64,000 bases of DNA from a virus, in IMG/VR virus record IMGVR_UViG_3300017991_000064, positions 42,875 to 106,874 of that record; one strand, written 5' to 3'. A model generated the notes under the pieces. That model ran no database searches and was not told where the DNA came from. It worked only from the letters and a program-made list of their open reading frames with translations. This document shows positions 1 to 64,000 of this stretch, in pieces. How positions within the stretch are numbered: the first letter of the stretch is position 1; each line of letters starts with the position of its first letter. A program made the position numbers and the translations under genes.

Positions 1-2
1 AT

Positions 3-632
3 CACCAAGGATACAATGTTAGATTCTATACCCTGGAGATGTCTCTCGAAGATATCTTTGAGAAGAGCAAACTCATTGTTAATCCCATCGCGTTAGCCAA
101 GGTAAAGAAAGATAAGGGAAGAAACAACTTCTTCAAGGTCGAATACTATCCATCATACACCTTTGGTTTATCTAATCTTAACCAGGATCTTCAGAATGAT
201 AAGGATAAAGGGAATCCCACACATTGGGTTGGTATAGATTACATTGAGGTTATGTTTCATCGATTATTCACTACCCTTCGAAATTCGAGTGATAAGAGAT
301 TTGGAATTAATCAGCTCTACTACGGGCTCAGAGACTCAGTTAACTATTACAACTACATGCTCTGGACTATTTCACAGGCTAACAGAGGAGCAGTTAAGAA
401 GAAAGGGAAGGCTGCAGAAAGTGGAGATATCGCAGAAGATTGGTCTAAGGTGGCTGCTATCGATTACCTTCTCTCAACAAACCAAACACCTGACCAGAGA
501 AAAGCCAGGATCATTATGTTAAAACTTCTAGAGTCTAGGTGGACAGATTGGGATAAACTCAAAACAGATGAGCTTTTCCTAAAGTATAAATCACCAACCC
601 TTCTCTTCAAAGAGATTGTATCAAAATTATAG
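3..632 (+). CDS. Replicative DNA helicase, DnaB/T4 gp41 type, 3' part only
   Basis: This is the C-terminal part of a ring-shaped 5'-3' replicative helicase (superfamily 4, RecA fold) that unwinds the phage replication fork. The reading frame is open to the left window edge, so the gene is cut and the ATG at 39 is internal. What can be seen, in family order: YTLEMS just before position 45 (strand and motif after the missing Walker A), a Walker B-like VGIDYIEVM near bases 225-252, a WTISQANRG motif (H3-like) near 363-390, and an arginine-finger region ending KLLESRWTDW. Walker A must lie upstream of the window. No SD precedes the ATG at 39. The next gene starts 12 bases downstream and encodes recombination nuclease, so this opens a replication-recombination operon. 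The family assignment is from motif order only; a KaiC/gp41-type relative is equally possible. Confidence 0.82.
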   Translation, partial: HQGYNVRFYTLEMSLEDIFEKSKLIVNPIALAKVKKDKGRNNFFKVEYYPSYTFGLSNLNQDLQNDKDKGNPTHWVGIDYIEVMFHRLFTTLRNSSDKRFGINQLYYGLRDSVNYYNYMLWTISQANRGAVKKKGKAAESGDIAEDWSKVAAIDYLLSTNQTPDQRKARIIMLKLLESRWTDWDKLKTDELFLKYKSPTLLFKEIVSKL

Positions 633-644
633 GAGTTAATTTCT

Positions 645-1664
645 ATGGACTCGGTAAAAAATCAAGGAGTATTCATTGTAGGAGACATGCATGTTGAGAT
701 TACTCAATATGCTTTCAGGGGTAGAATCGTAGAAATGATGCAGAAGATTAAAGAACATGAGTGTAAGAGTGTGATATGTCTGGGAGATTTCTTCAACTCC
801 TGGCTACTTAATAACGATTCGCTCCAGATGTTCAGCTACTATATAAAGATGATGAGTAGGGTAGTTGACCATATCTCATTCATTCAGGGTAACCACGAAC
901 TACCTAAAACAAAAGAATTCACACCGATCTTTGAAGTAATGCATACCTTGTTCCCCCAAATGAGCACTACTCTAACCTGGCATACTACACCTAGTTCTAC
1001 ATTCTCACACCCCAACCATAACCTTTACATTATACCATTTTCTAAAGAATTAGACTACAACTTTCTAGAGAAGCAAGTAAAGGGTAGAATCGTTCTAGGG
1101 CATTTTGATATTAAACAAATTCGAAGAATTAGAAAGATGTCACCAAAGTATATTATCAGTGGACACTACCATACTCCCCAGAAGTTCAAGGGAGGAATGA
1201 TTCTTGGTAGTTATGTTCCTATAGAATTTGATCGGGACTACGAAGGAAAGAACTATTACGCTGTAATTAAACCGGATAACAAAATTAAGATCCGCTCATT
1301 TGAACATCAGATACAACAGAAGATTGTAGAGGTTAATGATAACGATGATGTAAAGGATCTCCTAAAAGAGCAGAAGAAACAAAAGAAGCGAGAAAAAAGA
1401 ACACCCCGTGAGTTGGTTAAGGTGATAGTTACTTCTAAGTCAGTTTCTCATGATGCTCTTAGTAGATTACTTTCTGAGAATGGATGCTCTAGAATTGAGT
1501 TTGATACCAGTGCTGAGATATTTCCAGAAGGTACCATACAAGAATTATACGAGAAATTTCTAGTCGACAAAGACCTCTTAATGAAAGTGAATCCAGGTCT
1601 TTATAGTGCTGTGATTTCTTCATTAGAACAATATGTAGATCCGGATGAGAATGATGATGACTGA
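645..1664 (+). CDS. Recombination nuclease subunit, gp47/Mre11/SbcD-like
   Basis: Mn-dependent calcineurin-like phosphoesterase that resects DNA ends together with the gp46/Rad50-like ATPase encoded at 3696. All metal-binding motifs are present in order: GDMH (D14, H16), LGDFFN (D48), GNHE (N83, H84), GHFD (H153) and GHYH (H174, H176). At 339 residues it matches the size of phage gp47 proteins. The C-terminal 120 residues are lysine-rich and then acidic (ending DPDENDDD), where capping and partner-binding domains sit in this family. The start has a GGAG SD at proper spacing. The end overlaps the sigma-factor gene by 20 bases, suggesting translational coupling. In T4 the complex feeds recombination-dependent replication and host DNA breakdown; that role here is inferred. 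Confidence 0.9.
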   Translation: MDSVKNQGVFIVGDMHVEITQYAFRGRIVEMMQKIKEHECKSVICLGDFFNSWLLNNDSLQMFSYYIKMMSRVVDHISFIQGNHELPKTKEFTPIFEVMHTLFPQMSTTLTWHTTPSSTFSHPNHNLYIIPFSKELDYNFLEKQVKGRIVLGHFDIKQIRRIRKMSPKYIISGHYHTPQKFKGGMILGSYVPIEFDRDYEGKNYYAVIKPDNKIKIRSFEHQIQQKIVEVNDNDDVKDLLKEQKKQKKREKRTPRELVKVIVTSKSVSHDALSRLLSENGCSRIEFDTSAEIFPEGTIQELYEKFLVDKDLLMKVNPGLYSAVISSLEQYVDPDENDDD

Positions 1665-2388
1665 GAGAATCAAGGGAGATCCCTACGCTAAAAAGTATAA
1701 AGTACGATTATCTCCAAAACAGGTGGCAGATATTGCATCGCAGTATAAGGAGAGAAAGAATATCCACCATGTTTCAAAACTATTGATTGAGGCCTATCAT
1801 TTCTTTCTGTTAAAATGGGCTCGATATTATGCTAACAAATTTCAAGGAGATGCTGCTATGTCTATAGAAGATTTTATGCAGGAGGGAAGAATAGCTCTTA
1901 TACTAGCCCTAGAGAAATTTAATCCCGAGAAGGGAGCTTTTACCACAATAGCCTACTACTATGTTCGGAGGAAAATGAAAAGATTCCTTCAACAGAATGG
2001 TCGTAAAGAACACTATAAACGAAGTAAAGTTTATCAGAAAACCATTATCCCCATGAAGTTTGATGAAATTGATTTTATTAACTTTCCCGCTAGCTACGAA
2101 GCAGACAGTTTTGAACAGATTGAAACCAAAGTAGACCAGGAAAATTTGTTAAGAGTAGGATTCTCAATCCTAACCAAGAGTGAAAGATATCTAGTAGAAA
2201 AATACTTCTTTGAAAACAAATCTCTTAAAGAGTTAGCATATATTTATGGAGTAACCAAAGAGGCGATTAGGCAAAGAAAGATAGTTATCTTAAACAAACT
2301 AAGAGAAAGAATCCAGGAGGTGTATCCAGATGAACAAGGAATTGAGGGAAGGATTGCAACAGAGAAGAAGAAAAAACGTACTAACTGA
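1645..2388 (+). CDS. Phage RNA polymerase sigma factor (sigma-70 family, gp55-like role)
   Basis: A 247-residue sigma factor with region 2 at about residues 50-115 (MSIEDFMQEGRIALILALEKF, then a FTTIAYYYVRRKMK segment typical of region 2.3/2.4) and a helix-turn-helix region 4 at about 175-230 (LKELAYIYGVTKEAIRQRK). It should bind host core RNA polymerase and redirect it to phage promoters. By size and position among replication genes it is probably the late-gene sigma, as T4 gp55 is, but promoter class cannot be read here. Four in-frame ATGs (1645, 1651, 1654, 1657) crowd the start and none has a clear SD; it overlaps the upstream nuclease gene, so coupled translation is likely. Its 3' end overlaps the next gene by 59 bases. 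Confidence 0.85.
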   Translation: MRMMMTERIKGDPYAKKYKVRLSPKQVADIASQYKERKNIHHVSKLLIEAYHFFLLKWARYYANKFQGDAAMSIEDFMQEGRIALILALEKFNPEKGAFTTIAYYYVRRKMKRFLQQNGRKEHYKRSKVYQKTIIPMKFDEIDFINFPASYEADSFEQIETKVDQENLLRVGFSILTKSERYLVEKYFFENKSLKELAYIYGVTKEAIRQRKIVILNKLRERIQEVYPDEQGIEGRIATEKKKKRTN

Positions 2389-3049
2389 ACAACGAGTATC
2401 TCATCTTACACAGATGGAAGATATTCTTTCCCACAGAAAAGCAGTTCAGCACGTAGCAGACCATCTTATTCACTTCTACCTTAATAACAACGAGGTAGGT
2501 CTAGCTCTAGCTATAGGGAAGAGAGCAGCAGAGCATGATGCAAGTAAGTTCGAAAAGGATGAATACCTAGGAATGTGTTCTGACACCAGAACCATTGCTC
2601 AGATGGGTGATGATGACAAGGGAGTAAAGATCGATCCTTGGAAAGCAATGGGTCCAGAAAAACGAAAGGCCGTGAGACTCCACTATCAAAGAAATCGACA
2701 TCATCCAGAACACTTTCCGGGTAACAGGTATGAAACAGACATGACCCAGTTGGATGTTATTGAAATGTGTATAGATTGGTATGCTAGATCTATTCAATTC
2801 AATAACAATCCTATCGAGTTTCTTGAAATAGTTAGGAACGATCGCTACAACTTCTCAGATGCCTTCTATGCCAAAGTGAAATCATGTCTGGAGTTAATAG
2901 AGGTTTTAATCTCAACCGGAATAGGGAAGGATCATCGAGCTGACTTTTGTGAAACAGAGGTGGGTGAAAAGATATTCAAGAAATTCGAGACTTTCAAACG
3001 AAGTTGTAAACTAAGAGAAAGGAGGCCAAGGCGTCATGTCCACAGATAA
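2330..3049 (+). CDS. DUF5662-like phage protein
   Basis: A 239-residue protein matching the pattern of the uncharacterised phage family DUF5662: a helical histidine-rich N-terminus (HRKAVQHVADHLI), then AAEHDASKFEKDEY (an H-D-x-SK-E signature) near residue 70, and RNRHHPEHF near residue 124. Conserved His/Asp residues suggest a metal-binding, HD-like helical fold, but no activity is known to me. An excellent SD (AGGAGG, nine bases before ATG) fixes the start inside the sigma gene, giving an unusual 59-base out-of-frame overlap. The C-terminus ends in a basic tail (RERRPRRHVHR). It sits between the sigma factor and an unknown gene in the recombination operon. Confidence 0.7.
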   Translation: MNKELREGLQQRRRKNVLTEQRVSHLTQMEDILSHRKAVQHVADHLIHFYLNNNEVGLALAIGKRAAEHDASKFEKDEYLGMCSDTRTIAQMGDDDKGVKIDPWKAMGPEKRKAVRLHYQRNRHHPEHFPGNRYETDMTQLDVIEMCIDWYARSIQFNNNPIEFLEIVRNDRYNFSDAFYAKVKSCLELIEVLISTGIGKDHRADFCETEVGEKIFKKFETFKRSCKLRERRPRRHVHR

Positions 3050-3683
3050 ACTTCAAAAGCAACTACTTGATAGGGCTATAAATGAAACCATTAATCAAGA
3101 AAAACTAGAGGGGAATAATCCATCCGCCTTGACCAAAGAAAAGCAAGAGGAAGCAATTACGAGACTAAAGGAAGCTCAGGAAGCATTAGCTCAGGATGAA
3201 AATTGGAGAGCTATGACAGAAGAAGAAAGCAACACCTGGGTAAATTGGTGTAATATCCTGGTGCCTAATAACATCAAAGAAAGCACACATTCCTTCTTTC
3301 TCAGGGGTATGAGTGAAGCCTTCGGTGAGCTGGCTCCCTCATTTAACATCTCAATCAACACCTTCCCCCAGAGGCTGTTAGAAGAATTTGGTTTGAAGAA
3401 TATCAAAACAGCCAGAGATCTGAATAAGAATGCTGACCCTGGAGTTACCTACAAGAGTAAGATTATAAAGCTTGATCTAACCAGAACAGGTAACTCCAAC
3501 CGTAAGACTACCTTTCAATCCAAGTGGAAAAATGCTCTTATTAGAGAGGTACTAAAACAAGATGCCCTTACAGAGATGGTAGTTCTTACGTGCATCTACG
3601 AGTATCGCCAGCAGTATCTAGGTTATCTACCTAACTACATACGCTACATGGTGGAAGGGTACTTTCCCGAGGTAGCAAAGTAA
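3036..3683 (+). CDS. Unknown protein in replication/recombination operon
   Basis: A 215-residue protein I do not recognise. The first 60 residues are highly charged and probably helical (KEKQEEAITRLKEAQEAL). The middle is mixed and the C-terminal 50 residues look compact and helical (LTEMVVLTCIYEYRQQYLGY). It has no membrane segment and no cysteine-based motif. An AGGAGG SD ten bases upstream fixes the start, overlapping the preceding gene by 14 bases. It ends 12 bases before the gp46-like ATPase. Position between the sigma factor and the nuclease ATPase suggests a replication or late-transcription accessory role, but nothing in the sequence proves that. Confidence 0.75.
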   Translation: MSTDKLQKQLLDRAINETINQEKLEGNNPSALTKEKQEEAITRLKEAQEALAQDENWRAMTEEESNTWVNWCNILVPNNIKESTHSFFLRGMSEAFGELAPSFNISINTFPQRLLEEFGLKNIKTARDLNKNADPGVTYKSKIIKLDLTRTGNSNRKTTFQSKWKNALIREVLKQDALTEMVVLTCIYEYRQQYLGYLPNYIRYMVEGYFPEVAK

Positions 3684-3695
3684 AAGGTCATATAA

Positions 3696-5312
3696 ATGAA
3701 GCTATTGAGTTTGAAGATAAAGAATCTGAAATCAATTTCAACCCTCTCAATGAAATTGAAAGATGGTGTGACATTGATTGTAGGTGACAACAAGATAGGG
3801 AAGACATCAATTTTTCAGGCTATAATGTTTGCAATCTATGGTGGTGTGAAGAAAAATCTCATTCGTCATGATCAAAAGCTCTGTGAATTAATGCTAGAGT
3901 TTGAACATGACCACCATCACTACAAGATTCAACGAACATTCTACAACCGGAAAAAATCATCTGATGCTTCCTTATGGATCGATTCAATGGATGAGCCCTA
4001 TTCATCCAGTACGAAAGTAATCAATGGTCTCGCTAAACAAAGATTCCACTTCTTCAAACTCTTTGGCTTTATCTACTATACTAAGGTTAACACCTGGTTA
4101 GTAGAACAGAAAATGAAAAAAGATCAATTTCTTTTAGAACTCTTTGACCTGGACTGTATCAGTCAATTTGTTAAAGAGGGAGAATCCCACATACGGAAGT
4201 TCAGAAAAGATATTCCAGAGTGGTACTTTGAATTTGATCCTGAAGAAAAACGAATTGAACTAGATGAGGCAAAAGAAAAGAGAGAAAAGTATACTGTGGC
4301 TCTAAACAAACTAGATCAGAAAATCAGTACACTAGATAAACTTCAGGCTAAGATTAAGTTCTATCGAAAACAAACTGAAGGGAAAGAAGTTGTAAAACCT
4401 GAAATGATCGAGGAGCTAGAAAATAAGTTGGAAGATGTCCAAAAAGAAATTGGCGCTATCAATCACCTAATGAAAGCCAAGAGTAAGATTCTGAATTTCA
4501 CAAAATCCTATGACTCAGAGAACACCTGTCCACTTTGTCACTCAACAGTAAACCTAAAGAAGGTAGCAAAAGCAATTAAACAAGATCTGGCACAGTTAGA
4601 GGAGAAGGAGGAAGAATGGGAAAAGGTCAATGATCAAATTAATGAAGCTCTCAAGAAAATGATCACAAGGGATGACCTACCAGAAATTACGAAAACACAA
4701 CTTAAAAAGAACCTTGATACCCTTCCTCTTCGTCAAAAAAGATCCAAGCTCCGCGAAAGAATGAGTCCCAACTCTGCCATAATTAGTTCTATAAAGGACG
4801 AGTTATATGCCCACAGAAAGATTCAACGTCGGATAGAGGAGTCTAACATCAATGAGCTTGAAACCTCGGTGCAATCGCTATCAAGTACCATCAAGGTAAT
4901 TAATGATACAATGAAAGCCAACCTCGTTAATATGATGAACGAATTCATGTTGGTAGCATATGAGGGTAATAGCTCTATACATCTTATTGATGGTCAACTC
5001 TATTTAGAAAACAGCAGAGGAGAGAAGATTGAGTTTGATGAGATGAGTGGAGCCAATAGCGAGATAGAAATTGTAATCTTTATCTTTGCTACATCACTGA
5101 ACATTATTACAGGAAACAGAGTACTTATAATGGATGAGCTCTTTAATACCCTAGATAAGAAAACTTTTCCTAGAGCGGTGAACCTCATCCAGTATGTTAC
5201 CAAAAAGTACTTAACTCAACTCTTCATTATCTCACATCGCAATGATTTTGAATATGACCATCTATTCACCAAATCAAAGAAAAGAGATAAGTGGGGATAT
5301 ATTTCTAACTAA
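3696..5312 (+). CDS. Recombination ATPase subunit, gp46/Rad50/SbcC-like
   Basis: SMC-like ATPase partner of the gp47-like nuclease at 645. The N-terminus carries Walker A GDNKIGKTS (residues 30-38) and a Q-loop region. Long charged coiled-coil arms follow (about 170-400), with a zinc hook CPLC at residues 278-281 at the tip. The C-terminal lobe has a signature-like MSGANSE, Walker B VLIMDELFN near residue 477 with a D-loop (NTLDKKTF), and an H-loop IISHRNDF. At 538 residues it is close to T4 gp46 (much shorter than bacterial SbcC), so the arms are short. The complex processes DNA ends for recombination-dependent replication. The nuclease and ATPase genes are not adjacent here; three genes lie between them. 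The intergenic repeat copy A begins at the last base of its stop codon. Confidence 0.92.
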   Translation: MKLLSLKIKNLKSISTLSMKLKDGVTLIVGDNKIGKTSIFQAIMFAIYGGVKKNLIRHDQKLCELMLEFEHDHHHYKIQRTFYNRKKSSDASLWIDSMDEPYSSSTKVINGLAKQRFHFFKLFGFIYYTKVNTWLVEQKMKKDQFLLELFDLDCISQFVKEGESHIRKFRKDIPEWYFEFDPEEKRIELDEAKEKREKYTVALNKLDQKISTLDKLQAKIKFYRKQTEGKEVVKPEMIEELENKLEDVQKEIGAINHLMKAKSKILNFTKSYDSENTCPLCHSTVNLKKVAKAIKQDLAQLEEKEEEWEKVNDQINEALKKMITRDDLPEITKTQLKKNLDTLPLRQKRSKLRERMSPNSAIISSIKDELYAHRKIQRRIEESNINELETSVQSLSSTIKVINDTMKANLVNMMNEFMLVAYEGNSSIHLIDGQLYLENSRGEKIEFDEMSGANSEIEIVIFIFATSLNIITGNRVLIMDELFNTLDKKTFPRAVNLIQYVTKKYLTQLFIISHRNDFEYDHLFTKSKKRDKWGYISN

Positions 5313-5398
5313 ATCATAGGTGCCAGGATGAAAATTTGGTACCGCTATTGAATTTGTTTACCATTATAGTAGAATCCCAAAAGGTTAAATCTCCACGA
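5312..5398 (+). repeat. Dispersed intergenic repeat, copy A
   Basis: First of five related intergenic elements (others at 12499, 34900, 44753 and 56964). Bases 5312-5352 are identical, in inverted orientation, to 44753-44793. The next about 45 bases are shared imperfectly with copy D (56964-57041). Landmarks in order are TGCCAGGATGA, TTTGGTACC, GAATTTGTTT, a TAGTAGAAT segment and TTAAATCTC. Copy A fills nearly the whole 109-base gap between the gp46-like and terminase genes and runs in the sense direction of both. Function is unknown: promoter, protein-binding site, RNA element and mobile remnant are all possible. Confidence 0.85.
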
Positions 5399-5421
5399 AA
5401 ACTTTTATAAGGAATGATAAC

Positions 5422-7311
5422 ATGTATATAATCAAGAGTAAGAAGGGTTACCAAAGATTGGTCCCTAATGTAGAAATTGAAGAATACTTCTCGGAAGATT
5501 ATTTCATAGGTAGAAGTACCAAACAAGGGAAACATATATTTCCTGTTTGGCGAAAAGCTTTGAAAACTATCTTCAGTAAAAAGCGTGGTAAAGACCTCAT
5601 TGAGGTTATTGCTACTGGAGCTATTGGTTCGGGGAAGTCCACTCTAGCTATAATAGGATCATCTTTCATACTCTACAAACTTTTATTATTAGAAGATCCA
5701 CATGATACCTTTGATATGATCAGAGGTCAACCTATCTTCTACCTATTCTTCAATGTAACAATGGATGCCAGTGAAGAAGGAAACATTCTGGCCCTAGGGA
5801 ACCTTATACATGAAGCTCCTGTTTTTAGGGATCTAGGGGTTAGGTTTTCGAAGAATACGAAATACCCAAAACCCATCTTCCCTAAGAATATTCTACTAGC
5901 TCCCGGTTCTATGTTTGCTAAAGGTTTCGGGGCTGTTGGTAAGAATGTCATTAGCGGAATGATGGATGAGGTGAATGAATCTGATACAGACAAGAAACAA
6001 AGAAAGGCTCTCTTCACACAGAAGCGGGCATTGAAAATGTATAAAGCTATCATACGGAGAATGAAATCAAGATTTTTTGATGACCCTGATCAACCCTTCC
6101 TTAGGTACATTAAGCTCTTTCTCATTTCATCCAGACAAGAGAAAGACAATTTCCTTGAGGATTATATCGAGAAGGTAAAAGATAAGAAACATGTTATCGT
6201 TTTTGATTTCCCAGTTTGGGTAGCAAGATCCAAAAAGAAACTATGTGGGGATACATTCCATGTAGCAGTTTCTCCATTCATGGATCCCATGATAGTAAAG
6301 AAGAAGAAAGAAATTCCTGATGTTGATGGAATCAAATCATATGAAATCCCTGTAGAGTATCTTCCAGCATTTGAACTAGATGCTCTATCCGCCCTTGCTG
6401 AGATAGCTGGTGTTAGTGTAAACAGGATGAGGACCAGATTCTTTAGAAATAGAAAACTCCTCAAGGCTTCTTTCACAGAACGTCCTATCAATAGAGATAT
6501 TCTAGAACTTTCTCTCTATGATGCAATTCAGGTAGCATCATGTTTTAATATTAAGGAACTGATGAAACTCCGTGGACAAGCTATGACAGTACATATTGAT
6601 GTTGGTTTGACTGGGGATAGATTGGGCATTGGTGCTGCTATGGTGGAATCATTCAAGCACCTAACTGTTTCTCCAGATGAGGAAGAGAAGTTAAGATTAC
6701 TAAAAACAACTCTAGATCAAGAAAGCGATAGTCCTGTGGATGAGAAGAAACCAAATGAAGTACATGTACCTATAGTTCTAGTTCCCTTTGCTCTAGGTAT
6801 TCAAGCTAAAGATGAGATTCCCCTATTTAAGATTCGTGACTTTCTCTTCTTCCTCCGTGATGATATTGGAATACACTTCATCGAGGTAACTACTGATGGT
6901 TATCAATCTCGTGACCTACGACAGTTGTTAACAGTAGCTAATATTCCAAACAGAGAGTTATCCGTGGATAGAACGATGTCACATCATACAATCTACAGGA
7001 CATGGGTCTATATGGGATTAGTAAAGAAAGTGAAGAATAGAATGCTATGGAAGGAGGAAAAAGAGTTACTAGAGTTGATGACAGATGCAAAGATTGATCA
7101 TCCCGATGGAGGCAGTAAGGACCTTTCTGATGGAGTAACTGGAGCTGTAGCAAATCTTTTAATACAGAAACAGAGTAGAATGAACATGAGTCCACAGGCT
7201 AGGAAGGATCTCTACAGAATGATGCTAAACCAAGGAAGGTCAAAGACCACAGGATTGATGGATATGATGAGGCCCAAAAGGGGTGGTAACCCATTAAACT
7301 ATAAAAAATAA
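5422..7311 (+). CDS. Terminase large subunit (gp17-like)
   Basis: ATP-driven DNA-packaging motor with a headful nuclease, docking on the portal. The ATPase half shows Walker A GAIGSGKST (residues 66-74) and a Walker B-like VISGMMDEVNE with D182/E183. The RNase H-like nuclease half begins at HIDVGLTGDRLGIG (D393), continues with EVTTDGYQSR near 490, and ends with a late acidic cluster SKDLSDGVTG near 578. The length of 629 residues fits the family. The start has an AAGG SD. No small terminase subunit or portal is seen in the window. Unusually, this gene lies on the + strand with replication genes, while all capsid and tail genes are on the - strand. Repeat copy A occupies its upstream gap and may carry its promoter (inference). 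Confidence 0.92.
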   Translation: MYIIKSKKGYQRLVPNVEIEEYFSEDYFIGRSTKQGKHIFPVWRKALKTIFSKKRGKDLIEVIATGAIGSGKSTLAIIGSSFILYKLLLLEDPHDTFDMIRGQPIFYLFFNVTMDASEEGNILALGNLIHEAPVFRDLGVRFSKNTKYPKPIFPKNILLAPGSMFAKGFGAVGKNVISGMMDEVNESDTDKKQRKALFTQKRALKMYKAIIRRMKSRFFDDPDQPFLRYIKLFLISSRQEKDNFLEDYIEKVKDKKHVIVFDFPVWVARSKKKLCGDTFHVAVSPFMDPMIVKKKKEIPDVDGIKSYEIPVEYLPAFELDALSALAEIAGVSVNRMRTRFFRNRKLLKASFTERPINRDILELSLYDAIQVASCFNIKELMKLRGQAMTVHIDVGLTGDRLGIGAAMVESFKHLTVSPDEEEKLRLLKTTLDQESDSPVDEKKPNEVHVPIVLVPFALGIQAKDEIPLFKIRDFLFFLRDDIGIHFIEVTTDGYQSRDLRQLLTVANIPNRELSVDRTMSHHTIYRTWVYMGLVKKVKNRMLWKEEKELLELMTDAKIDHPDGGSKDLSDGVTGAVANLLIQKQSRMNMSPQARKDLYRMMLNQGRSKTTGLMDMMRPKRGGNPLNYKK

Positions 7312-7324
7312 CAGGAGGAACACT

Positions 7325-7759
7325 ATGGATGACATGACTAAGGTAAAGGAACCCAAAGACATTAATGACACAGAGAACACAGATGATCTTCTCACAAAGG
7401 AAGACCTAGCTAAGGAATGTAATGAGGAACTCTGGGCACTGAAACTGGTGACTGGGGAAGAAGTTCTAGCCAAGGGGTACTGGAAGGTACCTAAGGAAGG
7501 GCTCAATTCAATCTTCATTATTACGGGATCAATGGTAAGGTTGATGGCTAACCCAGTCTTGGTCAGAGGAAACCTAGCTTTTCAAAAGACTTATGTACCG
7601 TGGGTACACGAAGCTCACACGCAGGAGATTAATTCCTGGTTCGTAATCTCTTCCAACAATCAAGTTTCTAAGAAGGCCACTGAACAGTTCTACAAAACTA
7701 CAACCGGTCTCAGTATTCATGGTACCAATGAGATTCCATCCAATGGGGGTCACCAATGA
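7325..7759 (+). CDS. Sm/Hfq-like phage protein (tentative)
   Basis: A 144-residue protein with an acidic, disordered N-terminus (about 35 residues) followed by WALKLVTGEEVLAKGYWK, then IIT...VRLMANPVLV and a TYVPWVHE segment. This layout (strand, GEE turn, later strand ending NP, then a hydrophobic PW strand) resembles short Sm-like proteins found in large phages, which may bind RNA or regulate translation. The assignment rests on pattern only; key RNA-binding residues cannot be confirmed. A strong AGGAGG SD precedes the start. Its stop overlaps the next start (ATGA). The C-terminal about 25 residues are low complexity. Confidence 0.5.
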   Translation: MDDMTKVKEPKDINDTENTDDLLTKEDLAKECNEELWALKLVTGEEVLAKGYWKVPKEGLNSIFIITGSMVRLMANPVLVRGNLAFQKTYVPWVHEAHTQEINSWFVISSNNQVSKKATEQFYKTTTGLSIHGTNEIPSNGGHQ

Positions 7760-8214
7760 GAAAGTTTACTTACTTTTTGCTGCTCATTTTCTTTTTATTA
7801 GTTGGCCAGAGTTTCAGAGTAAAGGCTGAGGTTTTTGTAGTAACCAAAGTGAAGTACCCTGAGAAACCACATAGAACGTATTACCTCCGTTCAGTTACTA
7901 AGCCAATCCATAAACTCTCTATGGTTCAGAAGGATATTAAAGGCCTGTATCTGGAGATGAATGATCAGATTGAGGTAGTTTTAAGTTTTGAGAAACCTGG
8001 TGATACAGAAATCTTCGTATATCTGAGAGTTGAAACGATGGGGGAGAAGAGAACACCGGCTGGAGACCAGAGAACTGTTTACGGGTGTACATTTATCAAT
8101 GGGGCAAGTTTTGGAGGCTCGGGTAAATTTGATGGTGGATTCTTCAATAAAACATTAAAACTGGGTGATAGGTTCTACTTATCCCTACGCAAAGTTTCAG
8201 AGGAGGATAGCTGA
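7756..8214 (+). CDS. Small exported protein of unknown function
   Basis: A 152-residue protein with a textbook signal peptide: MRKF, then a hydrophobic core (YFLLLIFFLLVGQSF) and a probable signal peptidase I site after VKA (about residue 24). There is no lipobox cysteine. The mature part is about 128 residues, mostly predicted strand, with a glycine-rich stretch (GASFGGSGKFDGGFF). I do not recognise the family. Translation is coupled to the Sm-like gene by an ATGA overlap with a GGGGGT SD. Export to the cell surface or periplasm during infection could mean superinfection exclusion or envelope modification, but this is speculation from the signal peptide alone. The next gene, thymidylate synthase, follows two bases later. 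Confidence 0.75.
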   Translation: MRKFTYFLLLIFFLLVGQSFRVKAEVFVVTKVKYPEKPHRTYYLRSVTKPIHKLSMVQKDIKGLYLEMNDQIEVVLSFEKPGDTEIFVYLRVETMGEKRTPAGDQRTVYGCTFINGASFGGSGKFDGGFFNKTLKLGDRFYLSLRKVSEEDS

Positions 8215-8216
8215 TC

Positions 8217-8894
8217 ATGTACGAAAATATAGAAATGATTCCGCAAGATGTCAGGATCATCGAACAGCCCGTACTAAAGAATATCAGAAACTCGGAGTTT
8301 GTAGCTAGGTTATCACACCGCTCGGAAGAAAGAATCTCCGACGATTCTTACGTGGCTCTCATGGATAAAATGACACGTTTGAACCACCAGGCAGCCTTTG
8401 AGTTCATGGATATGACCGTAATGTTTACTACGAACCGTGGAGTATCCCATGAACTTGTCCGACATCGCCTATGTTCCTTCCTGCAAGAGAGTACGAGATA
8501 CATCAATTTCGACAAGAAGATGAAGGGTAAGATTCCTATTATCCGCGGGGATTACCCAATGTATATGTTAAAGATTCTGGATGACATAGCATATACATAC
8601 AAGAAGATGGTTAACGAAGGTATCCCACCACAGAAAGCAAGAGATATCCTACCAATGTCATTGGCTACCAGGATAGCTGTTAAAACCAATCTTAGAGAAT
8701 GGGCATATTTATTCCACATGAGATTATTCAACAAGAAAGCTCATCCTCAGTTTAGAGAGTTGATGTCAATGCTATTGAATAAGCTAGTAAACAAACCAGC
8801 CTGGTATCCGGTAGTAAACTGCCTACTTCAGAATACCTATGGATACACAGAAGAACAAATCGAAGATGCAAGGGGGGTCTGTCTCAATGAGTAA
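8217..8894 (+). CDS. thyX: Flavin-dependent thymidylate synthase ThyX
   Basis: Makes dTMP from dUMP using methylene-tetrahydrofolate, FAD and NADPH, supplying thymidine for phage DNA synthesis. The diagnostic ThyX motif is present as RHRLCSFLQESTRY (residues 82-95), containing the RHR...S.....S.RY framework that binds dUMP and flavin. The length of 225 residues is normal. The downstream IAVKTNLREWAYLFHMRL segment contains the second conserved nucleotide-binding region (NLREW..F). An AGGAGG SD ten bases upstream fixes the start. The 3' end overlaps the next gene by eight bases. It acts in the cytoplasm as a homotetramer (family knowledge). Confidence 0.96.
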   Translation: MYENIEMIPQDVRIIEQPVLKNIRNSEFVARLSHRSEERISDDSYVALMDKMTRLNHQAAFEFMDMTVMFTTNRGVSHELVRHRLCSFLQESTRYINFDKKMKGKIPIIRGDYPMYMLKILDDIAYTYKKMVNEGIPPQKARDILPMSLATRIAVKTNLREWAYLFHMRLFNKKAHPQFRELMSMLLNKLVNKPAWYPVVNCLLQNTYGYTEEQIEDARGVCLNE

Positions 8895-9723
8895 TGTCAC
8901 ATATGTATTCTATGAAAATGGTGTCAAGATGCTTGGGTCTACTAACAATGAATTTGATGTGGGATCAGATGCTATAAGAGATGAACTTCTCCAACGACTC
9001 CAATCAACAATCAGCCATGTTTCCGAGTTAGAATTCCAGGTGAAAGATCTTGAGGCCTCAAAGAACCAGGCCTACAAGGAAAGGAATTTAATGGTTCAAT
9101 TCCTCACCTTCATCTACCCATCATATCTTACTAAGCACCCCGAAGATGATCTTTCCTGGGAACAGGACTGGATGAACATTGTTGTGGTTGATGGTCCTGG
9201 TGGTCAAATGAGTTGGCACATCCATGATTCTGAAATGCTTCTCTTCTCCCATCTGGGGTACAGAGAGAATGATTGGGATGGGCATACCACGGAGGATAAG
9301 TACAAAAGGTTAGAGCATTGTTGCCGAGTAGAGATTCAGAGACCACTAATTGAGAATCCACCGATCGTTAAGTCTCAGGGTGATCGTGATAAAGTAGAAT
9401 TAGGTCTTTGTCTACAGATGATCGATAAAGATAACATCTTTAAGGCCATCGTTCAAGAGATATTCAAACAGAAAGCTGCAGAGAGGGGCTATGTTCTCCC
9501 CGATCAGGACTCTGATATTTCTATGATCAACGGCGAGCTAGAAGAGAAATTGGTTCTTATGGGATTCCAAACAAAGGTGGAAATGGCAGTTCATCGTATT
9601 CCCTACCCCTTTGATAAGAACAAGAAAACCAAGGTAGAGCATGTTGATGTGTCAGTCACTGAAGGAATTGATAAATTCATAGGTGCTATTAAAGGAGCTA
9701 AGGAGGAAAAGAAAGATGAATGA
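8887..9723 (+). CDS. Unknown phage protein with WDGHTTEDKY motif
   Basis: A 278-residue protein. The start at 8887 is preferred because AGGGGGG lies nine bases upstream; in-frame ATGs at 8839 and 8866 would overlap ThyX more and lack an SD. Residues about 20-60 form a short coiled coil (LQRLQSTISHVSELEFQVK). The centre contains MSWHIHDSEMLLF followed by NDWDGHTTEDKYKRL, a His/Asp/Glu-rich segment. I recall similar strings in other phage proteins but know no function. The C-terminal third is charged and ends EEKKDE, overlapping the next gene. It may be a nucleotide-metabolism or DNA-associated accessory given its neighbours (inference). Confidence 0.65.
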   Translation: MSNVTYVFYENGVKMLGSTNNEFDVGSDAIRDELLQRLQSTISHVSELEFQVKDLEASKNQAYKERNLMVQFLTFIYPSYLTKHPEDDLSWEQDWMNIVVVDGPGGQMSWHIHDSEMLLFSHLGYRENDWDGHTTEDKYKRLEHCCRVEIQRPLIENPPIVKSQGDRDKVELGLCLQMIDKDNIFKAIVQEIFKQKAAERGYVLPDQDSDISMINGELEEKLVLMGFQTKVEMAVHRIPYPFDKNKKTKVEHVDVSVTEGIDKFIGAIKGAKEEKKDE

Positions 9724-10723
9724 TACCCAACTCATTCAATTGGCGGAGGAAACATTCGGTGGTGCACTTGATGTTATGAAACGAAAGAATGCTGACTACA
9801 CAGCAGGTATGAAGGAGTATGATGCTCTTCTAAACTTTAAGTTGATTGCTTCATTGTTGAATATCTCTCCCTATAAGGTCTGGGGTGTTTATGCTATGAA
9901 GCATATGCTTGCGATCCTTAAGTTCACCAATACTGGTAGGGTAGAAAGTGAAGGTTTATTTGGAAGGGTTGATGACCAGATGAACTATGCCATTCTCCTC
10001 AAGGCACTGGCTACAGATGAGAAGAATGGTGTCAGAATGACCATTGATCTCGAAGAGTACTTCAGAATTCATATGGCAGAAAATGGGGTTCAGAACGATG
10101 ACATCATTGACGATGATGAACCAGAGATTGATCAAGAGTTTATCCAGACGAGATTAAATACAACTCTTGAAGCATTGAAGGAAAGTCTACAAAGGTCAGA
10201 CTCCATTCCTGTTGATGTAAAGAAAATGATCGAGAAAAAGATACAGAGTATGGAAGAGATGGTAACTACACCCTCCACGTCAGATGTGGAAGGAGTTAAG
10301 GTAGTTCCTCCACCTGAGGAGGATACGCTAGTTATTGTACCCATCTCGGATACCCTAGAGGCATTGCTAAAAAGGTATCAAATGGACAAGGAGTCTGTGG
10401 AGAAGACCATTATTCCAAACATCATTTCGATGTTCGAAAGGTTTCAGCAGAAGTTTGGTGATGGCAGAAAATGTATGACTAGAGTAGAAACGTTTAAGAA
10501 ACCCAATAACCTTGAGAAAAAGGTTAGATATTCTGCTTACGTGGTCTTGTACTTAAAACAGGATGAGCATCCTTCTGGAGTACAGATTGACAGAATGGGA
10601 TTCGGGGTTTATGACAGTATTCAAGATGTCACGGTCGCTGGAGAGATGGTGAGTATCGCATTAGAGCGGGTTCATAAAAAGTGTAAAATTGATATCGAAG
10701 TAGCCGAAGCTGTACAATTTTAA
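9716..10723 (+). CDS. DUF1599/DUF6378-like domain protein (nucleotide-metabolism-associated)
   Basis: A 335-residue protein. The start at 9716 has AAGGAGG nine bases upstream, while an upstream in-frame codon at 9683 lies inside the previous gene. Residues about 5-110 carry KRKNADYTAG, then LLNFKLIASLL, SPYKVWGVYAMKHM and DDQMNYAILLKAL. This matches the helical pattern of DUF1599 (nucleotide modification associated domain) and DUF6378, which resemble MazG-like all-alpha NTP pyrophosphatases. The acidic metal-binding residues cannot be assigned with certainty. An acidic and proline-rich linker (about 120-215) leads to a separate mixed alpha/beta C-terminal domain that I do not recognise. A role in controlling nucleotide pools beside ThyX is an inference. 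Confidence 0.55.
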   Translation: MNDTQLIQLAEETFGGALDVMKRKNADYTAGMKEYDALLNFKLIASLLNISPYKVWGVYAMKHMLAILKFTNTGRVESEGLFGRVDDQMNYAILLKALATDEKNGVRMTIDLEEYFRIHMAENGVQNDDIIDDDEPEIDQEFIQTRLNTTLEALKESLQRSDSIPVDVKKMIEKKIQSMEEMVTTPSTSDVEGVKVVPPPEEDTLVIVPISDTLEALLKRYQMDKESVEKTIIPNIISMFERFQQKFGDGRKCMTRVETFKKPNNLEKKVRYSAYVVLYLKQDEHPSGVQIDRMGFGVYDSIQDVTVAGEMVSIALERVHKKCKIDIEVAEAVQF

Positions 10724-10977
10724 TGAACATGAGTAGAATACCAGAAGCTTTATCTAATGTAATGATGTGGCTATCTGCCTTGAAGGTTAGAGGTCGGATT
10801 TTCTTCCACTGGACAACAAAAGGTAAGGACCTTGAATTCACCCTACGCATTCCAGCCAATGAAGCCATAGCAGTCCCCGCAAAGGAACTTGCTAATCTGA
10901 ACAAAGCACGGAGTGTTAGTGAGAAATTAAGGATCCTTAGACGTATTGCTCTTCTAGTCGAGAATAGAAGAAAATAG
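10723..10977 (+). CDS. Small basic protein, unknown
   Basis: An 84-residue basic protein starting at a TAATG overlap with the preceding stop; a second ATG at 10729 is an alternative. The first half is strand-rich with aromatic residues (RGRIFFHWTTKGKDLEFTL). The second half is a basic helix (SEKLRILRRIALLVENRRK). No family is recognised. The basic helix suggests nucleic acid contact, but that is only a guess. A 28-base gap with an AAGGAGG SD leads to the next gene. Confidence 0.6.
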   Translation: MNMSRIPEALSNVMMWLSALKVRGRIFFHWTTKGKDLEFTLRIPANEAIAVPAKELANLNKARSVSEKLRILRRIALLVENRRK

Positions 10978-11005
10978 CCTTTTTATAGTATATAAGGAGG
11001 TTCTC

Positions 11006-11374
11006 ATGAGAATGTGGATGGTAGATCCAAAGATAATGTGTAGACAACATCTGTTGGGTGAGCATAGAGAGATGCATGCTCTACGAGGTATGATTATGAA
11101 AGGACTCAGTCTCGATGGCTATGTCCGTAATAATTGTCTTCAGTTTAGGGACATCAAGAAACGCCATGATCGAATTGTTGCTGAAATGATTCGTCGTGGT
11201 TATAATCACTATTCTCCACTCGAAGAAATTCCTGATATGGTCACGATAAAATATAGCTACTTCGTTCAGGAATCAAAGGTTGATGTTGAATCTTCACTAC
11301 AGGATCTACTCCAACGTTGTGTACGATGTTCTAAACGATTCAAAAAGTTAAGGAGGAATAATGGAGAACAATGA
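11006..11374 (+). CDS. Pyrimidine dimer DNA glycosylase-like protein (DenV/PF03013 type)
   Basis: A 122-residue protein beginning MRMWMVDPKIMCRQHLLGEH, the characteristic N-terminus of the short phage endonuclease V-like family: an early basic strand, then RQHLLGEHREMHAL. It continues with an internal IKKRHDRIVAEMIRRGYNH segment and SPL, also typical. T4 DenV cuts DNA at UV-induced pyrimidine dimers by glycosylase/AP-lyase chemistry, using the N-terminal residue as nucleophile. Members with this MRMW start are widely annotated this way, although the activity of this branch is inferred. The start has a strong AAGGAGG SD. The last 14 bases overlap the next gene. Confidence 0.75.
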   Translation: MRMWMVDPKIMCRQHLLGEHREMHALRGMIMKGLSLDGYVRNNCLQFRDIKKRHDRIVAEMIRRGYNHYSPLEEIPDMVTIKYSYFVQESKVDVESSLQDLLQRCVRCSKRFKKLRRNNGEQ

Positions 11375-11675
11375 ACACCTACTGAACAGGAATTTTCACT
11401 TTCACAAAACAAAAGACAAGGAAGGGATTCCGATCATCATGATTATGTCAGTTGAAAATATGGAGGGGACCTTCAAGGGAATAGATCCCCCACTAGAACG
11501 AAATGCAGAATCTGATAAGATCGGAATCCCCAATCCCAAAACTGGAGAAACAGAGTGGATAGAATATTCTCCAGCACCAGACCTAGCACTGAAAGTCGTG
11601 GGGTATCTCACAGACAATGACATGAGAGCGCTAATGGAAGTAATCCCACGAGATATTCATCTCGAGTACATGTAG
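11361..11675 (+). CDS. Small protein, unknown
   Basis: A 104-residue acidic protein with no recognised domain. Its N-terminus is polar (HLLNRNFHFHKTKDKEG), followed by a hydrophobic strand (IPIIMIMSVENM), a proline-rich middle (NPKTGETEWIEYSPAPD) and a C-terminal ALMEVIPRDIHLEYM. It has no membrane helix. It starts within the preceding gene with an AAGGAGG SD, so it is translated as part of the same operon. Nothing in context assigns a role. Confidence 0.65.
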   Translation: MENNEHLLNRNFHFHKTKDKEGIPIIMIMSVENMEGTFKGIDPPLERNAESDKIGIPNPKTGETEWIEYSPAPDLALKVVGYLTDNDMRALMEVIPRDIHLEYM

Positions 11676-11683
11676 GAGGAATC

Positions 11684-12049
11684 ATGAACTTTATCCGGGT
11701 AGGTTTTCATTTCATGGTGGACAATGCGATCCCTATCCTTTACATTCTTCTTGCTCTCCATATCTTTCTAACTACCCGAAGAGTCTTTTACTTAGAGGGT
11801 AAGATTCGAGAGGTGGAAATTAACCTGGAAGATGTTAAGAGACAATTGGATTACTACGTTGTCTCCACCGCTGATTTCGAGAAGTTCAAGAGTGAAGTAT
11901 ATCTGATTGTGGACAACTTCTCAAGGTACCAGGAAATAACACGTAGAAGTAACGGAAAGTTGAGTCACCGGGGGTTAATGAATTTTCTCAAGAGTCAGCT
12001 CGAGATAGAAAGCTTACAGGCCAAATGTGAAGTTAGTGATGATGATTAG
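11684..12049 (+). CDS. Membrane-anchored coiled-coil protein, unknown
   Basis: A 121-residue protein, the last gene of the + strand block. Residues about 14-31 form one membrane helix (AIPILYILLALHIFL) followed by a coiled coil (VFYLEGKIREVEINLEDVKRQL), so the bulk probably lies in the cytoplasm. The C-terminus is acidic (EVSDDD). The start has a TAGGAGG SD. The stop codon overlaps the stop of the convergent - strand gene by two bases, and the operon terminator lies about 50 bases further on, inside that convergent gene. No family is recognised. Confidence 0.65.
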   Translation: MNFIRVGFHFMVDNAIPILYILLALHIFLTTRRVFYLEGKIREVEINLEDVKRQLDYYVVSTADFEKFKSEVYLIVDNFSRYQEITRRSNGKLSHRGLMNFLKSQLEIESLQAKCEVSDDD

Positions 12050-12486
12050 AATCTAAAGGTGAATGAAACACTCTTCTTTCCATATTCAGTTCCAAAGGGG
12101 CTTACGACATTCCCAAGTTGTAAGCCTTCTTTTTTGTGTAGTTTGGTTAGGATTCTGTTCTCAAGGTGTGATGTAATACGATCACTCATCTCCAAACTCA
12201 TTTCACGTCTCAATGATCTCTTCAGATATTTTCCAAAGGCACCTAATCCCCTTGTCTTCATTTCGTATCTATGGTTCGTAATATAATCACCCGTTGCACT
12301 ACACCAATGCTTTAACCTTTTGTACATTACAAGTTCGGTAGCAGTATAGTATTTAGTAGCTCCACTTTCATCTGCTCTCTTCATCGCTTTTGTCGCTACT
12401 CTTATGAATTGTGTAAATATCAGTAGTACAATTAGATTGAAGTAATTCACAAGTACATCATTTAATAGATCACCAATTAATTCCAT
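12046..12486 (-). CDS. Small membrane protein at the end of the - strand block
   Basis: A 146-residue protein with one N-terminal membrane helix (VNYFNLIVLLIFTQFIRVA, about residues 13-31) followed by a basic cytoplasmic domain rich in Lys/Arg (YKRLKHW, KYLKRSLRR) and ending KKSVSFTFRF. No family is recognised. It is the last gene of the long leftward block and converges with the + strand genes, stop to stop. Its SD is a run of G bases (AAGGGGGGG) that lies at the edge of repeat copy E. Located beyond lysozyme and holin, it may be a lysis or membrane accessory (inference). Confidence 0.6.
   Translation of the reverse strand: MELIGDLLNDVLVNYFNLIVLLIFTQFIRVATKAMKRADESGATKYYTATELVMYKRLKHWCSATGDYITNHRYEMKTRGLGAFGKYLKRSLRREMSLEMSDRITSHLENRILTKLHKKEGLQLGNVVSPFGTEYGKKSVSFTFRF
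12099..12135 (+). terminator. Intrinsic terminator of the + strand operon
   Basis: A ten-base-pair stem (GGCTTACGAC with GTTGTAAGCC, one G-T pair) with an eight-base loop is followed directly by TTCTTTTTT, a classical rho-independent terminator on the + strand. It lies inside the 3' coding part of the convergent gene at 12046-12486. It would stop transcription from the replication/packaging block before it runs antisense into the lysis and tail genes. Confidence 0.85.
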
Positions 12487-12498
12487 TCAAACCCCCCT

Positions 12499-12575
12499 TG
12501 CCAGAATGACAAAACAGTACCAAGATTTCATTTGTTAGGTTTACCAGTGGAAATCCTTAACTTAAATCTCAACGA
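12499..12575 (+). repeat. Dispersed intergenic repeat, copy E
   Basis: Related to copies A-D. It begins TGCCAGAATGA, keeps AGTACC and ATTTGTT, and its right half (CAGTGGAAATCCTTAACTTA) is nearly identical to copy C. It lies between two - strand genes but points along the + strand, so it is antisense to local transcription. Its left edge touches the SD of the gene at 12486 and its right edge covers the stop of the gene at 12569. Confidence 0.75.
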
Positions 12576-12757
12576 CCCATATAGGGAAAAATTTGACCCT
12601 TTATTTTATCCCCTTTTCTCCTTCTCTTTAATTTCCTGGTGGTCATCCACATTGAGATCATTTGAATTACTACCATCGCTGAGACAAGAATGGTTCCACC
12701 CATAAGAATGTAAGCAATGGTTTTGAGACTCCATTCGAGTTCAATTATTGTCATCAT
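12569..12757 (-). CDS. Very small single-pass membrane protein
   Basis: About 61-62 residues. An AGGAGG SD lies immediately before two adjacent ATGs (12757 and 12754); the second has the better spacing. A TTG further upstream overlaps the SD and is unlikely to be the start. One membrane helix (TIAYILMGGTILVSAMVVIQMISMW) is followed by a strongly basic tail (TRKLKRRRKGDK), giving an N-out/C-in topology by the positive-inside rule. Its place next to holin suggests a second holin, antiholin or other lysis regulator, but this cannot be decided from sequence. Confidence 0.6.
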   Translation of the reverse strand: MMTIIELEWSLKTIAYILMGGTILVSAMVVIQMISMWMTTRKLKRRRKGDKIKGQIFPYMGR

Positions 12758-12776
12758 ACCTCCTATCAACGGAAAT

Positions 12777-12800
12777 GGGATAGAGAATGAACTCTATCCC
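12777..12800 (-). terminator. Terminator-like hairpin after holin gene
   Basis: A perfect nine-base-pair stem (GGGATAGAG with CTCTATCCC) and six-base loop lie 43 bases beyond the holin stop codon. There is no long T-run after it on the - strand, so termination may be partial. The small membrane-protein genes downstream would then be expressed by read-through or separately. Confidence 0.6.
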
Positions 12801-12842
12801 ATAACCATGCTCCAAAATATCGTAACGTATGTACGACCTGAA

Positions 12843-13307
12843 TCAGTTACCGATGTTGTTCACCTTGAACACATTCTGTTCCACTAGATGCTCAATGTAT
12901 GCACCGGTATCACCCATGAACTTATCAAGGAGATCCATCTTTTCCTTACCAAGAATTCTCTTGGCCTCGCTGATAACATTCTGTTTGATGACCTTCTTCT
13001 CTGCATCGGTTACCTTAGCACCACCATCGCTATCAGGTGCCTGGGCTTTCTTGTACTCCTTAACCAATGTTTGTTCTGCTGACATGACCAAAGTTTCGAT
13101 TAGTTCAGCCAGGTCCAGCTTGGTTTCGTAGTACTGTATCTTCTCACCCTGTGCCTCTGCGGCAGCTTTCTTCGCTTCCATATCTTTCTCATAGGTATCA
13201 ACGTATTTCTTCACCTTTGAGGAGATCATGGGAAGAAGAACAATAATAGCTGTTTTGATCAACCAGTTCAGTACGAGACTAACGGCCTCTGATGATAGCC
13301 ATTCCAT
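12843..13307 (-). CDS. Holin, LLH family (tentative)
   Basis: A 154-residue protein with one N-terminal membrane helix (LVLNWLIKTAIIVLLPMIS), then a long charged helix rich in Ala/Lys/Glu (EKDMEAKKAAAEAQGEK). A C-terminal part reads AEKKVIKQNVISEAKRILG. This layout is typical of the LLH-type phage holin family (one TM, long cytoplasmic helix), which opens the membrane so lysozyme can reach the wall. The start is ATG 13307 with GGAGG eight bases upstream; an in-frame GTG at 13316 abuts the SD and is rejected. The lysozyme gene lies two genes upstream. Confidence 0.7.
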   Translation of the reverse strand: MEWLSSEAVSLVLNWLIKTAIIVLLPMISSKVKKYVDTYEKDMEAKKAAAEAQGEKIQYYETKLDLAELIETLVMSAEQTLVKEYKKAQAPDSDGGAKVTDAEKKVIKQNVISEAKRILGKEKMDLLDKFMGDTGAYIEHLVEQNVFKVNNIGN

Positions 13308-13362
13308 TGTGTTCACCTCCGTTTATGTATGTAATCTAATGGTTTACTTATGATTCCTTGTG

Positions 13363-13587
13363 TCACCTCCGTCCCATGTAATATTTGCATCTAATGCATC
13401 TTCCTTTCTGTTTATCCTTTAACCCTTTCCTAAAGTTCCATTTGCCACAATTGTTGCATTTCCGCATGGTAGCTCTTTTCTTAATGGCCCACTTCAAAGA
13501 ACTAAATGGCGCTTTCACAATTCCTACAACTAGATCCTTCGGACTAATGAAGATTCCATGCCCTCGTCTATTGTTAAGAAATTTCAT
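13363..13587 (-). CDS. Small zinc-ribbon protein between lysozyme and holin
   Basis: A 74-residue basic protein. The C-terminal half has two CxxC knuckles, CNNC and CIRC about 20 residues apart, forming a probable zinc ribbon ending KYYMGRR. The N-terminus is basic and includes a short hydrophobic stretch (VVGIVKAPFSSLKWAI), too short for a sure membrane helix. Its ATG overlaps the lysozyme stop (ATGA), with AGGAGG inside the lysozyme 3' end, so it is translationally coupled to lysozyme. Function is unknown; a regulatory nucleic-acid-binding role is possible. Confidence 0.65.
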   Translation of the reverse strand: MKFLNNRRGHGIFISPKDLVVGIVKAPFSSLKWAIKKRATMRKCNNCGKWNFRKGLKDKQKGRCIRCKYYMGRR

Positions 13588-14159
13588 TCCTTCCCCTCCT
13601 TTACGAACTTGGGAAGATAGATAAGATTCAATTTGTTGATTCGATTACTAACTCCGTAGTAGATACTATAGGTCCATATCCTCTTCCGTACGAGAGCAAT
13701 GTTGTATTTATCTCTCATGTCATTAAAGAAGGCTGCAAATCTTTCTACAACAACATTGCTGTAATGATCCTCTCCTCCCAAACAATCTTCTACCGCCTTA
13801 AGTGTAATGGGACCTATGAGTCCATCCATTCTTAGCTGAAGGTCATACTTAATGTTGAGACATTGTTGCATGAGACGAATGGATGTATGTGGTGATGCAT
13901 TGTAGGCAAAGTCCATTACACAGATATCTAACCCTGATGGTAACTCTGAGCATTTGGCCTTTTGCCATCGTGGCATGTATACCTCCTCGAATACTGTTGA
14001 CATCCTCAAGGTTTTATTCTTAATCTGTTCAGCATACTGAGGATACGCTCGTGATGAAACGCCATACATTGTTGTGCCACCTGGATCATCAGGATCATTA
14101 CTCCAGTATCCCTCAAATTCCATTAGAACCGGCCAAAATTTCTTTTCGTTCCCTCTCAT
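13584..14159 (-). CDS. Endolysin: GH108 N-acetylmuramidase
   Basis: A 191-residue peptidoglycan hydrolase. The catalytic region near the N-terminus reads EFEGYWSNDPDDPGGTTMYG, matching glycoside hydrolase family 108, in which the Glu before the Gly is the general acid. The middle keeps RWQKAKCSELPSGLDICVMDFAYN, and the C-terminal part matches the linked peptidoglycan-binding module (MDGLIGPITLKAVE). No signal peptide is present, so it needs the holin for access to the wall. An excellent GGAGG SD fixes the start. It acts with the holin at 12843 in late lysis. Confidence 0.88.
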   Translation of the reverse strand: MRGNEKKFWPVLMEFEGYWSNDPDDPGGTTMYGVSSRAYPQYAEQIKNKTLRMSTVFEEVYMPRWQKAKCSELPSGLDICVMDFAYNASPHTSIRLMQQCLNIKYDLQLRMDGLIGPITLKAVEDCLGGEDHYSNVVVERFAAFFNDMRDKYNIALVRKRIWTYSIYYGVSNRINKLNLIYLPKFVKEGKE

Positions 14160-14181
14160 TGTGTCACCTCCATTTTATGTT

Positions 14182-14637
14182 TCATTCTGGTGTAAACCAT
14201 TCTTTTATGATTTTTGACCAGGTAAGTTGATTACTTTCATTAGGCATTCCCATCACTAGATTCGTATGGTGTGAAAATAATTGGAGATACATATTATAAA
14301 GTGTGGTGGAATACATAAGCACTAATGATCTGGGATTTAGCATGATAAACTGATCTAGAATAAATAGATCTGCCTTAACCTCATCCTTACTAAAATTCAT
14401 CTCATGGGTCATAGCTGTTGAGATAATTAATAGGTTAGGGTGGGAATCGGTAGCTTCATATATTGTATCAAAACGTTCAATCTCAAACTGTAGATTACAA
14501 TTGATGGAACATACTTTGAGAAGTTTTAGAAAGAATTTGTAGTCTACATAGTCATCATACAAATCATCATAACCAGATTCAATAAAAACAGCAGTTCTGA
14601 TAGAACCATTGGATGTTTCATTCATAATGTTTAACAT
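14182..14637 (-). CDS. Unknown protein, possibly receiver-like fold
   Basis: A 151-residue acidic protein with alternating hydrophobic strands and helices: RTAVFIE, FFLKLLKVC, a PNLLIIST strand, RSLVLMYST and NLVMGMP. This five-strand rhythm resembles a CheY-like alpha/beta fold. However, the phosphorylatable Asp and the Lys are absent at the expected places, so if it is one it is a degenerate receiver. The idea is weak and partly prompted by the true response regulator 900 bases upstream. It lies between lysozyme and the RuvC-like gene. A GGGGGTGAT SD supports the start. Confidence 0.55.
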   Translation of the reverse strand: MLNIMNETSNGSIRTAVFIESGYDDLYDDYVDYKFFLKLLKVCSINCNLQFEIERFDTIYEATDSHPNLLIISTAMTHEMNFSKDEVKADLFILDQFIMLNPRSLVLMYSTTLYNMYLQLFSHHTNLVMGMPNESNQLTWSKIIKEWFTPE

Positions 14638-14701
14638 ATCACCCCCATGATAATGGTAATTTTTAATACCTACCGAATTTCTGGGGCGATAGGAATAGCG
14701 G

Positions 14702-15397
14702 TTATATTTTTATCTGCCGTTTCCTACGCTTCTTCTTTTTTCTCTTCTTTCCAACCCCGATACCAGGTGGATCCTTGTGTACAGCATAGTAACCTAAGGC
14801 TATGGCATCTGCTGTATCATGAGGAAATTCATCAGGGTCTATGTCATACTCTGATGAAAGGATGATCTTAACAACCTGCTTAACCATGATCTCTTTTCTG
14901 AGTTTCTTATCCCTTAACTGATACTTCTTTGATTTGGATGAAAACTCTTTGGGAATCATAGCTCCTATATGTCTACTCTTAGCTGATGGTCCTACCTTAA
15001 TCAGTTTCACTCCTGGAAAGTAGAGGTGGAAGAGTGAGAAGTAGAGACCATTGAGTTCAGCTAGTTGTGAGAGAACTTTCCTACCTAAGGTATAAATGTA
15101 GTCATCAATATATACTCTTGTGATATTAGCATAGTGCTTTTTGACTGTAGAGATCCATCGGCGAATCATTCTGATGATAATCTCAGGTGTCATTCTCGAG
15201 ACTCCTAATTCAACCTCTTTATCGATCTCTAGGTTCTCGAAATGAATTGTGTAATGATCATAGTATGGTTTACGATCTTTCTTCCGTTTCTTAAGATTCA
15301 GATAACCAAAGTCAACGATTTCCTTGGTGTCCCAATCGAATATCGCAAATCCCATGTTATTCAAACCAGTATCTACCGCTAATACTAGATTACTCAT
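14702..15397 (-). CDS. RuvC-like Holliday-junction resolvase (RNase H fold)
   Basis: A 231-residue nuclease. The first strand LVLAVDTGLNNMGFAIFD places the first catalytic Asp at D9. VYIDDYIY near residue 95 and the C-terminal HDTADAIALGYYA provide the other acidic residues, in the arrangement of RuvC/poxvirus A22-type resolvases. It probably trims branched DNA before packaging, replacing T4 gp49. The extreme C-terminus is strongly basic (GKKRKKKKRRKRQIKI), suiting DNA binding. Its SD (GGAGG) lies within one arm of an 11-base inverted repeat, and a terminator stands upstream, so its expression may be specially controlled. Confidence 0.85.
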   Translation of the reverse strand: MSNLVLAVDTGLNNMGFAIFDWDTKEIVDFGYLNLKKRKKDRKPYYDHYTIHFENLEIDKEVELGVSRMTPEIIIRMIRRWISTVKKHYANITRVYIDDYIYTLGRKVLSQLAELNGLYFSLFHLYFPGVKLIKVGPSAKSRHIGAMIPKEFSSKSKKYQLRDKKLRKEIMVKQVVKIILSSEYDIDPDEFPHDTADAIALGYYAVHKDPPGIGVGKKRKKKKRRKRQIKI

Positions 15398-15398
15398 A

Positions 15399-15531
15399 TT
15401 GCCTCCGATGCTGTAATGTGGATGTAATGATCATAATAAAAAGAGAGGATACCTGCTCAAAACCAACGATTCATCACAGGTATCCACAATACGGTAGGTG
15501 ACAAACGAACCAAACCATTGATCGGAGGCAA
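15399..15531 (-). promoter_or_regulatory. Leader of the resolvase gene with SD-sequestering inverted repeat
   Basis: An 11-base perfect inverted repeat (TTGCCTCCGAT at 15399-15409 and ATCGGAGGCAA at 15521-15531) brackets the intergenic region. On the - strand transcript, the 3' arm contains the GGAGG SD of the resolvase and ends two bases before its ATG. The 5' arm, about 110 bases earlier, could pair with it and block ribosomes. The response-regulator terminator lies inside the loop. Transcripts entering by read-through would carry both arms; transcripts started inside would lack the blocking arm. This is an inference from sequence. Confidence 0.45.
15435..15485 (-). terminator. Intrinsic terminator after response-regulator gene
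   Basis: On the - strand a nine-base-pair stem (GGATACCTG with CAGGTATCC, 21-base loop) is followed by TCTCTTTTTATT, a convincing rho-independent terminator. It ends the transcription unit of the fibres, coiled-coil protein and response regulator before the resolvase/lysis genes. Confidence 0.8.
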
Positions 15532-15540
15532 AACGACCAT

Positions 15541-16047
15541 TTAGATCTGTTCATCATCCGGTAGGAAAACATTTTCAATTGCTGAAATGGAGGCCTCGAT
15601 TCGTGAAGCCATAGATTGGGCCTTGTCCATCATCTGTTCTCCGTTAGTGATTAGATCAAGAGCATTCATTATTCTTTTATGAACCTCACCCATATGAGCA
15701 TTCTTAGGAATAATGGTAATACAATTTCTACCTCGTAGTTCCTCGAGTATGAAACTTTCTGAAACACAAGTGTAAATAACAACTGGGGTGGTTACTCCGG
15801 AGTCACGAAGTTCAATGAGAAAATCCAAGCCAGCTCTACTGTTACCATTGATTCGGATATCGAGCACCAGAAGATCATGTGTCTGAACTTTCATACACTC
15901 TCTTGCAGTGAGAACATCCATTGCCCAATCTACCTGGAGCTTTGCATAATCATCTGGTACTATTTCCTCCAGATATCTTGTCCAGATTCTTCTCATAATG
16001 TGTTCATCTTCCATGAATAGGATACGATATTTTCCATCCTTTGTCAT
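15541..16047 (-). CDS. Stand-alone response-regulator receiver protein (CheY-like)
   Basis: A 168-residue protein whose first about 125 residues form a complete receiver domain. The acidic pocket is E13-D14-E15 after strand 1 (YRILFMEDE), the phosphoacceptor is D63 (LLVLDIRINGN), the switch threonine is T93 (VVIYTCVSE), and the conserved lysine is K115 (TIIPKNAH). All five key positions of CheY-type regulators are therefore intact. The C-terminal about 40 residues form a helix without a DNA-binding or output domain. Host histidine kinases or small phosphodonors could phosphorylate it (family knowledge). It is co-oriented with, and 12 bases after, a membrane coiled-coil gene and followed by a terminator. 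An AGGGGTGA SD supports the start. Its target is unknown. Confidence 0.88.
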   Translation of the reverse strand: MTKDGKYRILFMEDEHIMRRIWTRYLEEIVPDDYAKLQVDWAMDVLTARECMKVQTHDLLVLDIRINGNSRAGLDFLIELRDSGVTTPVVIYTCVSESFILEELRGRNCITIIPKNAHMGEVHKRIMNALDLITNGEQMMDKAQSMASRIEASISAIENVFLPDDEQI

Positions 16048-16058
16048 AGTTTCACCCC

Positions 16059-16499
16059 TTAAACTCCAATGAAATACTTAATTAGAAGTAGAGAGACAGC
16101 ACCAAGGATACCCCAAAGATACTTGGAGAAGTGTTCCTTAAAACGATGCTTCTTATCTTCCTTAGTCTCTCTAGCTTCAGTATTCTTTTGTACCTTCTGA
16201 AACAGGTCGAACTCGTTAATCTTTTCCATTAATGCACATTGTCCGGTCATACAGGTATGCATCTGTTTCTTTTCAAGGTCTCTAAGAACCTGACGAACAG
16301 ATTTCTCAAACATCTCAATGTTGTGCTTGATGTTGGTAAACTCTAGTTCGTCATCTTTACTCTGCAATTCCATCTGATGAATCTTATTTTTAAGAGCCTC
16401 AATCCCCTCAAGGAGTTTTTCTAGTCTTTCAGGTAACCCTGACATCTGACCCATGAATTGATTCATCTTATCTTGTATTGTAATAGGATCACCTGGCAT
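16059..16499 (-). CDS. Coiled-coil protein with C-terminal membrane anchor
   Basis: A 146-residue protein: N-terminal long coiled coil (about residues 8-85, for example RLEKLLEGIEALKNKIHQME), a CMTGQC pair in the middle, a highly charged stretch, and one C-terminal membrane helix (LWGILGAVSLLLIKYFIGV). The layout resembles XhlA-type haemolysin/lysis accessory proteins and other tail-anchored phage proteins, but no family motif decides. AAAGGAGG lies ten bases before the start. It sits between the giant fibre gene's terminator and the response regulator, so it could be a partner of that regulator (speculative). Confidence 0.6.
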   Translation of the reverse strand: MPGDPITIQDKMNQFMGQMSGLPERLEKLLEGIEALKNKIHQMELQSKDDELEFTNIKHNIEMFEKSVRQVLRDLEKKQMHTCMTGQCALMEKINEFDLFQKVQKNTEARETKEDKKHRFKEHFSKYLWGILGAVSLLLIKYFIGV

Positions 16500-16541
16500 T
16501 CTAGCTATCCTCCTTTTCTTTCGTCTGTAGTTGTAAAGGGG

Positions 16542-16566
16542 GGGGCCAGCCCATTAGACCGGCCCC
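16542..16566 (-). terminator. GC-rich terminator hairpin after giant tail fibre 1
   Basis: On the - strand, GGGGCC pairs with GGCCCC (six pairs, then one mismatch and a G-C) around a loop beginning GGTCTAAT, followed by a C-run and TTT. It lies 16 bases beyond the fibre stop codon. The loop start is the same as in the hairpin at 27219-27246. Confidence 0.65.
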
Positions 16567-16581
16567 TGGTAATTCATTCCG

Positions 16582-19500
16582 TTACGGGTTACTTGCTTCT
16601 GTTGCCGTCCATGTTATTTCTCTTGAACCACCAGTATTGTCAACAACATAGTAAATGAACCCATCTTTATCAGCTTCCTGAACCCCAAATGAGCCACCTA
16701 TATACATCCATGACATACCACTGTAATATGATTTGGGAGTAATGGTAACTATAACATCATCACTACCAAATGCAGTGCTAAAAGAAACTTCTGTTGTTGT
16801 GTATGTACCCATACTGGCATTTATCTCATCTGTTCCACTCTTGACAGTAGGAATCACAAGTTCAACATCATCAATCTTGTATACACCAGTAATGTTGATA
16901 TTACCGTCCACATCAAGAACTTCAGCAGGTGCAAGATCATTGATACCAACCTTACCCCCCATGATTGCCATAGTGCTTGCTTGTGTAAGTGTCGGTGTTG
17001 TATTATAGTCTAAACTGAAACCAATTGAATACTGAGCATCTGAATCCGTAGTACCTACAATTATTCCGGCTCCTAATGCTATAGAATTTGCACTTCTAGC
17101 CGTGTTAGATGCTCCCAATGCTACAGAATTTGCACCAGAAGCAGTTGACCCGCTTCCAATTGAAAGTGAATAAGCACCAGTAGCATCAGCCTGATTGCCA
17201 ACAGCAAATGAGTATATGCCAGATGCTTTTGTGTTATATCCCAACGCATTGGAAAGAAAGCCGATATTGGCATCATCCCAGTCTGTAGATGAACTACGAC
17301 CTGCTCTAAAAGCTCCTTTTGACTTATCAAAGAAAAATCTATAGTCATGGTCAGAATCACCATCATCGGCAAGTTGCGGTGAACCCCATACAAAATCATC
17401 AGTTGAATATGTTACTTCACTGGAGTTTGCCCTGACAACAGTACCGGCTTTTTCCCAGTATGAAGTTCCACCGCCACCGGCAGCAAGTTCAGCAAGGGTT
17501 TTATCCCCTGTAACTCCGTCTGATAGTACAAGATTTCCACTGCCATCTTGGAATAGGTCAAATGAGCCAGAACCACCATGAAATGCCGTTGCTTCAATAG
17601 TTCCTGAAACTTCCAGTGTTCCAGATGGGGGGTTGATTGTATCTGACCTCAAGGCTGTTGCTTCAACAGTACCACCTACAGAAAGCTCATATGAGGGAGT
17701 CAGGTCTGCAATACCAACCTTACCTCTCATAATTGCTAAAGTATTGTCCTGAGAAAGAGTTGAAGATGAAGCAGCAAGATTGATAAGCATTGAGTTATCT
17801 GCACTACTATCAACAGTAGCATTACAACCCAAAGCAACACCATTACCCCCGTTGGCATTATTACCATAACCAAGAGCAACACCGCCCCAACCTGCAACCT
17901 CACACTGATAACCGATAGCAGTTGCATAATTGTTTGTAGCCTGTGACTGATACCCCATAGCTACAGCAGCATCAGCGGTAGCATCAGAAGCATATCCAGC
18001 GGCAAAAGCATAACTGTCACTGGCAGCACAATCATCACCGAAAGCAGCCGACCATGATCCTCTGTTAGCATCATCCCAATTCACAGAGTTACAGTACCCA
18101 GCCCGGAAAGCAGCTTTACTATCATCAAAGAAAAACCGCCTGTCTTTGGTTGCGTGTATCTGTCTGTTAAGTGTTGGAGAACCAAACACAAAGTCATTAT
18201 TGTAGGTTGTATCTGATTCCCTGACCACATCTGAATCTTCCTCAAAGACACCACCTGCTACTGCTTCACTTGTCCATTCTCCAGAAGCATCATCATAGGT
18301 TAAAACATCATTATCAGAAGGATTTGATACATCTACATCAGATAGATCATCAAGTGTTACTGATGAAAGTATTGTATTAACCTCATCCGTTAAACCTACA
18401 TACTGACCCTCAAGATAAACAGCTTTCAAAGTACCTTCGACTTCGACTGATCCGGCATTAAGATAAAGTTTTTGATTTGCTACACTATTATCAAAAATAC
18501 CGTAAATCAATGAAGTATCACGAGCGTTTGATTCACTATCACGAGGATAAATGTCAATAAAGAGTTTATTACTCCCCGTTTCATAATACCCTGCATCATT
18601 ACCAAGAAAGATATTATTTGATCCGGTAGTGTTAGTATAACCAGCACGATAACCTAATGCTGTATTAGCATTACCAGAGGTAATATTTGTCAAGCTATTA
18701 TACCCGATTGCAGTATTTTTATTACTATTACAATCAGCTAATGCTAATGAACCTATAGCTGTATTCTCATCTCCGGTGGTCACAGTATTTAATGAGTTAT
18801 AACCTACTCCAACATTACTGAACCCCTCGGTGATTTCCGTTCCAGCATAAGCACCTATTCCGGTATTATTATAGCCACTGGTAACATCTTGTAGAGTATA
18901 GCTTCCGATACCTATATTGCTCTGACCCGTTTGAGTAAAATTACCAGCCTGAACACCAAGAAATAATGAAGACCCAGAACCTGTGTAAGTATGAAGCAAT
19001 CTTTCACCATTCTGGGATATAACTCCTACATATTGCCCTGATGTAGTAGGTAAACTTGCATATCCAGTAATTTCAAGAGAATCAACCTTAACATTGCCAA
19101 CATTATTATTGACAATATCATCTCCATCAGCATCCCAATATGTAGTACCTGCTACTGCTTCACTTGTCCATTCTCCAGTTCCAGAGTCATAAACAAGAGC
19201 CTCACCGTCCTCTGGGGAAGCAACATTGACATCACCAAGATCATTCAAGTCAAGATCAATAGCAGCAATAGCGGTTTCGATTGTGGAATCCGCTTCCGCT
19301 TTGGTATAGGTTTCTGATTCAGTGTAATAACGATTGTCCAACTGTCCATTGTCAAGTTCCGTCTGCGTGTAAACCTCTGTAGAGTTGTAACTGTAAGAAT
19401 CTATTACACCTTCAATCTCGGCATCCGTTCTGATCTTGCCATCAATGACAGCCTGAGAGTAGGTATATGCTTCGATGGTACTGTCTGTTTGAGCTTTAGT

Positions 19501-21219
19501 ATAAGCATCAACAGCAGGAATAACCTCTGATGTCCACTCACCAGTTCCGCCATCATAGGTCAATACATCATTGTCACTTGGAGCAGAAACATTAACATCA
19601 GACAGTCCTGCAAGATCTTTGTTCCAAACTTCAACCGTCCACTCTCCGGGTGTATGTGCATATCTTAAATAAGCATCGTCAAAACCGGGATAAGTGCTTG
19701 CATCAACATCTGATAGATTGTCGAGTGATTGGAGTATGTAATTACCAGTTGGGATATATACTCCTGTTGTTGAGTCCTTTTGATACCAACCTTCTGCCAT
19801 TGGTACACCTTTTGTATCATCAGTGAACAATACTTGACTATTATCAGTAGTAATAGTTTCATCCCATGATGCACCATTATATTCATAGATATTTCCAGCA
19901 GTCCAACCGTTACCTGCAACTAAACAAGCATAACGATCACCTGTGGATGGTGCAATAGGAAGAATACCAGCAGCAACCCAAGCATTGAGGACATCAGGAT
20001 ATATAATTTGCTGTTCATCTTTGGTGTATACCTCAGTAGAGTTGTAGCTGTAGGAATCAATGATAGTTTCAACTTCTGATGTATTTGTACCACTTGCTAT
20101 AGCTTCACTTGTCCATTCACCGGAAGCAGTATCATAAGTAAGAACATCATTATCACTGGGGGCAGAAACATTAACATCAGAAAGATCACCTAATGCATAG
20201 TTCGCAAGTGCAGTATCAATCTCAGATTTACTGTATGCATAGGTTTCAATGGTGCTGTCCGTTTCTGCTTTTGTATAGGTGGTTGTCGTATCTGCCTTAT
20301 CATCCAGCAAATTATCAGTTTCTGTTTGCGTGTAGACCTCTGTAGAATTGTAGGAGTAGGCATCAATGATATTTTCTACAGTAGAATCTAAATCAGTAAT
20401 GGTGTCAGCCTGATTTACAATACCGTCATCATTAGTATCATAAGTAGACTTCTCCATATCACCTGTACCAATAGCAGGTTTATTGGTGACATTATCCCAG
20501 TGAAGTTGTGCCTGTCCTGATGTCTGCATATTTGTCTGTGTGTAGTAATCAGCAGGGTCAATATAAGCCTCAATGGTTGAATCTGTTTCAGCCTTTGTAT
20601 ACACATCTGAGGCACTAGCAAAATCTGATACAGCGGAACCACTATCCTTGATATTGCCAGAGGCATCAAGAGATACAAGGTTGTCCTCTGTACCTGCTGA
20701 AACTATATCTGCTTTGTCATCCAACAGATTATCTGTTTCTGTTTCAGAATAAGCATAGGTTTCTATTGTAGAATCTGTTTCTGCTTTGGTATATACATCT
20801 GTTGCATTGGCCTTATCATCCAGTAAATTGTCTGTTTCTGTTTGAGTATAGACATCAGCTTTAGGATAAGCATAGGCTTCAACTGTTGCATCTACCTCAA
20901 CCTTAGTGTAAGTAGTAATTACATCAGCTTTATCATCCAACAGATTATTGGTTTCAGTCTGAGTATAATAATCTGAGGGATCAATGTAAGCCTCGATTGT
21001 AGCATCTACCTGAGTTCTAGTATACCCCTCTGCCGTATCCAAGAAGTTTTCATCTACTTCTGGAGCCAACTTGTCCAGTGTAACTGCTGTATCCTGAATA
21101 GAATCAGTTACAACTGTATCTTCTGGGGCATCAGGGGGATTTCTCAACCCCAATACTGGAAGACACAGCGACAGCAAAATTAATGTAATGAGTGTTAAGC
21201 GTTTGTACTTGTCGTTCAT
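16582..21219 (-). CDS. Giant tail fibre 1 with signal peptide and YadA-like head repeats
   Basis: A 1545-residue fibre protein. The N-terminus looks like a signal peptide (basic NDKYKRL, then LTLITLILLSLCLPVLG), odd for a virion protein. Residues about 60-750 contain many copies of two common phage fibre modules: YT(K/Q)(A/T)ETD(S/N)...DDKAD spacers and LSDVNVS.PSDNDVL.YD...GEWTSEA. Residues about 800-950 and 1090-1420 contain LbR/YadA-head-like repeats (NTAIGY, SVALGA, SLSIGSGS patterns), which build trimeric left-handed beta rolls. The last about 110 residues (VSFSTAFGSDDVIVTI) resemble an H-type lectin domain, a plausible receptor-binding tip. No S74 chaperone domain is seen. A GGGGGATGA SD fixes the start. 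DNA segments are shared with the next fibre gene. Confidence 0.82.
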   Translation of the reverse strand: MNDKYKRLTLITLILLSLCLPVLGLRNPPDAPEDTVVTDSIQDTAVTLDKLAPEVDENFLDTAEGYTRTQVDATIEAYIDPSDYYTQTETNNLLDDKADVITTYTKVEVDATVEAYAYPKADVYTQTETDNLLDDKANATDVYTKAETDSTIETYAYSETETDNLLDDKADIVSAGTEDNLVSLDASGNIKDSGSAVSDFASASDVYTKAETDSTIEAYIDPADYYTQTNMQTSGQAQLHWDNVTNKPAIGTGDMEKSTYDTNDDGIVNQADTITDLDSTVENIIDAYSYNSTEVYTQTETDNLLDDKADTTTTYTKAETDSTIETYAYSKSEIDTALANYALGDLSDVNVSAPSDNDVLTYDTASGEWTSEAIASGTNTSEVETIIDSYSYNSTEVYTKDEQQIIYPDVLNAWVAAGILPIAPSTGDRYACLVAGNGWTAGNIYEYNGASWDETITTDNSQVLFTDDTKGVPMAEGWYQKDSTTGVYIPTGNYILQSLDNLSDVDASTYPGFDDAYLRYAHTPGEWTVEVWNKDLAGLSDVNVSAPSDNDVLTYDGGTGEWTSEVIPAVDAYTKAQTDSTIEAYTYSQAVIDGKIRTDAEIEGVIDSYSYNSTEVYTQTELDNGQLDNRYYTESETYTKAEADSTIETAIAAIDLDLNDLGDVNVASPEDGEALVYDSGTGEWTSEAVAGTTYWDADGDDIVNNNVGNVKVDSLEITGYASLPTTSGQYVGVISQNGERLLHTYTGSGSSLFLGVQAGNFTQTGQSNIGIGSYTLQDVTSGYNNTGIGAYAGTEITEGFSNVGVGYNSLNTVTTGDENTAIGSLALADCNSNKNTAIGYNSLTNITSGNANTALGYRAGYTNTTGSNNIFLGNDAGYYETGSNKLFIDIYPRDSESNARDTSLIYGIFDNSVANQKLYLNAGSVEVEGTLKAVYLEGQYVGLTDEVNTILSSVTLDDLSDVDVSNPSDNDVLTYDDASGEWTSEAVAGGVFEEDSDVVRESDTTYNNDFVFGSPTLNRQIHATKDRRFFFDDSKAAFRAGYCNSVNWDDANRGSWSAAFGDDCAASDSYAFAAGYASDATADAAVAMGYQSQATNNYATAIGYQCEVAGWGGVALGYGNNANGGNGVALGCNATVDSSADNSMLINLAASSSTLSQDNTLAIMRGKVGIADLTPSYELSVGGTVEATALRSDTINPPSGTLEVSGTIEATAFHGGSGSFDLFQDGSGNLVLSDGVTGDKTLAELAAGGGGTSYWEKAGTVVRANSSEVTYSTDDFVWGSPQLADDGDSDHDYRFFFDKSKGAFRAGRSSSTDWDDANIGFLSNALGYNTKASGIYSFAVGNQADATGAYSLSIGSGSTASGANSVALGASNTARSANSIALGAGIIVGTTDSDAQYSIGFSLDYNTTPTLTQASTMAIMGGKVGINDLAPAEVLDVDGNINITGVYKIDDVELVIPTVKSGTDEINASMGTYTTTEVSFSTAFGSDDVIVTITPKSYYSGMSWMYIGGSFGVQEADKDGFIYYVVDNTGGSREITWTATEASNP
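19421..19461 (-). repeat. 41-base segment shared with fibre 2
   Basis: These 41 bases are identical to 21664-21704 in the neighbouring fibre gene and encode the same QAVIDGKIRTDAE spacer. Such identity in otherwise diverged genes points to recent recombination or duplication between the two fibre genes. Confidence 0.85.
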
Positions 21220-21230
21220 TTCATCCCCCT

Positions 21231-24200
21231 TTACAGGTTTTCATCGTATGAGTAATAAATGGTAATGGCTTCACCACCACTTAAACCCGTAATAACAACA
21301 TTGTGTTTATCCCCGCTGATAGTAAAATCAGAAGGATAATATTGAATGGTGTCATCAACTGTAACCCACGGAATACCTTCCATCTTCCTTGAGGCATCAG
21401 CATCACATGGATAATTGGTTACACCATTAACACCTACTTCCAGTGTCCAGCCGTTGACGATCTTTGGAATCTTTCTTGCTATCCACTGATTAGAATTATT
21501 CCTGATAAGAATTTCATCAGAAGCAACTCCCAAGATACTTACATCATTGAGATCGGCAAGTGTAATAGCAGCAGCGAAAGTTTCAATAGTGGAATCAGTT
21601 TCCGCTTTGGTGTAAACCTCTGTGCTGTTATAAGAATAATCGTCAATGATACCTTCTATTTCAGCATCCGTTCTGATCTTGCCATCAATGACAGCCTGAG
21701 AGTAAGTGTATGCTTCAATAGTTGAATCTGTTTCAGACTTTGTATATATTTCTGTGCTGTTGTAACTGTAGGCATCAATAACCGTTTCTACATCACTCGC
21801 ATCCAGTATCACATCATTATCAAGATGTGTCCTGATTTCAGCAGCGGTGGAGTTATTCACACCATCATACACAACCTCTGCGGAATCGGATATGCCGTTG
21901 TCGTTTTTGTCATACTGAGCCTTGAGCATATCACCAGCACCTGTGACAGTTTCCGATGTCCATTCTCCTGCTCCATCATCCCAAACTAAAGATTCACCAT
22001 CACTGGGAGTGGAAACATTGACATTAGAGAGGTCATTGAGAACCCGATTGTCTATCTCTGTTTTTGTATAAACCTCAGTAGAGTTATACGAGTAATCATC
22101 AATGATACCTTCTATTTCAGAAGTGGTTTTTCCTGATGGAGCATCAACATTTTCCCATTCAGAGGCACTGTCATTCCATGCCATCATCTGACCATCTGTA
22201 GCACTGCCTACATTGACATCCCCGAGATCATCAATGCTTGCATCAGCAATAACGGCTTCAATGGCAGTCTTTGAAAGCAGTGTTACAGTACCACCACCAG
22301 TAAATGTCCCACCGTTATCAAGGAATGATGAATAAGTTTCGGAATCCATTGGATGTCCACCGCTTCCAGAAATATTTCCACCCTTCCACTTACAGTCAAT
22401 TAGACCGCCCGGTGGAATGTAATCGGTGAATGTTCCATCAATACCATTACTGATTTCACACTGTACCAGTCTGCCATATGAAGCTACCTCTATGGTTTCA
22501 TCAAATTCACAGTTCTGGGCCTCAAGAAGATTTCCAGCAGAGGCATCCATATCAAATGCAGCATCAAACATACAATCACGCAGGAACATATTAAGGTTGC
22601 CAGCATTGCCAGAACCATCCATATCCCCGATAACCTTCAACTGATTTGCATGGAACTCTTTGCTGGAAGAAGCCCCACCTGACCAGTTGATATCACCAGA
22701 CACTATGAATCCACAACCATATGAGGGGTGAGTTGTAGAAGTGGTGGAAGGGGTCAGCGTTCCAATATAGAAAGTTTGTCTGCGTTCCCCGTAATCCTGA
22801 GTATCATCAAAGTTTATTGTGATATCTCTCGGAGTAGTTGAGGCATAGTATGTTCCAACACCATCACCGAGAACAACCGGGCCTATACCAATCAAGGACA
22901 CACTGATATTTATACCCACTGACAGGCTTTCATCATACCTTCCAGCATAAATCAAGATAACATCCCTTTGAGCAAGCTCTGTGGCCCCACTGGAAGGTTG
23001 TGTGATATTACTCAATGCTCCCTGTATAGTTTTCCACGGGAATCTCTCTGAACCATCCTCGGTATAAGAATCGGTACGGTTTCCATCAACCCACTGAACC
23101 CTTGTAACCTCATAAGTATCAGTTATAAGGTTACTGATATCAGTGTTCTTCCACTCAGAACTTACAGCATCCCAATACATCACCTGATCCTGTTGTAATG
23201 AGGTAAATGAAACATCACCAAGATCATTCAGGTCAAGATCAACCAGTTTTGTAATGGTAAGTGCTGCTCCTGTTATGGCCCCATTGTCAGCGAACCACTT
23301 TGCAGATACATCATCCATTGTGCAGGTTTTTGGTGCTGAAAGATTAATTTCCGTTTTTCGGAAGAAACAATCAGTGAAATTACCTACAGCATAAGTTGTA
23401 TCAAAGTTATTGCACTCAATCTCCACGGTATTATTAGCTCCCCACTCATCAGAACTAAACTGACAATCACGGATGCTAACTATGGTAGAGGCATCAAAAT
23501 CCGGCCCCATGAACCTACAACCCTTAACCTGCTGCCAGTAAAAAGATGAACCCGTTACTGATCCAGACACTGAACTATCTTTCATATAGATAACACTTGT
23601 ACCAGTACCAGACTCTTCTGAAAAATCTCCAGTAATCCTTGTATGGGTTAAGATTCTATCATGGGTTGTCGACCCTGTTTTCCCTGATTCAACCTGTAAG
23701 TGCAAATTACCGTCAATGGTAAAACCAGACTGCTTAGAAGGATGAGTTCCGTTCCCAAAAGCTATCCCATTAAAAGAAGGAACAGCCCGGAAGGTTCCAG
23801 AGGATACCCCGTACTCATACTCAGCAGCTATCTCCTGCGTAACATTTCCAGTGAAAGTAACCCCACCTACAATATGCTGAATAGAACGATAAGGAACTAT
23901 CTCACTACCTGTAAGTGTGTATTCACCCGGAGCAAAGATAGCCTTAAACCTCTGCTGATACTCTGCTGCTGATCCAGCCTGTCCAATTTCAGTCCAGAGC
24001 TTGCCCGGAGTAGCCCACGGATTAGAGAATGAACCATCACCAGTTGTATCGTTCCCGTTTGGAGCAATATAGTATGTCCTATAGAAGCTGGTATCCATTG
24101 AGATAGCTTCACTTGTCCATTCACTTTCGGAGTCATTCCAAACAAGGCTTTCCCCATCAGAAGGAGATGATACATTAACATCATCCAGATCATTCAGATT

Positions 24201-26705
24201 AACAGGAACCTCAGCTGTATCGGCTTTATCAATATCAAGCTGGTCGATTGCTGCTTTAACATTGGCCCCGGTAACTGTTCCACTGTATACAACCCTTGAA
24301 GCATCATCCACATAGGTTGTAGCAGAGGGGGTTCCACCTGACAGGCTAGAACTTGCATCCAGATAGAGATTTGCCGGAGTAGTACAGTGAATCTCCGATT
24401 TGTCAAAACCATAGATTGTAGCACTTCCGTCATTTAGAGTCAGTGCTTTTGTACCGCCCCATTTCTTGACATTATGGCAAACAACTATACACTCATGTCC
24501 ACCACAAGAAATAGCATTACCATTAGCACTAGCACCACCTGTGATATATCCTACATTACTTAATTCAATGTAATTATCACCTGATGCAGTATACAAAGAA
24601 CCAGAGGTACTATTACGGCAGTAGATAATGAGGTTTTCAAACTTAACATTATCACCATACCATGCTCCGGCTCCATTAGACCAGAACAAAGTAGTTCCAA
24701 CTACAGTATCGCTTAATACCCCTCTGAAAGTAATGTTTGAAACATCCTTTGAAGCAGGAGTAAAAGCAATCTGTCCACTACAAACTATTGTTCCACCGCC
24801 CTTAGAAGCAACATAATCAATAGCATTGTGGATATTGGAATAATCAGCACCAGAAGAAGCACAGGTAACTGTTACATTGGTTTTGGAAGCATCAGGAATA
24901 GAACCGATACTAGCCCCACTGTCCTTGATGTTACCCGAACCATCAATTGTAACTACATTGTTCTCAGTGCCTCCACTGATGATATCTGCTTTATCATCCA
25001 GCAAATTGTCTGTTTCAGTCTGAGTGTATATCTCAGTGCTGTTGTATGAATAATCATCAATGATTGTTTCAACCTCTGATGTGTTTGTCCCGCTGGCTAC
25101 ACTACTGTTCTGCCATTCTCCCGCCCCATCATTCCAGACAAGAGCCTGACCATCTGTGGGGGAACCAGCATTGACATCGGACAGATCATCGAGGACTGCT
25201 GATGTATCCAGTTTCCCGGAAAGTTCAGTGCTGATTTTATCGGATGACCAGACCTCTGCAACATCAGTAGTACTGTCATCAAGTTCACGGGGTCTGTAGT
25301 TTTCCCCCAGTGTGCCGGAGTTCAAAAGGGTCAGACTGCCACGGGGGAGGTGCTGAACAAAGTTCACACCATAATGCGCCCCCCAACTCGGTTTTGATCC
25401 TGCATCATCCCAGTCAACAGTAATGTCACCGGAAGATTCAGAACCCTCATACCAGATACCAGCCGTCTGCTCATAGAGCATATCGCCTGTTATGTAGGTA
25501 TTCTGGTAATCAATTCCATTTACAATATTGGAATGGATTGATTTTGAACCCCCAAGGCGGCAGTCCATAAACTGAAGCTCATTACCGCCCAGACTTGTTC
25601 CAGCTATACCTTGAATAAGAACACCGTATTCTCCGGCATCAGTGGACTGAATGGAAAAGCCCTTGATCTTCATATCCCACGGTTCTGGGTCAACACCGTT
25701 GTCGGCTATGATAAGGGCATTACCAGCATAATGCCACTGAGAAACACCTTGACCGTATCCAATCAAATGAATCCCCGCCATGTCCACAGTAACCTGTTCG
25801 GTAAATTTTCCGAGAATATCAATAACCACCGGGTCAATGGCTGTAGGTGTCATTGTTTCAGCGACAGAATAAGCATGAGCGATAGTAAGGAAAGGATCAA
25901 TTTCAGAACCTGTTCCAGCATCACTACCGTCTATCCGTACATACAGAACTCGGTGTGCTTCTTTTACCACATCAATAATCGAATCAATTTCAGATTCAGA
26001 ATAAGCATATGCTTCAATGGTTGCATCAGTTTCTGCTTTGGTATAAGCTACACCAACATCTGCTTTACCCGAAAGAAGTGAATCAACTTCACCACTATTG
26101 TAAAGGTCACTCTTTGTATAATAATCAGAAGCACCAAAACCTGAATCGGAAGCATCACCACCTGCGGTAAGTCCAACAAAGTTACCGGGAACTGGCCCCG
26201 TAACCTGATTCATCTTGCCAGTAATCTCAATATCAAGATCAGTAATATTGACCTCAACATTGTCATCCTTAAAAAAGAGTTTTCCAGTAACGGGATCAAA
26301 CCATGCTAAAGCTGAAGTTGTGCCAATCTCAACCGTATTAGCTTTCAGGGTATGACATTCGACTGTAGTTACCGCTGATAACTTTTGACATTCCAGAGTG
26401 CCGAGATTAGTAATAGCAAGACCATCAAAATCCCAGTCAGCAGTAGGTTCGTGCGTACCATCCCTGCGAGTATAGTCGCTAAGGTCAACTTCAACTGTTA
26501 CCCCAGAGATATCAGTAACATAAAGGTGTTCGACCTCTATTGTACCGAAAACATTTGCTTCTCTAGTTCCTTCCCGAATAAGCCTATCAGTTGGCATAGA
26601 GTCAACATCTATTCTAGTCCCTGGTATTGGTACCAGACAGAAAGCACTCTGTATAGTTACCAGGAGGAACAGGAAAGCAAGCCATAAAATTTTTCCACGT
26701 GTCAT
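21231..26705 (-). CDS. Giant tail fibre/spike 2 with signal peptide and four beta-helix modules
   Basis: An 1824-residue fibre. The N-terminus (MTRGKILWLAFLFLLVTIQSAFC) is a clear signal peptide-like segment. The body alternates spacer modules (YTKAETD..., LNDLDDVNVSSPSDGESLVW) with four pectate-lyase-like beta-helix modules starting near residues 255 (VRIDGSDAGTGSEIDPF), 612 (SGADYSNIHNAIDYVASKGG), 880 (YIAPNGNDTTGDGSFSNPW) and 1205 (WVDGNRTDSYTEDGSERFPW). Each opens with the G(N/S)D..(T/G)GS...P(W/F).T pattern typical of single-stranded right-handed beta helices in polysaccharide-binding or degrading tailspikes. Catalytic residues cannot be assigned. The C-terminus is a short beta domain ending YYSYDENL. 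The start has AAGGAGG. It is 11 bases from fibre 1 and likely co-transcribed. Confidence 0.82.
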   Translation of the reverse strand: MTRGKILWLAFLFLLVTIQSAFCLVPIPGTRIDVDSMPTDRLIREGTREANVFGTIEVEHLYVTDISGVTVEVDLSDYTRRDGTHEPTADWDFDGLAITNLGTLECQKLSAVTTVECHTLKANTVEIGTTSALAWFDPVTGKLFFKDDNVEVNITDLDIEITGKMNQVTGPVPGNFVGLTAGGDASDSGFGASDYYTKSDLYNSGEVDSLLSGKADVGVAYTKAETDATIEAYAYSESEIDSIIDVVKEAHRVLYVRIDGSDAGTGSEIDPFLTIAHAYSVAETMTPTAIDPVVIDILGKFTEQVTVDMAGIHLIGYGQGVSQWHYAGNALIIADNGVDPEPWDMKIKGFSIQSTDAGEYGVLIQGIAGTSLGGNELQFMDCRLGGSKSIHSNIVNGIDYQNTYITGDMLYEQTAGIWYEGSESSGDITVDWDDAGSKPSWGAHYGVNFVQHLPRGSLTLLNSGTLGENYRPRELDDSTTDVAEVWSSDKISTELSGKLDTSAVLDDLSDVNAGSPTDGQALVWNDGAGEWQNSSVASGTNTSEVETIIDDYSYNSTEIYTQTETDNLLDDKADIISGGTENNVVTIDGSGNIKDSGASIGSIPDASKTNVTVTCASSGADYSNIHNAIDYVASKGGGTIVCSGQIAFTPASKDVSNITFRGVLSDTVVGTTLFWSNGAGAWYGDNVKFENLIIYCRNSTSGSLYTASGDNYIELSNVGYITGGASANGNAISCGGHECIVVCHNVKKWGGTKALTLNDGSATIYGFDKSEIHCTTPANLYLDASSSLSGGTPSATTYVDDASRVVYSGTVTGANVKAAIDQLDIDKADTAEVPVNLNDLDDVNVSSPSDGESLVWNDSESEWTSEAISMDTSFYRTYYIAPNGNDTTGDGSFSNPWATPGKLWTEIGQAGSAAEYQQRFKAIFAPGEYTLTGSEIVPYRSIQHIVGGVTFTGNVTQEIAAEYEYGVSSGTFRAVPSFNGIAFGNGTHPSKQSGFTIDGNLHLQVESGKTGSTTHDRILTHTRITGDFSEESGTGTSVIYMKDSSVSGSVTGSSFYWQQVKGCRFMGPDFDASTIVSIRDCQFSSDEWGANNTVEIECNNFDTTYAVGNFTDCFFRKTEINLSAPKTCTMDDVSAKWFADNGAITGAALTITKLVDLDLNDLGDVSFTSLQQDQVMYWDAVSSEWKNTDISNLITDTYEVTRVQWVDGNRTDSYTEDGSERFPWKTIQGALSNITQPSSGATELAQRDVILIYAGRYDESLSVGINISVSLIGIGPVVLGDGVGTYYASTTPRDITINFDDTQDYGERRQTFYIGTLTPSTTSTTHPSYGCGFIVSGDINWSGGASSSKEFHANQLKVIGDMDGSGNAGNLNMFLRDCMFDAAFDMDASAGNLLEAQNCEFDETIEVASYGRLVQCEISNGIDGTFTDYIPPGGLIDCKWKGGNISGSGGHPMDSETYSSFLDNGGTFTGGGTVTLLSKTAIEAVIADASIDDLGDVNVGSATDGQMMAWNDSASEWENVDAPSGKTTSEIEGIIDDYSYNSTEVYTKTEIDNRVLNDLSNVNVSTPSDGESLVWDDGAGEWTSETVTGAGDMLKAQYDKNDNGISDSAEVVYDGVNNSTAAEIRTHLDNDVILDASDVETVIDAYSYNSTEIYTKSETDSTIEAYTYSQAVIDGKIRTDAEIEGIIDDYSYNSTEVYTKAETDSTIETFAAAITLADLNDVSILGVASDEILIRNNSNQWIARKIPKIVNGWTLEVGVNGVTNYPCDADASRKMEGIPWVTVDDTIQYYPSDFTISGDKHNVVITGLSGGEAITIYYSYDENL
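21664..21704 (-). repeat. 41-base segment shared with fibre 1
   Basis: Identical to 19421-19461. Both flanks are also similar but diverged, so this marks a homologous module exchanged or duplicated between the two fibre genes. Confidence 0.85.
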
Positions 26706-26725
26706 AATATTTCTTCCTCCTTACA

Positions 26726-27148
26726 TTACTTCTTGTAAAGCACTATTACGTTCTGACCAGCAGTTAATGCCGGAGTAAATGTAATAGTGGGGTTTGGGGA
26801 AGCAGCTTTGTCTATAGTGTATACACCAGTGAGAGGTTGTACTGTGCCTCCTATCTCCCATACAATAGCCCTATTCTCATGCGGGGTTCCATCCGTTAGT
26901 GGATAGGTAGCACTACCATCACCATTAACTTCACAGAATCCCATTCCGTGGCCGGGAATAGCAGCAGCCAGCCCCAACCGTACTGAACCATCACTTTCAT
27001 CAACTATCTTCCCTAGTATCTCATCTAGGTTTGTCTTCTCACCAATATCACCATCGGGTAATGGAGTATCAGTGAACTTAACTGTTAGATTCCTGTTGGC
27101 TACTAAGTAAATAAACTTGAGTAGCTTATCAAGAGCCCATTTGCTCAT
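26726..27148 (-). CDS. Small virion-associated protein, paralog of 27260 gene (N-terminal motif)
   Basis: A 140-residue protein. The first 60 residues contain IGEKTNLDEILGKIVDE followed by VRLGLAAA, closely matching IGESTNLDEFLRLAHDE...LRVNL in the neighbour at 27260. The C-terminal half is a small beta domain (VWEIGGTVQPLTGVYTIDKA, then TITFTPALTAGQNVIVLYKK) like a fibre or decoration module. It lies directly before the giant fibre genes, so it may be a fibre-base, adaptor or short-fibre subunit (inference). No other family is recognised. The GGGAGG SD is good. Confidence 0.6.
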   Translation of the reverse strand: MSKWALDKLLKFIYLVANRNLTVKFTDTPLPDGDIGEKTNLDEILGKIVDESDGSVRLGLAAAIPGHGMGFCEVNGDGSATYPLTDGTPHENRAIVWEIGGTVQPLTGVYTIDKAASPNPTITFTPALTAGQNVIVLYKK

Positions 27149-27218
27149 GTATTCCTCCCATGAAATTTATCGTTTGAAAATCTTTATTGGCATCGAGTAT
27201 TGCAGATTTCGTTAGATA

Positions 27219-27246
27219 GGGGTTGGCCTGAGATTAGACCAACCCC
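27219..27246 (-). terminator. Terminator hairpin after 27260 gene
   Basis: A perfect eight-base-pair stem (GGGGTTGG with CCAACCCC) with a 12-base loop starting TCTAAT on the - strand lies 13 bases beyond the stop of the small gene at 27260. It is followed by TATCTAAC rather than a T-run. It resembles the hairpin after giant fibre 1 in having GGTCTAAT after the first arm. Confidence 0.65.
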
Positions 27247-27259
27247 ATTGATCGATCTC

Positions 27260-27601
27260 TTAGGTTAGTTGAACTTTTCTTTGATCACCGGAAGCCAGCC
27301 TGGTGACCAACCAGAGAGCATCGGCCCCTGAAGTATCATACCACAGGACGGATTGTCCATCAACAGCAAGAGTGGGTTCAGCAGCAGCAGACACGAGAGG
27401 AGGAACCATAGCAGCGCTACCTTTAAGATTCACCCTCAGAGCATGGTTACCCTCATCATGAGCCAACCTCAGAAATTCATCGAGGTTGGTAGATTCACCG
27501 ATAGCATCCACCGATGCAGCAGCACCATCAGCTACCACGTTAATCGCACCCTTGGTCTGATCGAACACATCCAGTAAGATCGAGTCAGCAGTTCTTCCCA
27601 T
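27260..27601 (-). CDS. Small virion-associated protein, paralog of 26726 gene
   Basis: A 113-residue protein sharing the IGExTNLDExL segment with its neighbour at 26726. The N-terminus (GRTADSILLDVFDQTKGAINVV) is helical, and the C-terminal 45 residues form strands (VDGQSVLWYDTSGADALWLVTRL), suggestive of a small fibre-accessory or decoration domain. AGGAGG with the same AAAAGAAA spacer as the sheath gene leader precedes the ATG, suggesting strong expression. It stands alone between the longest gap of the window and a hairpin terminator, which suggests its own transcript. Confidence 0.6.
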   Translation of the reverse strand: MGRTADSILLDVFDQTKGAINVVADGAAASVDAIGESTNLDEFLRLAHDEGNHALRVNLKGSAAMVPPLVSAAAEPTLAVDGQSVLWYDTSGADALWLVTRLASGDQRKVQLT

Positions 27602-27783
27602 TTTCTTTTACCTCCTGTTTTGATCATTAAAATGATCTTTAATTATTAGATATAATAGTGACAATACCAACATCACCCATGCTGATGTTAAAGGTGTATT
27701 AAAACTTACCTGAATAAGATGAAAGAGGAAAGTAAGCATTAGATGAAAGTATCCTTAGATTCCACCCATGTTTACAAATGTCT
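27602..27783 (-). promoter_or_regulatory. Longest intergenic gap: palindrome and hairpin, possible promoter region
   Basis: This 182-base gap holds a 16-base palindrome (GATCATT-AA-AATGATC, 27622-27637) about 20 bases upstream of the ATG at 27601, close to the SD. It also holds a seven-base-pair hairpin (AACATCA/TGATGTT, 27669-27689) and AT-rich sequence between them. The hairpin may end the upstream DUF2793-like fibre transcript and the rest may hold a promoter or operator for the small paralog genes. No consensus promoter is convincing. Confidence 0.35.
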
Positions 27784-30700
27784 CTAGATATTGTCTTCAA
27801 TTTTCTTTAGTTTCAGAGGATAAATGTTATTGTTCTCCTTATCCAAGAAGAGAATCTGAAGACCTAACTCAGTAGTTTTCACTACCTTCATGTATCCATT
27901 TGCTACATCCGTAAGGTCAGTCCCGGAGATGATCTGGATAGACATAATGGTGCCATCCGGATTAGTTATCCAAAGTTGTACGTTACCTGTAACACCGTCA
28001 TTCACCAAGATGAAAATTCTACCATCAGCAACAGTTCCCCCAATAATGTTTGCTTTTATAGCAGTTATGGTAGAATTCAATTCTCCGCGATCACTAAATA
28101 CCATGAAGTCAAACACATGTGCAGATGCTACATCGAAGTGTAATTGTCTACTCTTATTCTCAAGACCTAAGTACCAGGTAGCAAATTCTGTACTCGGACT
28201 GGTACCACTATGTATAATGGCTACCTTAGCCACCGAAAGATCCCTAAGAGCAAGTCTAAGGCCGACCACTCTATAAAGATTAGCTGGAGTGGTGTCTGTA
28301 GAGTAGTTAGCACTTATGAACCTAACAAGAGAGTCTCCAACCAACCTATTCATAACATTCAGACTGTTACCCGTAACATCACCACCTGTAAGGTCATAAG
28401 AATCTATTAGATACTCTAAGGAATCTACAGACGCTAAAGCAACAGTGGTCTTGAAGGAAAAGTCATATAAGTAAACCATCCAATGATCTACCCCAATAGC
28501 TTCAGCATTCAAACTGACCCAGCTAAAGATCAAATTACCCTCTTGGCTCATTACCTTCAAACCATCAACCGAACCACTTGTAGCTACACCATTCCACCAG
28601 GTTACCGTCTTCACAATTGATTGAGACAATGAGAGGGTTCCCATATCTACAGCCAGGGCTCTCATTTTATAATCTGTCCCAGTTAAACCCCCCATTAAGA
28701 GGTACATATTATTAGCTACGAAGATAGCATCACTAAGTTCCACATTTGATAATGCCTCAATAACAAATGATTCGGTCGATGATAAGGTTCCTGAATCAAT
28801 GTCAATAATATGAGCATAGAGAGTATTGGTATCGAATTTGAAGAGGATCACATAGTTCTGATACCAACCATACTTGTCAGATATATTTGTATCCCCCGTA
28901 TCTATATCATCAACCAGTGACATATCCTTATCATACAGATAAAGATGCCCATTAGCCTTATTTAGAACCATGATATACTCTGGGTGGTCTAAGAATCTGA
29001 TATCAGTACCTGCAAAGGATACAGCAGACCCCAATATGGGATAATATTGTCCATTACAGATGTCCATTGTTGATTTCAAAGGTTCATCGATATATTTCAT
29101 CCTACCCAATAGAGTATCTGAAGTAACTACTCCTAGATGACCTATGCTTGGTACCATGAGTAGAGTATCATCCACTAAGCTACCAGAGGGAGATTCTGAC
29201 TTTACATAGTCAAGTTGATTAACCAAGACATCATATTGAGCATGACTATGTAAAGCATCAGCAGAACTACCACCAACAAGAGTAGCAAACTGTGTTCTCT
29301 GGATAGCCGTCAATTCCCACCGCTTTAGGAAAGATGGTGTTGTTTGTACTATGTATAGATCCCAGTCATCAACTGAAGCAGAGCCCATCATTGACAGAAC
29401 CAGGACTGGTACATCATCCAAAGCTTCGAATACCCAACCGCTAGCAGTATCGGTAGCAATCTGTTGTGGATAACTTGCCCAGGCACCAGTGGGAGAATCA
29501 AGGATCAAATATCTTTTATCATCCCCGGCAGGTGTAGGTGGAGTATTTGAAGCATCGTAAACTGGAAGAATCATTGGCATCTTGAGGAATGACTCAAGGT
29601 TCTTAGCGAAGTAGCCAGTAGAAGACTTAAACACCCAGTAACGATAGTTCTCTTGTTTAGTACTATCCATCTTTGATAGAACCAGAACAGGAACAGTATA
29701 CTGCTGGAACTGCCAACCTCCTGCGCCATCAATAGCAATCTCGCAAGGATGACCATTCCAATCTCCAGTAGGATTATCCAGAGTAAGATATCTTTTGTTA
29801 TCTGCTGCTGATACTGGAGGTGTATTTGAAGCGTCCTCAACAGCTTCTACAGTAGCAGGATTATCGCCAATGGCTGCTATGATTGCAGCATATTCCGCCG
29901 CTGTAATCTTTTTGTATGCAGATCCCTGTTGAACCTCATCCATCGTGACCAGTTCAGATACCTTCTGAGTATAACCTGATGGATTAGATTTGAAGATGTA
30001 GAATCTCCAATTTGTTTTGGTTGCTGTATTCTCTTTTGACAGAACCAGTGTATCATCTGTAAAGTCAAAGAATTCCCATCCACCAACAGCATCCTTTGCT
30101 ACCTGGTAAGCATGACCATTCCAATCTCCAGTAGGAGAATCAGAGCAGAGATAAAGTTTATTATCCTGGGCGGCAGCCGGGGGTGTATTAGAGATGTACT
30201 CCACTGGAGAGATACAAGGAACCTTCAATCCAAGATAGGTAGTAAGGTTCTTGTAAACTGTACCACTTATATGCCCATAGGTGGCACTATCTGAATCCAC
30301 CTCAATTGAAAGAGTGTCATTGTGCACCATCGTGGATCCAGCATTGAAGATTCCTGTCGCAGTCTGTACAGCCTTCATCTTTGGAGCGGGAGTTGGTTGA
30401 TCAGCATCCAGGTCCAGGAAGAAGGTAGCATGATCAAAGGAGTAGAAGGTCCAGGTAGAACTCCCATCGGATACAGCCAGTTCGTAATTGTGATTTAGAA
30501 ATGCTCCTGTGCCAGCACTTCCTACCATTATCCTTAATCCTGCAGCATGAGCTGGCGGTGTATTGGTAACATATGAAACCGGGAATACCATGGGGCCCAT
30601 GTTTCCAACGGCCTCAACTACACCACTATAGCGATCGATATCAGGTACGCTGTCAACCGACAATGGGCCGGTACTGATTGATGCCAGAATGATATCTGTT

Positions 30701-31041
30701 GCTACCAGTTCTCCGGATGTTACGGATAGAATGTCCATCCATTCATTGACCTGCGGTTTCCATTCAAACCGTGCTATAATGTATTCATCACCTGGGTCCG
30801 ATGTTACATCGTAGTTCAATGTGGTACTGATATTGATGAGCCCGGGATCCCCCGCCTTATCAAGTATAGCCACCTTGAAAGGAGGAACTCTTACATCAGA
30901 TCCACTCACAAAGGGAATTCCATCCCTTCCCAGAATCCCAGCATTTAGAACATGTTCGAATACATACTTGAGTACGTCACCTTTGTACTCAGATCCGTAT
31001 TTACCAAAAACTTTCTGACCAGCGATATTAGTAGCACCCAT
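27784..31041 (-). CDS. Baseplate-linked tail fibre with four DUF2793-like repeats
   Basis: A 1085-residue protein. After a roughly 150-residue N-terminal domain (probable baseplate attachment) come four repeats of about 100 residues, each starting (Y/D)xSNTPPx or YVTNTPPA. They continue with a variant of PTGDWNGH, then GGW.F and VLVLS, the hallmark pattern of DUF2793-type fibre domains. The last about 440 residues are rich in strands with repeating LYLYDKD/ILFKFDTNTLYAHI-type blades, resembling a beta-propeller. Together this suggests an elongated fibre with a possible glycan-binding head. It follows the tail-fibre-base gene and the P2-type I/J/W/V series, so it is likely a side or short fibre attached to the baseplate. 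An AGGAGG-type SD supports the start. Confidence 0.75.
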   Translation of the reverse strand: MGATNIAGQKVFGKYGSEYKGDVLKYVFEHVLNAGILGRDGIPFVSGSDVRVPPFKVAILDKAGDPGLINISTTLNYDVTSDPGDEYIIARFEWKPQVNEWMDILSVTSGELVATDIILASISTGPLSVDSVPDIDRYSGVVEAVGNMGPMVFPVSYVTNTPPAHAAGLRIMVGSAGTGAFLNHNYELAVSDGSSTWTFYSFDHATFFLDLDADQPTPAPKMKAVQTATGIFNAGSTMVHNDTLSIEVDSDSATYGHISGTVYKNLTTYLGLKVPCISPVEYISNTPPAAAQDNKLYLCSDSPTGDWNGHAYQVAKDAVGGWEFFDFTDDTLVLSKENTATKTNWRFYIFKSNPSGYTQKVSELVTMDEVQQGSAYKKITAAEYAAIIAAIGDNPATVEAVEDASNTPPVSAADNKRYLTLDNPTGDWNGHPCEIAIDGAGGWQFQQYTVPVLVLSKMDSTKQENYRYWVFKSSTGYFAKNLESFLKMPMILPVYDASNTPPTPAGDDKRYLILDSPTGAWASYPQQIATDTASGWVFEALDDVPVLVLSMMGSASVDDWDLYIVQTTPSFLKRWELTAIQRTQFATLVGGSSADALHSHAQYDVLVNQLDYVKSESPSGSLVDDTLLMVPSIGHLGVVTSDTLLGRMKYIDEPLKSTMDICNGQYYPILGSAVSFAGTDIRFLDHPEYIMVLNKANGHLYLYDKDMSLVDDIDTGDTNISDKYGWYQNYVILFKFDTNTLYAHIIDIDSGTLSSTESFVIEALSNVELSDAIFVANNMYLLMGGLTGTDYKMRALAVDMGTLSLSQSIVKTVTWWNGVATSGSVDGLKVMSQEGNLIFSWVSLNAEAIGVDHWMVYLYDFSFKTTVALASVDSLEYLIDSYDLTGGDVTGNSLNVMNRLVGDSLVRFISANYSTDTTPANLYRVVGLRLALRDLSVAKVAIIHSGTSPSTEFATWYLGLENKSRQLHFDVASAHVFDFMVFSDRGELNSTITAIKANIIGGTVADGRIFILVNDGVTGNVQLWITNPDGTIMSIQIISGTDLTDVANGYMKVVKTTELGLQILFLDKENNNIYPLKLKKIEDNI

Positions 31042-31066
31042 TTCCTATGCCTCCTTTATGTTCTTA

Positions 31067-31441
31067 TCAGAAATTGATCAGAAGTTGTATCCAGCCTTCA
31101 TTTGAATCTGTTTTAGCTATTGGATCAAAAACTCCATAACAAAACAAAATCCCGGTATCAGTGAATACACCGATCTCACTGATGGTGGAAGGATCTGGAA
31201 GTCCTGATATCTGTGGCAGATGACAGTAGAAACGAAGTACATTGAATGCGGGTTTCGTTAAAGTTAGATCTGTCTGATCCACAGCAATTGGGGTATTTAA
31301 TGCCGATTGTGTTTCATCTGGAACATAATTGAAACCACCAGTACCAACCAGGAACTTTGGGAAGTCCCAAGCCGAACCAGCAATCGCCTTATCCACCAGA
31401 TATTCACGACCATCATTGGTCCATACAGCTAAAACATCCAT
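31067..31441 (-). CDS. Tail fibre base protein, P2 gpH N-terminus/DUF3751-like (tentative)
   Basis: A 124-residue protein with the pattern of phage tail-fibre N-terminal domains: LTN-like opening (VWTNDGREYLVDKAIAG), a KFLVGTGGF strand, and a late ISEIGVFTDTGILFCYGVFD motif in which (E)IG(L/V)FD..G.L is characteristic. Here the domain stands alone rather than fused to a fibre. It follows the gpI-like gene, exactly where P2 gpH lies, so it probably adapts a fibre to the baseplate. The adjacent downstream gene is a large fibre. Confidence 0.65.
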   Translation of the reverse strand: MDVLAVWTNDGREYLVDKAIAGSAWDFPKFLVGTGGFNYVPDETQSALNTPIAVDQTDLTLTKPAFNVLRFYCHLPQISGLPDPSTISEIGVFTDTGILFCYGVFDPIAKTDSNEGWIQLLINF

Positions 31442-31460
31442 CTTCTTTTGCCTCCTGTAA

Positions 31461-32330
31461 TTATGTGAATGTCACTTCAATACCAACTCTTGTGGTACTT
31501 TGTTTGTCTGATTGGAAGCCCTGTACAGTATCTGTATGTACCCCCATATCAGCATAAAGAAATTGAGTAACCTGATCATACTCTAAGGTATATGTAAAAT
31601 CAGTGTTAGTAAAGCTCACTGATATTTCAGCGTAGGGAATGTCTGTATTTTCCCACTCTAACGGATCCTCATTTAATCTCTGTTCATTCTGCCACTTCCA
31701 ATGAATCCAAAGATACTGTAACCATTGAACAAAGATAGAAGCTGTAACGTTTGCCTGGTATGGTGGAATCACTACACCCCAGTAAGCCCCAGATATAACA
31801 TTCTTTGTAAAGGGATAGTAATAGTAGTCAATGAACTCTTTCAACCTAGCAAAGTCATCTGCCCAGTCATATTCATCCTTCGTAGATGTGGGATCAAAAA
31901 TGGGAATGACCAAGTAATCATTGGTTTCAATCGGATACAGGATAGGATTAATACCATAATTTCCAGCACCGTCTGTACGAAGTCTAATAACAAAAACACC
32001 TAGATGATACTCAAACAATTTGAAGATCTCGGTAAGAACTTTAGTTTTCGTCCCAATCAATCCATCCAATCTATAAAAACTTCCTGCTAGTCTTAACTTA
32101 TCATCAGTAGTAAGTTTAAGAGTGTAAGGTAATGCTCTCTCTTTATAGTACTGAATGAAGATTAGTTCTGCTAAGCGTTCCCGATAGAAGGTTGTATCTG
32201 GGGAAATGTTCTCAAAGAAATTTTGTATCTCCTCCGTAGCAAGAACCTCTTCCAACCCCTCGAACAATTGATACACAGAAGGATTGCGTTTGAGGTATTC
32301 TGGTATCAAATGTATTAGTTTCAAGTTCAT
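31461..32330 (-). CDS. Tail protein I-like baseplate protein
   Basis: A 289-residue protein. The N-terminal 70 residues (YLKRNPSVYQLFEGLEEVLATEEI, then YRERLAELIFIQYYKERALPY) are helical and acidic, as in P2/Mu gpI-type proteins that follow gpJ. The middle includes YWGVVIPPYQANVTASIFVQWLQ and the C-terminus is a strand-rich domain. Identification is mainly from gene order: it lies directly after the J/gp6-like wedge and before the fibre-base gene. It would sit at the baseplate periphery. Confidence 0.6.
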   Translation of the reverse strand: MNLKLIHLIPEYLKRNPSVYQLFEGLEEVLATEEIQNFFENISPDTTFYRERLAELIFIQYYKERALPYTLKLTTDDKLRLAGSFYRLDGLIGTKTKVLTEIFKLFEYHLGVFVIRLRTDGAGNYGINPILYPIETNDYLVIPIFDPTSTKDEYDWADDFARLKEFIDYYYYPFTKNVISGAYWGVVIPPYQANVTASIFVQWLQYLWIHWKWQNEQRLNEDPLEWENTDIPYAEISVSFTNTDFTYTLEYDQVTQFLYADMGVHTDTVQGFQSDKQSTTRVGIEVTFT

Positions 32331-32342
32331 TGAGTTACTCCC

Positions 32343-34523
32343 TTAGTCATTCACGAAGTTTACAATACCGGTAGTAAGGACAGATGATCCCTTCATGTAC
32401 TCTCTATTGTTAAGAATTAAAGAATAATTGTCACATACTGGAAGAACATAAATTCGTGAGGTAGACCCTAAGAATGACAGCGTAAAACTAATCACCCCAT
32501 TTGGTTTATCTATCGTATATGAGATAGATACATAAGCATCCTGATACGTCCCCGAGGCGTCAGATAGCTCCACCTGATGATAACCAAGAGCAGGAAAAAC
32601 GAGAGTAAACTTCTTCAAATTTCTACTAATGGTATCACTAAAAGCTACCGTTGGAGCATAAGTTTCATTCGTTGATATCATAAAACGGAAGGTACCATTG
32701 AGAGTAATAATCTCCTCAACCTCCGTTGCAATCTGAGACTTGAGAGTATCGAGTGTTAGGGTCTGATCAAAGAAGTAATTCAGATTCTCAAGAGCAGCAT
32801 TGAAAAGATCACTAATGTCTCCACTTGAAGTATGATAAACATTTCCTATGTAGCACAATCCTAATTCACGGGGAGCCAGGATGGTATAGTCTACGAAGGA
32901 ATTATCTACAAAGAACTCATTCACAGCATCAATCACTGCTTGAGTGTAGGGATAGAATGTTACCTTAATAACATCACTCTCCTCATAGGCATTAGACTCA
33001 TAAACCTCTGGGATGTTCTGAAGATGGTACCTGAAATCATTCCTGGTAACCAAAGCATTATTCTCAACCTTCTTATCTCTCATATAGTTCCTAAGGAGAT
33101 CAACAGTGGAAAGATTCGGTTGAAAGATTTTTCTTTCAAACCCAATATTGATAGTTCCGAAGGTAACATCAGCATCATCAGTAAGAAGTTTGAGTAGCAT
33201 ATATGAAGAGTCTGTAGCTCCAGTTTGAGAGTTACAAAGATTCGTAAAATCAACATCACCAGCATCGTAAACCGTACCTGGGGCCGGAAGATCATTCAAC
33301 TTCATTCGAAAGGTGAAAGGTAGGTTAACGGGGGAGATATTCGGTTGAAGGTTAAATGACCATAATGTATCAGACAAACGAGTAATATCAGATGATATGA
33401 TTTCGAAGTCAGACGCCTGTAGAAGTTTAATGTTACCGGTAGGAATGTAGGTAGCCTGGCCTGTGATGCTATTCAAAGTGATGGTTCCAGCATTAAGAAT
33501 CTCAGTAATAAACTCTAGGGGAAGTTCAGTAGAAGACAGGTCTGTATCATCCAGAAGAACCTTAAAATCCTCAGTATTCAGAAGACCCGAGAATTCAACA
33601 GAGTTTAGTATCGAGAGTTCCATTGTGTCATTCACATTGAAACCCTCAAATACAATCATTACTTGTTCTTCATCGCCATTGTATGAAAGAAAAGTTTTTG
33701 TGGAATCGGTAGATTGATATTGATTAGCATACAACTCAAACTCAGTACTATCACTGACTCTTCTGATGTAGTAAACTTTGTTCAGATTACTGAAGAGTTG
33801 ATTGAAGTTAGTAGATGTGAGGACAACACTTTGAAGTGTCTGGAGTAGAGTCCGAAAGACATGATTAGAAACAATGTCGTACTGCGTGGAAGCTGTAGTT
33901 GAGCCACTTTCCCAATTGGTCACAGACATTGAAATTAGTGGAGCAGCAAACCCCAGGATCCTAGTGATAGTGATCCCTACATTCATTGTAAGGGGTACCT
34001 GAAAAACAGCAGGGTCGTTGTTAGCAGAATACAACTTCTTCGTTGGATAGAACTTGAAGTAACCTTCTACTTTTCCATCATCAGTGAACTTATGCCTTAG
34101 TCTAATTACCCCACTTAGAGTCAAGGTAAGATTCACTTCCCATGAAGCATTGTAGTCTGGATCAGTATTAGGATTCTCAGAAAAGGTGTAGTCTGTAGCA
34201 CCAGTCAGTTCATAGCCGCCCCAGAGTACCCTATTGATGGTAAACTGTCTTGCATTGAATTGAAGGAACTTCTCAAAATTGAAACCATGCCGTTGAAGAA
34301 AATTCACCAGGGTATCGAACCTTCGTGCTGATTCCTCAAAGGTCTCCTCATATGTTCTGTTAGCAAAGTAGTTTACTCTCCCGGCTATCTCACATAGGAG
34401 CTTGGAGATTACTTGCCCTGCTTCTGATTCTATCTCTCGTGACCAGTATCCCTGGTCCGACATATACTGAAAAAATTCAGACCATAATGTTTCTGGATCT
34501 GTTGTAATGAAACGCTCACTCAC
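32343..34523 (-). CDS. Baseplate wedge protein, J/gp6-like
   Basis: A 726-residue structural protein. The N-terminus (TLWSEFFQYMSDQGYWSREIESEAGQ), then LCEIAGRVNYFANRTYEETF and LVNFLQRHGF, matches the start of T4 gp6/baseplate J-type proteins, in which a helical domain lists the tail position and partner contacts. The rest is a series of beta domains. The C-terminal region carries TVDLLRNYMRDKKVENNALVTRNDF, typical of the J conserved domain near the end. The start is GTG, supported by AGGAGG six bases upstream. It follows the gp25-like gene as in P2/Mu (W then J). It forms the wedge ring that couples receptor binding to sheath contraction. Confidence 0.78.
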   Translation of the reverse strand: MSERFITTDPETLWSEFFQYMSDQGYWSREIESEAGQVISKLLCEIAGRVNYFANRTYEETFEESARRFDTLVNFLQRHGFNFEKFLQFNARQFTINRVLWGGYELTGATDYTFSENPNTDPDYNASWEVNLTLTLSGVIRLRHKFTDDGKVEGYFKFYPTKKLYSANNDPAVFQVPLTMNVGITITRILGFAAPLISMSVTNWESGSTTASTQYDIVSNHVFRTLLQTLQSVVLTSTNFNQLFSNLNKVYYIRRVSDSTEFELYANQYQSTDSTKTFLSYNGDEEQVMIVFEGFNVNDTMELSILNSVEFSGLLNTEDFKVLLDDTDLSSTELPLEFITEILNAGTITLNSITGQATYIPTGNIKLLQASDFEIISSDITRLSDTLWSFNLQPNISPVNLPFTFRMKLNDLPAPGTVYDAGDVDFTNLCNSQTGATDSSYMLLKLLTDDADVTFGTINIGFERKIFQPNLSTVDLLRNYMRDKKVENNALVTRNDFRYHLQNIPEVYESNAYEESDVIKVTFYPYTQAVIDAVNEFFVDNSFVDYTILAPRELGLCYIGNVYHTSSGDISDLFNAALENLNYFFDQTLTLDTLKSQIATEVEEIITLNGTFRFMISTNETYAPTVAFSDTISRNLKKFTLVFPALGYHQVELSDASGTYQDAYVSISYTIDKPNGVISFTLSFLGSTSRIYVLPVCDNYSLILNNREYMKGSSVLTTGIVNFVND

Positions 34524-34538
34524 CTTATGCCTCCTACG

Positions 34539-34880
34539 TTAAAATCCTGGAATGACCATTTCTAATGTGAGTTGATTCCCCTTGAAGGATGTCATATTAA
34601 TAGTAAGCTTATAACTATTAGCATCCAACCTATCCAGGAAGATCGTATCCACTGCCACCCTTGGTTCGTATTTCTCTATTGTCTGCCTTATTAAGGGTTC
34701 TAGCCCCCTAGTAAAACTAACCTCATTCTTAAATAGTAGGGACCTAAGATTCATAAAACCTTGAATCCCTAAGGCCTCTTTGTCGCTTACTCTCAAAATC
34801 ATCTTCACCGATTCAAGAATTGCCTCATCCTCATTGGTAGTAAAAGTAAACGTCTTCAAAAGTAGAGCATAATCAGCCAT
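34539..34880 (-). CDS. Baseplate wedge protein, gp25/gpW-like
   Basis: A 113-residue protein of the gp25/W lysozyme-like fold family that nucleates the sheath at the baseplate. It has the conserved region NLRSLLFKNEVSFTRGLEPLI followed by RQTIEKYEPRVAVDTI. The EPRV motif is diagnostic for this family. Length is typical (100-130). A GAGGAG SD precedes the start. Repeat copy C fills the gap to the upstream spike gene. Confidence 0.85.
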   Translation of the reverse strand: MADYALLLKTFTFTTNEDEAILESVKMILRVSDKEALGIQGFMNLRSLLFKNEVSFTRGLEPLIRQTIEKYEPRVAVDTIFLDRLDANSYKLTINMTSFKGNQLTLEMVIPGF

Positions 34881-34899
34881 ATCAATTCTCTCCTCAATG

Positions 34900-34977
34900 A
34901 TCGTCGATTTTTAAGTTAAGGATTTCCACTGCTAGGATAAACAAATTAAACCTACCCACCAAATTTTCATCCTAGCA
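34900..34977 (-). repeat. Dispersed intergenic repeat, copy C
   Basis: In sense orientation with the flanking - strand genes. It begins TGCTAGGATGAAAATTTGGT (matching copies A and B) and keeps AATTTGTTTA. Its second half (CAGTGGAAATCCTTAACTTA) is nearly identical to copy E. It fills the 103-base gap between the spike and gp25-like genes. The left half resembles one subtype and the right half another, so the copy looks mosaic. Confidence 0.8.
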
Positions 34978-34983
34978 TAGGGA

Positions 34984-36207
34984 TTATTTCGTCTCAATTT
35001 CCTTACCATTATATTTTGCTTTCCCGGCGGTAAGTAGATTTATGTCACCACCACAAAGTATTCTTACGCTAGATGCGGCATCTAACTGAATCTCACCAGC
35101 GGTTTCTATCTTTACTTCATCAGTTGCAGAGATTCTAATCTTGTTCGTTGCCTCTATAACAGTTTCATCATCAGATGCCACAAGGACCTTCTCTCCACCA
35201 AATGCTGCAGCTCCCTCTCCTGCCGCCGCCGCTACATGAATTTCATCACCACCAAATTGGCCGGTGGGATCCAGATTTTCATGTGAGATCCCGATAAAAT
35301 GAGAATCTAGTGGGCCAGAACCAAAGAAACATCGTGCCGTAACACCCAAAGGAGAAATTTCAACCTCATACCGCTTATCAGGATCGGTGTCATCGTAAGG
35401 AATAGTAATCTTTATCTTACTATCTTCACCCACTAACGAAAACCCTAGAGCACCCTGGATGATTGTGATAAGTGAAACCTTAAAGTAAGTATACCAATAC
35501 TTTGGGGAGAGGAGAGAGAGAAAACCAGTTTCAGTCTCATCAGGATTAGTATCCTTAGGTTTCTCTGCTCTCCCAATCCTTAACCAGGGAAAAAACGGTG
35601 TAACTGGATCACTATCACTTCCAACCTCAGTTTCATCCTTGTAACTAGTAAATGATGTTATAGGTTGTTCTTTATTGAAGAAGGTCTTTTGTCTACCTTC
35701 ATCAGCAATCTTTTCGTAGTTGTCCTTGAAGTAATCTTCGTCTAGGTCAAGTTGTTCCAGTGCAGCATTAATTGTATCTAGAGTTTCGGTATCAAAGATC
35801 TCTTCCAACACTTCGTAGATGTTATCATACTCACTAGGAACCTCTTCTTCTGTCTCTTCATCAATGTAAGCAGGGCGGATGTATCTATAAGGTAGGTAAA
35901 GGGGTTTGGAGATATCATCATTCTCAAAGAGAAGAATAACTCTATCACCAACCGCTGGAACCGTACCTTCAAGGATTTCACTCCCTAGTTTCCTATGAAT
36001 CAGAGAGACGGACCAGGGCAGTAGATCATATTTTAGTTTAGTCGTGGCAGCATCGTTGTCAACCATCCCTTCAAACATAAAGCAGTTGACCTTGACCTGA
36101 CTAGATAACAGATATTCATTCTCATCACGATCCTGAAGAACAACTTTACCCACAACCATTTGTTTCGTTAATCCAAAATTTTGAAAACCTCTTTGATTTA
36201 TGTTCAT
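34984..36207 (-). CDS. Baseplate spike protein, gp5/gpV-like
   Basis: A 407-residue protein. The N-terminal about 110 residues form an OB-fold: LPWSVSLIHRKLG, then GTVPAVGDRVILLFENDD, then KPLYLPYRY, matching the P.VGD.V.V.F.....KPLY motif of gpV/gp5/VgrG spikes. An acidic helical insertion (about 125-200) follows. The C-terminal about 150 residues show short repeats with beta-helix spacing (ISATDEVKIETAGEIQLDAASSVRI), typical of the trimeric needle. No lysozyme domain is fused (unlike T4 gp5). It overlaps the hub gene stop (ATGA). It pierces the cell envelope under the hub. Confidence 0.85.
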   Translation of the reverse strand: MNINQRGFQNFGLTKQMVVGKVVLQDRDENEYLLSSQVKVNCFMFEGMVDNDAATTKLKYDLLPWSVSLIHRKLGSEILEGTVPAVGDRVILLFENDDISKPLYLPYRYIRPAYIDEETEEEVPSEYDNIYEVLEEIFDTETLDTINAALEQLDLDEDYFKDNYEKIADEGRQKTFFNKEQPITSFTSYKDETEVGSDSDPVTPFFPWLRIGRAEKPKDTNPDETETGFLSLLSPKYWYTYFKVSLITIIQGALGFSLVGEDSKIKITIPYDDTDPDKRYEVEISPLGVTARCFFGSGPLDSHFIGISHENLDPTGQFGGDEIHVAAAAGEGAAAFGGEKVLVASDDETVIEATNKIRISATDEVKIETAGEIQLDAASSVRILCGGDINLLTAGKAKYNGKEIETK

Positions 36208-37376
36208 CGTGGATCTCTCTTCAAAACTACACCGTAGAGTTTAGTGTAGATACCTGAGTTTCTTTTCACAAAAAATAATTTCTGGAGAACAACATAGAGA
36301 CCAGATGCTCCTGTGTTTGATGTTATTTTGTAGAGATGTCCAACTTCTGGATCCCCGGATATGTATCCTTGTATAGTTGTGGTATATAAGTAATTTCGGA
36401 CAAACCTCCAAAATTCATGATTGTTAGCGTAGGTGTCAAGATAGAGTCGTTGTAAGTCATTTTTCCTTCCTATGTCAAAAGTTCGGATTGGTTCAATTCC
36501 ACCCTCAACAGCTTCAGCTCCCTCTTTCTCTGGGTCAAAGAGCTCTTCTGTTAGGTAGGGTACGAAATCTTGCCACTCTTCAGGTTTCAATGTTGTCCCT
36601 GTACTATCGGTCTCATTCTCTTCATCACGTGAATGGTAAGTATGGTATAAAGCATCCTTGTAAAATTGCCACTTGAGGTTGTTGTTAAGAATAGCATGAG
36701 TGTACTTGTATACATGAGATCGTGTCCTAACAACATCTTTCAAATTAGATGGTTTTACATCTTTTCCCTCGGCCGAATTGATCTTATCTATAAACGACAC
36801 TACCTTGCCTTCACCAGAAAGATTAATGTAAGCTACCATACCAGGAACATCATCCTCAGAGGTAGCAAAGTAAGTAAGGTTGCTCAAGAATTGCAATGCT
36901 GTTTCATATCCCTTATAAACAAAGAAGAAATCATCTTCTTCAACAAGTGGTTCTTCTCTTTCATATGAGAAGTTGTAATGATCATAAACTTCCTGAAGAG
37001 AGTTTACTTTGAAAGCTTTCGGCAACCTATCATTAATCAAACTAGCAGACTGAAGGTTGTGGCCAGCAAAATCTAGTACTCTCTCTTGATTCTCTTCTAA
37101 CCTAATACCCGACTGGGATAGCTTTGATGATATGAGAAATTCAGTTTCCACATGTTGATTCGGATCTGGTCCATTCCCAAATTTCAGAGTAATTGGATAC
37201 CATCCTTTAATACCAGTTGTTACCCCGAATCTATCAAAACCAGTGAATCTCAGTGTAGGAATTACTGAGAGAAACCCATATGAGAGTACGATGCTCTCAA
37301 AGTCTACATCCGTCATTGGTAGAGAGAGCTCATTAAATTTGATGTCAGCATAAAGACTATTGGTAAAAGCTGGCAT
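36204..37376 (-). CDS. Baseplate hub protein, gpD/gp27/gp44-like
   Basis: A 390-residue hub protein. The beginning (NELSLPMTDVDFESIVLSYG) and strand-rich first 130 residues fit the two tube-like domains of gp27-type hubs. YKGYETALQFLSNLTYFA near residue 180 is like the short helical protease-like/hub segment of P2 gpD. The C-terminal 60 residues read QGYISGDPEVGHLYKI, a strand followed by G.LY.I, usual in these hubs. Gene order (LysM-like, this, spike, W, J) matches P2/Mu gpX-D-V. It joins the tube to the spike at the tail tip. Confidence 0.75.
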   Translation of the reverse strand: MPAFTNSLYADIKFNELSLPMTDVDFESIVLSYGFLSVIPTLRFTGFDRFGVTTGIKGWYPITLKFGNGPDPNQHVETEFLISSKLSQSGIRLEENQERVLDFAGHNLQSASLINDRLPKAFKVNSLQEVYDHYNFSYEREEPLVEEDDFFFVYKGYETALQFLSNLTYFATSEDDVPGMVAYINLSGEGKVVSFIDKINSAEGKDVKPSNLKDVVRTRSHVYKYTHAILNNNLKWQFYKDALYHTYHSRDEENETDSTGTTLKPEEWQDFVPYLTEELFDPEKEGAEAVEGGIEPIRTFDIGRKNDLQRLYLDTYANNHEFWRFVRNYLYTTTIQGYISGDPEVGHLYKITSNTGASGLYVVLQKLFFVKRNSGIYTKLYGVVLKRDPR

Positions 37377-37379
37377 AGA

Positions 37380-37691
37380 TTACTCCACAGTTTCAGAAGG
37401 GTTGTTTACTTCGATCGCATCATCCAAGGTTGTATTTAATTCTGCTATATCAGAGACATATGGTATTTTTATAATCATACCTGGCACAACCTCGTTAATG
37501 GGATCCATAAGATTATTTACTTCAGCAATAATCCACCAGTATTCTTTGTCACCCAGATTACGTTGTGCAATAAGATCCAACCTACCCTGTTCGTCGCTAG
37601 CAACAGTAATCTCACTATAACCCTCTTTCCGGTAGGAGTATCGTTTCTTTTTGAAGAAGTCACCATCATTTAGTAATACAGCCCAACCCAT
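37380..37691 (-). CDS. LysM/tail protein X-like baseplate protein (gp53-like)
   Basis: A 103-residue protein whose residues about 35-80 read RLDLIAQRNLGDKEYWWIIA, then EVNNLMDPINEVVPGMIIKIP. This is a LysM-like fold as in P2 gpX and T4 gp53, including the D-x-IA start, WW-x-I-A-x-x-N and PG-x-x-I-x-IP end. Such proteins locate in the baseplate hub or wedge. The start overlaps the preceding stop (TAATG) and it lies three bases from the hub gene. There is no signal peptide. Confidence 0.78.
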   Translation of the reverse strand: MGWAVLLNDGDFFKKKRYSYRKEGYSEITVASDEQGRLDLIAQRNLGDKEYWWIIAEVNNLMDPINEVVPGMIIKIPYVSDIAELNTTLDDAIEVNNPSETVE

Positions 37692-38344
37692 TATCTGGTC
37701 CTCCCTCTAAAGAAATCATCACCACGAGTGAGAAGGTTCTTCTTCCTGAATGAACAGTCTAGCTGAGCTAGGCCAAAGACACCGTCGTTCATTATCGGTA
37801 AGTAACATCTTCCCTGTATACGTGTTGGAAGAAGATTTACTAGATTTATCTGAGTTATACCCGGATCACCAATGAAAACATTGATGATTCTAAGTGGTTC
37901 AAATGCTCTACCCAAAGTACCCCAATCCCCATTGACAAAAGCGGCATTCAGAACATCCCAAGTTAAGCCACCTTTGTAACCAGCTGGGGGTACTATCCTT
38001 CCAGTACCTGAAGTTAGATCTACTCCGAACATTGAAGTGAGATCAACGATTTTGTCCATTACCTCACTTGCCCCATCTTCCTTGGCTCTAAAGAGAATTG
38101 AAATCTCAACCTCTGGTGGGGTAGCAGATTCCCAGGTTTCAACATATTGAAAACCAAATTGTGTCGTTGCTCCCCCGCCAAAGCCTATTTGTGCTGCAAT
38201 ATCAAAAATCCCCTTACTATTAGCAGAGAATGGTTTCTGATAAGAGTTAGAAATACTGAAGTCAAGAGAATCACTTTGAAGGATTCCTGTTACTTCAGTG
38301 ATTCCACCGGTTTCGGCATTTATTTCTTGAATTGTTGCTTTCAT
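37691..38344 (-). CDS. Tail/baseplate protein, position of gpN/gp43
   Basis: A 217-residue protein with no family I can name. It is rich in glycine and strand residues (IFDIAAQIGFGGGATTQFGFQ). Two stretches, PPAGYKGGLTWDVLNAAF and FEPLRIINVFIGDP, could be structural motifs. It lies directly after the tape measure and before the LysM-like gene, the place held by Mu gp43/P2-like initiator proteins, so it probably sits at the tube-baseplate junction. It starts where the tape measure ends with no gap and overlaps the next gene by one base. Confidence 0.6.
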   Translation of the reverse strand: MKATIQEINAETGGITEVTGILQSDSLDFSISNSYQKPFSANSKGIFDIAAQIGFGGGATTQFGFQYVETWESATPPEVEISILFRAKEDGASEVMDKIVDLTSMFGVDLTSGTGRIVPPAGYKGGLTWDVLNAAFVNGDWGTLGRAFEPLRIINVFIGDPGITQINLVNLLPTRIQGRCYLPIMNDGVFGLAQLDCSFRKKNLLTRGDDFFRGRTR

Positions 38345-40759
38345 TTAGAATCCCTCCACTGGGATTGTGATGTCATCAATGTTCGTGGTTGGTTTCATCA
38401 CTTTCACCTCTAATGGATTCTGTCTTCCACCTGAAGAAGTTGCTTCCCCACCTCGTTTAATAGCATCCATGAACACTGCCATTTGTTCCCTATTCGCCCT
38501 AGCATATTCTTCAGCAGCATTACGTGACATACTTGTAACTTTCTGTAGTTGCGTAGCTTCCTCTTTGATCTTTATCTCATCAGCCGCTCTCTTCAAATTC
38601 TCGGTCATTGTATCACCAACTCTACCTACTTCGTCAAGAGACCTATCAACAATACTGTCCCTCATTTCTTTCACATTCATGGTAGCTTGTTCTAGAGCAT
38701 CTTGGTATGCTTGTGCTATTGCACGTTTATCTGCTATACCAGCTTCCTCAGCTTTGATCTTCTTAGTTAAACTTGCTTGTCGAATCCCTTCAGCAATGGC
38801 TACCCCGGGAATATAGCCTAGTGGGCTTTCCATCCGTTTCTTACTTTTAGCTAATTGTGATTTGAGATCCTCTAGAACTTTCTCTCGACCTTCGACTCCT
38901 ATCTCCAAAGCTTTTGTACTTTGTTCAACCTGAAATTTAGCTGCTTCCACCCCCTGAGTTTCAACAACTTTCTCAAGAGATGAAATAAGCTGTTTTGGTT
39001 CTTTAATGGCTTTCTCTTTTTGAAATTCTAACTGCTTCTTGGCCATTTCTTCTGCTTCTTTTAGGTTTTTGATATCATCAAACAATCCTTTAGCTTCCTT
39101 AAAGAGATTCTTCAACTGAACATATGCAAACCTGGAAACAAGGGCTACCCCTAGAATCTTGAGACCCCCGAGAAATAGACCAGAAGCAAGCATAGGCTGG
39201 ATCCATGACATCAGTTTCTGTTTGAGACTACCAACACCAAAGACCCCAGTGTCTTTTTCTTTACCTTCAAACTTTGAAGCTAAATCCCCCATTTCATCAG
39301 CAAACTGTTCTCTATTGGCTTCATTGATATCTTTAATAGCTCGCTCTGTTTGTTGCTGTTCTCTTTTCCGTGCTTCAATATCTCTTTCCCGAACCATCCC
39401 ATCAGCTATTAAAACATTCAGCGTCTCCTCATTTAACCCACGAATTGATTCAAGGGATTCCTTGACTTCCTGATCCCCAGACACCCTCTCTGTTTTCCGT
39501 GCTGCGGATAGAGAGGACTCAATGAATTGATTCGCCGCTGCTATAGCCTCATCATATGTTTTCCCTGCTTCTCGTGCATCCTTGAAGACCTCAGCCCCTT
39601 TTTCATAGATAGCAGCTCTCTCTTCCTCAGTAACAGGTTTAATTGTTACTCTAACAGACTTAGCAGCTCTGGTTCTCACCGAAGGAGTAGGTACCTCCTT
39701 AACCTGTTCTCTAGGTTGTTCAATCTCACCGAATGCTCCAGCAACCTTAGCTCTTTCTGTCCTTCGTCTTTCTCTCTCGGCCCTATCAGTCTGTTTCCTA
39801 AGAAACTGAAAGTTTGAAGTTGCTTCCTTAGCAAAGTCATAAAAACCACCAAAAGCAGAACGTCCCAACAGATCCTGAACATTCTCTTTATAGGCCTGGC
39901 TGATTACATCCGAGTAATCAATGAACAACTTTTTATTACGTTCAAAATCGATATTTCGCTGTTTCAGTTGATCTGATAGATAAGTTTCATAATCAACAGT
40001 CAGAACGCTATTTTTAGTCAGAGCATTCTTCACATCTTCGTTGATTTCCTTGGAGGCCAGAATCTCCTTTCTCATTCTACTCTGCTCATCCAAAAGATCA
40101 AACATAGCCTTTGTTCGCTGTTGACTAAATTTAATACTAGGATCAACAAATTCCGCTATCTCTTTACTTAACTTCGTAAGGAGATTGCTATAGTTTTGAA
40201 GAGTCTCGTTATTCTGTAGAAGAGCGGTGTCCAACCGTGTAATTCTCTTCACCTCTTTGGAAATGTCTAAACCCACATCCTTGAAAACCCTCAAGGATGC
40301 CTGGATTACTTCATAACTCTGACCAGTAATAGCAGATAGATCAACAACAGATTCTGTAACATCATTAGTCCCAACCTTCGCTTCCTGGATACCTAAAGCA
40401 ATGGTAGACTTTAACTCATTCAGTAAGTCTCTAACCTCTGAGAGTCTTTCACTATTCCTCTGCTGCGTATCAGCACTAGTATCTGAGATATTTTCAGATA
40501 GCTCCATACCTAAGGAATCAATTACGCTTGAAAGAAGACCTAGCGATTTTTGCATCTGAACACTAGCATCTAAGCGTACGATAGCTTCCTTCATGCTTGT
40601 CTCAATCTCACCGAGCCTCACTTCGATATTAATAAGGTGGGTGCTTATTGATCCACCACCTTCAGGAATCATATCTCTAATAGACTGAGTAATTCCTTTA
40701 GTGAGTCCCCGAAGTAACCTTCTCAGGTCAATTCCTACACTTTCAAAGATTGAGAACAT
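38345..40759 (-). CDS. Tail tape measure protein
   Basis: An 804-residue, mainly alpha-helical protein of long charged coiled coils (RKETEIA-type composition, e.g. AERERRRTERAKVAGA), with one central hydrophobic segment (LFLGGLKILGVALVSRFAYV, about residues 526-545). This is the standard tape-measure make-up; it sets tail length and is ejected with DNA into the cell envelope. No lytic domain is visible. Length would predict a moderately long tail (about 1.5 angstrom per residue is a general rule). It follows the probable +1-frameshift chaperone region, as in other tailed phages. CGGAGGAGATAG lies upstream of the ATG and serves as SD within the chaperone extension stop. Confidence 0.85.
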   Translation of the reverse strand: MFSIFESVGIDLRRLLRGLTKGITQSIRDMIPEGGGSISTHLINIEVRLGEIETSMKEAIVRLDASVQMQKSLGLLSSVIDSLGMELSENISDTSADTQQRNSERLSEVRDLLNELKSTIALGIQEAKVGTNDVTESVVDLSAITGQSYEVIQASLRVFKDVGLDISKEVKRITRLDTALLQNNETLQNYSNLLTKLSKEIAEFVDPSIKFSQQRTKAMFDLLDEQSRMRKEILASKEINEDVKNALTKNSVLTVDYETYLSDQLKQRNIDFERNKKLFIDYSDVISQAYKENVQDLLGRSAFGGFYDFAKEATSNFQFLRKQTDRAERERRRTERAKVAGAFGEIEQPREQVKEVPTPSVRTRAAKSVRVTIKPVTEEERAAIYEKGAEVFKDAREAGKTYDEAIAAANQFIESSLSAARKTERVSGDQEVKESLESIRGLNEETLNVLIADGMVRERDIEARKREQQQTERAIKDINEANREQFADEMGDLASKFEGKEKDTGVFGVGSLKQKLMSWIQPMLASGLFLGGLKILGVALVSRFAYVQLKNLFKEAKGLFDDIKNLKEAEEMAKKQLEFQKEKAIKEPKQLISSLEKVVETQGVEAAKFQVEQSTKALEIGVEGREKVLEDLKSQLAKSKKRMESPLGYIPGVAIAEGIRQASLTKKIKAEEAGIADKRAIAQAYQDALEQATMNVKEMRDSIVDRSLDEVGRVGDTMTENLKRAADEIKIKEEATQLQKVTSMSRNAAEEYARANREQMAVFMDAIKRGGEATSSGGRQNPLEVKVMKPTTNIDDITIPVEGF

Positions 40760-40764
40760 TTATA

Positions 40765-40941
40765 CTATCTCCTCCGTTGATTTTGCTCTTTCCTTCTTTC
40801 AATGGTTTTATTTGCAACTTCATTTAGGTCGGTAGGTTCCGACTCTAAGATATCGTTGAGACTCATCTTCATTAACTCATTCAGAATACTTAGATTCTTG
40901 TAGAATGAGTCATGACTATATAAACGTAGTAATCTCTCGAA
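40765..40941 (-). CDS. +1-frame extension of tail assembly chaperone (likely GT-type product)
   Basis: An open frame without its own SD runs from 40989 to a stop at 40765, just before the tape measure. Joined after the CCC codon at 40945-40943 of the upstream gene (CCC TTT, a classic +1-slippery context), it would extend that protein by 58 codons: FERLLRLYSHDSFYKNL..., then LNELMKMSLNDILESEP and a basic end KEQNQRRR, about 297 residues in all. A G/GT-type frameshifted chaperone just before the tape measure is the usual arrangement in tailed phages. A sequencing error or -2 shift is the alternative. Confidence 0.6.
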   Translation of the reverse strand, partial: FERLLRLYSHDSFYKNLSILNELMKMSLNDILESEPTDLNEVANKTIERRKEQNQRRR

Positions 40942-41659
40942 AGGGTATTCGTAGCGACACCTCCTGGTCGCATTTAGAACAGGTCTTTTTCATTGTAGCG
41001 GGAAGACCGTAGGACATCATTCGTCCTATCATCTGCTTTATGGGAACATACCATTGATAATCAAAGTCGTTCTCAACCATTTCGAATCTCTCATCTAGAG
41101 TAGTTGACCTCTCTGTAATAAGACAGGCGGCTGCTCTTAGTTTAACCTCTTCCATGAACAGATCATCAAGAGCCTCATCATAAGCAACTGAGTTGACATC
41201 CTCTGGGAGATTGTTTTTCATCTCTTCAGTTCTAGCAAGGATCTCAGCAAGATCGCCCACTCTCAGGAACGTGAATTTATGCTTATCGACCCTAAATTCC
41301 TTTCCATCGTATGGTATTGGAACTAGCTCAGAGAGATCAAGAATATCAGTGTTTTCTACACCACAATCACATTCCCACCCAAAGGTGTAGAGATTCCCCT
41401 CTGGGATGGAAGCCATTCTGATAGCCACCGCTAAGAAATCAAAATCCACTACGGCGAGATTTGACATCTTCTCTAGTCCCTCAATAGCTACAACCTCTTG
41501 AAAGACTTCCACCATAGCTTCATACTTGATGGCCCTAGGCATCTCTTTCTTCTGAAATTTAGCAAGGTGTTTCTGGTGTTTCATCTTGATCCCAGTAAAC
41601 AAAGCCTCGTTTCCATAAATACTCCCATTTGTAGGAAGCATAAGAATAAGATCTGACAT
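40916..41659 (-). CDS. Tail assembly chaperone / baseplate hub protein, T4 gp26-like (PF12322 type)
   Basis: A 247-residue protein (start ATG 41659 has GGAGG nine bases upstream; the in-frame GTG at 41665 is less likely). It contains a CxC (C97, C99 in WECDCG) and a late CSKC (C227, C230), probably a zinc site. LEKMSNLAVVDFDFLAVAIR, then MIGRMMSYGLPATM, match the T4 base-plate family to which gp26 belongs. Location between tube and tape measure fits a chaperone of tail assembly. The frame ends at TAG 40916, but an open +1 frame continues for 50 more codons to the tape measure (see separate entry). Confidence 0.65.
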   Translation of the reverse strand: MSDLILMLPTNGSIYGNEALFTGIKMKHQKHLAKFQKKEMPRAIKYEAMVEVFQEVVAIEGLEKMSNLAVVDFDFLAVAIRMASIPEGNLYTFGWECDCGVENTDILDLSELVPIPYDGKEFRVDKHKFTFLRVGDLAEILARTEEMKNNLPEDVNSVAYDEALDDLFMEEVKLRAAACLITERSTTLDERFEMVENDFDYQWYVPIKQMIGRMMSYGLPATMKKTCSKCDQEVSLRIPFREITTFI

Positions 41660-41676
41660 TGTCACCTACCTCCGCT

Positions 41677-42180
41677 TTAACCAGTTACTCTCTCAGCGTG
41701 AACCTCGAAGGTACCAGTTAGTTTGTATACTTGGTTTCTGTCCTCTCCCATTCTAGGATGAGATAAGGATGATAAAAATCCTGTGTATGTAAAAGTCTTA
41801 AAGACCTGATTTCCAGTTTGTTCATAGATATATATAGAGAGATCCCTCTGATATTCCACAGGATAATTAAGCAGACCGTCTTTGGTTCTATTACTTCTAA
41901 CCCAAGTATCAAAGTAGTTTAGAATCTCTGCTTTTTGTTCATCCGTGATTAACACATCGAATGAAATATCAGTTCTTTGCTCATTCAAAGGAACCTTAAT
42001 TTGCTCTGAAGCTTCATTCCTGATGTTATTAGTATTAAACTCCTTGGATGGAACCCCAATCTTCACTATAAGGTTCTCAATATTTAGGTCCTGAAATTCC
42101 ACGCGGTACTTGTAACACTTAAGAAATGACATGAGTAGGGTGGGGGAAAAGACCCCCACCCCAGCGTTTCTCGATGCCAT
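41677..42180 (-). CDS. Tail tube-like protein 2 (gp19-like)
   Basis: A 167-residue tube-family protein: KYRVEFQDLNIENLIVKIG (first strand pair), LITDEQKAEILNYFDTWV, YPVEYQRDLSIYIY, TYTGFLSSLSH, then LTGTFEVHAERV, in the strand order of gp19/P2 FII tube subunits. Two starts are possible. ATG 42180 overlaps the sheath stop (TAATG), with GAAGGTG upstream. ATG 42132 gives the N-terminus MSFLKCYKYRVEF but has no SD. A strong hairpin (42138-42161) lies between them. It follows the sheath gene, the usual place of the tube gene. Confidence 0.72.
   Translation of the reverse strand: MASRNAGVGVFSPTLLMSFLKCYKYRVEFQDLNIENLIVKIGVPSKEFNTNNIRNEASEQIKVPLNEQRTDISFDVLITDEQKAEILNYFDTWVRSNRTKDGLLNYPVEYQRDLSIYIYEQTGNQVFKTFTYTGFLSSLSHPRMGEDRNQVYKLTGTFEVHAERVTG
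42138..42161 (-). terminator. Strong hairpin at sheath/tube junction
   Basis: A perfect nine-base-pair GC stem (GGGTGGGGG with CCCCCACCC, six-base loop) lies 19-42 bases beyond the sheath stop, at codons 7-15 of the next reading frame. It may act as a partial terminator or RNA-stabilising 3' end after the sheath. If the tube gene starts at 42180, the stem lies inside its coding region. Confidence 0.6.
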
Positions 42181-44081
42181 TAAGCTACACCTTCAGTTAC
42201 GAACACTGAAGAAGGAGCAACAACAACCTTAACATACAGATTCTTAATCAACCGAGTAGGTGACATATAGAATTCTGCATTGAGATCTTCAGAATCAAGA
42301 TCGTTGATGTCAAGGTCACATTTAGGGTCTGGTGATGTCTCAAGTATGGCTTCCTGAGCAACCAACCAATCCCTCTCTTCCTTCAGTACACCCTGGAACC
42401 TAGCTATCCTCGTGGGAGTCAGATACTTAAATCTGAATCCAACAGCCAGGTTCCTTATCCTTCGTTTCACATAGTTGAGAAGCAATCTGATTGCAATAGA
42501 CTGAGCATAGCCTTCCTTCGGGTGGGAGGTGAACTCAGTCTCAACCACATTGCCAACCCCAGTGAAGTACCGAACCGGGTTAATCTCAGCATCAGCAAGG
42601 GATTCAGCTTCAGATTCTGTAAGAATCCTTTCTACCGTCCCCATGAGTTTGAAATCATCCCCAATAGGCACCTGGAAGATGCTATAGTTCGGATCGAGGA
42701 ACAAAGGCTGCATTGCAGATGAAGCATAGAGCGGTACATCGCTGATATCATTGTCCACATCCTCAAAGGATAGATTCGGATAATACCAACAACTGTACTT
42801 CGAATCTATACCTGTTCCCTCCTTGTGGGTGATAGCATCAGCAGGTATTGTCCCCCATGGAATTGAAAGAACTGCAATTGACTGTTCAGCTGTTTCGCAG
42901 ATTGATTCAATCTTCTGTTGGATAGTAGACGTCGTGTAACCACAGTCAGGAAAGCAATGTGGTTTCAGAGCTGCCAGATCAGACAGATAATCCAGAGCAG
43001 TTACAATGTCACCAGCAGCGGGTTCTGAACCATTGTCTCCCCCACCAAACAGAAGCTGTGTTGCCTGAGCTTCTGGTAGTACAGTTTCAGCAATGACATC
43101 ATTGTTGATAACATTGATATATGCACTCTTTCCATTTATCTTGTCTTCAATGAACTGACTCCGACCAAAACCATCCTTCTTGTTGGTATTCCTAGATACC
43201 TCATATTCCTCAAGGAACTCATAGGTTGCCAGGTCACTGTCATACCGATAGACAGAAAGAACAAAGGTTTCATCGGTTGCATCAACACCAGTAACAGTTA
43301 CCGCCAGGTTGTTGTCAACCTGGCCCCAATACTTTCCGACCACCAGGAAAAGCTCGTTAGCCTGGAAAACGTAGGTATTGGGATCAAGGAGACCAGTTGT
43401 TAAGGCATGATTACCAAAACCATCTGGGTCAACATCAAAAGTGAAACCAGCACCAGATACATCATTCGGGGCAGCTAGTACCACACCCTTGTTGGCATTG
43501 GTTACTGTTACCTCAGCCGCCGGTGGGTTAGGAGCAGAGAAGTCTGCTTCAGCATCGAGGGCTGTAGCTACAGCATCTGCAACATCATTGGCAGTATCAG
43601 CGGTACTAATGCTAACCTTTACATTCTCCACATTGTCAGCACTATCATCCGGCTCATTGGTACCTGCGGCATCAATATCAAACCATACCTGATAGGTTGT
43701 TGATGGAGAACTGATAGTAAAGTAATCACCCTGACTGATGGCAGCTTCTGCAACACAAGTTACATCGGTTACCTCAGCAACCGGTGAATCCTTGGATACG
43801 ATTATTGCACCACCAGCAAGCATCCCATCGGCTATTCTCATACACCAGGTGGGTGCCTTAGCAATTGCTGCCATTGCAGCGTAGTAGAACTTGGTATCAA
43901 AACCACGAGCAGCTCCACCGAAGATCCTTACGAAATCACTCTGCTTCTCAAGAAGCATAGGTGTAAATGGCTGGCCCTGTTTTGCATAACCGAAGGCTAC
44001 ACCATACTTACCCAGATCACGTGAGGCTTTATTCGGTTCGACGATTTGCTCAATGATCTTCAGTTCAGGAAGTTTTCCCAT
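42180..44081 (-). CDS. Contractile tail sheath protein (gp18-like)
   Basis: A 633-residue sheath subunit. The N-terminal region (LPELKIIEQIVEPNKASRDL, FGYAKQGQPFTPMLLEKQSD, FGGAARGFDTKFYYAAMAA) is the family opening. A domain inserted at about 120-200 (YQVWFDIDAAGTNEPDDSAD) is like an adhesion-type extra domain found in many phage structural proteins. The C-terminal part (ILTESEAESLADAEINPVRYF, QSIAIRLLLNYVKRRIRN, FYMSPTRLIKNLYVKVVV) is the conserved sheath core with the terminal strand that links subunits. AAGGAGG with spacer AAAAGAAA precedes ATG. It is flanked on both sides by tube-like genes. Contraction drives the tube through the envelope. Confidence 0.92.
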   Translation of the reverse strand: MGKLPELKIIEQIVEPNKASRDLGKYGVAFGYAKQGQPFTPMLLEKQSDFVRIFGGAARGFDTKFYYAAMAAIAKAPTWCMRIADGMLAGGAIIVSKDSPVAEVTDVTCVAEAAISQGDYFTISSPSTTYQVWFDIDAAGTNEPDDSADNVENVKVSISTADTANDVADAVATALDAEADFSAPNPPAAEVTVTNANKGVVLAAPNDVSGAGFTFDVDPDGFGNHALTTGLLDPNTYVFQANELFLVVGKYWGQVDNNLAVTVTGVDATDETFVLSVYRYDSDLATYEFLEEYEVSRNTNKKDGFGRSQFIEDKINGKSAYINVINNDVIAETVLPEAQATQLLFGGGDNGSEPAAGDIVTALDYLSDLAALKPHCFPDCGYTTSTIQQKIESICETAEQSIAVLSIPWGTIPADAITHKEGTGIDSKYSCWYYPNLSFEDVDNDISDVPLYASSAMQPLFLDPNYSIFQVPIGDDFKLMGTVERILTESEAESLADAEINPVRYFTGVGNVVETEFTSHPKEGYAQSIAIRLLLNYVKRRIRNLAVGFRFKYLTPTRIARFQGVLKEERDWLVAQEAILETSPDPKCDLDINDLDSEDLNAEFYMSPTRLIKNLYVKVVVAPSSVFVTEGVA

Positions 44082-44116
44082 TTTCTTTTACCTCCTTTAT
44101 TTTCCTGAAATCGTCA

Positions 44117-44653
44117 TCACGAATGCAGATAGATATCATACAGCCACGTGATACTCAGATCCACCTTAGCTGTCTTGTCTGCGTAGTCAAGGTTCGTATC
44201 TGGATTTGAGGACGGCTGAGCATTCTTCAGAGTGTAGGTCATGTAAGCCTCATCTGCATCACTAAGAGCCTGTAACAACCTTAGCTGAATGTCAACAACC
44301 CTATCTTCCTTGCGAACTGCTTCACCAGTTTCTGGATCAAAAGATAGATCGAGCCAGGATTCAATGATCTTCAGTACTGAACCATCTATAGTTTCAGTGA
44401 AATTACAAGTCCAGTTGTGTTCATAAGAGGGAGCACCAGTGTCTGTAATCTCAATTCCCATGTAGTTATCAATGATTGGTTCCATTGACCGTTTAGGAAT
44501 TGTAAGACTCCTGACCCTCAACCTAAGAACATCTGGAGCATTGGGAACAATACCTGCTATTGCAGATGGTAGCCGGGGAAAAGACAGTTCCCATAGGAAA
44601 CCTTTTGCTACCGTTCCAAGGCCCTGGACCAAAGAGAAAGGAACTCTTGGCAT
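44117..44653 (-). CDS. Tail tube-like protein 1 (gp19-like)
   Basis: A 178-residue protein with the pattern of T4 gp19 tube proteins: FLWELSFPRLPSAIAGI, LRVRSLTIPKRSMEPI, then YEHNWTCNFTETIDGSVLKIIESWLDL, and a C-terminal VDLSITWLYDIYLHS. AAAGGAGGAG is a strong SD. Together with the gene at 41677 it brackets the sheath; this one resembles a gp19-type tube more than an adaptor, but either may be the true tube. Repeat copy B and a hairpin lie in its 149-base leader, suggesting its own promoter. Confidence 0.72.
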   Translation of the reverse strand: MPRVPFSLVQGLGTVAKGFLWELSFPRLPSAIAGIVPNAPDVLRLRVRSLTIPKRSMEPIIDNYMGIEITDTGAPSYEHNWTCNFTETIDGSVLKIIESWLDLSFDPETGEAVRKEDRVVDIQLRLLQALSDADEAYMTYTLKNAQPSSNPDTNLDYADKTAKVDLSITWLYDIYLHS

Positions 44654-44752
44654 GTTTGCTCCTCCTTTGTGAATTTAGGCGAAAGTAAATTTAATCGTAG
44701 AGATATCCAATGGGGTGTCACCCTTTGGTGACCTGTGGTGGGGTGTTAATTT

Positions 44753-44793
44753 TTCAATAGCGGTACCAAATTTTCATCCTGGCACCTATGATT
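44753..44793 (-). repeat. Dispersed intergenic repeat, copy B
   Basis: All 41 bases are identical to bases 5312-5352 (copy A) in inverted orientation, 39 kb apart. Only the left half of the full element (to CTATTGAA) is kept; the sequence then diverges. It lies 10 bases after the stop of the gene at 44803 and about 100 bases upstream of tube-like protein 1, in sense orientation. A short hairpin (GTCACC/GGTGAC, 44717-44732) follows it in the leader. Confidence 0.9.
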
Positions 44794-44802
44794 CAATGAT
44801 AT

Positions 44803-45459
44803 CTATGGTGCATCCCAATGAATTGTTTCATCGGTAACATGAAGTGCACCAAGATAAAGATCAACATTAATGTGTTTGATCTGCTTCCAAGCTTGAAGTT
44901 TTCTTATATATCCTTCCACCTCCATCGTTGTATTTATACCAAATCGATAACCTACATTGTATTCATCTCCTTCTCGATTAATATTAAGGTTATCAGCGTA
45001 GGTTAGCCAATAGAAGTACCAAAAGTCTGTGTACTCGGGATCCTGAATACAGAACTTATTCTGATCCTCCTGGTTGATATCATTCCCAGCAAACATGATC
45101 TCCAACATAAAATCATCCAGCATGGTCATATCATCAGAGAGTATGTTAAGGTCATACTCAACCAGTACTGGAAGTAATTTTACAGCAGGTGGGAGATCAC
45201 CTGGATCGTACACTGCTGTCAACTCTTCTAATGATGCACCTGAGTGAACCATTGGGAAATTGGCAGCTTCTGTCATCTTCCTAACACCAGTTTTTCTGAA
45301 CCAGAAGATAGGAAACTGTTTGTTATCATACTGAGCTAAAGCTTTTCTTAATGCTGTCTCACTCTCAGCATAAACAACCTTAGGTGGATTCCCACAAGTT
45401 CCAGGAACACGAATTGATTCGTATATCTGCCTAATTTCATTATTGATCAGTAGGAACAT
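44803..45459 (-). CDS. Structural protein, tail/neck region, unknown
   Basis: A 218-residue protein without a family I can name. It contains VKLLPVLVEYDLNILSDDMT, then DFMLEIMFAGNDINQEDQNKF and WYFYWLTYADNLNINREGDEYN, with aromatic and acidic character, and ends GALHVTDETIHWDAP. Position between the neck-type genes and the tube suggests a tail terminator or head-tail joining protein (inference only). It overlaps the upstream gene by 20 bases, so translation is coupled. Confidence 0.6.
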   Translation of the reverse strand: MFLLINNEIRQIYESIRVPGTCGNPPKVVYAESETALRKALAQYDNKQFPIFWFRKTGVRKMTEAANFPMVHSGASLEELTAVYDPGDLPPAVKLLPVLVEYDLNILSDDMTMLDDFMLEIMFAGNDINQEDQNKFCIQDPEYTDFWYFYWLTYADNLNINREGDEYNVGYRFGINTTMEVEGYIRKLQAWKQIKHINVDLYLGALHVTDETIHWDAP

Positions 45460-45880
45460 TACTTGCCTCCATACTAATCTTCTTTAGATAGTATTTATCA
45501 AGATCATCAGAGTCTGTTATGCTATCTCTGTATAGAGCCTCAGCTTCCTGCGAAGTACAACCATACCCACGATAAACGGGGATCATCTCGTTTGGAATAG
45601 AAGACCTGAACCATTCTCCAAGCTCTTCAAAGTAAGGAAAAAGAAGCACAACCTCTATATAGTTCTCCATCAACTTCTTCTGTGAAAATTTTCCATCATT
45701 CTCTTGTCTCTCTATAAACTTACCGTAGAACAATAAGAATTTACTGAAATCTATGTTGGGAAGAACCTTGAGTATGTTGTTTAGTTCATCTTCATCACCT
45801 AAGATATCCATGAGTTTTTGGCGTACATTATCATCAATCTTTGTAATGGTCATAATCTGTGGATACTGTTTTTCGCTCAT
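45440..45880 (-). CDS. Structural-region protein, unknown
   Basis: A 146-residue acidic protein, mostly helical (MTITKIDDNVRQKLMDILGDE, FSKFLLFYGKFIERQ, LMENYIEVVLLFPYFEELGEWF). No family is recognised. It overlaps genes on both sides (4 and 20 bases), showing it is a tight part of the head-tail operon. The high helix content and short length fit a head-tail connector or completion protein, but nothing is diagnostic. Confidence 0.55.
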   Translation of the reverse strand: MSEKQYPQIMTITKIDDNVRQKLMDILGDEDELNNILKVLPNIDFSKFLLFYGKFIERQENDGKFSQKKLMENYIEVVLLFPYFEELGEWFRSSIPNEMIPVYRGYGCTSQEAEALYRDSITDSDDLDKYYLKKISMEASNVPTDQ

Positions 45881-46998
45881 TTGAAGTTTCCTTGTATGGT
45901 TTCACCACCGGGATTCGAATCCATCATTACTTTCTCAAAAGCTTTCGATCGAGCTCCACTGTTATCAGCTTCCTCATTTATAGCATCCAGAAGATTAATC
46001 CTTCCAGGTTCTGTCTCCCTTGGTGGTTGTTCCTCGGTTTCTTCAATTTCATCACCTTCTGGTGCTTTGGGTTTTAGTGAACCCCAGGATGAGATTGGTT
46101 CGCTATCGTTCTCCAGGACCTCTCTACGTTTTGAAAGATATCCTGTGGAGGTGTATGATTCTTCAGGTCTTGACCGAGGAAGGCGGGTTAGAGTATCTCC
46201 CACTTCAGCATTTTCACCTATGAAACCTTGATGAACCACGTTTTCTAGGTTGAAGCTTTCGAGTATATCCTCATCTACAACATAGAAGTTTTTCTTAAAG
46301 ATAAGGTTAACAGCTCTGGGATCTGCTACCACGCGTTTGATGGTTTTTCTACCTACTCTCGTAAAGGAATCAACCCCATTACCCATAACCTTCGAACTGG
46401 TAGTTTCACCGGTAAAGAAAGGCTTTCCTGTCAGACTTCTACTGTTTGCAATGTAAGGATTGCTCTTAAAGAATTCGATCAGTTCCTTGAATAACCTTGA
46501 AGATATTCGCTTATTCCAATGGATACCTAGGTATGAATCCTCAGTGTGTTCCCACCATAGGCAATAAATTGTGGTCCCATACTCGAACTGTTGTTCAATG
46601 TTCATCTTGGCTGAAACGTCATTCCACTCATCGAAGTACTTTTTTCCCCGTTTATTGACTAACCTTCTCTGAACCTCGAATGTACCCCCATGATCAGGTT
46701 GAATACCATGAATCTGCATCTGGTAAGCATGTATCATTTCATGAGCCAGAATCATAACTAGAGTAGCTTCATCCTTGGCCGCTAGTTTGTTCACCACAAT
46801 TGCTTCAGAACCTGGTACTAAAGTATACCCCCCTTGGCCATCAGGTCTTGCAGAAGATCGATACGTTCCCCCACTTTTCCTTTTTGTACCTACTGAGGTT
46901 CTAAAAGTAATCTGTTCAATGTTTAGCGTACTATTGAATAGTTTCTGATTCAGCTCTCTTGCTAACTCTTTTAGTTTCCTACCGGTTATCTTAAACAT
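45877..46998 (-). CDS. SprT-like zinc metallopeptidase in structural operon
   Basis: A 373-residue protein. The N-terminal domain (about residues 5-190) holds the metallopeptidase motif AHEMIHAYQ (H86, E87, H90) and a third ligand His in PDHGGTFEVQRRLV (H103), the arrangement of SprT/SprTN-like proteases (HExxH plus H). LARELNQKLFNSTL at the N-terminus is usual for SprT-like proteins. Residues about 195-373 are a low-complexity, charged tail with proline- and acid-rich parts. SprTN-type enzymes cut proteins cross-linked to DNA; in a head operon it could instead process a virion protein. It overlaps the next gene by four bases. Activity is inferred. Confidence 0.75.
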   Translation of the reverse strand: MFKITGRKLKELARELNQKLFNSTLNIEQITFRTSVGTKRKSGGTYRSSARPDGQGGYTLVPGSEAIVVNKLAAKDEATLVMILAHEMIHAYQMQIHGIQPDHGGTFEVQRRLVNKRGKKYFDEWNDVSAKMNIEQQFEYGTTIYCLWWEHTEDSYLGIHWNKRISSRLFKELIEFFKSNPYIANSRSLTGKPFFTGETTSSKVMGNGVDSFTRVGRKTIKRVVADPRAVNLIFKKNFYVVDEDILESFNLENVVHQGFIGENAEVGDTLTRLPRSRPEESYTSTGYLSKRREVLENDSEPISSWGSLKPKAPEGDEIEETEEQPPRETEPGRINLLDAINEEADNSGARSKAFEKVMMDSNPGGETIQGNFK

Positions 46999-47608
46999 AC
47001 TTCTGTCTCCATCTTTTTAGAATCCGTAGGGTATTGAATGGTAGAACATCAAGTACTAGTTGCATATGTTTACAATACATACCCCTGAGTTTTGGATTCC
47101 TCTGATCGGGATACCGATCCTCCTCTCTTCCGGGAATGATTGAGTCTAGGTCGGTATTGATGTATTGAAAACCCCAGTAAAGAAATGATGGACATGAACA
47201 GTAGATCTCAATGTCTCCAGAATTTATCGCTAACTCAAAGACATCACGAAGTGTTAGCTTCCCTGCTTCATATTCTTCTAAGAGATTGTCGAGATCAACC
47301 AACCTAACTCTTTGAGTATATTCTCTACCGGTCTCAGCAAACTTGGAAGATTTGGTTCTGAAAACAATTGTATCCTTCGAGATTCCAACTAACCTTGTGG
47401 TGGTCAGTTCTTTAACCCTTTCTGCCTGCTTCAAGAAAGAAGGATCATTCATTAGTTCGAGTTCGTGTCTGTTTAATTCATTAACTGACCGAAGTAAGTT
47501 GAAAAAAGCAGCCTGATCCGAGATCGTCGGTATTCTTACATAACCTTTGCTCTCAACTAGCTCAGTTAACTCCCGAACCAGATACTCATGAAAATCTGTC
47601 ATCTTCAT
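46991..47608 (-). CDS. SWIM-like zinc protein, copy 1
   Basis: A roughly 205-residue protein (start ATG 47608 or 47602; a GTG at 47611 is less likely). The zinc signature is CSCPSFLYWGF (C138, C140 in ORF numbering from 47611) followed 40 residues later by GMYCKHMQLVL (C180, H182): CxC...CxH as in SWIM fingers, with extra conserved aromatic residues. NRHELELMNDPSFLKQAERVK forms an N-terminal helical region. A second protein with the same signature is at 59085. It probably binds DNA or a partner in capsid or neck assembly, but no role is known to me. Confidence 0.65.
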   Translation of the reverse strand: MKMTDFHEYLVRELTELVESKGYVRIPTISDQAAFFNLLRSVNELNRHELELMNDPSFLKQAERVKELTTTRLVGISKDTIVFRTKSSKFAETGREYTQRVRLVDLDNLLEEYEAGKLTLRDVFELAINSGDIEIYCSCPSFLYWGFQYINTDLDSIIPGREEDRYPDQRNPKLRGMYCKHMQLVLDVLPFNTLRILKRWRQKYV

Positions 47609-47611
47609 CAC

Positions 47612-48319
47612 CTACGCCGGCATCACAAATGGCCGAAGTCTCTCTTTCAATTGGAGCTCCAACTCTTCTTTCTCTTTGTTACCATCATCTACCATCTCCG
47701 CACCATCAATCTCAATTTCTACAGCTCTACTCTTTCTGAGTATAGACCCCTCGGCAATCTTGGCCAGAGCAATTGAGTACTTTCTAATCCACTCTTCAGG
47801 AAATCCGGTGTATTCAAAATCGTCATCAGTTTTGTCAAAGAAAAACTTATACTTAATGGTACAGTAGGGAGCTCCCCAGTTGGGACTCAGCATTAAGAGA
47901 CTCTGTTGTCCCCCTGGAGCACCATGTTTCAAGAATCTCCATCCTTCGCTAGGTTGAAATAGATACTGAATCATTGACCAATGGGTTCTAATGGCAATGA
48001 GTTCTAGGAGTGAGACATTGTTAGCATAAGGACCCCCATAACGACGTAGATACATATTCCATAGGTCATTCATATTCTGATCAAGTGCAGCATTGGTTTC
48101 GTTAGCGTAGACTTGCATCACGTCATCCACATGGGCACCTATGGTCAGAATATTACCAGAGACGGTTAAGGTCTCATAAGTGTAAAAGTAGTAATGACTA
48201 TTGAAATACTGTATTGCTTCTCTTACCTTAGTAACCATTTTTGGATCCTGAGAGATAAGAGGTATTGGTTCAAACTCATCTTTTATAGCTTGAACGAAGT
48301 CAGCGATCTTTGATGCCAT
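47612..48319 (-). CDS. Neck/head-tail region protein, unknown
   Basis: A 235-residue protein. NSHYYFYTYETLTVSGNILT and HVDDVMQVYANETNAALDQN look like strand/helix structural segments, with tyrosine- and glycine-rich parts (NWGAPYCTIKYKFFF). The C-terminus has a charged helix (EKEELELQLKERLRPF). No family is recognised. Its position among SWIM, SprT-like and SAP-domain genes after the capsid gene suggests a neck or head-completion role similar to T4 gp13/14 (inference). Confidence 0.58.
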   Translation of the reverse strand: MASKIADFVQAIKDEFEPIPLISQDPKMVTKVREAIQYFNSHYYFYTYETLTVSGNILTIGAHVDDVMQVYANETNAALDQNMNDLWNMYLRRYGGPYANNVSLLELIAIRTHWSMIQYLFQPSEGWRFLKHGAPGGQQSLLMLSPNWGAPYCTIKYKFFFDKTDDDFEYTGFPEEWIRKYSIALAKIAEGSILRKSRAVEIEIDGAEMVDDGNKEKEELELQLKERLRPFVMPA

Positions 48320-48365
48320 TGTCTCACTCCTAGATTAAATATGCAAAAAGCTTTTCAACCACCGA

Positions 48366-49055
48366 TTACTTCATATCCTGGTAGTCAACGATGCGGGTAG
48401 CCAGGTCCATCTTGGTTCCATCTGTATCAAGTTTGAACTTCTTACACATGGACTGAAGTTGAGCAAGCTTGTTTTCCTTCATGAGTTGATGAATTCTCTC
48501 TTCGCGATCTTCCTCTTCATCTTCACCCTCTTCTGGGGCCTCTTCCTCTTCATCGTCACCTTCCTCATCTACCTCTTCGTCGTCATCCTCGGTTTCCTCA
48601 TCTACCTCTTCATCGTCATCCTTTTCAACTTCAGGAACCTCTTCCTCCTCTTCAATCTCGTTATCTTCATCATCCAGTTTAAGGATTTCGACGAAGAGTC
48701 CCTGCTGAGAGTAGAATTTCACTGAGATAGCATTGATGAGTTCTAGAACATCACCGGGGTTGAGATGATATTCATTGTGATCCTCAGTAATCACCAACAT
48801 CTCGTACTTGTTCCTGTTAGTGAGTTTTAGATTCTTCTTCAGAGCGTATTCTGAACAAGCAAGCTTGTTTTTGTAAAGATTCTGAAAACCTTCAACATGA
48901 CCTTCTGGAAGGGTGATGAGCTTCGAGCGTCTTGGGAGAAGCGTAAAGCTTAGGCCATTAAAATTCACATTCACTGAAACTTTTGTTACGTTTGTCACCT
49001 TCAGGTGTTTCTTATCCCTGAGTTTGAATTTGCTTATTGTATGTCTCTTTACCAT
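48366..49055 (-). CDS. Head-region protein with acidic linker and SAP-like domain
   Basis: A 229-residue protein. Residues 1-130 form a beta-rich domain (VTNVTKVSVNVNFNGLSFTL, ELINAISVKFYSQQGLFVEI). A highly acidic linker follows (about 133-190, mostly Glu/Asp). The C-terminal 40 residues (LAQLQSMCKKFKLDTDGTK then MDLATRIVDY) match a SAP-type helix-extended-helix DNA-binding motif. It lies directly after the capsid gene in transcription order, separated by a terminator hairpin, so it could be a capsid decoration, head-completion or DNA-organising protein. AAGGAGG fixes the start. The acid-rich linker is similar to those of the other charged head-region proteins. Confidence 0.65.
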   Translation of the reverse strand: MVKRHTISKFKLRDKKHLKVTNVTKVSVNVNFNGLSFTLLPRRSKLITLPEGHVEGFQNLYKNKLACSEYALKKNLKLTNRNKYEMLVITEDHNEYHLNPGDVLELINAISVKFYSQQGLFVEILKLDDEDNEIEEEEEVPEVEKDDDEEVDEETEDDDEEVDEEGDDEEEEAPEEGEDEEEDREERIHQLMKENKLAQLQSMCKKFKLDTDGTKMDLATRIVDYQDMK

Positions 49056-49093
49056 TGAGATTTGCCTCCTTGGAAAAACATTGAGTGAAAATA

Positions 49094-49119
49094 GGGCCCC
49101 ATCAATGAAGACAGGGCCC
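49094..49119 (-). terminator. Terminator hairpin after major capsid gene
   Basis: Two GGGCCC arms (49094-49099 and 49114-49119; each self-complementary) can pair around a 14-base loop on the - strand, followed by TATTTTC. It lies 27 bases beyond the capsid stop. The partial T-run suggests incomplete termination, allowing read-through to the SAP-domain gene. Confidence 0.65.
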
Positions 49120-49145
49120 CATGTACAGTTAGACTATATTACCGA

Positions 49146-50594
49146 TCAGGAATCGATAATCTTCCCCTTCACGAAAGCATTCGACCTAACCATGTGCTGG
49201 CCAAAGGCGGTTCCCATACCCTTCCTTGCCTTGAAGAAATCTTTGTAATCGATTTCAGTGGTGTAGAAAGGAATGTACGGAGCATAGATGAAATTCGCTT
49301 CGAGATAGTTCTCACCCTTTGCACCCATGACGAACTCATCATTCGGATAGTCCGGATTGAAGACGATCGTGTAATCCTGGTAAACACCAGAGATGTACGA
49401 ACCAGTGGGCCTTTTGGAACCCTTCGGAATCTTGGATTCGAAGTCATCCAGCGAGCGAATGATTGTATGAGCTCTCTTACCAGCCATGATGTAGTTACCA
49501 CCGGTCAGCCTGGTGTTCTTGGCAATGGTATCACTCATATCATTGAGAGTATACTTGATATCCTCAAAGTGTTCGTGCTTGCTGATACCGGTGGGTACTT
49601 CTGTGTAGAAGTTCTTCAGTCCACCGGCTGCCTGCTTACGAACCTTATCCATGAGAAGAGTATCCAGAGCCCTACGTACAATACCAGCCTGGGACTGCAT
49701 CAGAGTATTTTCAGCCGACTTACCGTGAGCTAGCTGAAGATCATAAGCAGCATCCAGCAACCAGCTTGCGCCGAGGTGGATAGTAATCGCCTGAACGATC
49801 TCGTCCCTGATGTCCAGCTTGACCTCCGGAGTCTTTTCCGGGTAGTTTTCCATATGGAATTCATAGTCAGCCAGGACCGGATTACCACCAGGAATAGCAG
49901 CACTGAAGGTAGCAGTCCAGATACCAGTGTCATAGGCAATAGTACCTGTACCATTACCAGTTAGAACACCAGCACCATTGTCAGTCAGGGTCAGTGTGTT
50001 ACCACCAGCGTCTTCAGCAGTGATAACGAGTGTTGAAGTAAATAGATCCGGAAATGCCAGCGTTCCACCATATCCAGTACCACCATCACCGGTATCGACC
50101 TGCTCATTATCAATGAGCTGTGTCGGATAGGTGTAGTCTCCGTTGTAACCGCTTTCTGGGGTTGCCAGCTTATCACCAGCAGATACACCGCCCTTATCGG
50201 TCTCAGCCAGAATGTCCAGATAGAAGATCTGAGCCTTCCTTCTTTCCATCGGCTGGACAGAGAATAGTTCTTCCGCCAGGAGGTTCGGGATAATAGCAGC
50301 AATCAGATCGAATGCCCAGTTTGCAAACTTGATGTTTGCAGAGGTTGTGGCCTCAGCAATAGGGCTTCCCATCATTTTTCTGTACAGCTGCCTCTCCAAA
50401 GCGTACCTGAAGTTCTCCATACAGTAAGCCATTGTTGCAATGGTGTTATCCTCGAGATCCCTCCCGTGCTTGGAAAAAACTTCAGCAACCGGTTCGATAT
50501 GGCGAGCGTATGCAGACTCAGCCAGACGAACACCCTGGGTAATAACGCCCCGGGCTTCCTGGATTCTTGCCATGTCTCTCTTACTTTTAGGCAT
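49146..50594 (-). CDS. Major capsid protein (gp23-like)
   Basis: A 482-residue HK97-fold capsid protein. SPIAEATTSANIKFANWAFDL, then IAAIIPNLLAEELFSVQPME and AQIFYLDIL are hallmarks of gp23-type capsid proteins. SPIAE (residue 81) fits the (L/I)xE cleavage site of gp21-type prohead protease, so the first about 81 residues may be removed at maturation. Residues about 155-250 form a strand-rich inserted domain (TLTLTDNGAG, GTGTIAYDTGIWTATF), possibly the equivalent of the gp23 insertion domain. SD is AAGGAGGAG. A hairpin terminator follows. The upstream 116-base gap may carry its promoter. Confidence 0.88.
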   Translation of the reverse strand: MPKSKRDMARIQEARGVITQGVRLAESAYARHIEPVAEVFSKHGRDLEDNTIATMAYCMENFRYALERQLYRKMMGSPIAEATTSANIKFANWAFDLIAAIIPNLLAEELFSVQPMERRKAQIFYLDILAETDKGGVSAGDKLATPESGYNGDYTYPTQLIDNEQVDTGDGGTGYGGTLAFPDLFTSTLVITAEDAGGNTLTLTDNGAGVLTGNGTGTIAYDTGIWTATFSAAIPGGNPVLADYEFHMENYPEKTPEVKLDIRDEIVQAITIHLGASWLLDAAYDLQLAHGKSAENTLMQSQAGIVRRALDTLLMDKVRKQAAGGLKNFYTEVPTGISKHEHFEDIKYTLNDMSDTIAKNTRLTGGNYIMAGKRAHTIIRSLDDFESKIPKGSKRPTGSYISGVYQDYTIVFNPDYPNDEFVMGAKGENYLEANFIYAPYIPFYTTEIDYKDFFKARKGMGTAFGQHMVRSNAFVKGKIIDS

Positions 50595-50710
50595 GTTCTA
50601 ACTCCTCCTTCTGTTGATTGTAGATTGTTTTTAGAGTTATCCAATGTTTCCAATGTAATTGAAAGTACCCCACCAGGTTACGTATCCAATTGTATATTTA
50701 ATGCATATGC
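50595..50710 (-). promoter_or_regulatory. Leader of capsid gene, possible late promoter
   Basis: A 116-base gap upstream of the capsid gene. It has an AT-rich block (TTAAATATA on the - strand near 50693-50701), a palindromic GCATATGC and a repeated ATTGGATA. The AT block is like, but not the same as, the T4-type late promoter core TATAAATA. No decisive promoter can be called. Confidence 0.25.
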
Positions 50711-51088
50711 TTAAAGCCTTCTATAGCTCCTCCTTTCATTACTTTCTTCATTTTCTGTATCTTCAATTTCTTCATCATCGCCTTCCACCTCATCAGTATC
50801 CAGCTCCTCTACTCCTTCTGGAGTTTCAGGTTCTAAGAGAGAATCCTTGATGTCATCGAGTTTGTCTGAAATGATATCAATAAATTCTTTCTCCGTGGGA
50901 TCAACTGTATCAGCTACCCCGGCTACCCAATCTCTTAGGAGATCCAAGAAATCTGGTCCTGTGATCTGAAGACCCTTGAGATGCTCCACTGCAGCTTCTA
51001 GGTCCTCAGCCGAAGCATCCTCTAAACCTACCTCTTCTGGTAACCCAAGAAGACCGTAGACTAATTCAGAAAGTTGTAGATTAACCAT
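50711..51088 (-). CDS. Acidic head-region protein, possible scaffold component
   Basis: A 125-residue very acidic protein: an N-terminal helical region (LSELVYGLLGLPEEVGLEDAS), then LKGLQITGPDFLDLLRDWV, and a C-terminal tail of Glu/Asp (about 85-115) ending NERRSYRRL. No family is recognised. It sits between the protease-scaffold fusion and the capsid gene, where T4 encodes core protein gp22. A minor scaffold or core role is plausible. GGGGGAATGAT precedes the start. Confidence 0.55.
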   Translation of the reverse strand: MVNLQLSELVYGLLGLPEEVGLEDASAEDLEAAVEHLKGLQITGPDFLDLLRDWVAGVADTVDPTEKEFIDIISDKLDDIKDSLLEPETPEGVEELDTDEVEGDDEEIEDTENEESNERRSYRRL

Positions 51089-51101
51089 CTATCATTCCCC
51101 C

Positions 51102-54100
51102 TTAGGCTCTTTTATTCTTTATCAGTTTTCCAGCCAGTCTCCCAGATTCTCCTTCATCCCTTTCTGTAAGACTCTGTTGAAGATCACCAAGAACTCTAAA
51201 CTCAGATACTGTGAAGTCCTTATCCGTTAAATCCTCAAAACCTCTGAGTTCATTGAGTTTCATTGTATGTCCTTTAGCACCCTTGTAGATTTGGAGATCC
51301 GTATTCTCTTTCACTCTTTTGCTTCTTCGTTTAAGATTCTGTTTGGTCTCCTTCAAGGTCTTCTTCCGTTTTTGTTCACGAAGCTTGAGTCTCTGTTCAA
51401 AATCTCCTAGCTTACGAAGTCTGGTTCTCATCTCCCCAATTGTTAGAGAACCCCCATTGATTCTTGCTACCTCTTTTTCCATAGCTGTGGCTCTGGAAGA
51501 ATCTACTTTCACGATTCTCGTAGCTGTCTCAATGATTCTCTTTCTGTATGATCGTTTCTTTGACTCTTCCATCTTCTTTGATTTCTCCTTCTTGTCTTTG
51601 TCAGATTCTGGTTCTTTCTCTTTTTTCTGTTTCTTCTTAGGCGGAGGCTCTTCCTCAACTTCCTCATCCTTCTTCTTATCAGTGGCCTCATTAGCATTAT
51701 TAGTAATATCAGCACGAGCCGTTTCTGGTTCAGCCTCAGGTGGTACCTTCAGGTCGGGTTCAACCGGTGTTGAAGGAATCTCAGAACCCTCTGGCGCTAC
51801 AATCATTATCACCGTTTTATCATCAGCTGGCATTACAGATGATGCAGGAGCTAGCTGTGTTTGATAACCGGGGAGTTCTGTGGCAACAGCGGTAGGGAGA
51901 ACCTCAACAGGTTTCAATTCGTTTTCATCAACCTCATCATCTGGTACCGCTATAATTGCACAGGCATCGTTTTCCATCATTGCAGATGTAATGATCCTAT
52001 ACCCGTTCTTACGGAATGCTGATTCCAACATATCCTTGGATTCTGAGAATAATGATCTCTGTGATGTACTACCTAGTACTAGGTTCACATCTTTTTTAAG
52101 GAACCAGGTATTAAATAATACTAATCCCACCGCCCCATCAACATTATAAGTCTCATTCATTAAGAGGGTAACTACCGGCACCTTTTCCCCAGAGTCAAGC
52201 CTGGGCTGGATTGAAGGAATCTTTTTCTGCATCTCTTTAGCAATAGGAGGAAAACCAACCATAGCATAATCGTAAGATGATACTCTACCTGTAGACTCCT
52301 CTACGAGTTCAAGGAGGTCAGAGTATTCTTTCTGCAGATAAGCATGTATCTGAGCCCCCAGAGATTTTACATCCGGGTCGGTTGTTATCTCATAGGTCCA
52401 TTTCTCCCTGGCGTACTTAGTTGGTTTCAAACTGAACTTTGATGAAACATCTTTGAACATCTCATCCAATTTTAGAAGATATTGTTTTAGATCATCACCT
52501 GGTAGATCATCCTCATGAACTTTCTTCTTCGGGAGTTGATCATTGGTATAGGCAATGTCGGCTGATGTGGTGGCCTCGTCCGTATGGGTTTCCTCATCCT
52601 GCTCCTCAATACTATCACCAAAGAAATTACCAACCTCTTTCTCATCATCCATACCGTAATCCTCAATCCAGTCAACTACGGTATCCTGCGTATCTTTCAT
52701 CACCTTCTCTTCCTGTCTTTCAATTGCTTGTTCATCCTGAAAGACCATAGCATCAGGATACTCTGGAGACCAACCTGATCCTGTCCAGAACTCATCATTG
52801 TCCTTACGAACCAGGACAATTTCGCGGGCCTCCGGTATTTTCTTTTTATTCTCTAGGATCACGGTTCCAACCTCCCCCACTAATTCGTGGAACTTTAGAA
52901 GATAGCTCTCCTTCACCTCGAAGTCCTTTAGCATCTCTTTTATAGAGTTCCATACCTTATTTGAAATTCTAGTAGTTCCTCTTTCATCAACAGACTCCTC
53001 CATCATCTTCTTCACAAACTCACTGACAGATTCGTCAATCTTCTTCTTTTGAGCATCAGTGGGAGTAATGTTCTGTTCCCTCAAAACTGAATTAACCATC
53101 GTTCCCATAAGAGAACTGGTTCGATCAGACTTACCCTCTCGAATTGCACGAGTGATATCCCAGAAGAAAGAATCCTCCACCGATGCACTCTCCCCCACCT
53201 TCTTTGAAAGGAGTTGTACCATCTTGAATGGGGACTGATTGGTTTCCTTCTGATCATTAATTTCCAGGATACAATCTTTGCCCTTCATCCTAATCAAACC
53301 ACGAGGAGATGTTTCTTCATTCACATACACCTGGAATGTATCTTTCGTGGTTTCATTCAAAGGACGAAAGTGAAGTTTCTGATTGATTTCCTTGGCCTCA
53401 TCCATCATATCAGAAAAGATCTCGTGCAGGAATCCATTCCGCTTATCAACCTTCACAGCATTCTTATTATTCAACTCAAACAAGGGAACTCCACTGAAAC
53501 CATGATTGCTTTCTATCCTTTCCATGATCTCTGTAACTTCTGGTGTGGCCTTCTTAAATGAGGGATCGATTACAACATCCCAGGTCAAACATTTGTAGGC
53601 CTCTGGGGTAACTCGACCATCAGATTCAACATCCCCACAACCTCTGGCAGAAACTCCTACCGGAACACCGAGTTGGAGAAGAGCATGAATATCATAACCA
53701 TCTCTTGTCTTCGGGATAAGAAGTTCACCAAGGATCTGCTCCTGTACTCTATCAAAATCAAGATTAGTGATAACCCCACCAACGTGACGAATGGAGGTAT
53801 TAAGGTCCTCTTCAGGATGATCCGCTTGTGCCAGTAGACCTCTAACGGGGAGTCTCTCTAGGATATCGGGATCATTCTTGATATCTTCCTTTATCTGCAT
53901 AGGATACCACCGATCATTCTGGTTCCTATTCTTCTCTTCAAATTCCATAAAGATACCTTCCATTTTTGCAAGGTAAGGTTTATCCCAATTCTGGACATTG
54001 TGATCCGCCGACTCAACAATCCTAAACTTATGAAACTGAGATAGCTCTTCTTTGATGCCTAGCATCTTTTTCGTCAAACCCACAACGAAGGCCCAGAAGT

Positions 54101-54227
54101 TATCTATCTTCGTCCCTTCCTTCTCTTTCTCCTTTGCAACCTCTTTTGCCTTATCCCAGGTATCCTCCGCTTTGGCTAAGGTTACCCCTGCATCCTTTGC
54201 AAGTGATTTCAGAACAGCTGCCGGCAT
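51102..54227 (-). CDS. Prohead protease (gp21/S80-like) fused to long scaffold-like region
   Basis: A 1041-residue protein. An N-terminal helical motif (VLKSLAKDAGVTLAKAEDTW, then FWAFVVGLTKKML, about 5-57) is followed by the protease domain (about 65-240). That domain has RNQNDRWYPM, GLLAQADHPEE (catalytic H137), then GGVITNLDFD, GELLIPKTRDG and GVPVGVSARGCGDVE (catalytic S193), and WDVVIDPSF. This is the S80 family that cleaves capsid and core proteins in prohead maturation. The remaining 800 residues include a structured region (to about 720), a Pro/Glu/Lys-rich disordered stretch (about 760-880) and basic coiled coils, resembling an assembly scaffold. Fusion of protease with scaffold is unusual compared to T4, where gp21 and gp22 are separate. 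Confidence 0.82.
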   Translation of the reverse strand: MPAAVLKSLAKDAGVTLAKAEDTWDKAKEVAKEKEKEGTKIDNFWAFVVGLTKKMLGIKEELSQFHKFRIVESADHNVQNWDKPYLAKMEGIFMEFEEKNRNQNDRWYPMQIKEDIKNDPDILERLPVRGLLAQADHPEEDLNTSIRHVGGVITNLDFDRVQEQILGELLIPKTRDGYDIHALLQLGVPVGVSARGCGDVESDGRVTPEAYKCLTWDVVIDPSFKKATPEVTEIMERIESNHGFSGVPLFELNNKNAVKVDKRNGFLHEIFSDMMDEAKEINQKLHFRPLNETTKDTFQVYVNEETSPRGLIRMKGKDCILEINDQKETNQSPFKMVQLLSKKVGESASVEDSFFWDITRAIREGKSDRTSSLMGTMVNSVLREQNITPTDAQKKKIDESVSEFVKKMMEESVDERGTTRISNKVWNSIKEMLKDFEVKESYLLKFHELVGEVGTVILENKKKIPEAREIVLVRKDNDEFWTGSGWSPEYPDAMVFQDEQAIERQEEKVMKDTQDTVVDWIEDYGMDDEKEVGNFFGDSIEEQDEETHTDEATTSADIAYTNDQLPKKKVHEDDLPGDDLKQYLLKLDEMFKDVSSKFSLKPTKYAREKWTYEITTDPDVKSLGAQIHAYLQKEYSDLLELVEESTGRVSSYDYAMVGFPPIAKEMQKKIPSIQPRLDSGEKVPVVTLLMNETYNVDGAVGLVLFNTWFLKKDVNLVLGSTSQRSLFSESKDMLESAFRKNGYRIITSAMMENDACAIIAVPDDEVDENELKPVEVLPTAVATELPGYQTQLAPASSVMPADDKTVIMIVAPEGSEIPSTPVEPDLKVPPEAEPETARADITNNANEATDKKKDEEVEEEPPPKKKQKKEKEPESDKDKKEKSKKMEESKKRSYRKRIIETATRIVKVDSSRATAMEKEVARINGGSLTIGEMRTRLRKLGDFEQRLKLREQKRKKTLKETKQNLKRRSKRVKENTDLQIYKGAKGHTMKLNELRGFEDLTDKDFTVSEFRVLGDLQQSLTERDEGESGRLAGKLIKNKRA

Positions 54228-54239
54228 CTTTCCTCCTTA

Positions 54240-56951
54240 TTATTTACAAAAAATTGAATCTGCAATGCTACCAGAATTTTGGATGATGGAATCATTTGAT
54301 GTTCTTCGTCTAGAGTGAGTTCCAGCACCATTCATCCCTCTCTTCTCTGTTATAAAATCAACACGATTGTGTCGTAATCTCCTTGATCTTTTCCTAAGGT
54401 TCTCTTTCAATGAGGATCCCAACTTAACCTTCTTAATCACCATATTAAACTCTTTTATTTCTAACATATCCCCAATCTTCTCTAACCAAGAAACCATAGG
54501 CTCCATATCGATATATTTATTAACCCAATCCCACTTCCCAAATTTAAGGTCCCTATAAACTTTCCTTAGAACAGCATCATCATTCTCGTTGTAAAGAGCA
54601 TCAGATTCATCAAAATACCACGTACCTTTACGATAGATTGCTGTTCCAGAAATTAAAGTGGGATCTTCGTAATCATCATATGGTAAACCATCTTCTTCTG
54701 CAATACTACCCCAAATGTCCCTATGGAGTATATATGCCGGAAATACATATAAATTCTTTTTATTCCCATCAGCAACGAACCTTAGATACACGTCCTTTTG
54801 TAGCTTATATCCCCCAGCCTCAAACATTTCTTTTTTCGTAGGATTCTTAAATACCTCTGTATACCTACCTGTAACATCCCCCCCAAATGCAAATTCCTCA
54901 TGTACCCCTACCCGTAATGACTCTGAAGTAGTACTTGTATCATATACTCCCATTTTACTCCAAAAATCATTAAGAGAGTGATAGCCACTTCTCAGTAGGT
55001 AAGCCTCTAGACTATCCTCTTCCTTAGACGAGAGGGCATTGGGATTTAGTCCAATAGCTTCCTCAACTTTCTCTTCTATCTGATTTAGAAAATCCTCATA
55101 TTCCTTCGTAGCAAAATTATACGGATTATCTAAAAAGTCTTTCGGTAATCCGAAATCCTCAGGATTCATATCCTCATTACTCAGGAGAAAGTGTATTATG
55201 CTTACGGTCCTCCGTCGTATCACTTCCTCCTCTTTCTTAGTTTGATCTTCAGCTTTTCTTCGCCTCTCAATAAACTCTTTATGCATCAGATCCCTAATAT
55301 CCTCTGGGGGTCTATTAAACTCTGGGACCACTAACCCAAGAGGGGGGGATCTAACCTCATCATGCATGAGTTCGTCCTCAAACATTTCTGTAATGGCTAC
55401 CCCGTATTTGTCTGATATCCAATGCCAGTCGGTCTGAAGAAGTTTATTTAAGTGGCTTATCGGCCATTCAGCCTCCCACCCTACACCGGGCATCACCATT
55501 CTTTGGTTACTAAATTCAGACCTCCCCGGAATAATAATAAGAGCAATATGCTTAGGACTTGTTGGCTTGTATAGTATATCAAGATCCTTCTCGCTAATAT
55601 ACCCCTCCTCCTCAGCTACATGAGGCCAAACATCAGTATGGTTAGCAAGATCGCTATTGAAGATATAAAGATCTTTCTTACCACCCTTATTCCTAGCAAT
55701 CATCTTAGCCTCCCCATATTTGGCCGACTTGATGACATCCAGAAACTCTTTGCTTGAAGGGTTTTTGAAAACCTCCACAGTTTGATCCTTACCGCTAAAA
55801 TGGTGATTAAAACTAATTAGCCATTTCTCATTTAGTTTCTGTTCAGTAACCTGATCCATAACATTCGTTTTATGTTTAGGTTCTTTCCGTTTAGGTTGTC
55901 GGAACATAACTGTTGAACTCCCACTAGTTGTTGTTCTAGGTTTCTCTGATCTCGCTACAACGATACCATCCTTTCTAACAACAATAGAACCCAACCTATT
56001 GCTCTCAGGATGCAGATTAAAGTCTATCTCATAGTCATCACCTAATTGGAGATAACCGAAATTCTCTTTCTTAAATAGACTCCTTAATGTTTCAACGTCT
56101 TTTCTACGTGTTGCTGAAATGATCTGTTTTTGAATCTGTTCATCCTTCGGTTTTAGAAAAACCGTATCAGCAATACCCTTCTTATCAAACTCATACTGAA
56201 CAATCTTTCTAGCTTTGTCGTCATCCCATTCATCCATATCAAGATCAAACCAGGGAAGATCCTTTCCAAGAATAACAGAACTGAATAGGAACTTAGCGGG
56301 AGCAATCTTAATGTTCACATCCACTCCGTTATCCAGTAGATCAGACCAGGCATCCCCTATGGTTCTGAAATCCCAAACTGCTCCGGTTTTCTCATTCATA
56401 TCATAGTCTAGACCTACAAGATCAAAACCTCGAAGTAACCATTTCTCAAAATCTTTTCCCTTACGACCCGGATCAGCAAGTTCATTCATTTCCTGCTCAA
56501 TCACTAAATGATCATCGATAAACGCCCTTAGGTCCACGTAGAGTTGTAACCAATTCCACTCACCATCCAGATAAGGTTCCATCATCTTTGCTAACTCATC
56601 GTGGTCATCAAGAAGATCTCGCCAATTACTTATTTCAACAACCTTCCAGTGTCTAAGATTGGTTGGTTTAGCGATACCAGTAATCATCACTGCTGGATTA
56701 TAGAAAGTATCATCAAAATTCCGACCTTCCTCCTTACAGATAATTTTCCACATCTCGTTGTGAATCATATCAGTGGTAGCAATGAATACCTGCTTTGTGG
56801 GAAGATAAGCAATGAACCTTAGGCCCTCTTCTGTGGTCTTATAGGCCTCCATCCTCTCTTTATTATTAGGATTCACAAAGATCTCAGCGTATGGTCTAGT
56901 ACCCTGAGCCTCTACTCCTTGATAAAATTCCTCATTCAATTTTAATTTCAT
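54240..56951 (-). CDS. Three-copy E(V/I)FKNP-domain protein
   Basis: A 903-residue protein of unknown function with three related domains. Each has (L/V)xE(E/K)(F/W), then a strand E(I/V)F(V/K)NPxxKE (near residues 22, 395 and 702), later (R/K)(F/M)IA, (L/V)Y(I/V)F or VFIATTD, an H...(W/M) helix and (E/A)EEG. Each ends about 130 residues later with W.W. A fourth copy is the gene at 57042. Similar single-domain proteins occur in large phages but no function is known to me. Between copies are acidic and helical linkers. Position next to protease and capsid genes suggests a prohead-internal or core protein. Repeat copy D lies in its leader in antisense direction, overlapping its AGGGGA SD. Confidence 0.7.
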   Translation of the reverse strand: MKLKLNEEFYQGVEAQGTRPYAEIFVNPNNKERMEAYKTTEEGLRFIAYLPTKQVFIATTDMIHNEMWKIICKEEGRNFDDTFYNPAVMITGIAKPTNLRHWKVVEISNWRDLLDDHDELAKMMEPYLDGEWNWLQLYVDLRAFIDDHLVIEQEMNELADPGRKGKDFEKWLLRGFDLVGLDYDMNEKTGAVWDFRTIGDAWSDLLDNGVDVNIKIAPAKFLFSSVILGKDLPWFDLDMDEWDDDKARKIVQYEFDKKGIADTVFLKPKDEQIQKQIISATRRKDVETLRSLFKKENFGYLQLGDDYEIDFNLHPESNRLGSIVVRKDGIVVARSEKPRTTTSGSSTVMFRQPKRKEPKHKTNVMDQVTEQKLNEKWLISFNHHFSGKDQTVEVFKNPSSKEFLDVIKSAKYGEAKMIARNKGGKKDLYIFNSDLANHTDVWPHVAEEEGYISEKDLDILYKPTSPKHIALIIIPGRSEFSNQRMVMPGVGWEAEWPISHLNKLLQTDWHWISDKYGVAITEMFEDELMHDEVRSPPLGLVVPEFNRPPEDIRDLMHKEFIERRRKAEDQTKKEEEVIRRRTVSIIHFLLSNEDMNPEDFGLPKDFLDNPYNFATKEYEDFLNQIEEKVEEAIGLNPNALSSKEEDSLEAYLLRSGYHSLNDFWSKMGVYDTSTTSESLRVGVHEEFAFGGDVTGRYTEVFKNPTKKEMFEAGGYKLQKDVYLRFVADGNKKNLYVFPAYILHRDIWGSIAEEDGLPYDDYEDPTLISGTAIYRKGTWYFDESDALYNENDDAVLRKVYRDLKFGKWDWVNKYIDMEPMVSWLEKIGDMLEIKEFNMVIKKVKLGSSLKENLRKRSRRLRHNRVDFITEKRGMNGAGTHSRRRTSNDSIIQNSGSIADSIFCK

Positions 56952-56963
56952 TTTATTCCCCTG

Positions 56964-57041
56964 TGCCAGGATGATTCTTTGGTACCCCTATTGAATTTGT
57001 TTGTCATCATAGTAGATTCCCTAAGGTTCAAATCTCACCGG
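56964..57041 (+). repeat. Dispersed intergenic repeat, copy D
   Basis: Matches copy A over about 78 bases: TGCCAGGATGA, TTTGGTACC, CTATTGAATTTGTTTG, ATAGTAGA and AAATCTCA are shared. It points along the + strand although both flanking genes are on the - strand. It fills the gap between the stop of the gene at 57042 and the SD of the three-domain gene. Confidence 0.85.
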
Positions 57042-58085
57042 TTACTTATTTCTGATCAGTGATTCAGAGAGAGTCCCTGAATTTGACTCATTGGCAAAAC
57101 TCTCCATGGGTTCCTCATCAACAATTATAATATTCTTGCTAATAAGATCCACAACAATCTTACTTACCGAATCGCCGTAGGCTTCCTTGAATTGACTACT
57201 CTGAGAATCCTCCATACCAGCCATCACTAGAGTTGATACTAGGGATTGAGCCTCCTGCTCAATGTCAGAGATGAGGTCAGCTAGTGACTCTGGGATATCA
57301 TCAATGATTGAGAGTTTGGTATCATAACGTAGGAAATCATTCGCTACGTTGAAGAGAGATTTCAAATACCTACCGATTAAACCTAGCGCCTGCTTCTTTA
57401 TTGTCTCTTTGTTATCGTTACCATGTTGAGTACGATATAGTTCCTCGATGTCATCACCAGCATCTTCTGCTAATGATTGCATATCGGGATCGTTCATCAC
57501 TCTCTTGTAGAGAGCGTTGTATTCTTCTTCGATCATGGGGAAGTCAATGGATTCCTGTTCATTCACTCTATTCCAGGATTCACCAACCTGTTTGAAGATT
57601 GTATCCAACTCTTCTGCTTCCTTACCATATTCATCCAGTTTCTCTGTCCAAATATCCATAAACAGCTTATGAACATCCAGATACTTGTTTACCCAGTCCC
57701 AACCTTTCTTAACAAACTCGATGAATTCTTCTGGAGACATTTCATAGAGGTGATCAGATTCGACTGCTTCCCATTTATTCCCGAATTTTACAGCAATACC
57801 AGGGAACATGTTAGGTCCATAGACATTGTTACCCTCGGTACTTGAAAGCCCCTCTTCCCCGGCTATCTCTTTCCAGGCATGAGTATGTAGTTCGTCCTCA
57901 GCCCCGAATGCATAAAGATCCTCATTGGGTGTAACAGCAATGAACCGAATTGTTTTCTCAGAACCACCAGCATCGGTCAATTCCTTACTCGTTGGATTCT
58001 TGAAAATCTCAACATATGATCTGCCAGACATCCCACCTTGGTATCCAGTAAGAAATTCTTCTGTTAGTTTCCTTTTCAGTCTCAT
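57042..58085 (-). CDS. Single-copy E(V/I)FKNP-domain protein
   Basis: A 347-residue paralog of the domains in the 54240 gene: RKLTEEFLTGYQGG, SYVEIFKNPTSKELTDAGG, IRFIAVTPNEDLYAFGAEDE, HAWKEIAGEEG, then W.AVESDHLYE and GWDWVNKYLDVHKLF. The C-terminal half (about 180-347) is acidic and helical and not shared. Its N-terminal sequence K.L.EEF..G is like that of the 54240 protein, which could be a common targeting tag. It is likely part of the capsid interior (inference from neighbours). Confidence 0.68.
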   Translation of the reverse strand: MRLKRKLTEEFLTGYQGGMSGRSYVEIFKNPTSKELTDAGGSEKTIRFIAVTPNEDLYAFGAEDELHTHAWKEIAGEEGLSSTEGNNVYGPNMFPGIAVKFGNKWEAVESDHLYEMSPEEFIEFVKKGWDWVNKYLDVHKLFMDIWTEKLDEYGKEAEELDTIFKQVGESWNRVNEQESIDFPMIEEEYNALYKRVMNDPDMQSLAEDAGDDIEELYRTQHGNDNKETIKKQALGLIGRYLKSLFNVANDFLRYDTKLSIIDDIPESLADLISDIEQEAQSLVSTLVMAGMEDSQSSQFKEAYGDSVSKIVVDLISKNIIIVDEEPMESFANESNSGTLSESLIRNK

Positions 58086-58102
58086 TGCTTTCTCTTTCTC
58101 CT

Positions 58103-58699
58103 TTATCGTACAGCTTTGTAGATATCTTGTCCTAGAACAGCATCAAGTGCTAATGCTATACCTGATTGTCTGTTTTTATGTAATAGTTCCTGAATCTGTG
58201 ACATGTAAAATTCTTTGTTACCAATTTTGAATTTCAATGTCCAGAATTTATTTCGGGTCATTTGTTCATTGTATCTGTCTAATGATACAGGTTGTGATGA
58301 TGATATCCATGATTTGAATAGATCAACCGTTTCTCTTACTGACCTCTTCAAACCATTAACACCAGTCTTACGTGAGGATATCGCTTTGATACCTGGTTTC
58401 CGTAGGAACCTCCCATCCGGTTTATTAAGCAGTTGAGCTCTTTCAATTGTACCAGAGAAGACAAAGTGAGTGTCTATGTAACTATAGATTGCTTCATAGA
58501 TAGCTCTATCTCTTTCCTGAAACTGATTAAATTCAATGAACTGGATGAATCTCTGGGGAAGTCTTCTGTCTCGGTTAACAGCTTTTTCCACCTCTTTGTC
58601 AAACCCCATTTGCTCATATTGTTTTCGTTTTCGTTTGTCAAAGCGTTTCAGAACCTCATCCCATTTATATCTTTTTGTTCCGTTTATCACCGTGAGCAT
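58103..58699 (-). CDS. Head-region protein, unknown
   Basis: A 198-residue basic protein. ATG 58699 is chosen with a GAGAGGAAG SD; the TTG at 58720 overlaps the upstream gene and is unlikely. The sequence is rich in Lys/Arg and helical (KRFDKRKRKQYEQMGFDKEVE, RRLPQRFIQFIEFNQFQERD). A strand YIDTHFVFSGTIERAQLL and the basic centre (GIKAISSRKTGVNGLKRSVR) may bind nucleic acid. No family is recognised. It follows the 58702 gene by two bases. Confidence 0.58.
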   Translation of the reverse strand: MLTVINGTKRYKWDEVLKRFDKRKRKQYEQMGFDKEVEKAVNRDRRLPQRFIQFIEFNQFQERDRAIYEAIYSYIDTHFVFSGTIERAQLLNKPDGRFLRKPGIKAISSRKTGVNGLKRSVRETVDLFKSWISSSQPVSLDRYNEQMTRNKFWTLKFKIGNKEFYMSQIQELLHKNRQSGIALALDAVLGQDIYKAVR

Positions 58700-58701
58700 A
58701 T

Positions 58702-59088
58702 TTACGTTCTTCCTCTCCAAACTTTCTCTCTAAAGACGTTATCTATCGCACCCTCAATGAATCGGGGTGTATCTTCAATCTGTTTCTTCGCAGCATCAAT
58801 GATAGCTTTATAAAGTTTTGGAAATAGCTCATCATCCTCTGAAATACCCCAACGTTGTTGAATAGCTTCAGAAAGTATTTTTTCTAGATACCCTTCGCCC
58901 CTCTCATCCTTTACTATGAGATCATCAATAGCTAAAGCTACGAAGTGAGCAATGTTCTTAGCATCATCCATTGTCACCTTCAGTGGCCCAACGTAACCAC
59001 GTTCTGAATCAAAATCAGAATCGGGAACTGAGACCCCCTCCTGAATTCTCCTTTTTCGAGCTTTCAGCCTTTCAATGTAACTGTTCAT
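58702..59088 (-). CDS. Small head-region protein with MNSYIERL tag
   Basis: A 128-residue protein whose first 14 residues MNSYIERLKARKRR nearly match those of the gene at 59612, while the remainder is unrelated. The body is acidic and helical (DDAKNIAHFVALAIDDLIV, YLEKILSEAIQQRW, ELFPKLYKAIIDAAKKQI). In T4, several internal head proteins carry a short common N-terminal capsid-targeting peptide removed by the prohead protease; this could be such a tag (inference). Its start overlaps the SWIM-like gene stop (ATGA). Confidence 0.6.
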   Translation of the reverse strand: MNSYIERLKARKRRIQEGVSVPDSDFDSERGYVGPLKVTMDDAKNIAHFVALAIDDLIVKDERGEGYLEKILSEAIQQRWGISEDDELFPKLYKAIIDAAKKQIEDTPRFIEGAIDNVFREKVWRGRT

Positions 59089-59612
59089 GGCTTAATCTCC
59101 TTCTTCTTTACTAACACCTTGGATAATGCTAATAGATGTTTACACATCCCCGGAACATTTCCTGGATTCTTTTGTTTTGCCGGTGTTTTGTTCCATTTGC
59201 TGGGTTTACCTTCAAATGCTTCCATTAACCAGTTTACGAATGCCCAATAGAAAGTGTAAGCTGGACAGGTACATCTAACTCTACAGTATGTCTTCGAGAG
59301 GGAAGGTGTTTCCTCATCTGGGTCAATATTGTAGAACCTGATTGTCATATGGTAAACTGATGGAAACCTTTTTAATGCTGCCTTGGAGCGTTTATGGAGG
59401 AAGAGTGATTTGACATGAGCAGTGAATGCTATGCTTTTCACTCCCCTCCATATTTGTCGTTTATCAAGTTTGATAACGCCGCGTTCGTAAGGTTTACTTC
59501 TCTTCGGTGTTTTAGCCAATACCTTAATTGTTGATACGGCAAGATCCGCTAGGGAGAAGATGGCCTTTTTCTTATGACCAACCTTTAGTTTAGGTTTGGG
59601 TTTGGTTGGCAT
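59085..59612 (-). CDS. SWIM-like zinc protein, copy 2
   Basis: A 175-residue basic protein. The signature CTCPAYTFYWAF (C114, C116) and GMCKHLLALS (C157, H159) repeats the pattern of the 46991 protein: CxCPxYxFYWxF, then 40 residues, then GM.CKH(L/M). The N-terminus is strongly basic (PTKPKPKLKVGHKKKA; FLHKRSKAALKR), suggesting DNA contact. It lies between two genes that share an N-terminal tag. Its role is unknown; both copies are in the head/neck region. Confidence 0.65.
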   Translation of the reverse strand: MPTKPKPKLKVGHKKKAIFSLADLAVSTIKVLAKTPKRSKPYERGVIKLDKRQIWRGVKSIAFTAHVKSLFLHKRSKAALKRFPSVYHMTIRFYNIDPDEETPSLSKTYCRVRCTCPAYTFYWAFVNWLMEAFEGKPSKWNKTPAKQKNPGNVPGMCKHLLALSKVLVKKKEIKP

Positions 59613-59941
59613 TACTTTTTCAACATGACCTTTCTAGCTTCTACCCTAATGATACCCGATAGCTTTTGGGAAATTGATTCGATGGCTTTGTCTATGGCCT
59701 CATCTATCTGACTCTGAACCACATCTACTATAGCCATTTCTTGTTCATCATCGGGTTCAAAACCCATCTCCTCTATGGCATCTTGAATTCCTTCGATTAG
59801 TGCCATTTCTTCCTCGTCATACTTTGTTGACTTATTGTACAGGTACTCTTTGATAAGTTCAGTGAATTGTTCAGTACTCACCTTCCCCTCATTGACCTTC
59901 CTTCGTTTCCGCTCATTCAATCGTTTTATGTAACTATTCAT
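59612..59941 (-). CDS. Small head-region protein with MNSYIKRL tag
   Basis: A 109-residue acidic protein beginning MNSYIKRLNERKRR, the same tag as the 58702 protein. The codons for shared residues often differ, so the similarity is kept at the protein level. The body is a helical acidic region (MALIEGIQDAIEEMGFEPDD, IDEAIDKAIESISQKL). No family. Possibly a scaffold or internal capsid component. Confidence 0.6.
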   Translation of the reverse strand: MNSYIKRLNERKRRKVNEGKVSTEQFTELIKEYLYNKSTKYDEEEMALIEGIQDAIEEMGFEPDDEQEMAIVDVVQSQIDEAIDKAIESISQKLSGIIRVEARKVMLKK

Positions 59942-59955
59942 TGTTGCTCCTTCTC

Positions 59956-60138
59956 CTACGGTTGAATATTACGAGTTCTACGAACCATCGCCTGGGCATA
60001 TCCTACAGTTGTTGGAAAAGGATTTCCCCAGGCCTGGTAATCCTGATACTCGGCTAAAACTGATGCCTGCAATGCTGTGAGATCTGCTTCTTCAACAATG
60101 ATGTAGGCATCGTCTGGTGTTGTTCCTATTACTGCCAT
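59956..60138 (-). CDS. Very small acidic protein
   Basis: A 60-residue protein (MAVIGTTPDDAYIIVEEADL, LAEYQDYQAWGNPFPTTVG) with no recognised family. The start has a GGGGGA SD. It lies between the long charged protein at 60153 and the tag protein at 59612. It is included because the spacing and SD are those of a true gene. Confidence 0.5.
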   Translation of the reverse strand: MAVIGTTPDDAYIIVEEADLTALQASVLAEYQDYQAWGNPFPTTVGYAQAMVRRTRNIQP

Positions 60139-60152
60139 TGGTTATCTCCCCC

Positions 60153-61412
60153 TTAGGTAAATATCTTCCTTGCAGCTTCCACAACCTTTCTGGTATCTAT
60201 CAGGATGCTAGCAGCAAAGGCATCAAGGAGATCATCCATAGCGTTATCGAACTCGTCACTATCAGGTTCAATATCTGGCCCAAGCTTTTCAACAATGGTC
60301 CCGATCATATCGAATACGCTATCATCATCGATTTTATTTGCACAGACATAGACGAAGGCAGGTTTAAGTACCTTTACTGCTCGGTCGTAGAGAAGTTTGG
60401 CTCCCTGATCAGAGTATGCAGCCTCATCGAGCATATCATCTTCTTCATCATCCTGCTCAGTGAGATCATCCTTCTCCTCATTGTCATGTTCAGGTTCTGG
60501 GATGTCTGGAAGTTCCTGGTTACCGTCTTCATCTTCAACGCTAGGCGGAACATCTGACTCTTCAGCCTCTTCGTCTTTCTTTGTCTGCTCCTCATCCTGT
60601 TCCTGAACCTTCTTGAACATTTCGTCCATTGTGGCTACTGCATCTGCTTCGTCATCAGTGTAGTAGGACTTATCGTCATTCACAACACCGTTCTCAATCC
60701 AGTCAACCACCCATTCGTTGAAGTTTTCATCCTGACGAACCTTTAGAGTTATATTACCCTTTGAAGCCTGTCTACCATTGGTCTGCTCTTTCATACCAGA
60801 GCCATCAGCCTTACCTTTACCAGGACCTGCTCCGGCGCCATGTGGGCCTGAACCATCTGGCGTATGACCCCCGGGACCCTTCTTATCTACCTTCTCCTTC
60901 TTCTTTTTCTTAGGAGCCTCGGCCTCCTCTTCCTCATCAGCCTGCTCTTTTACCTTCTTGCCCTTACGCTTCTTGGATTCCTTCGTTCCCACGGGAACAT
61001 CCTTGTCAGATTCTTTATCCAGGTTCTGTTCGGGTCCGCCTTGTTCTGGTGATTTCTGTGGAGGAACATCTTTCTTGTTCTGCTGATCTGTGTTCTGTTC
61101 AGGACCACCGCTATTCGGGTTGGCATTAGCCGCTGGCATGTCCTTGTTGTTTTCCTGATCAACGTTTTCCTGCTCGTTCAGTACCTTCTTCTTCTTTCTC
61201 CTCTTCATTTCCATACGTTCAGCGAACCTTCTCCTTCTTTCGGCTTTGGGATCGGATTCGCTTTTATTGCGACGATTCCTTCTCTCCTCAAGCCTCCTCT
61301 CCCGACGATTCTTCTTCTGCTCATCAATGCGCTGTTTCCGCCTGGAGGAATAGGTTCCGAGTTCACCCCGGTTTTCCCTTACGAGATTAAGAGTGTTCTT
61401 GAGATCTGGCAT
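60153..61412 (-). CDS. Charged, disordered head-region protein (scaffold-like)
   Basis: A 419-residue protein with a very basic N-terminus (RKQRIDEQKKNRRERRLEER) and a region with three imperfect copies of EQN.D....KD(M/V)P (about residues 80-145). A Lys/Glu-rich and Gly/Pro-rich disordered part follows (about 150-215). A small folded segment (ITLKVRQDENFNEWVVDWIE, about 220-270), an acidic stretch, and a C-terminal helical domain (LLYDRAVKVLKPAFVYVCANK, DDLLDAFAASILIDTRKVVE) complete it. The composition is typical of phage scaffolding or core proteins. No family is recognised. Confidence 0.6.
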   Translation of the reverse strand: MPDLKNTLNLVRENRGELGTYSSRRKQRIDEQKKNRRERRLEERRNRRNKSESDPKAERRRRFAERMEMKRRKKKKVLNEQENVDQENNKDMPAANANPNSGGPEQNTDQQNKKDVPPQKSPEQGGPEQNLDKESDKDVPVGTKESKKRKGKKVKEQADEEEEAEAPKKKKKEKVDKKGPGGHTPDGSGPHGAGAGPGKGKADGSGMKEQTNGRQASKGNITLKVRQDENFNEWVVDWIENGVVNDDKSYYTDDEADAVATMDEMFKKVQEQDEEQTKKDEEAEESDVPPSVEDEDGNQELPDIPEPEHDNEEKDDLTEQDDEEDDMLDEAAYSDQGAKLLYDRAVKVLKPAFVYVCANKIDDDSVFDMIGTIVEKLGPDIEPDSDEFDNAMDDLLDAFAASILIDTRKVVEAARKIFT

Positions 61413-61448
61413 TTCTTTGTTCTCCTTCTGTTTATTATTGATCTAATG

Positions 61449-61856
61449 TTATCTATCAAAGATACTTGTATCGAAGTCTGAGATAAAGTCTACTAGGTTT
61501 CTCTCCAGGGCCACAAGGAACTTGTCCATGAGAACATCTGGTTCCTCTGAATCCATAAAGATAGTTGGAAAGGCATCTAAGAGTACTTCCTGGAGATCCT
61601 CGATGAACTCACCTGATAACTGACTAATTATTAATTTAGCAAATTCCTGTCCCTGGGTCTGACCTGTACTAGATGCCTCATCTAGATCAGCCACATCAAC
61701 AGGTTCTGCATCACCAACGTCCATTGTGAGATCAACAGTATCCTGATCGTATTCTTCCTTGACTTTCTTACAGGCTTTCTCTTTTAGGAAGCGATCATTA
61801 TCTTTCCTGGCCTGTTTCTGCTGGGATCTTATTGCTTCATTTAGTAGACCTGACAT
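61449..61856 (-). CDS. Small acidic head-region protein with LLNE tag
   Basis: A 135-residue acidic protein starting MSGLLNEAIRSQQKQARKDN, then an acidic middle (DLTMDVGDAEPVDVADLDEA) and an alpha-helical C-terminal part (FAKLIISQLSGEFIEDLQEV, LMDKFLVALERNLVDFISDF). The first residues LLNE(A/T)(I/M)xxQ match the next gene (61866). Likely a core or scaffold component (inference). Confidence 0.57.
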   Translation of the reverse strand: MSGLLNEAIRSQQKQARKDNDRFLKEKACKKVKEEYDQDTVDLTMDVGDAEPVDVADLDEASSTGQTQGQEFAKLIISQLSGEFIEDLQEVLLDAFPTIFMDSEEPDVLMDKFLVALERNLVDFISDFDTSIFDR

Positions 61857-61865
61857 ATTTTCCCC

Positions 61866-62360
61866 CTACATTACGTAGTCGAACTCATCCTTCATCACAT
61901 CCTTGATGTTGTCCCAGAGTTCTGCCGCTTTATTGACACGTTCTTCCTTCTGTTTCTTATCTTCCTTCTCTTGTTTCTCAACTTCCTTTGCCACAGCATC
62001 GAAAGCCTTCTTCAGTTTTCCATTCTCGTAGGCTTCCGGATGAGAATTGAAGAACCAGTGTAATGGTCCCTGGCTATCAAAACCCCAGTTGAAGAGATTA
62101 TAGTCAGCCATCCAATTCACTGACTTAGCTAACTGATTAGCTGTGGCCAGATTCAATTTCTGTTCCTTGAGGTACCTTCTAGCTTCTGTGATATGCTCCT
62201 TCTTCTCATTGAGCATCTCTCTACGTTCAGTACGTCTCTGTTCCCTAAGAAGCTTTTTGGTTTCTCTTTCTTCTCTTTCAGTTCTGTACTGCTTCTTCTT
62301 TTCCTTCTCAGATTGTTTGGTCTCCCTCTGATGATTCATTGTTTCATTCAGTAGGATCAT
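61866..62360 (-). CDS. Coiled-coil head-region protein with LLNE tag
   Basis: A 164-residue protein: MILLNETMNHQRETKQSEKE, then an uninterrupted charged coiled coil to about residue 65, and a folded part (LATANQLAKSVNWMADYNLF, NWGFDSQGPLHWFFNSHPEA). The C-terminus is helical. The LLNE(T/A)(M/I)xxQ start is like that of the neighbour at 61449. The make-up resembles a scaffold protein. ATG 62360 is the chosen start; an internal ATG lies eight codons later. Confidence 0.58.
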   Translation of the reverse strand: MILLNETMNHQRETKQSEKEKKKQYRTEREERETKKLLREQRRTERREMLNEKKEHITEARRYLKEQKLNLATANQLAKSVNWMADYNLFNWGFDSQGPLHWFFNSHPEAYENGKLKKAFDAVAKEVEKQEKEDKKQKEERVNKAAELWDNIKDVMKDEFDYVM

Positions 62361-62376
62361 TGCTTTACTCCTTCTG

Positions 62377-62814
62377 TTAGGGTGCTGGACATGGATCTGC
62401 TACTCTCCACGGTATCATTTTGTAGAGATCATAGATTTCCATATGGGATGTTACCTTACCTATCGGATCGGCAACCATATAATCATATTCTCTATCGACC
62501 TCATCCTTACCCTCAATAAAGATTCGTACCTTATCCCCGGGCTGGATGTTATCAGAGTTTTTGAAGTAGGCCATTATGGGAAGATCATCCTCATCATAAA
62601 GTATTCCACTAAAGAGTCTGGGTAGATCACTAAATTTGAAGTAGCAAACGATCTCCTCATGGGTATCACTATAAACTCTTTGTTCCTGACTATAACTATT
62701 GAAAGTTTGGGATTGAACCCTCCATAGATATGCAGGATTACCAACGAGATCAACTACAATATCGTAGATGTTTCGTAGTGCCCTACCTAAGGCTACAGGA
62801 AATACTTTGCTCAT
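62377..62814 (-). CDS. Head/neck structural protein, unknown
   Basis: A 145-residue protein with beta-rich middle (YLWRVQSQTFNSYSQEQRVY, EEIVCYFKFSDLPRLFSGIL, DKVRIFIEGKDEVDREYDYM) and a short helical N-terminus. No charged scaffold-like stretch is present, unlike its neighbours. The strand pattern would fit a small capsid vertex or head-joining protein, but no family is recognised. AGGGGTTAATTC precedes its start. Confidence 0.57.
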   Translation of the reverse strand: MSKVFPVALGRALRNIYDIVVDLVGNPAYLWRVQSQTFNSYSQEQRVYSDTHEEIVCYFKFSDLPRLFSGILYDEDDLPIMAYFKNSDNIQPGDKVRIFIEGKDEVDREYDYMVADPIGKVTSHMEIYDLYKMIPWRVADPCPAP

Positions 62815-62837
62815 GAATTAACCCCTATGACCTGGAA

Positions 62838-63998
62838 TCAGTCCTCGTGTTCTATGGAAACGATTTCCTCCTCGTCACCAACTGGTTCAATCTCAACCTC
62901 TGTTTCTTCCACGATATTAGAAGTATTTAGAGTTTTAGCTAACTCCCTACAGACCATTATTGCAAACTCTTCAATCTTTCCAAATGTATCAGAAAATGCC
63001 ACCCTGTCAAAATTCTCATCCCTCTCTTCCAACTCGTCTTCCACCGCTTCAGCTACAAACTCTACGAAGTCGTTCTGGTCCGAGAGATAATCACTCATCT
63101 TCGCCTTGATCAGCTCTATGATTTCTGGTGTTAATGAGTTCCCCACTTGGGCAGAAAGGTTCTCAGTAACCTTTCGTTCCTTCAAGGTATGCTTCAGAAG
63201 AGTAAGACCTTTGAGACGTTCAGTGAGTTGAACCATCCTTCGTGTTGTTTGTTTACCAGGATTCAGATTGATCATCTCTGTTACATTCTGGATCGCTGTT
63301 TCAACATCAGATAAGGACCTGTGCTCAACCTTGATTCCAGCACCCTTCTTATACTTCCTCTTGTCCTTCTTCATCTCCTCTTCCATCTTCTGGAGATGAT
63401 CGTAGTAGTAAGGGTGTTCTGCAAGATGGTCCATTGCTATTTTCTTCGCTTCCTCTCTGTCGTCAGTATGTTCCATTTCTATACTGATACCGATTTGAAG
63501 CTGTCCGGGATCAACATCATGCTCTGTTAGGTTAGCATCAATTGATCTCCCTGCTGTCCAGATATCCTCAACCATTCTTTTCTTTGTTGAGATCAGGTAG
63601 GCTAACCTATTCTCAAGCTGTTTCTTCCTACGTGCGGGAACATGCTTGTTTGAATTGGCCCTATGAAGGTTTTCAGTTACACCCTTGATTGCCTCATCGA
63701 CTTCATCTGTTGTGTCGAATTCATTGGGTTCAGTTGACTCACCCAGATCCTCTTCCTCGTCTGGGGCAGCATCCTCATCAGCATCGGGTTCGGGTTGTGG
63801 TTCCTTGTCTACCTTTTCCTTCTCTTTCTTCTTTTCAGGTTCCTTCTCTTTCTTCTTTTCAGGTTCCTTCTCCTGTGACTTCGTGGCCTTCTCGGCCTCA
63901 AGTTGATCCACCTTCTGAACCATTGTGGATGCTATGGAGTAGATAATTTCTTCAACCTCTTCGTACTCATACCCTTGACTCGTAGCCCAGGTATGAAC
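62838..63998 (-). CDS. DUF5661-domain protein with charged N-terminal region, 5' part cut by window edge
   Basis: The frame is open to the right window edge, so the gene continues beyond it. The codons before the ATG at 63923 read WATSQGYEYEEVEEIIYSIAS, protein-like, and the ATG lacks an SD. About 387 residues are visible: a Pro/Lys/Glu-rich part with two exact EPEKKKEK repeats (63821-63868), an acidic stretch, then a folded region. QIGISIEMEHTDDREEAKKI and MDHLAEHPYYYDHLQKME match DUF5661, a small phage-associated domain of unknown function. Helical regions follow to the acidic end EEEIVSIEHED. It is the most upstream gene of the visible head operon. Confidence 0.65.
   Translation of the reverse strand, partial: VHTWATSQGYEYEEVEEIIYSIASTMVQKVDQLEAEKATKSQEKEPEKKKEKEPEKKKEKEKVDKEPQPEPDADEDAAPDEEEDLGESTEPNEFDTTDEVDEAIKGVTENLHRANSNKHVPARRKKQLENRLAYLISTKKRMVEDIWTAGRSIDANLTEHDVDPGQLQIGISIEMEHTDDREEAKKIAMDHLAEHPYYYDHLQKMEEEMKKDKRKYKKGAGIKVEHRSLSDVETAIQNVTEMINLNPGKQTTRRMVQLTERLKGLTLLKHTLKERKVTENLSAQVGNSLTPEIIELIKAKMSDYLSDQNDFVEFVAEAVEDELEERDENFDRVAFSDTFGKIEEFAIMVCRELAKTLNTSNIVEETEVEIEPVGDEEEIVSIEHED
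63821..63868 (-). repeat. Two exact 24-base tandem copies
   Basis: A 24-base unit is repeated exactly twice within the charged region of the partial gene, coding for EPEKKKEK twice. Such recent slippage in a disordered region would make length variation among relatives likely. Confidence 0.9.
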
Positions 63999-64000
63999 AG

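What the first reader, a model, noticed from the sequence alone, without database searches (positions are those of the whole stretch)
40765..41659. Candidate programmed +1 frameshift before the tape measure
The gp26-like chaperone frame stops at 40916, yet a protein-like +1 frame continues without its own SD to 40765, five bases before the tape-measure ATG. A CCC TTT sequence (40945-40940) lies in the overlap and could let tRNA-Pro slip +1, giving a 297-residue fusion from the 247-residue product. Tailed phages use two chaperone forms made by frameshifting at exactly this place, but usually by -1 (or -2 in Mu); a +1 site would be unusual.
Basis: partly seen in the sequence, partly recalled or inferred. 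Interest (0 to 1): 0.6.

Follow-up and report, generated by a model that had tools for sequence, protein, structure and literature searches.

The report
Phage tail chaperone +1 frameshift
A large tailed phage appears to make a long and a short form of its tail-building helper protein by having some ribosomes skip one base at UUU-CGA, the same kind of skip site known from influenza virus and plant viruses, and distant relatives of the phage keep that site in about the same place.

Summary
The gene is a T4 gp26-type tail assembly chaperone (TAC-N, 247 aa). The overlapping +1 frame encodes the TAC-C domain (T4 gp51 C-terminus), giving a 297-residue TAC-NC. A profile built from other phages' extensions, window excluded, ranks this +1 ORF first of 947 six-frame ORFs (E 3e-4; next 0.65). 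Across 49 related loci the chaperone and its extension always lie in different frames: about 37 in +1, 12 in -1, none continuous. This makes a sequencing indel very unlikely. In the SP-15-like clade the shift maps to a conserved C-terminal Phe-Phe-Arg encoded TTY TTT CGN. All 21 Arg codons there are CGN, although these phages mostly use AGA/AGG. This is UUU_CGN, the +1 motif of influenza PA-X, amalgaviruses and ASXL. I found no report of it in phages or bacteria, in open-access text only. A subclade uses CCC_AGU. T4-like relatives shift -1 at T TTT TTC at the same Phe-Phe codons; that and T4's split gp26/gp51 solution appear already published. No translation was measured.

The parts
40916..41659 (-). 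TAC-N: T4 gp26-type tail assembly chaperone, 247 aa, zero frame
   Evidence: PF12322 T4_baseplate 28.2 bits, above the gathering cut-off; phrog_13792 and phrog_150; chaperone profile from relatives ranks it first in the window, E 5.8e-10; predicted fold matches Bacillus phage SP-15 hub, E 1e-9
40937..40945 (-). shift site CCC_UUU_CGA: P-site UUU slips to UUC, C40939 skipped (CCC_U slip is the alternative)
   Evidence: UUU_CGN conserved at the end of the chaperone in the SP-15-like clade; TTT-CGN pair rare in the window
40765..40938 (-). TAC-C extension in the +1 frame (57 residues from the Glu after the slip; stop at 40767-40765); the stop-to-stop ORF begins at 40989
   Evidence: best of 947 six-frame ORFs against a profile of extensions from other phages, E 3.1e-4; two predicted helices, 249-272 and 278-296 of the fusion
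38345..40759 (-). tape measure protein, the expected client of the chaperones
   Evidence: 804 aa ORF at the position of the annotated tape measure gene in SP-15, LIS04, Molly_1 and immuto; no profile hit of its own
41677..42180 (-). tail tube protein upstream of the chaperone
   Evidence: phrog_1842 and phrog_45 tail tube, E 4e-8 and 1e-7
42180..44081 (-). tail sheath protein
   Evidence: phrog_1036 tail sheath, E 3e-8

Best explanation
The locus is a G/GT-type tail assembly chaperone gene pair. Most ribosomes make TAC-N (247 aa) and stop at 40916. [quoted passage not shown] TAC-N would coat the tape measure protein and the extra C-terminal domain would recruit tail tube subunits, as lambda gpG/gpGT do. 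Shown here by sequence: the frames, homology of both domains, conservation of the frame change and of UUU_CGN in relatives. Inferred: that the shift happens, its rate, the exact slipping codon in this phage, and the roles of the two products.
For: (1) The +1 ORF is recognised by a profile of extensions built without the window, first of 947, E 3.1e-4. (2) In 45 of 45 loci, plus four cultured-phage loci, the chaperone is followed by an extension in another frame, none continuous. (3) In the +1 clade the shared overlap narrows to TTY TTT CGN; in L080/L081 the overlap is 17 nt and holds TTG TTT CGT ATA TAG. (4) 21 of 21 Arg codons in the A-site position are CGN, with CGN being 5-63% of Arg codons in those loci; product of the local frequencies 2.8e-17, treating loci as independent. 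The P-site Phe is TTT in 29 of 31, the two exceptions belonging to the CCC_AGU subclade, while the Phe before it varies TTT/TTC. (5) Differences between extension pairs fall 198/118/277 on codon positions 1/2/3 of the extension frame, so that frame is under protein selection. (6) No Shine-Dalgarno-led start near the chaperone stop in the extension frame of nearly all +1 loci. (7) The predicted chaperone fold ends at strand 233-237, just before the slip at residues 239-240. (8) UUU_C with A-site CGN was proposed as a +1 class from PA-X (PMC3498833).
Against: No ribosome profiling, peptide or reporter data. In a gapless alignment from the CxxC motif the window's TTT CGA sits about 5 codons upstream of the clade's FF-R position, so the site is not exactly homologous. 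The window is on a long branch and its place relative to the +1 and -1 groups is unsure. The window-versus-profile score is modest (16.8 bits). Some +1 relatives lack UUU_C (LIS04 TTT TTT AGT; L043, L079 and Mel-JY01 TTT TTT TGG; the CCC_AGU subclade), so the motif is a strong preference, not a law.
Confidence: 0.85

Rival explanations
1. The +1 shift happens on the proline codon: tRNA-Pro in the P site slips from CCC to CCU, as the first reader proposed and as in Listeria phage PSA.
For: CCC_U is a proven +1 site (PSA, A118, A500; PMC5009743). A subclade here (L034, L037, L039, L040) lacks TTT C and keeps AAT CCC AGT although CCC is 2-7% of its Pro codons, so CCC_N seems to be used in this family.
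Against: CCC is a common Pro codon in the window (22%), CCC-TNN is seven times more frequent than TTT-CGN, the A-site codon would be the common UUU, and the motif shared with relatives is TTT CGN.
Confidence: 0.2
2. The frame break is a sequencing or assembly indel, or a decayed gene; the real gene is continuous.
For: The record is an environmental virus contig and single-base errors occur.
Against: Every one of 49 loci, including isolate genomes SP-15, LIS04, GXN1, Mel-JY01 and immuto, has a frame change at the end of the chaperone gene.
Confidence: 0.03
3. The extension is a separate small protein made by re-initiation after the chaperone stop, not a fusion.
For: In some -1 relatives (KVP40, Bellamy) an ATG lies at or just after the stop and the ORF is annotated as separate gp51.
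Against: In the window the first +1-frame start is an ATG 43 nt past the stop, without a Shine-Dalgarno, and would drop most of the first helix; most +1 loci have no start near the stop.
Confidence: 0.06
4. The ribosome shifts -2 (as in Mu) or the polymerase slips, reaching the same frame.
For: Several relatives have six T in a row, on which -2 re-pairing or polymerase slippage is conceivable.
Against: The window has only TTT between C's; -2 from UUU would land on CCU and from CCC on UAC. Eight relatives have TTC TTT, which breaks both.
Confidence: 0.04

Closest known systems
Lambda gpG/gpGT and T4-like gp26/gp51 tail assembly chaperones (TAC-N/TAC-NC)
   Same: Gene between tail tube and tape measure, short form plus a longer form with an extra C-terminal domain reached by changing frame near the 3' end; the window protein is a PF12322 homologue and its extension belongs to the same family as T4 gp51's C-terminus.
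   Different: Lambda and the T4-like relatives seen here shift -1 (T TTT TTC in the latter); T4 itself encodes the two forms as separate genes 26 and 51; here the shift is +1.
Influenza A PA-X, amalgavirus and ASXL UUU_CGN +1 frameshift sites
   Same: P-site UUU followed by C with an Arg CGN codon in the A site; no consistent downstream RNA structure; same peptide logic (Phe kept, one C skipped).
   Different: Those are eukaryotic systems; here the translation machinery is bacterial, the site lies 27 nt from the end of the zero-frame stop (12-51 nt in relatives), and the E-site codon is CCC in the window and mostly Phe in relatives, not UCC.
Listeria phage PSA/A118/A500 +1 shifts on CCC
   Same: Phage structural genes, +1, proline codon CCC available at the site.
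   Different: Those sites are in capsid and major tail genes, at CCC_UGA or CCC_UCC; here CCC precedes UUU_CGA and is not conserved in most relatives.
Haloarchaeal virus HSTV-2 tail chaperone (likely +1)
   Same: A myovirus tail assembly chaperone reported as very likely +1 (PMC5009743).
   Different: Apparently another lineage; its site was not compared here.

Membership tests
Tail assembly chaperone TAC-N/TAC-NC (T4 gp26/gp51 type) | Homology of the short form to gp26-type chaperones | tested here: met
   PF12322 28.2 bits over cut-off; profile E 5.8e-10; fold match to SP-15 hub
Tail assembly chaperone TAC-N/TAC-NC (T4 gp26/gp51 type) | Position between tail tube and tape measure gene | tested here: met
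Tail assembly chaperone TAC-N/TAC-NC (T4 gp26/gp51 type) | Second, out-of-frame C-terminal domain homologous to gp51's end | tested here: met
   window +1 ORF E 3.1e-4, rank 1 of 947; T4 gp51 matches the -1-group extension profile, E 2.6e-6
Tail assembly chaperone TAC-N/TAC-NC (T4 gp26/gp51 type) | Both forms are made, in a fixed ratio, and act on the tape measure | not testable with these tools
   needs expression or proteomics
UUU_CGN +1 frameshift class (PA-X type) | P-site UUU followed by C | tested here: met
   TTT C at 40942-40939
UUU_CGN +1 frameshift class (PA-X type) | A-site CGN codon, conserved across relatives beyond codon usage | tested here: met
   21 of 21 Arg codons CGN
UUU_CGN +1 frameshift class (PA-X type) | E-site UCC | tested here: not met
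   CCC in the window, mostly Phe in relatives; UCC is a PA-X feature and is not part of the UUU_CGN motif as named for amalgaviruses
UUU_CGN +1 frameshift class (PA-X type) | No need of a downstream stimulator | tested here: inconclusive
   mean folding z -0.47 over 32 loci, window -1.9 or -0.61
UUU_CGN +1 frameshift class (PA-X type) | Transframe peptide shown by mass spectrometry | not testable with these tools
   none available
CCC +1 class (Listeria phage PSA) | Slip occurs on the proline codon | tested here: inconclusive
   CCC_U present but CCC not conserved outside the CCC_AGU subclade
Mu-type -2 shift | Slip codon can re-pair two bases upstream | tested here: not met
   window sequence gives CCU or UAC at -2; TTC TTT relatives likewise cannot re-pair

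The most novel reading that the evidence does not exclude
UUU_CGN is a +1 frameshift signal that works on bacterial as well as eukaryotic ribosomes. An entire phage lineage, with hosts including Bacillus, Listeria and Streptococcus and many uncultured phages, evolved it from or alongside a -1 site at the same Phe-Phe codons: T before the codon pair gives -1 (T TTT TTC), C after it gives +1 (TTT CGN).
Probability: 0.6. Interest if true: 0.72.

Novelty: new variant of a known kind. Interest (0 to 1): 0.6.

Why it matters
+1 frameshift sites are hard to spot and no general motif for them is agreed on in prokaryotes (PRFect paper, PMC10885494). A deeply conserved UUU_CGN site in phages would supply one. 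It would show that the PA-X-type signal does not depend on eukaryotic ribosomes, and would let the puzzling A-site CGN preference be dissected in bacteria, where the tRNAs are well known and easy to manipulate. It also gives a natural series in which the same two codons drive -1 or +1 shifting, and it shows that the small ORF before the tape measure gene in SP-15, Molly/Colly and immuto, and the unannotated stretch in LIS04, are overlooked parts of a chaperone.

Tried and rejected
Direct DNA and protein searches with the window's chaperone, sheath and capsid proteins found no close relative; relatives were reached through the capsid protein and the GXN1/SP-15/LIS04 chaperones. A sequencing indel, re-initiation, -2 shifting and polymerase slippage were considered and rejected as above. 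A shared downstream RNA stimulator was looked for and not found. An open alternative frame alone was rejected as evidence, since 30% of control gene ends have one. Phage tRNAs were checked: the record carries only tRNA-Gln and tRNA-Leu, neither reading Phe, Arg or Pro. Searches of solved structures found no chaperone homologue. Aligning extensions together with the fusion misplaced them and was not used. The automatic site picker chose a wrong TTT CTA in L008; the site used for L008 is the AAC TTT CTA just before its stop. The paper that identified T4-like chaperone genes (Vladimirov et al. 2022) is not held, so whether it covers SP-15 is unknown to me.

Full report
What is in the window. The window is part of a 106,874-base IMG/VR virus record. 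On the minus strand the tail genes run sheath (42180-44081), tail tube (41677-42180), the gene in question (40916-41659), then a tape-measure ORF (38345-40759). The gene is a T4 gp26-type protein: PF12322 at 28.2 bits, above the Pfam cut-off. It stops at 40916. The +1 frame is open from 40989 to 40765, has no start codon of its own until 43 nt past the stop, and ends five bases before the tape-measure ATG. Every coordinate in the finding is correct, and reading CCCU as one step gives a 297-residue product.

Relatives. No close relative turned up in the collections searched. The major capsid protein pointed to Bacillus phage SP-15, Listeria phage LIS04, Streptococcus phage GXN1 and Maribacter Molly/Colly. 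In SP-15, LIS04 and GXN1 the gp26-like gene lies just before the tape measure region, and in each one the +1 frame overlaps its end and runs on well past the stop, in SP-15 and LIS04 almost to the annotated tape measure. In Molly/Colly the same happens in the -1 frame. Searching onward with these proteins brought 38 IMG/VR loci, further ones, and two contigs in bacterial MAGs. Of 45 loci analysed (a few are near-duplicates, and one is SP-15 itself), 34 have the extension in +1 and 11 in -1; none is continuous. Four further isolates gave Microcystis phage Mel-JY01 +1, Flavobacterium phage immuto +1, Xanthomonas phage XacN1 -1, and Alishewanella phage Slickus01 probably +1. A sequencing error in the window cannot explain this pattern.

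The extension is a real protein domain. A profile of 42 extensions, window excluded, scores the window's +1 ORF first among all 947 stop-to-stop ORFs of the 64 kb, at E 3.1e-4 against 0.65 for the next. Profiles of the +1 and -1 extensions find most of each other's members, so they look like one family. Nucleotide differences between related extensions fall 198, 118 and 277 on codon positions 1, 2 and 3 of the extension frame, as expected for a translated frame under selection. In the predicted structure of the fusion (mean pLDDT 77) the chaperone fold ends with a strand pair at 222-237, the slip is at 239-240, and two lower-confidence helices follow. The model matches baseplate-hub proteins of T4-like and SP-15 phages, E about 1e-9, in the viral library.

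Where the shift happens. In the SP-15-like clade the tightest overlaps leave only the codons around a conserved Phe-Phe-Arg near the chaperone's C-terminus: TTT TTT CGT or TTC TTT CGT. The Arg codon is CGN in 21 of 21 loci that have Arg there, although CGN makes up 5-63% of Arg codons in those loci, mostly 21% or less. The product of the local frequencies is 2.8e-17, an overstatement to the extent that loci are related. The second Phe is TTT in 29 of 31, while the first Phe varies between TTT and TTC. The first base of the A-site codon is C in 25 of 32; it also stays C where the zero-frame residue is His (SP-15, L029). In L080/L081 the whole overlap is 17 nt and contains TTG TTT CGT ATA TAG. 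One subclade (L034, L037, L039, L040) lacks TTT C and keeps AAT CCC AGT instead, with CCC only 2-7% of its Pro codons, so a Pro-codon slip may replace it. A further group (L043, L079, Mel-JY01, immuto, L008) has TTT TTT TGG or TTT CTN.

The window itself. It carries CCC UUU CGA at 40945-40937, which satisfies both readings. TTT-CGN occurs in frame only four times in 20,300 codons and about 0.005 would be expected in the 24-codon overlap; CCC-TNN is seven times commoner. I therefore prefer tRNA-Phe slipping from UUU to UUC with CGA in the A site, at roughly three to one over CCC_U. Both give the same protein. Caveats: by gapless alignment the window's UUU_CGA is about five codons upstream of the clade's site, and the window sits on a very long branch, although the +1-group chaperone profile scores it higher (34.8 bits) than the -1-group profile (18.9 bits).

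Comparison with what is known. UUU_C followed by CGN is the +1 class defined from influenza PA-X, where a transframe peptide was sequenced, and predicted for other eukaryotic viruses (PMC3498833). UUU_CGN was later named for plant amalgaviruses and noted for ASXL. The five open-access papers holding the string UUU_CGN with frameshift concern plant viruses or vertebrate genes, judging by titles and abstracts; none concerns phages or bacteria. The TAC-N/TAC-NC principle is classical (lambda G/GT; PMC5009743), and +1 versions have been suggested before (HSTV-2; 350 forward cases in the PRFect training set from SEA-PHAGES, PMC10885494).

In the T4-like relatives here (KVP40, cyanophage Bellamy, Atu_ph07, environmental L045-L050) the extension is in -1 with T TTT TTC or T TTT TTT at the same Phe-Phe codons. 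T4 gp26 matches the chaperone profile alone, while gp51 matches both the chaperone (E 9e-6) and the extension (E 2.6e-6) profiles, so T4 seems to encode the two forms as separate genes. From its title, as cited in PMC10885494 and PMC12846349, and from my memory of the abstract, this T4 result is already published (Vladimirov, Gautam and Davidson 2022). I could not read that paper. What appears new is the +1 UUU_CGN site, its depth of conservation, and the -1/+1 alternation at one codon pair.

What is shown and what is not. Shown by sequence: frames, homology, conservation and codon bias. Not shown: that the shift occurs, how often, on which codon in this phage, and what TAC-NC does. No stimulatory RNA structure is shared (mean z -0.47), in line with the low-efficiency PA-X class; lambda-type chaperones likewise need only a few percent of the long form (about 30:1 in lambda, PMC5009743).

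Noticed in passing
L051 3803-4429 and 4480-5229 (phage T4 genes 26 and 51): gp26 matches the chaperone (TAC-N) profile only, gp51 matches both chaperone and extension profiles, so T4 seems to replace the frameshift by two genes; apparently already published in 2022.
   Followed up: partly
L009, L010, L011, L007, L045-L050, L086: T4-like and jumbo relatives carry T TTT TTC or T TTT TTT at the chaperone's Phe-Phe codons with the extension in the -1 frame, often annotated as a separate gp51 or hypothetical gene.
   Followed up: partly
L034, L037, L039, L040 near 3700: A subclade has AAT CCC AGT instead of TTT CGN as the only plausible +1 site, with CCC a rare Pro codon there.
   Followed up: partly
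L004 30281-30400; L002 29663-29839; L085 2315-2425: Small 'hypothetical' genes annotated before the tape measure in SP-15, Molly_1 and immuto appear to be parts of the chaperone's frameshift extension.
   Followed up: partly
window 40916-41659 (residues C97, C99, C227, C230): Four conserved cysteines in CxC/CxxC pairs suggest a metal-binding knuckle in the chaperone; a weak zinc-finger match in solved structures.
   Followed up: no
window 41677-42180 and 44117-44653: Two tail-tube-like proteins flank the sheath gene; both match phrog_45 tail tube.
   Followed up: no
L019 about 3730-3860 versus L052: L019's extension ends early compared with its close relative L052, perhaps a disruption or assembly error in that contig.
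   Followed up: no
G000:C1:7986-8057 and 33332-33416 (outside the window): The phage record carries tRNA-Gln(ttg) and tRNA-Leu(tag) genes.
   Followed up: yes
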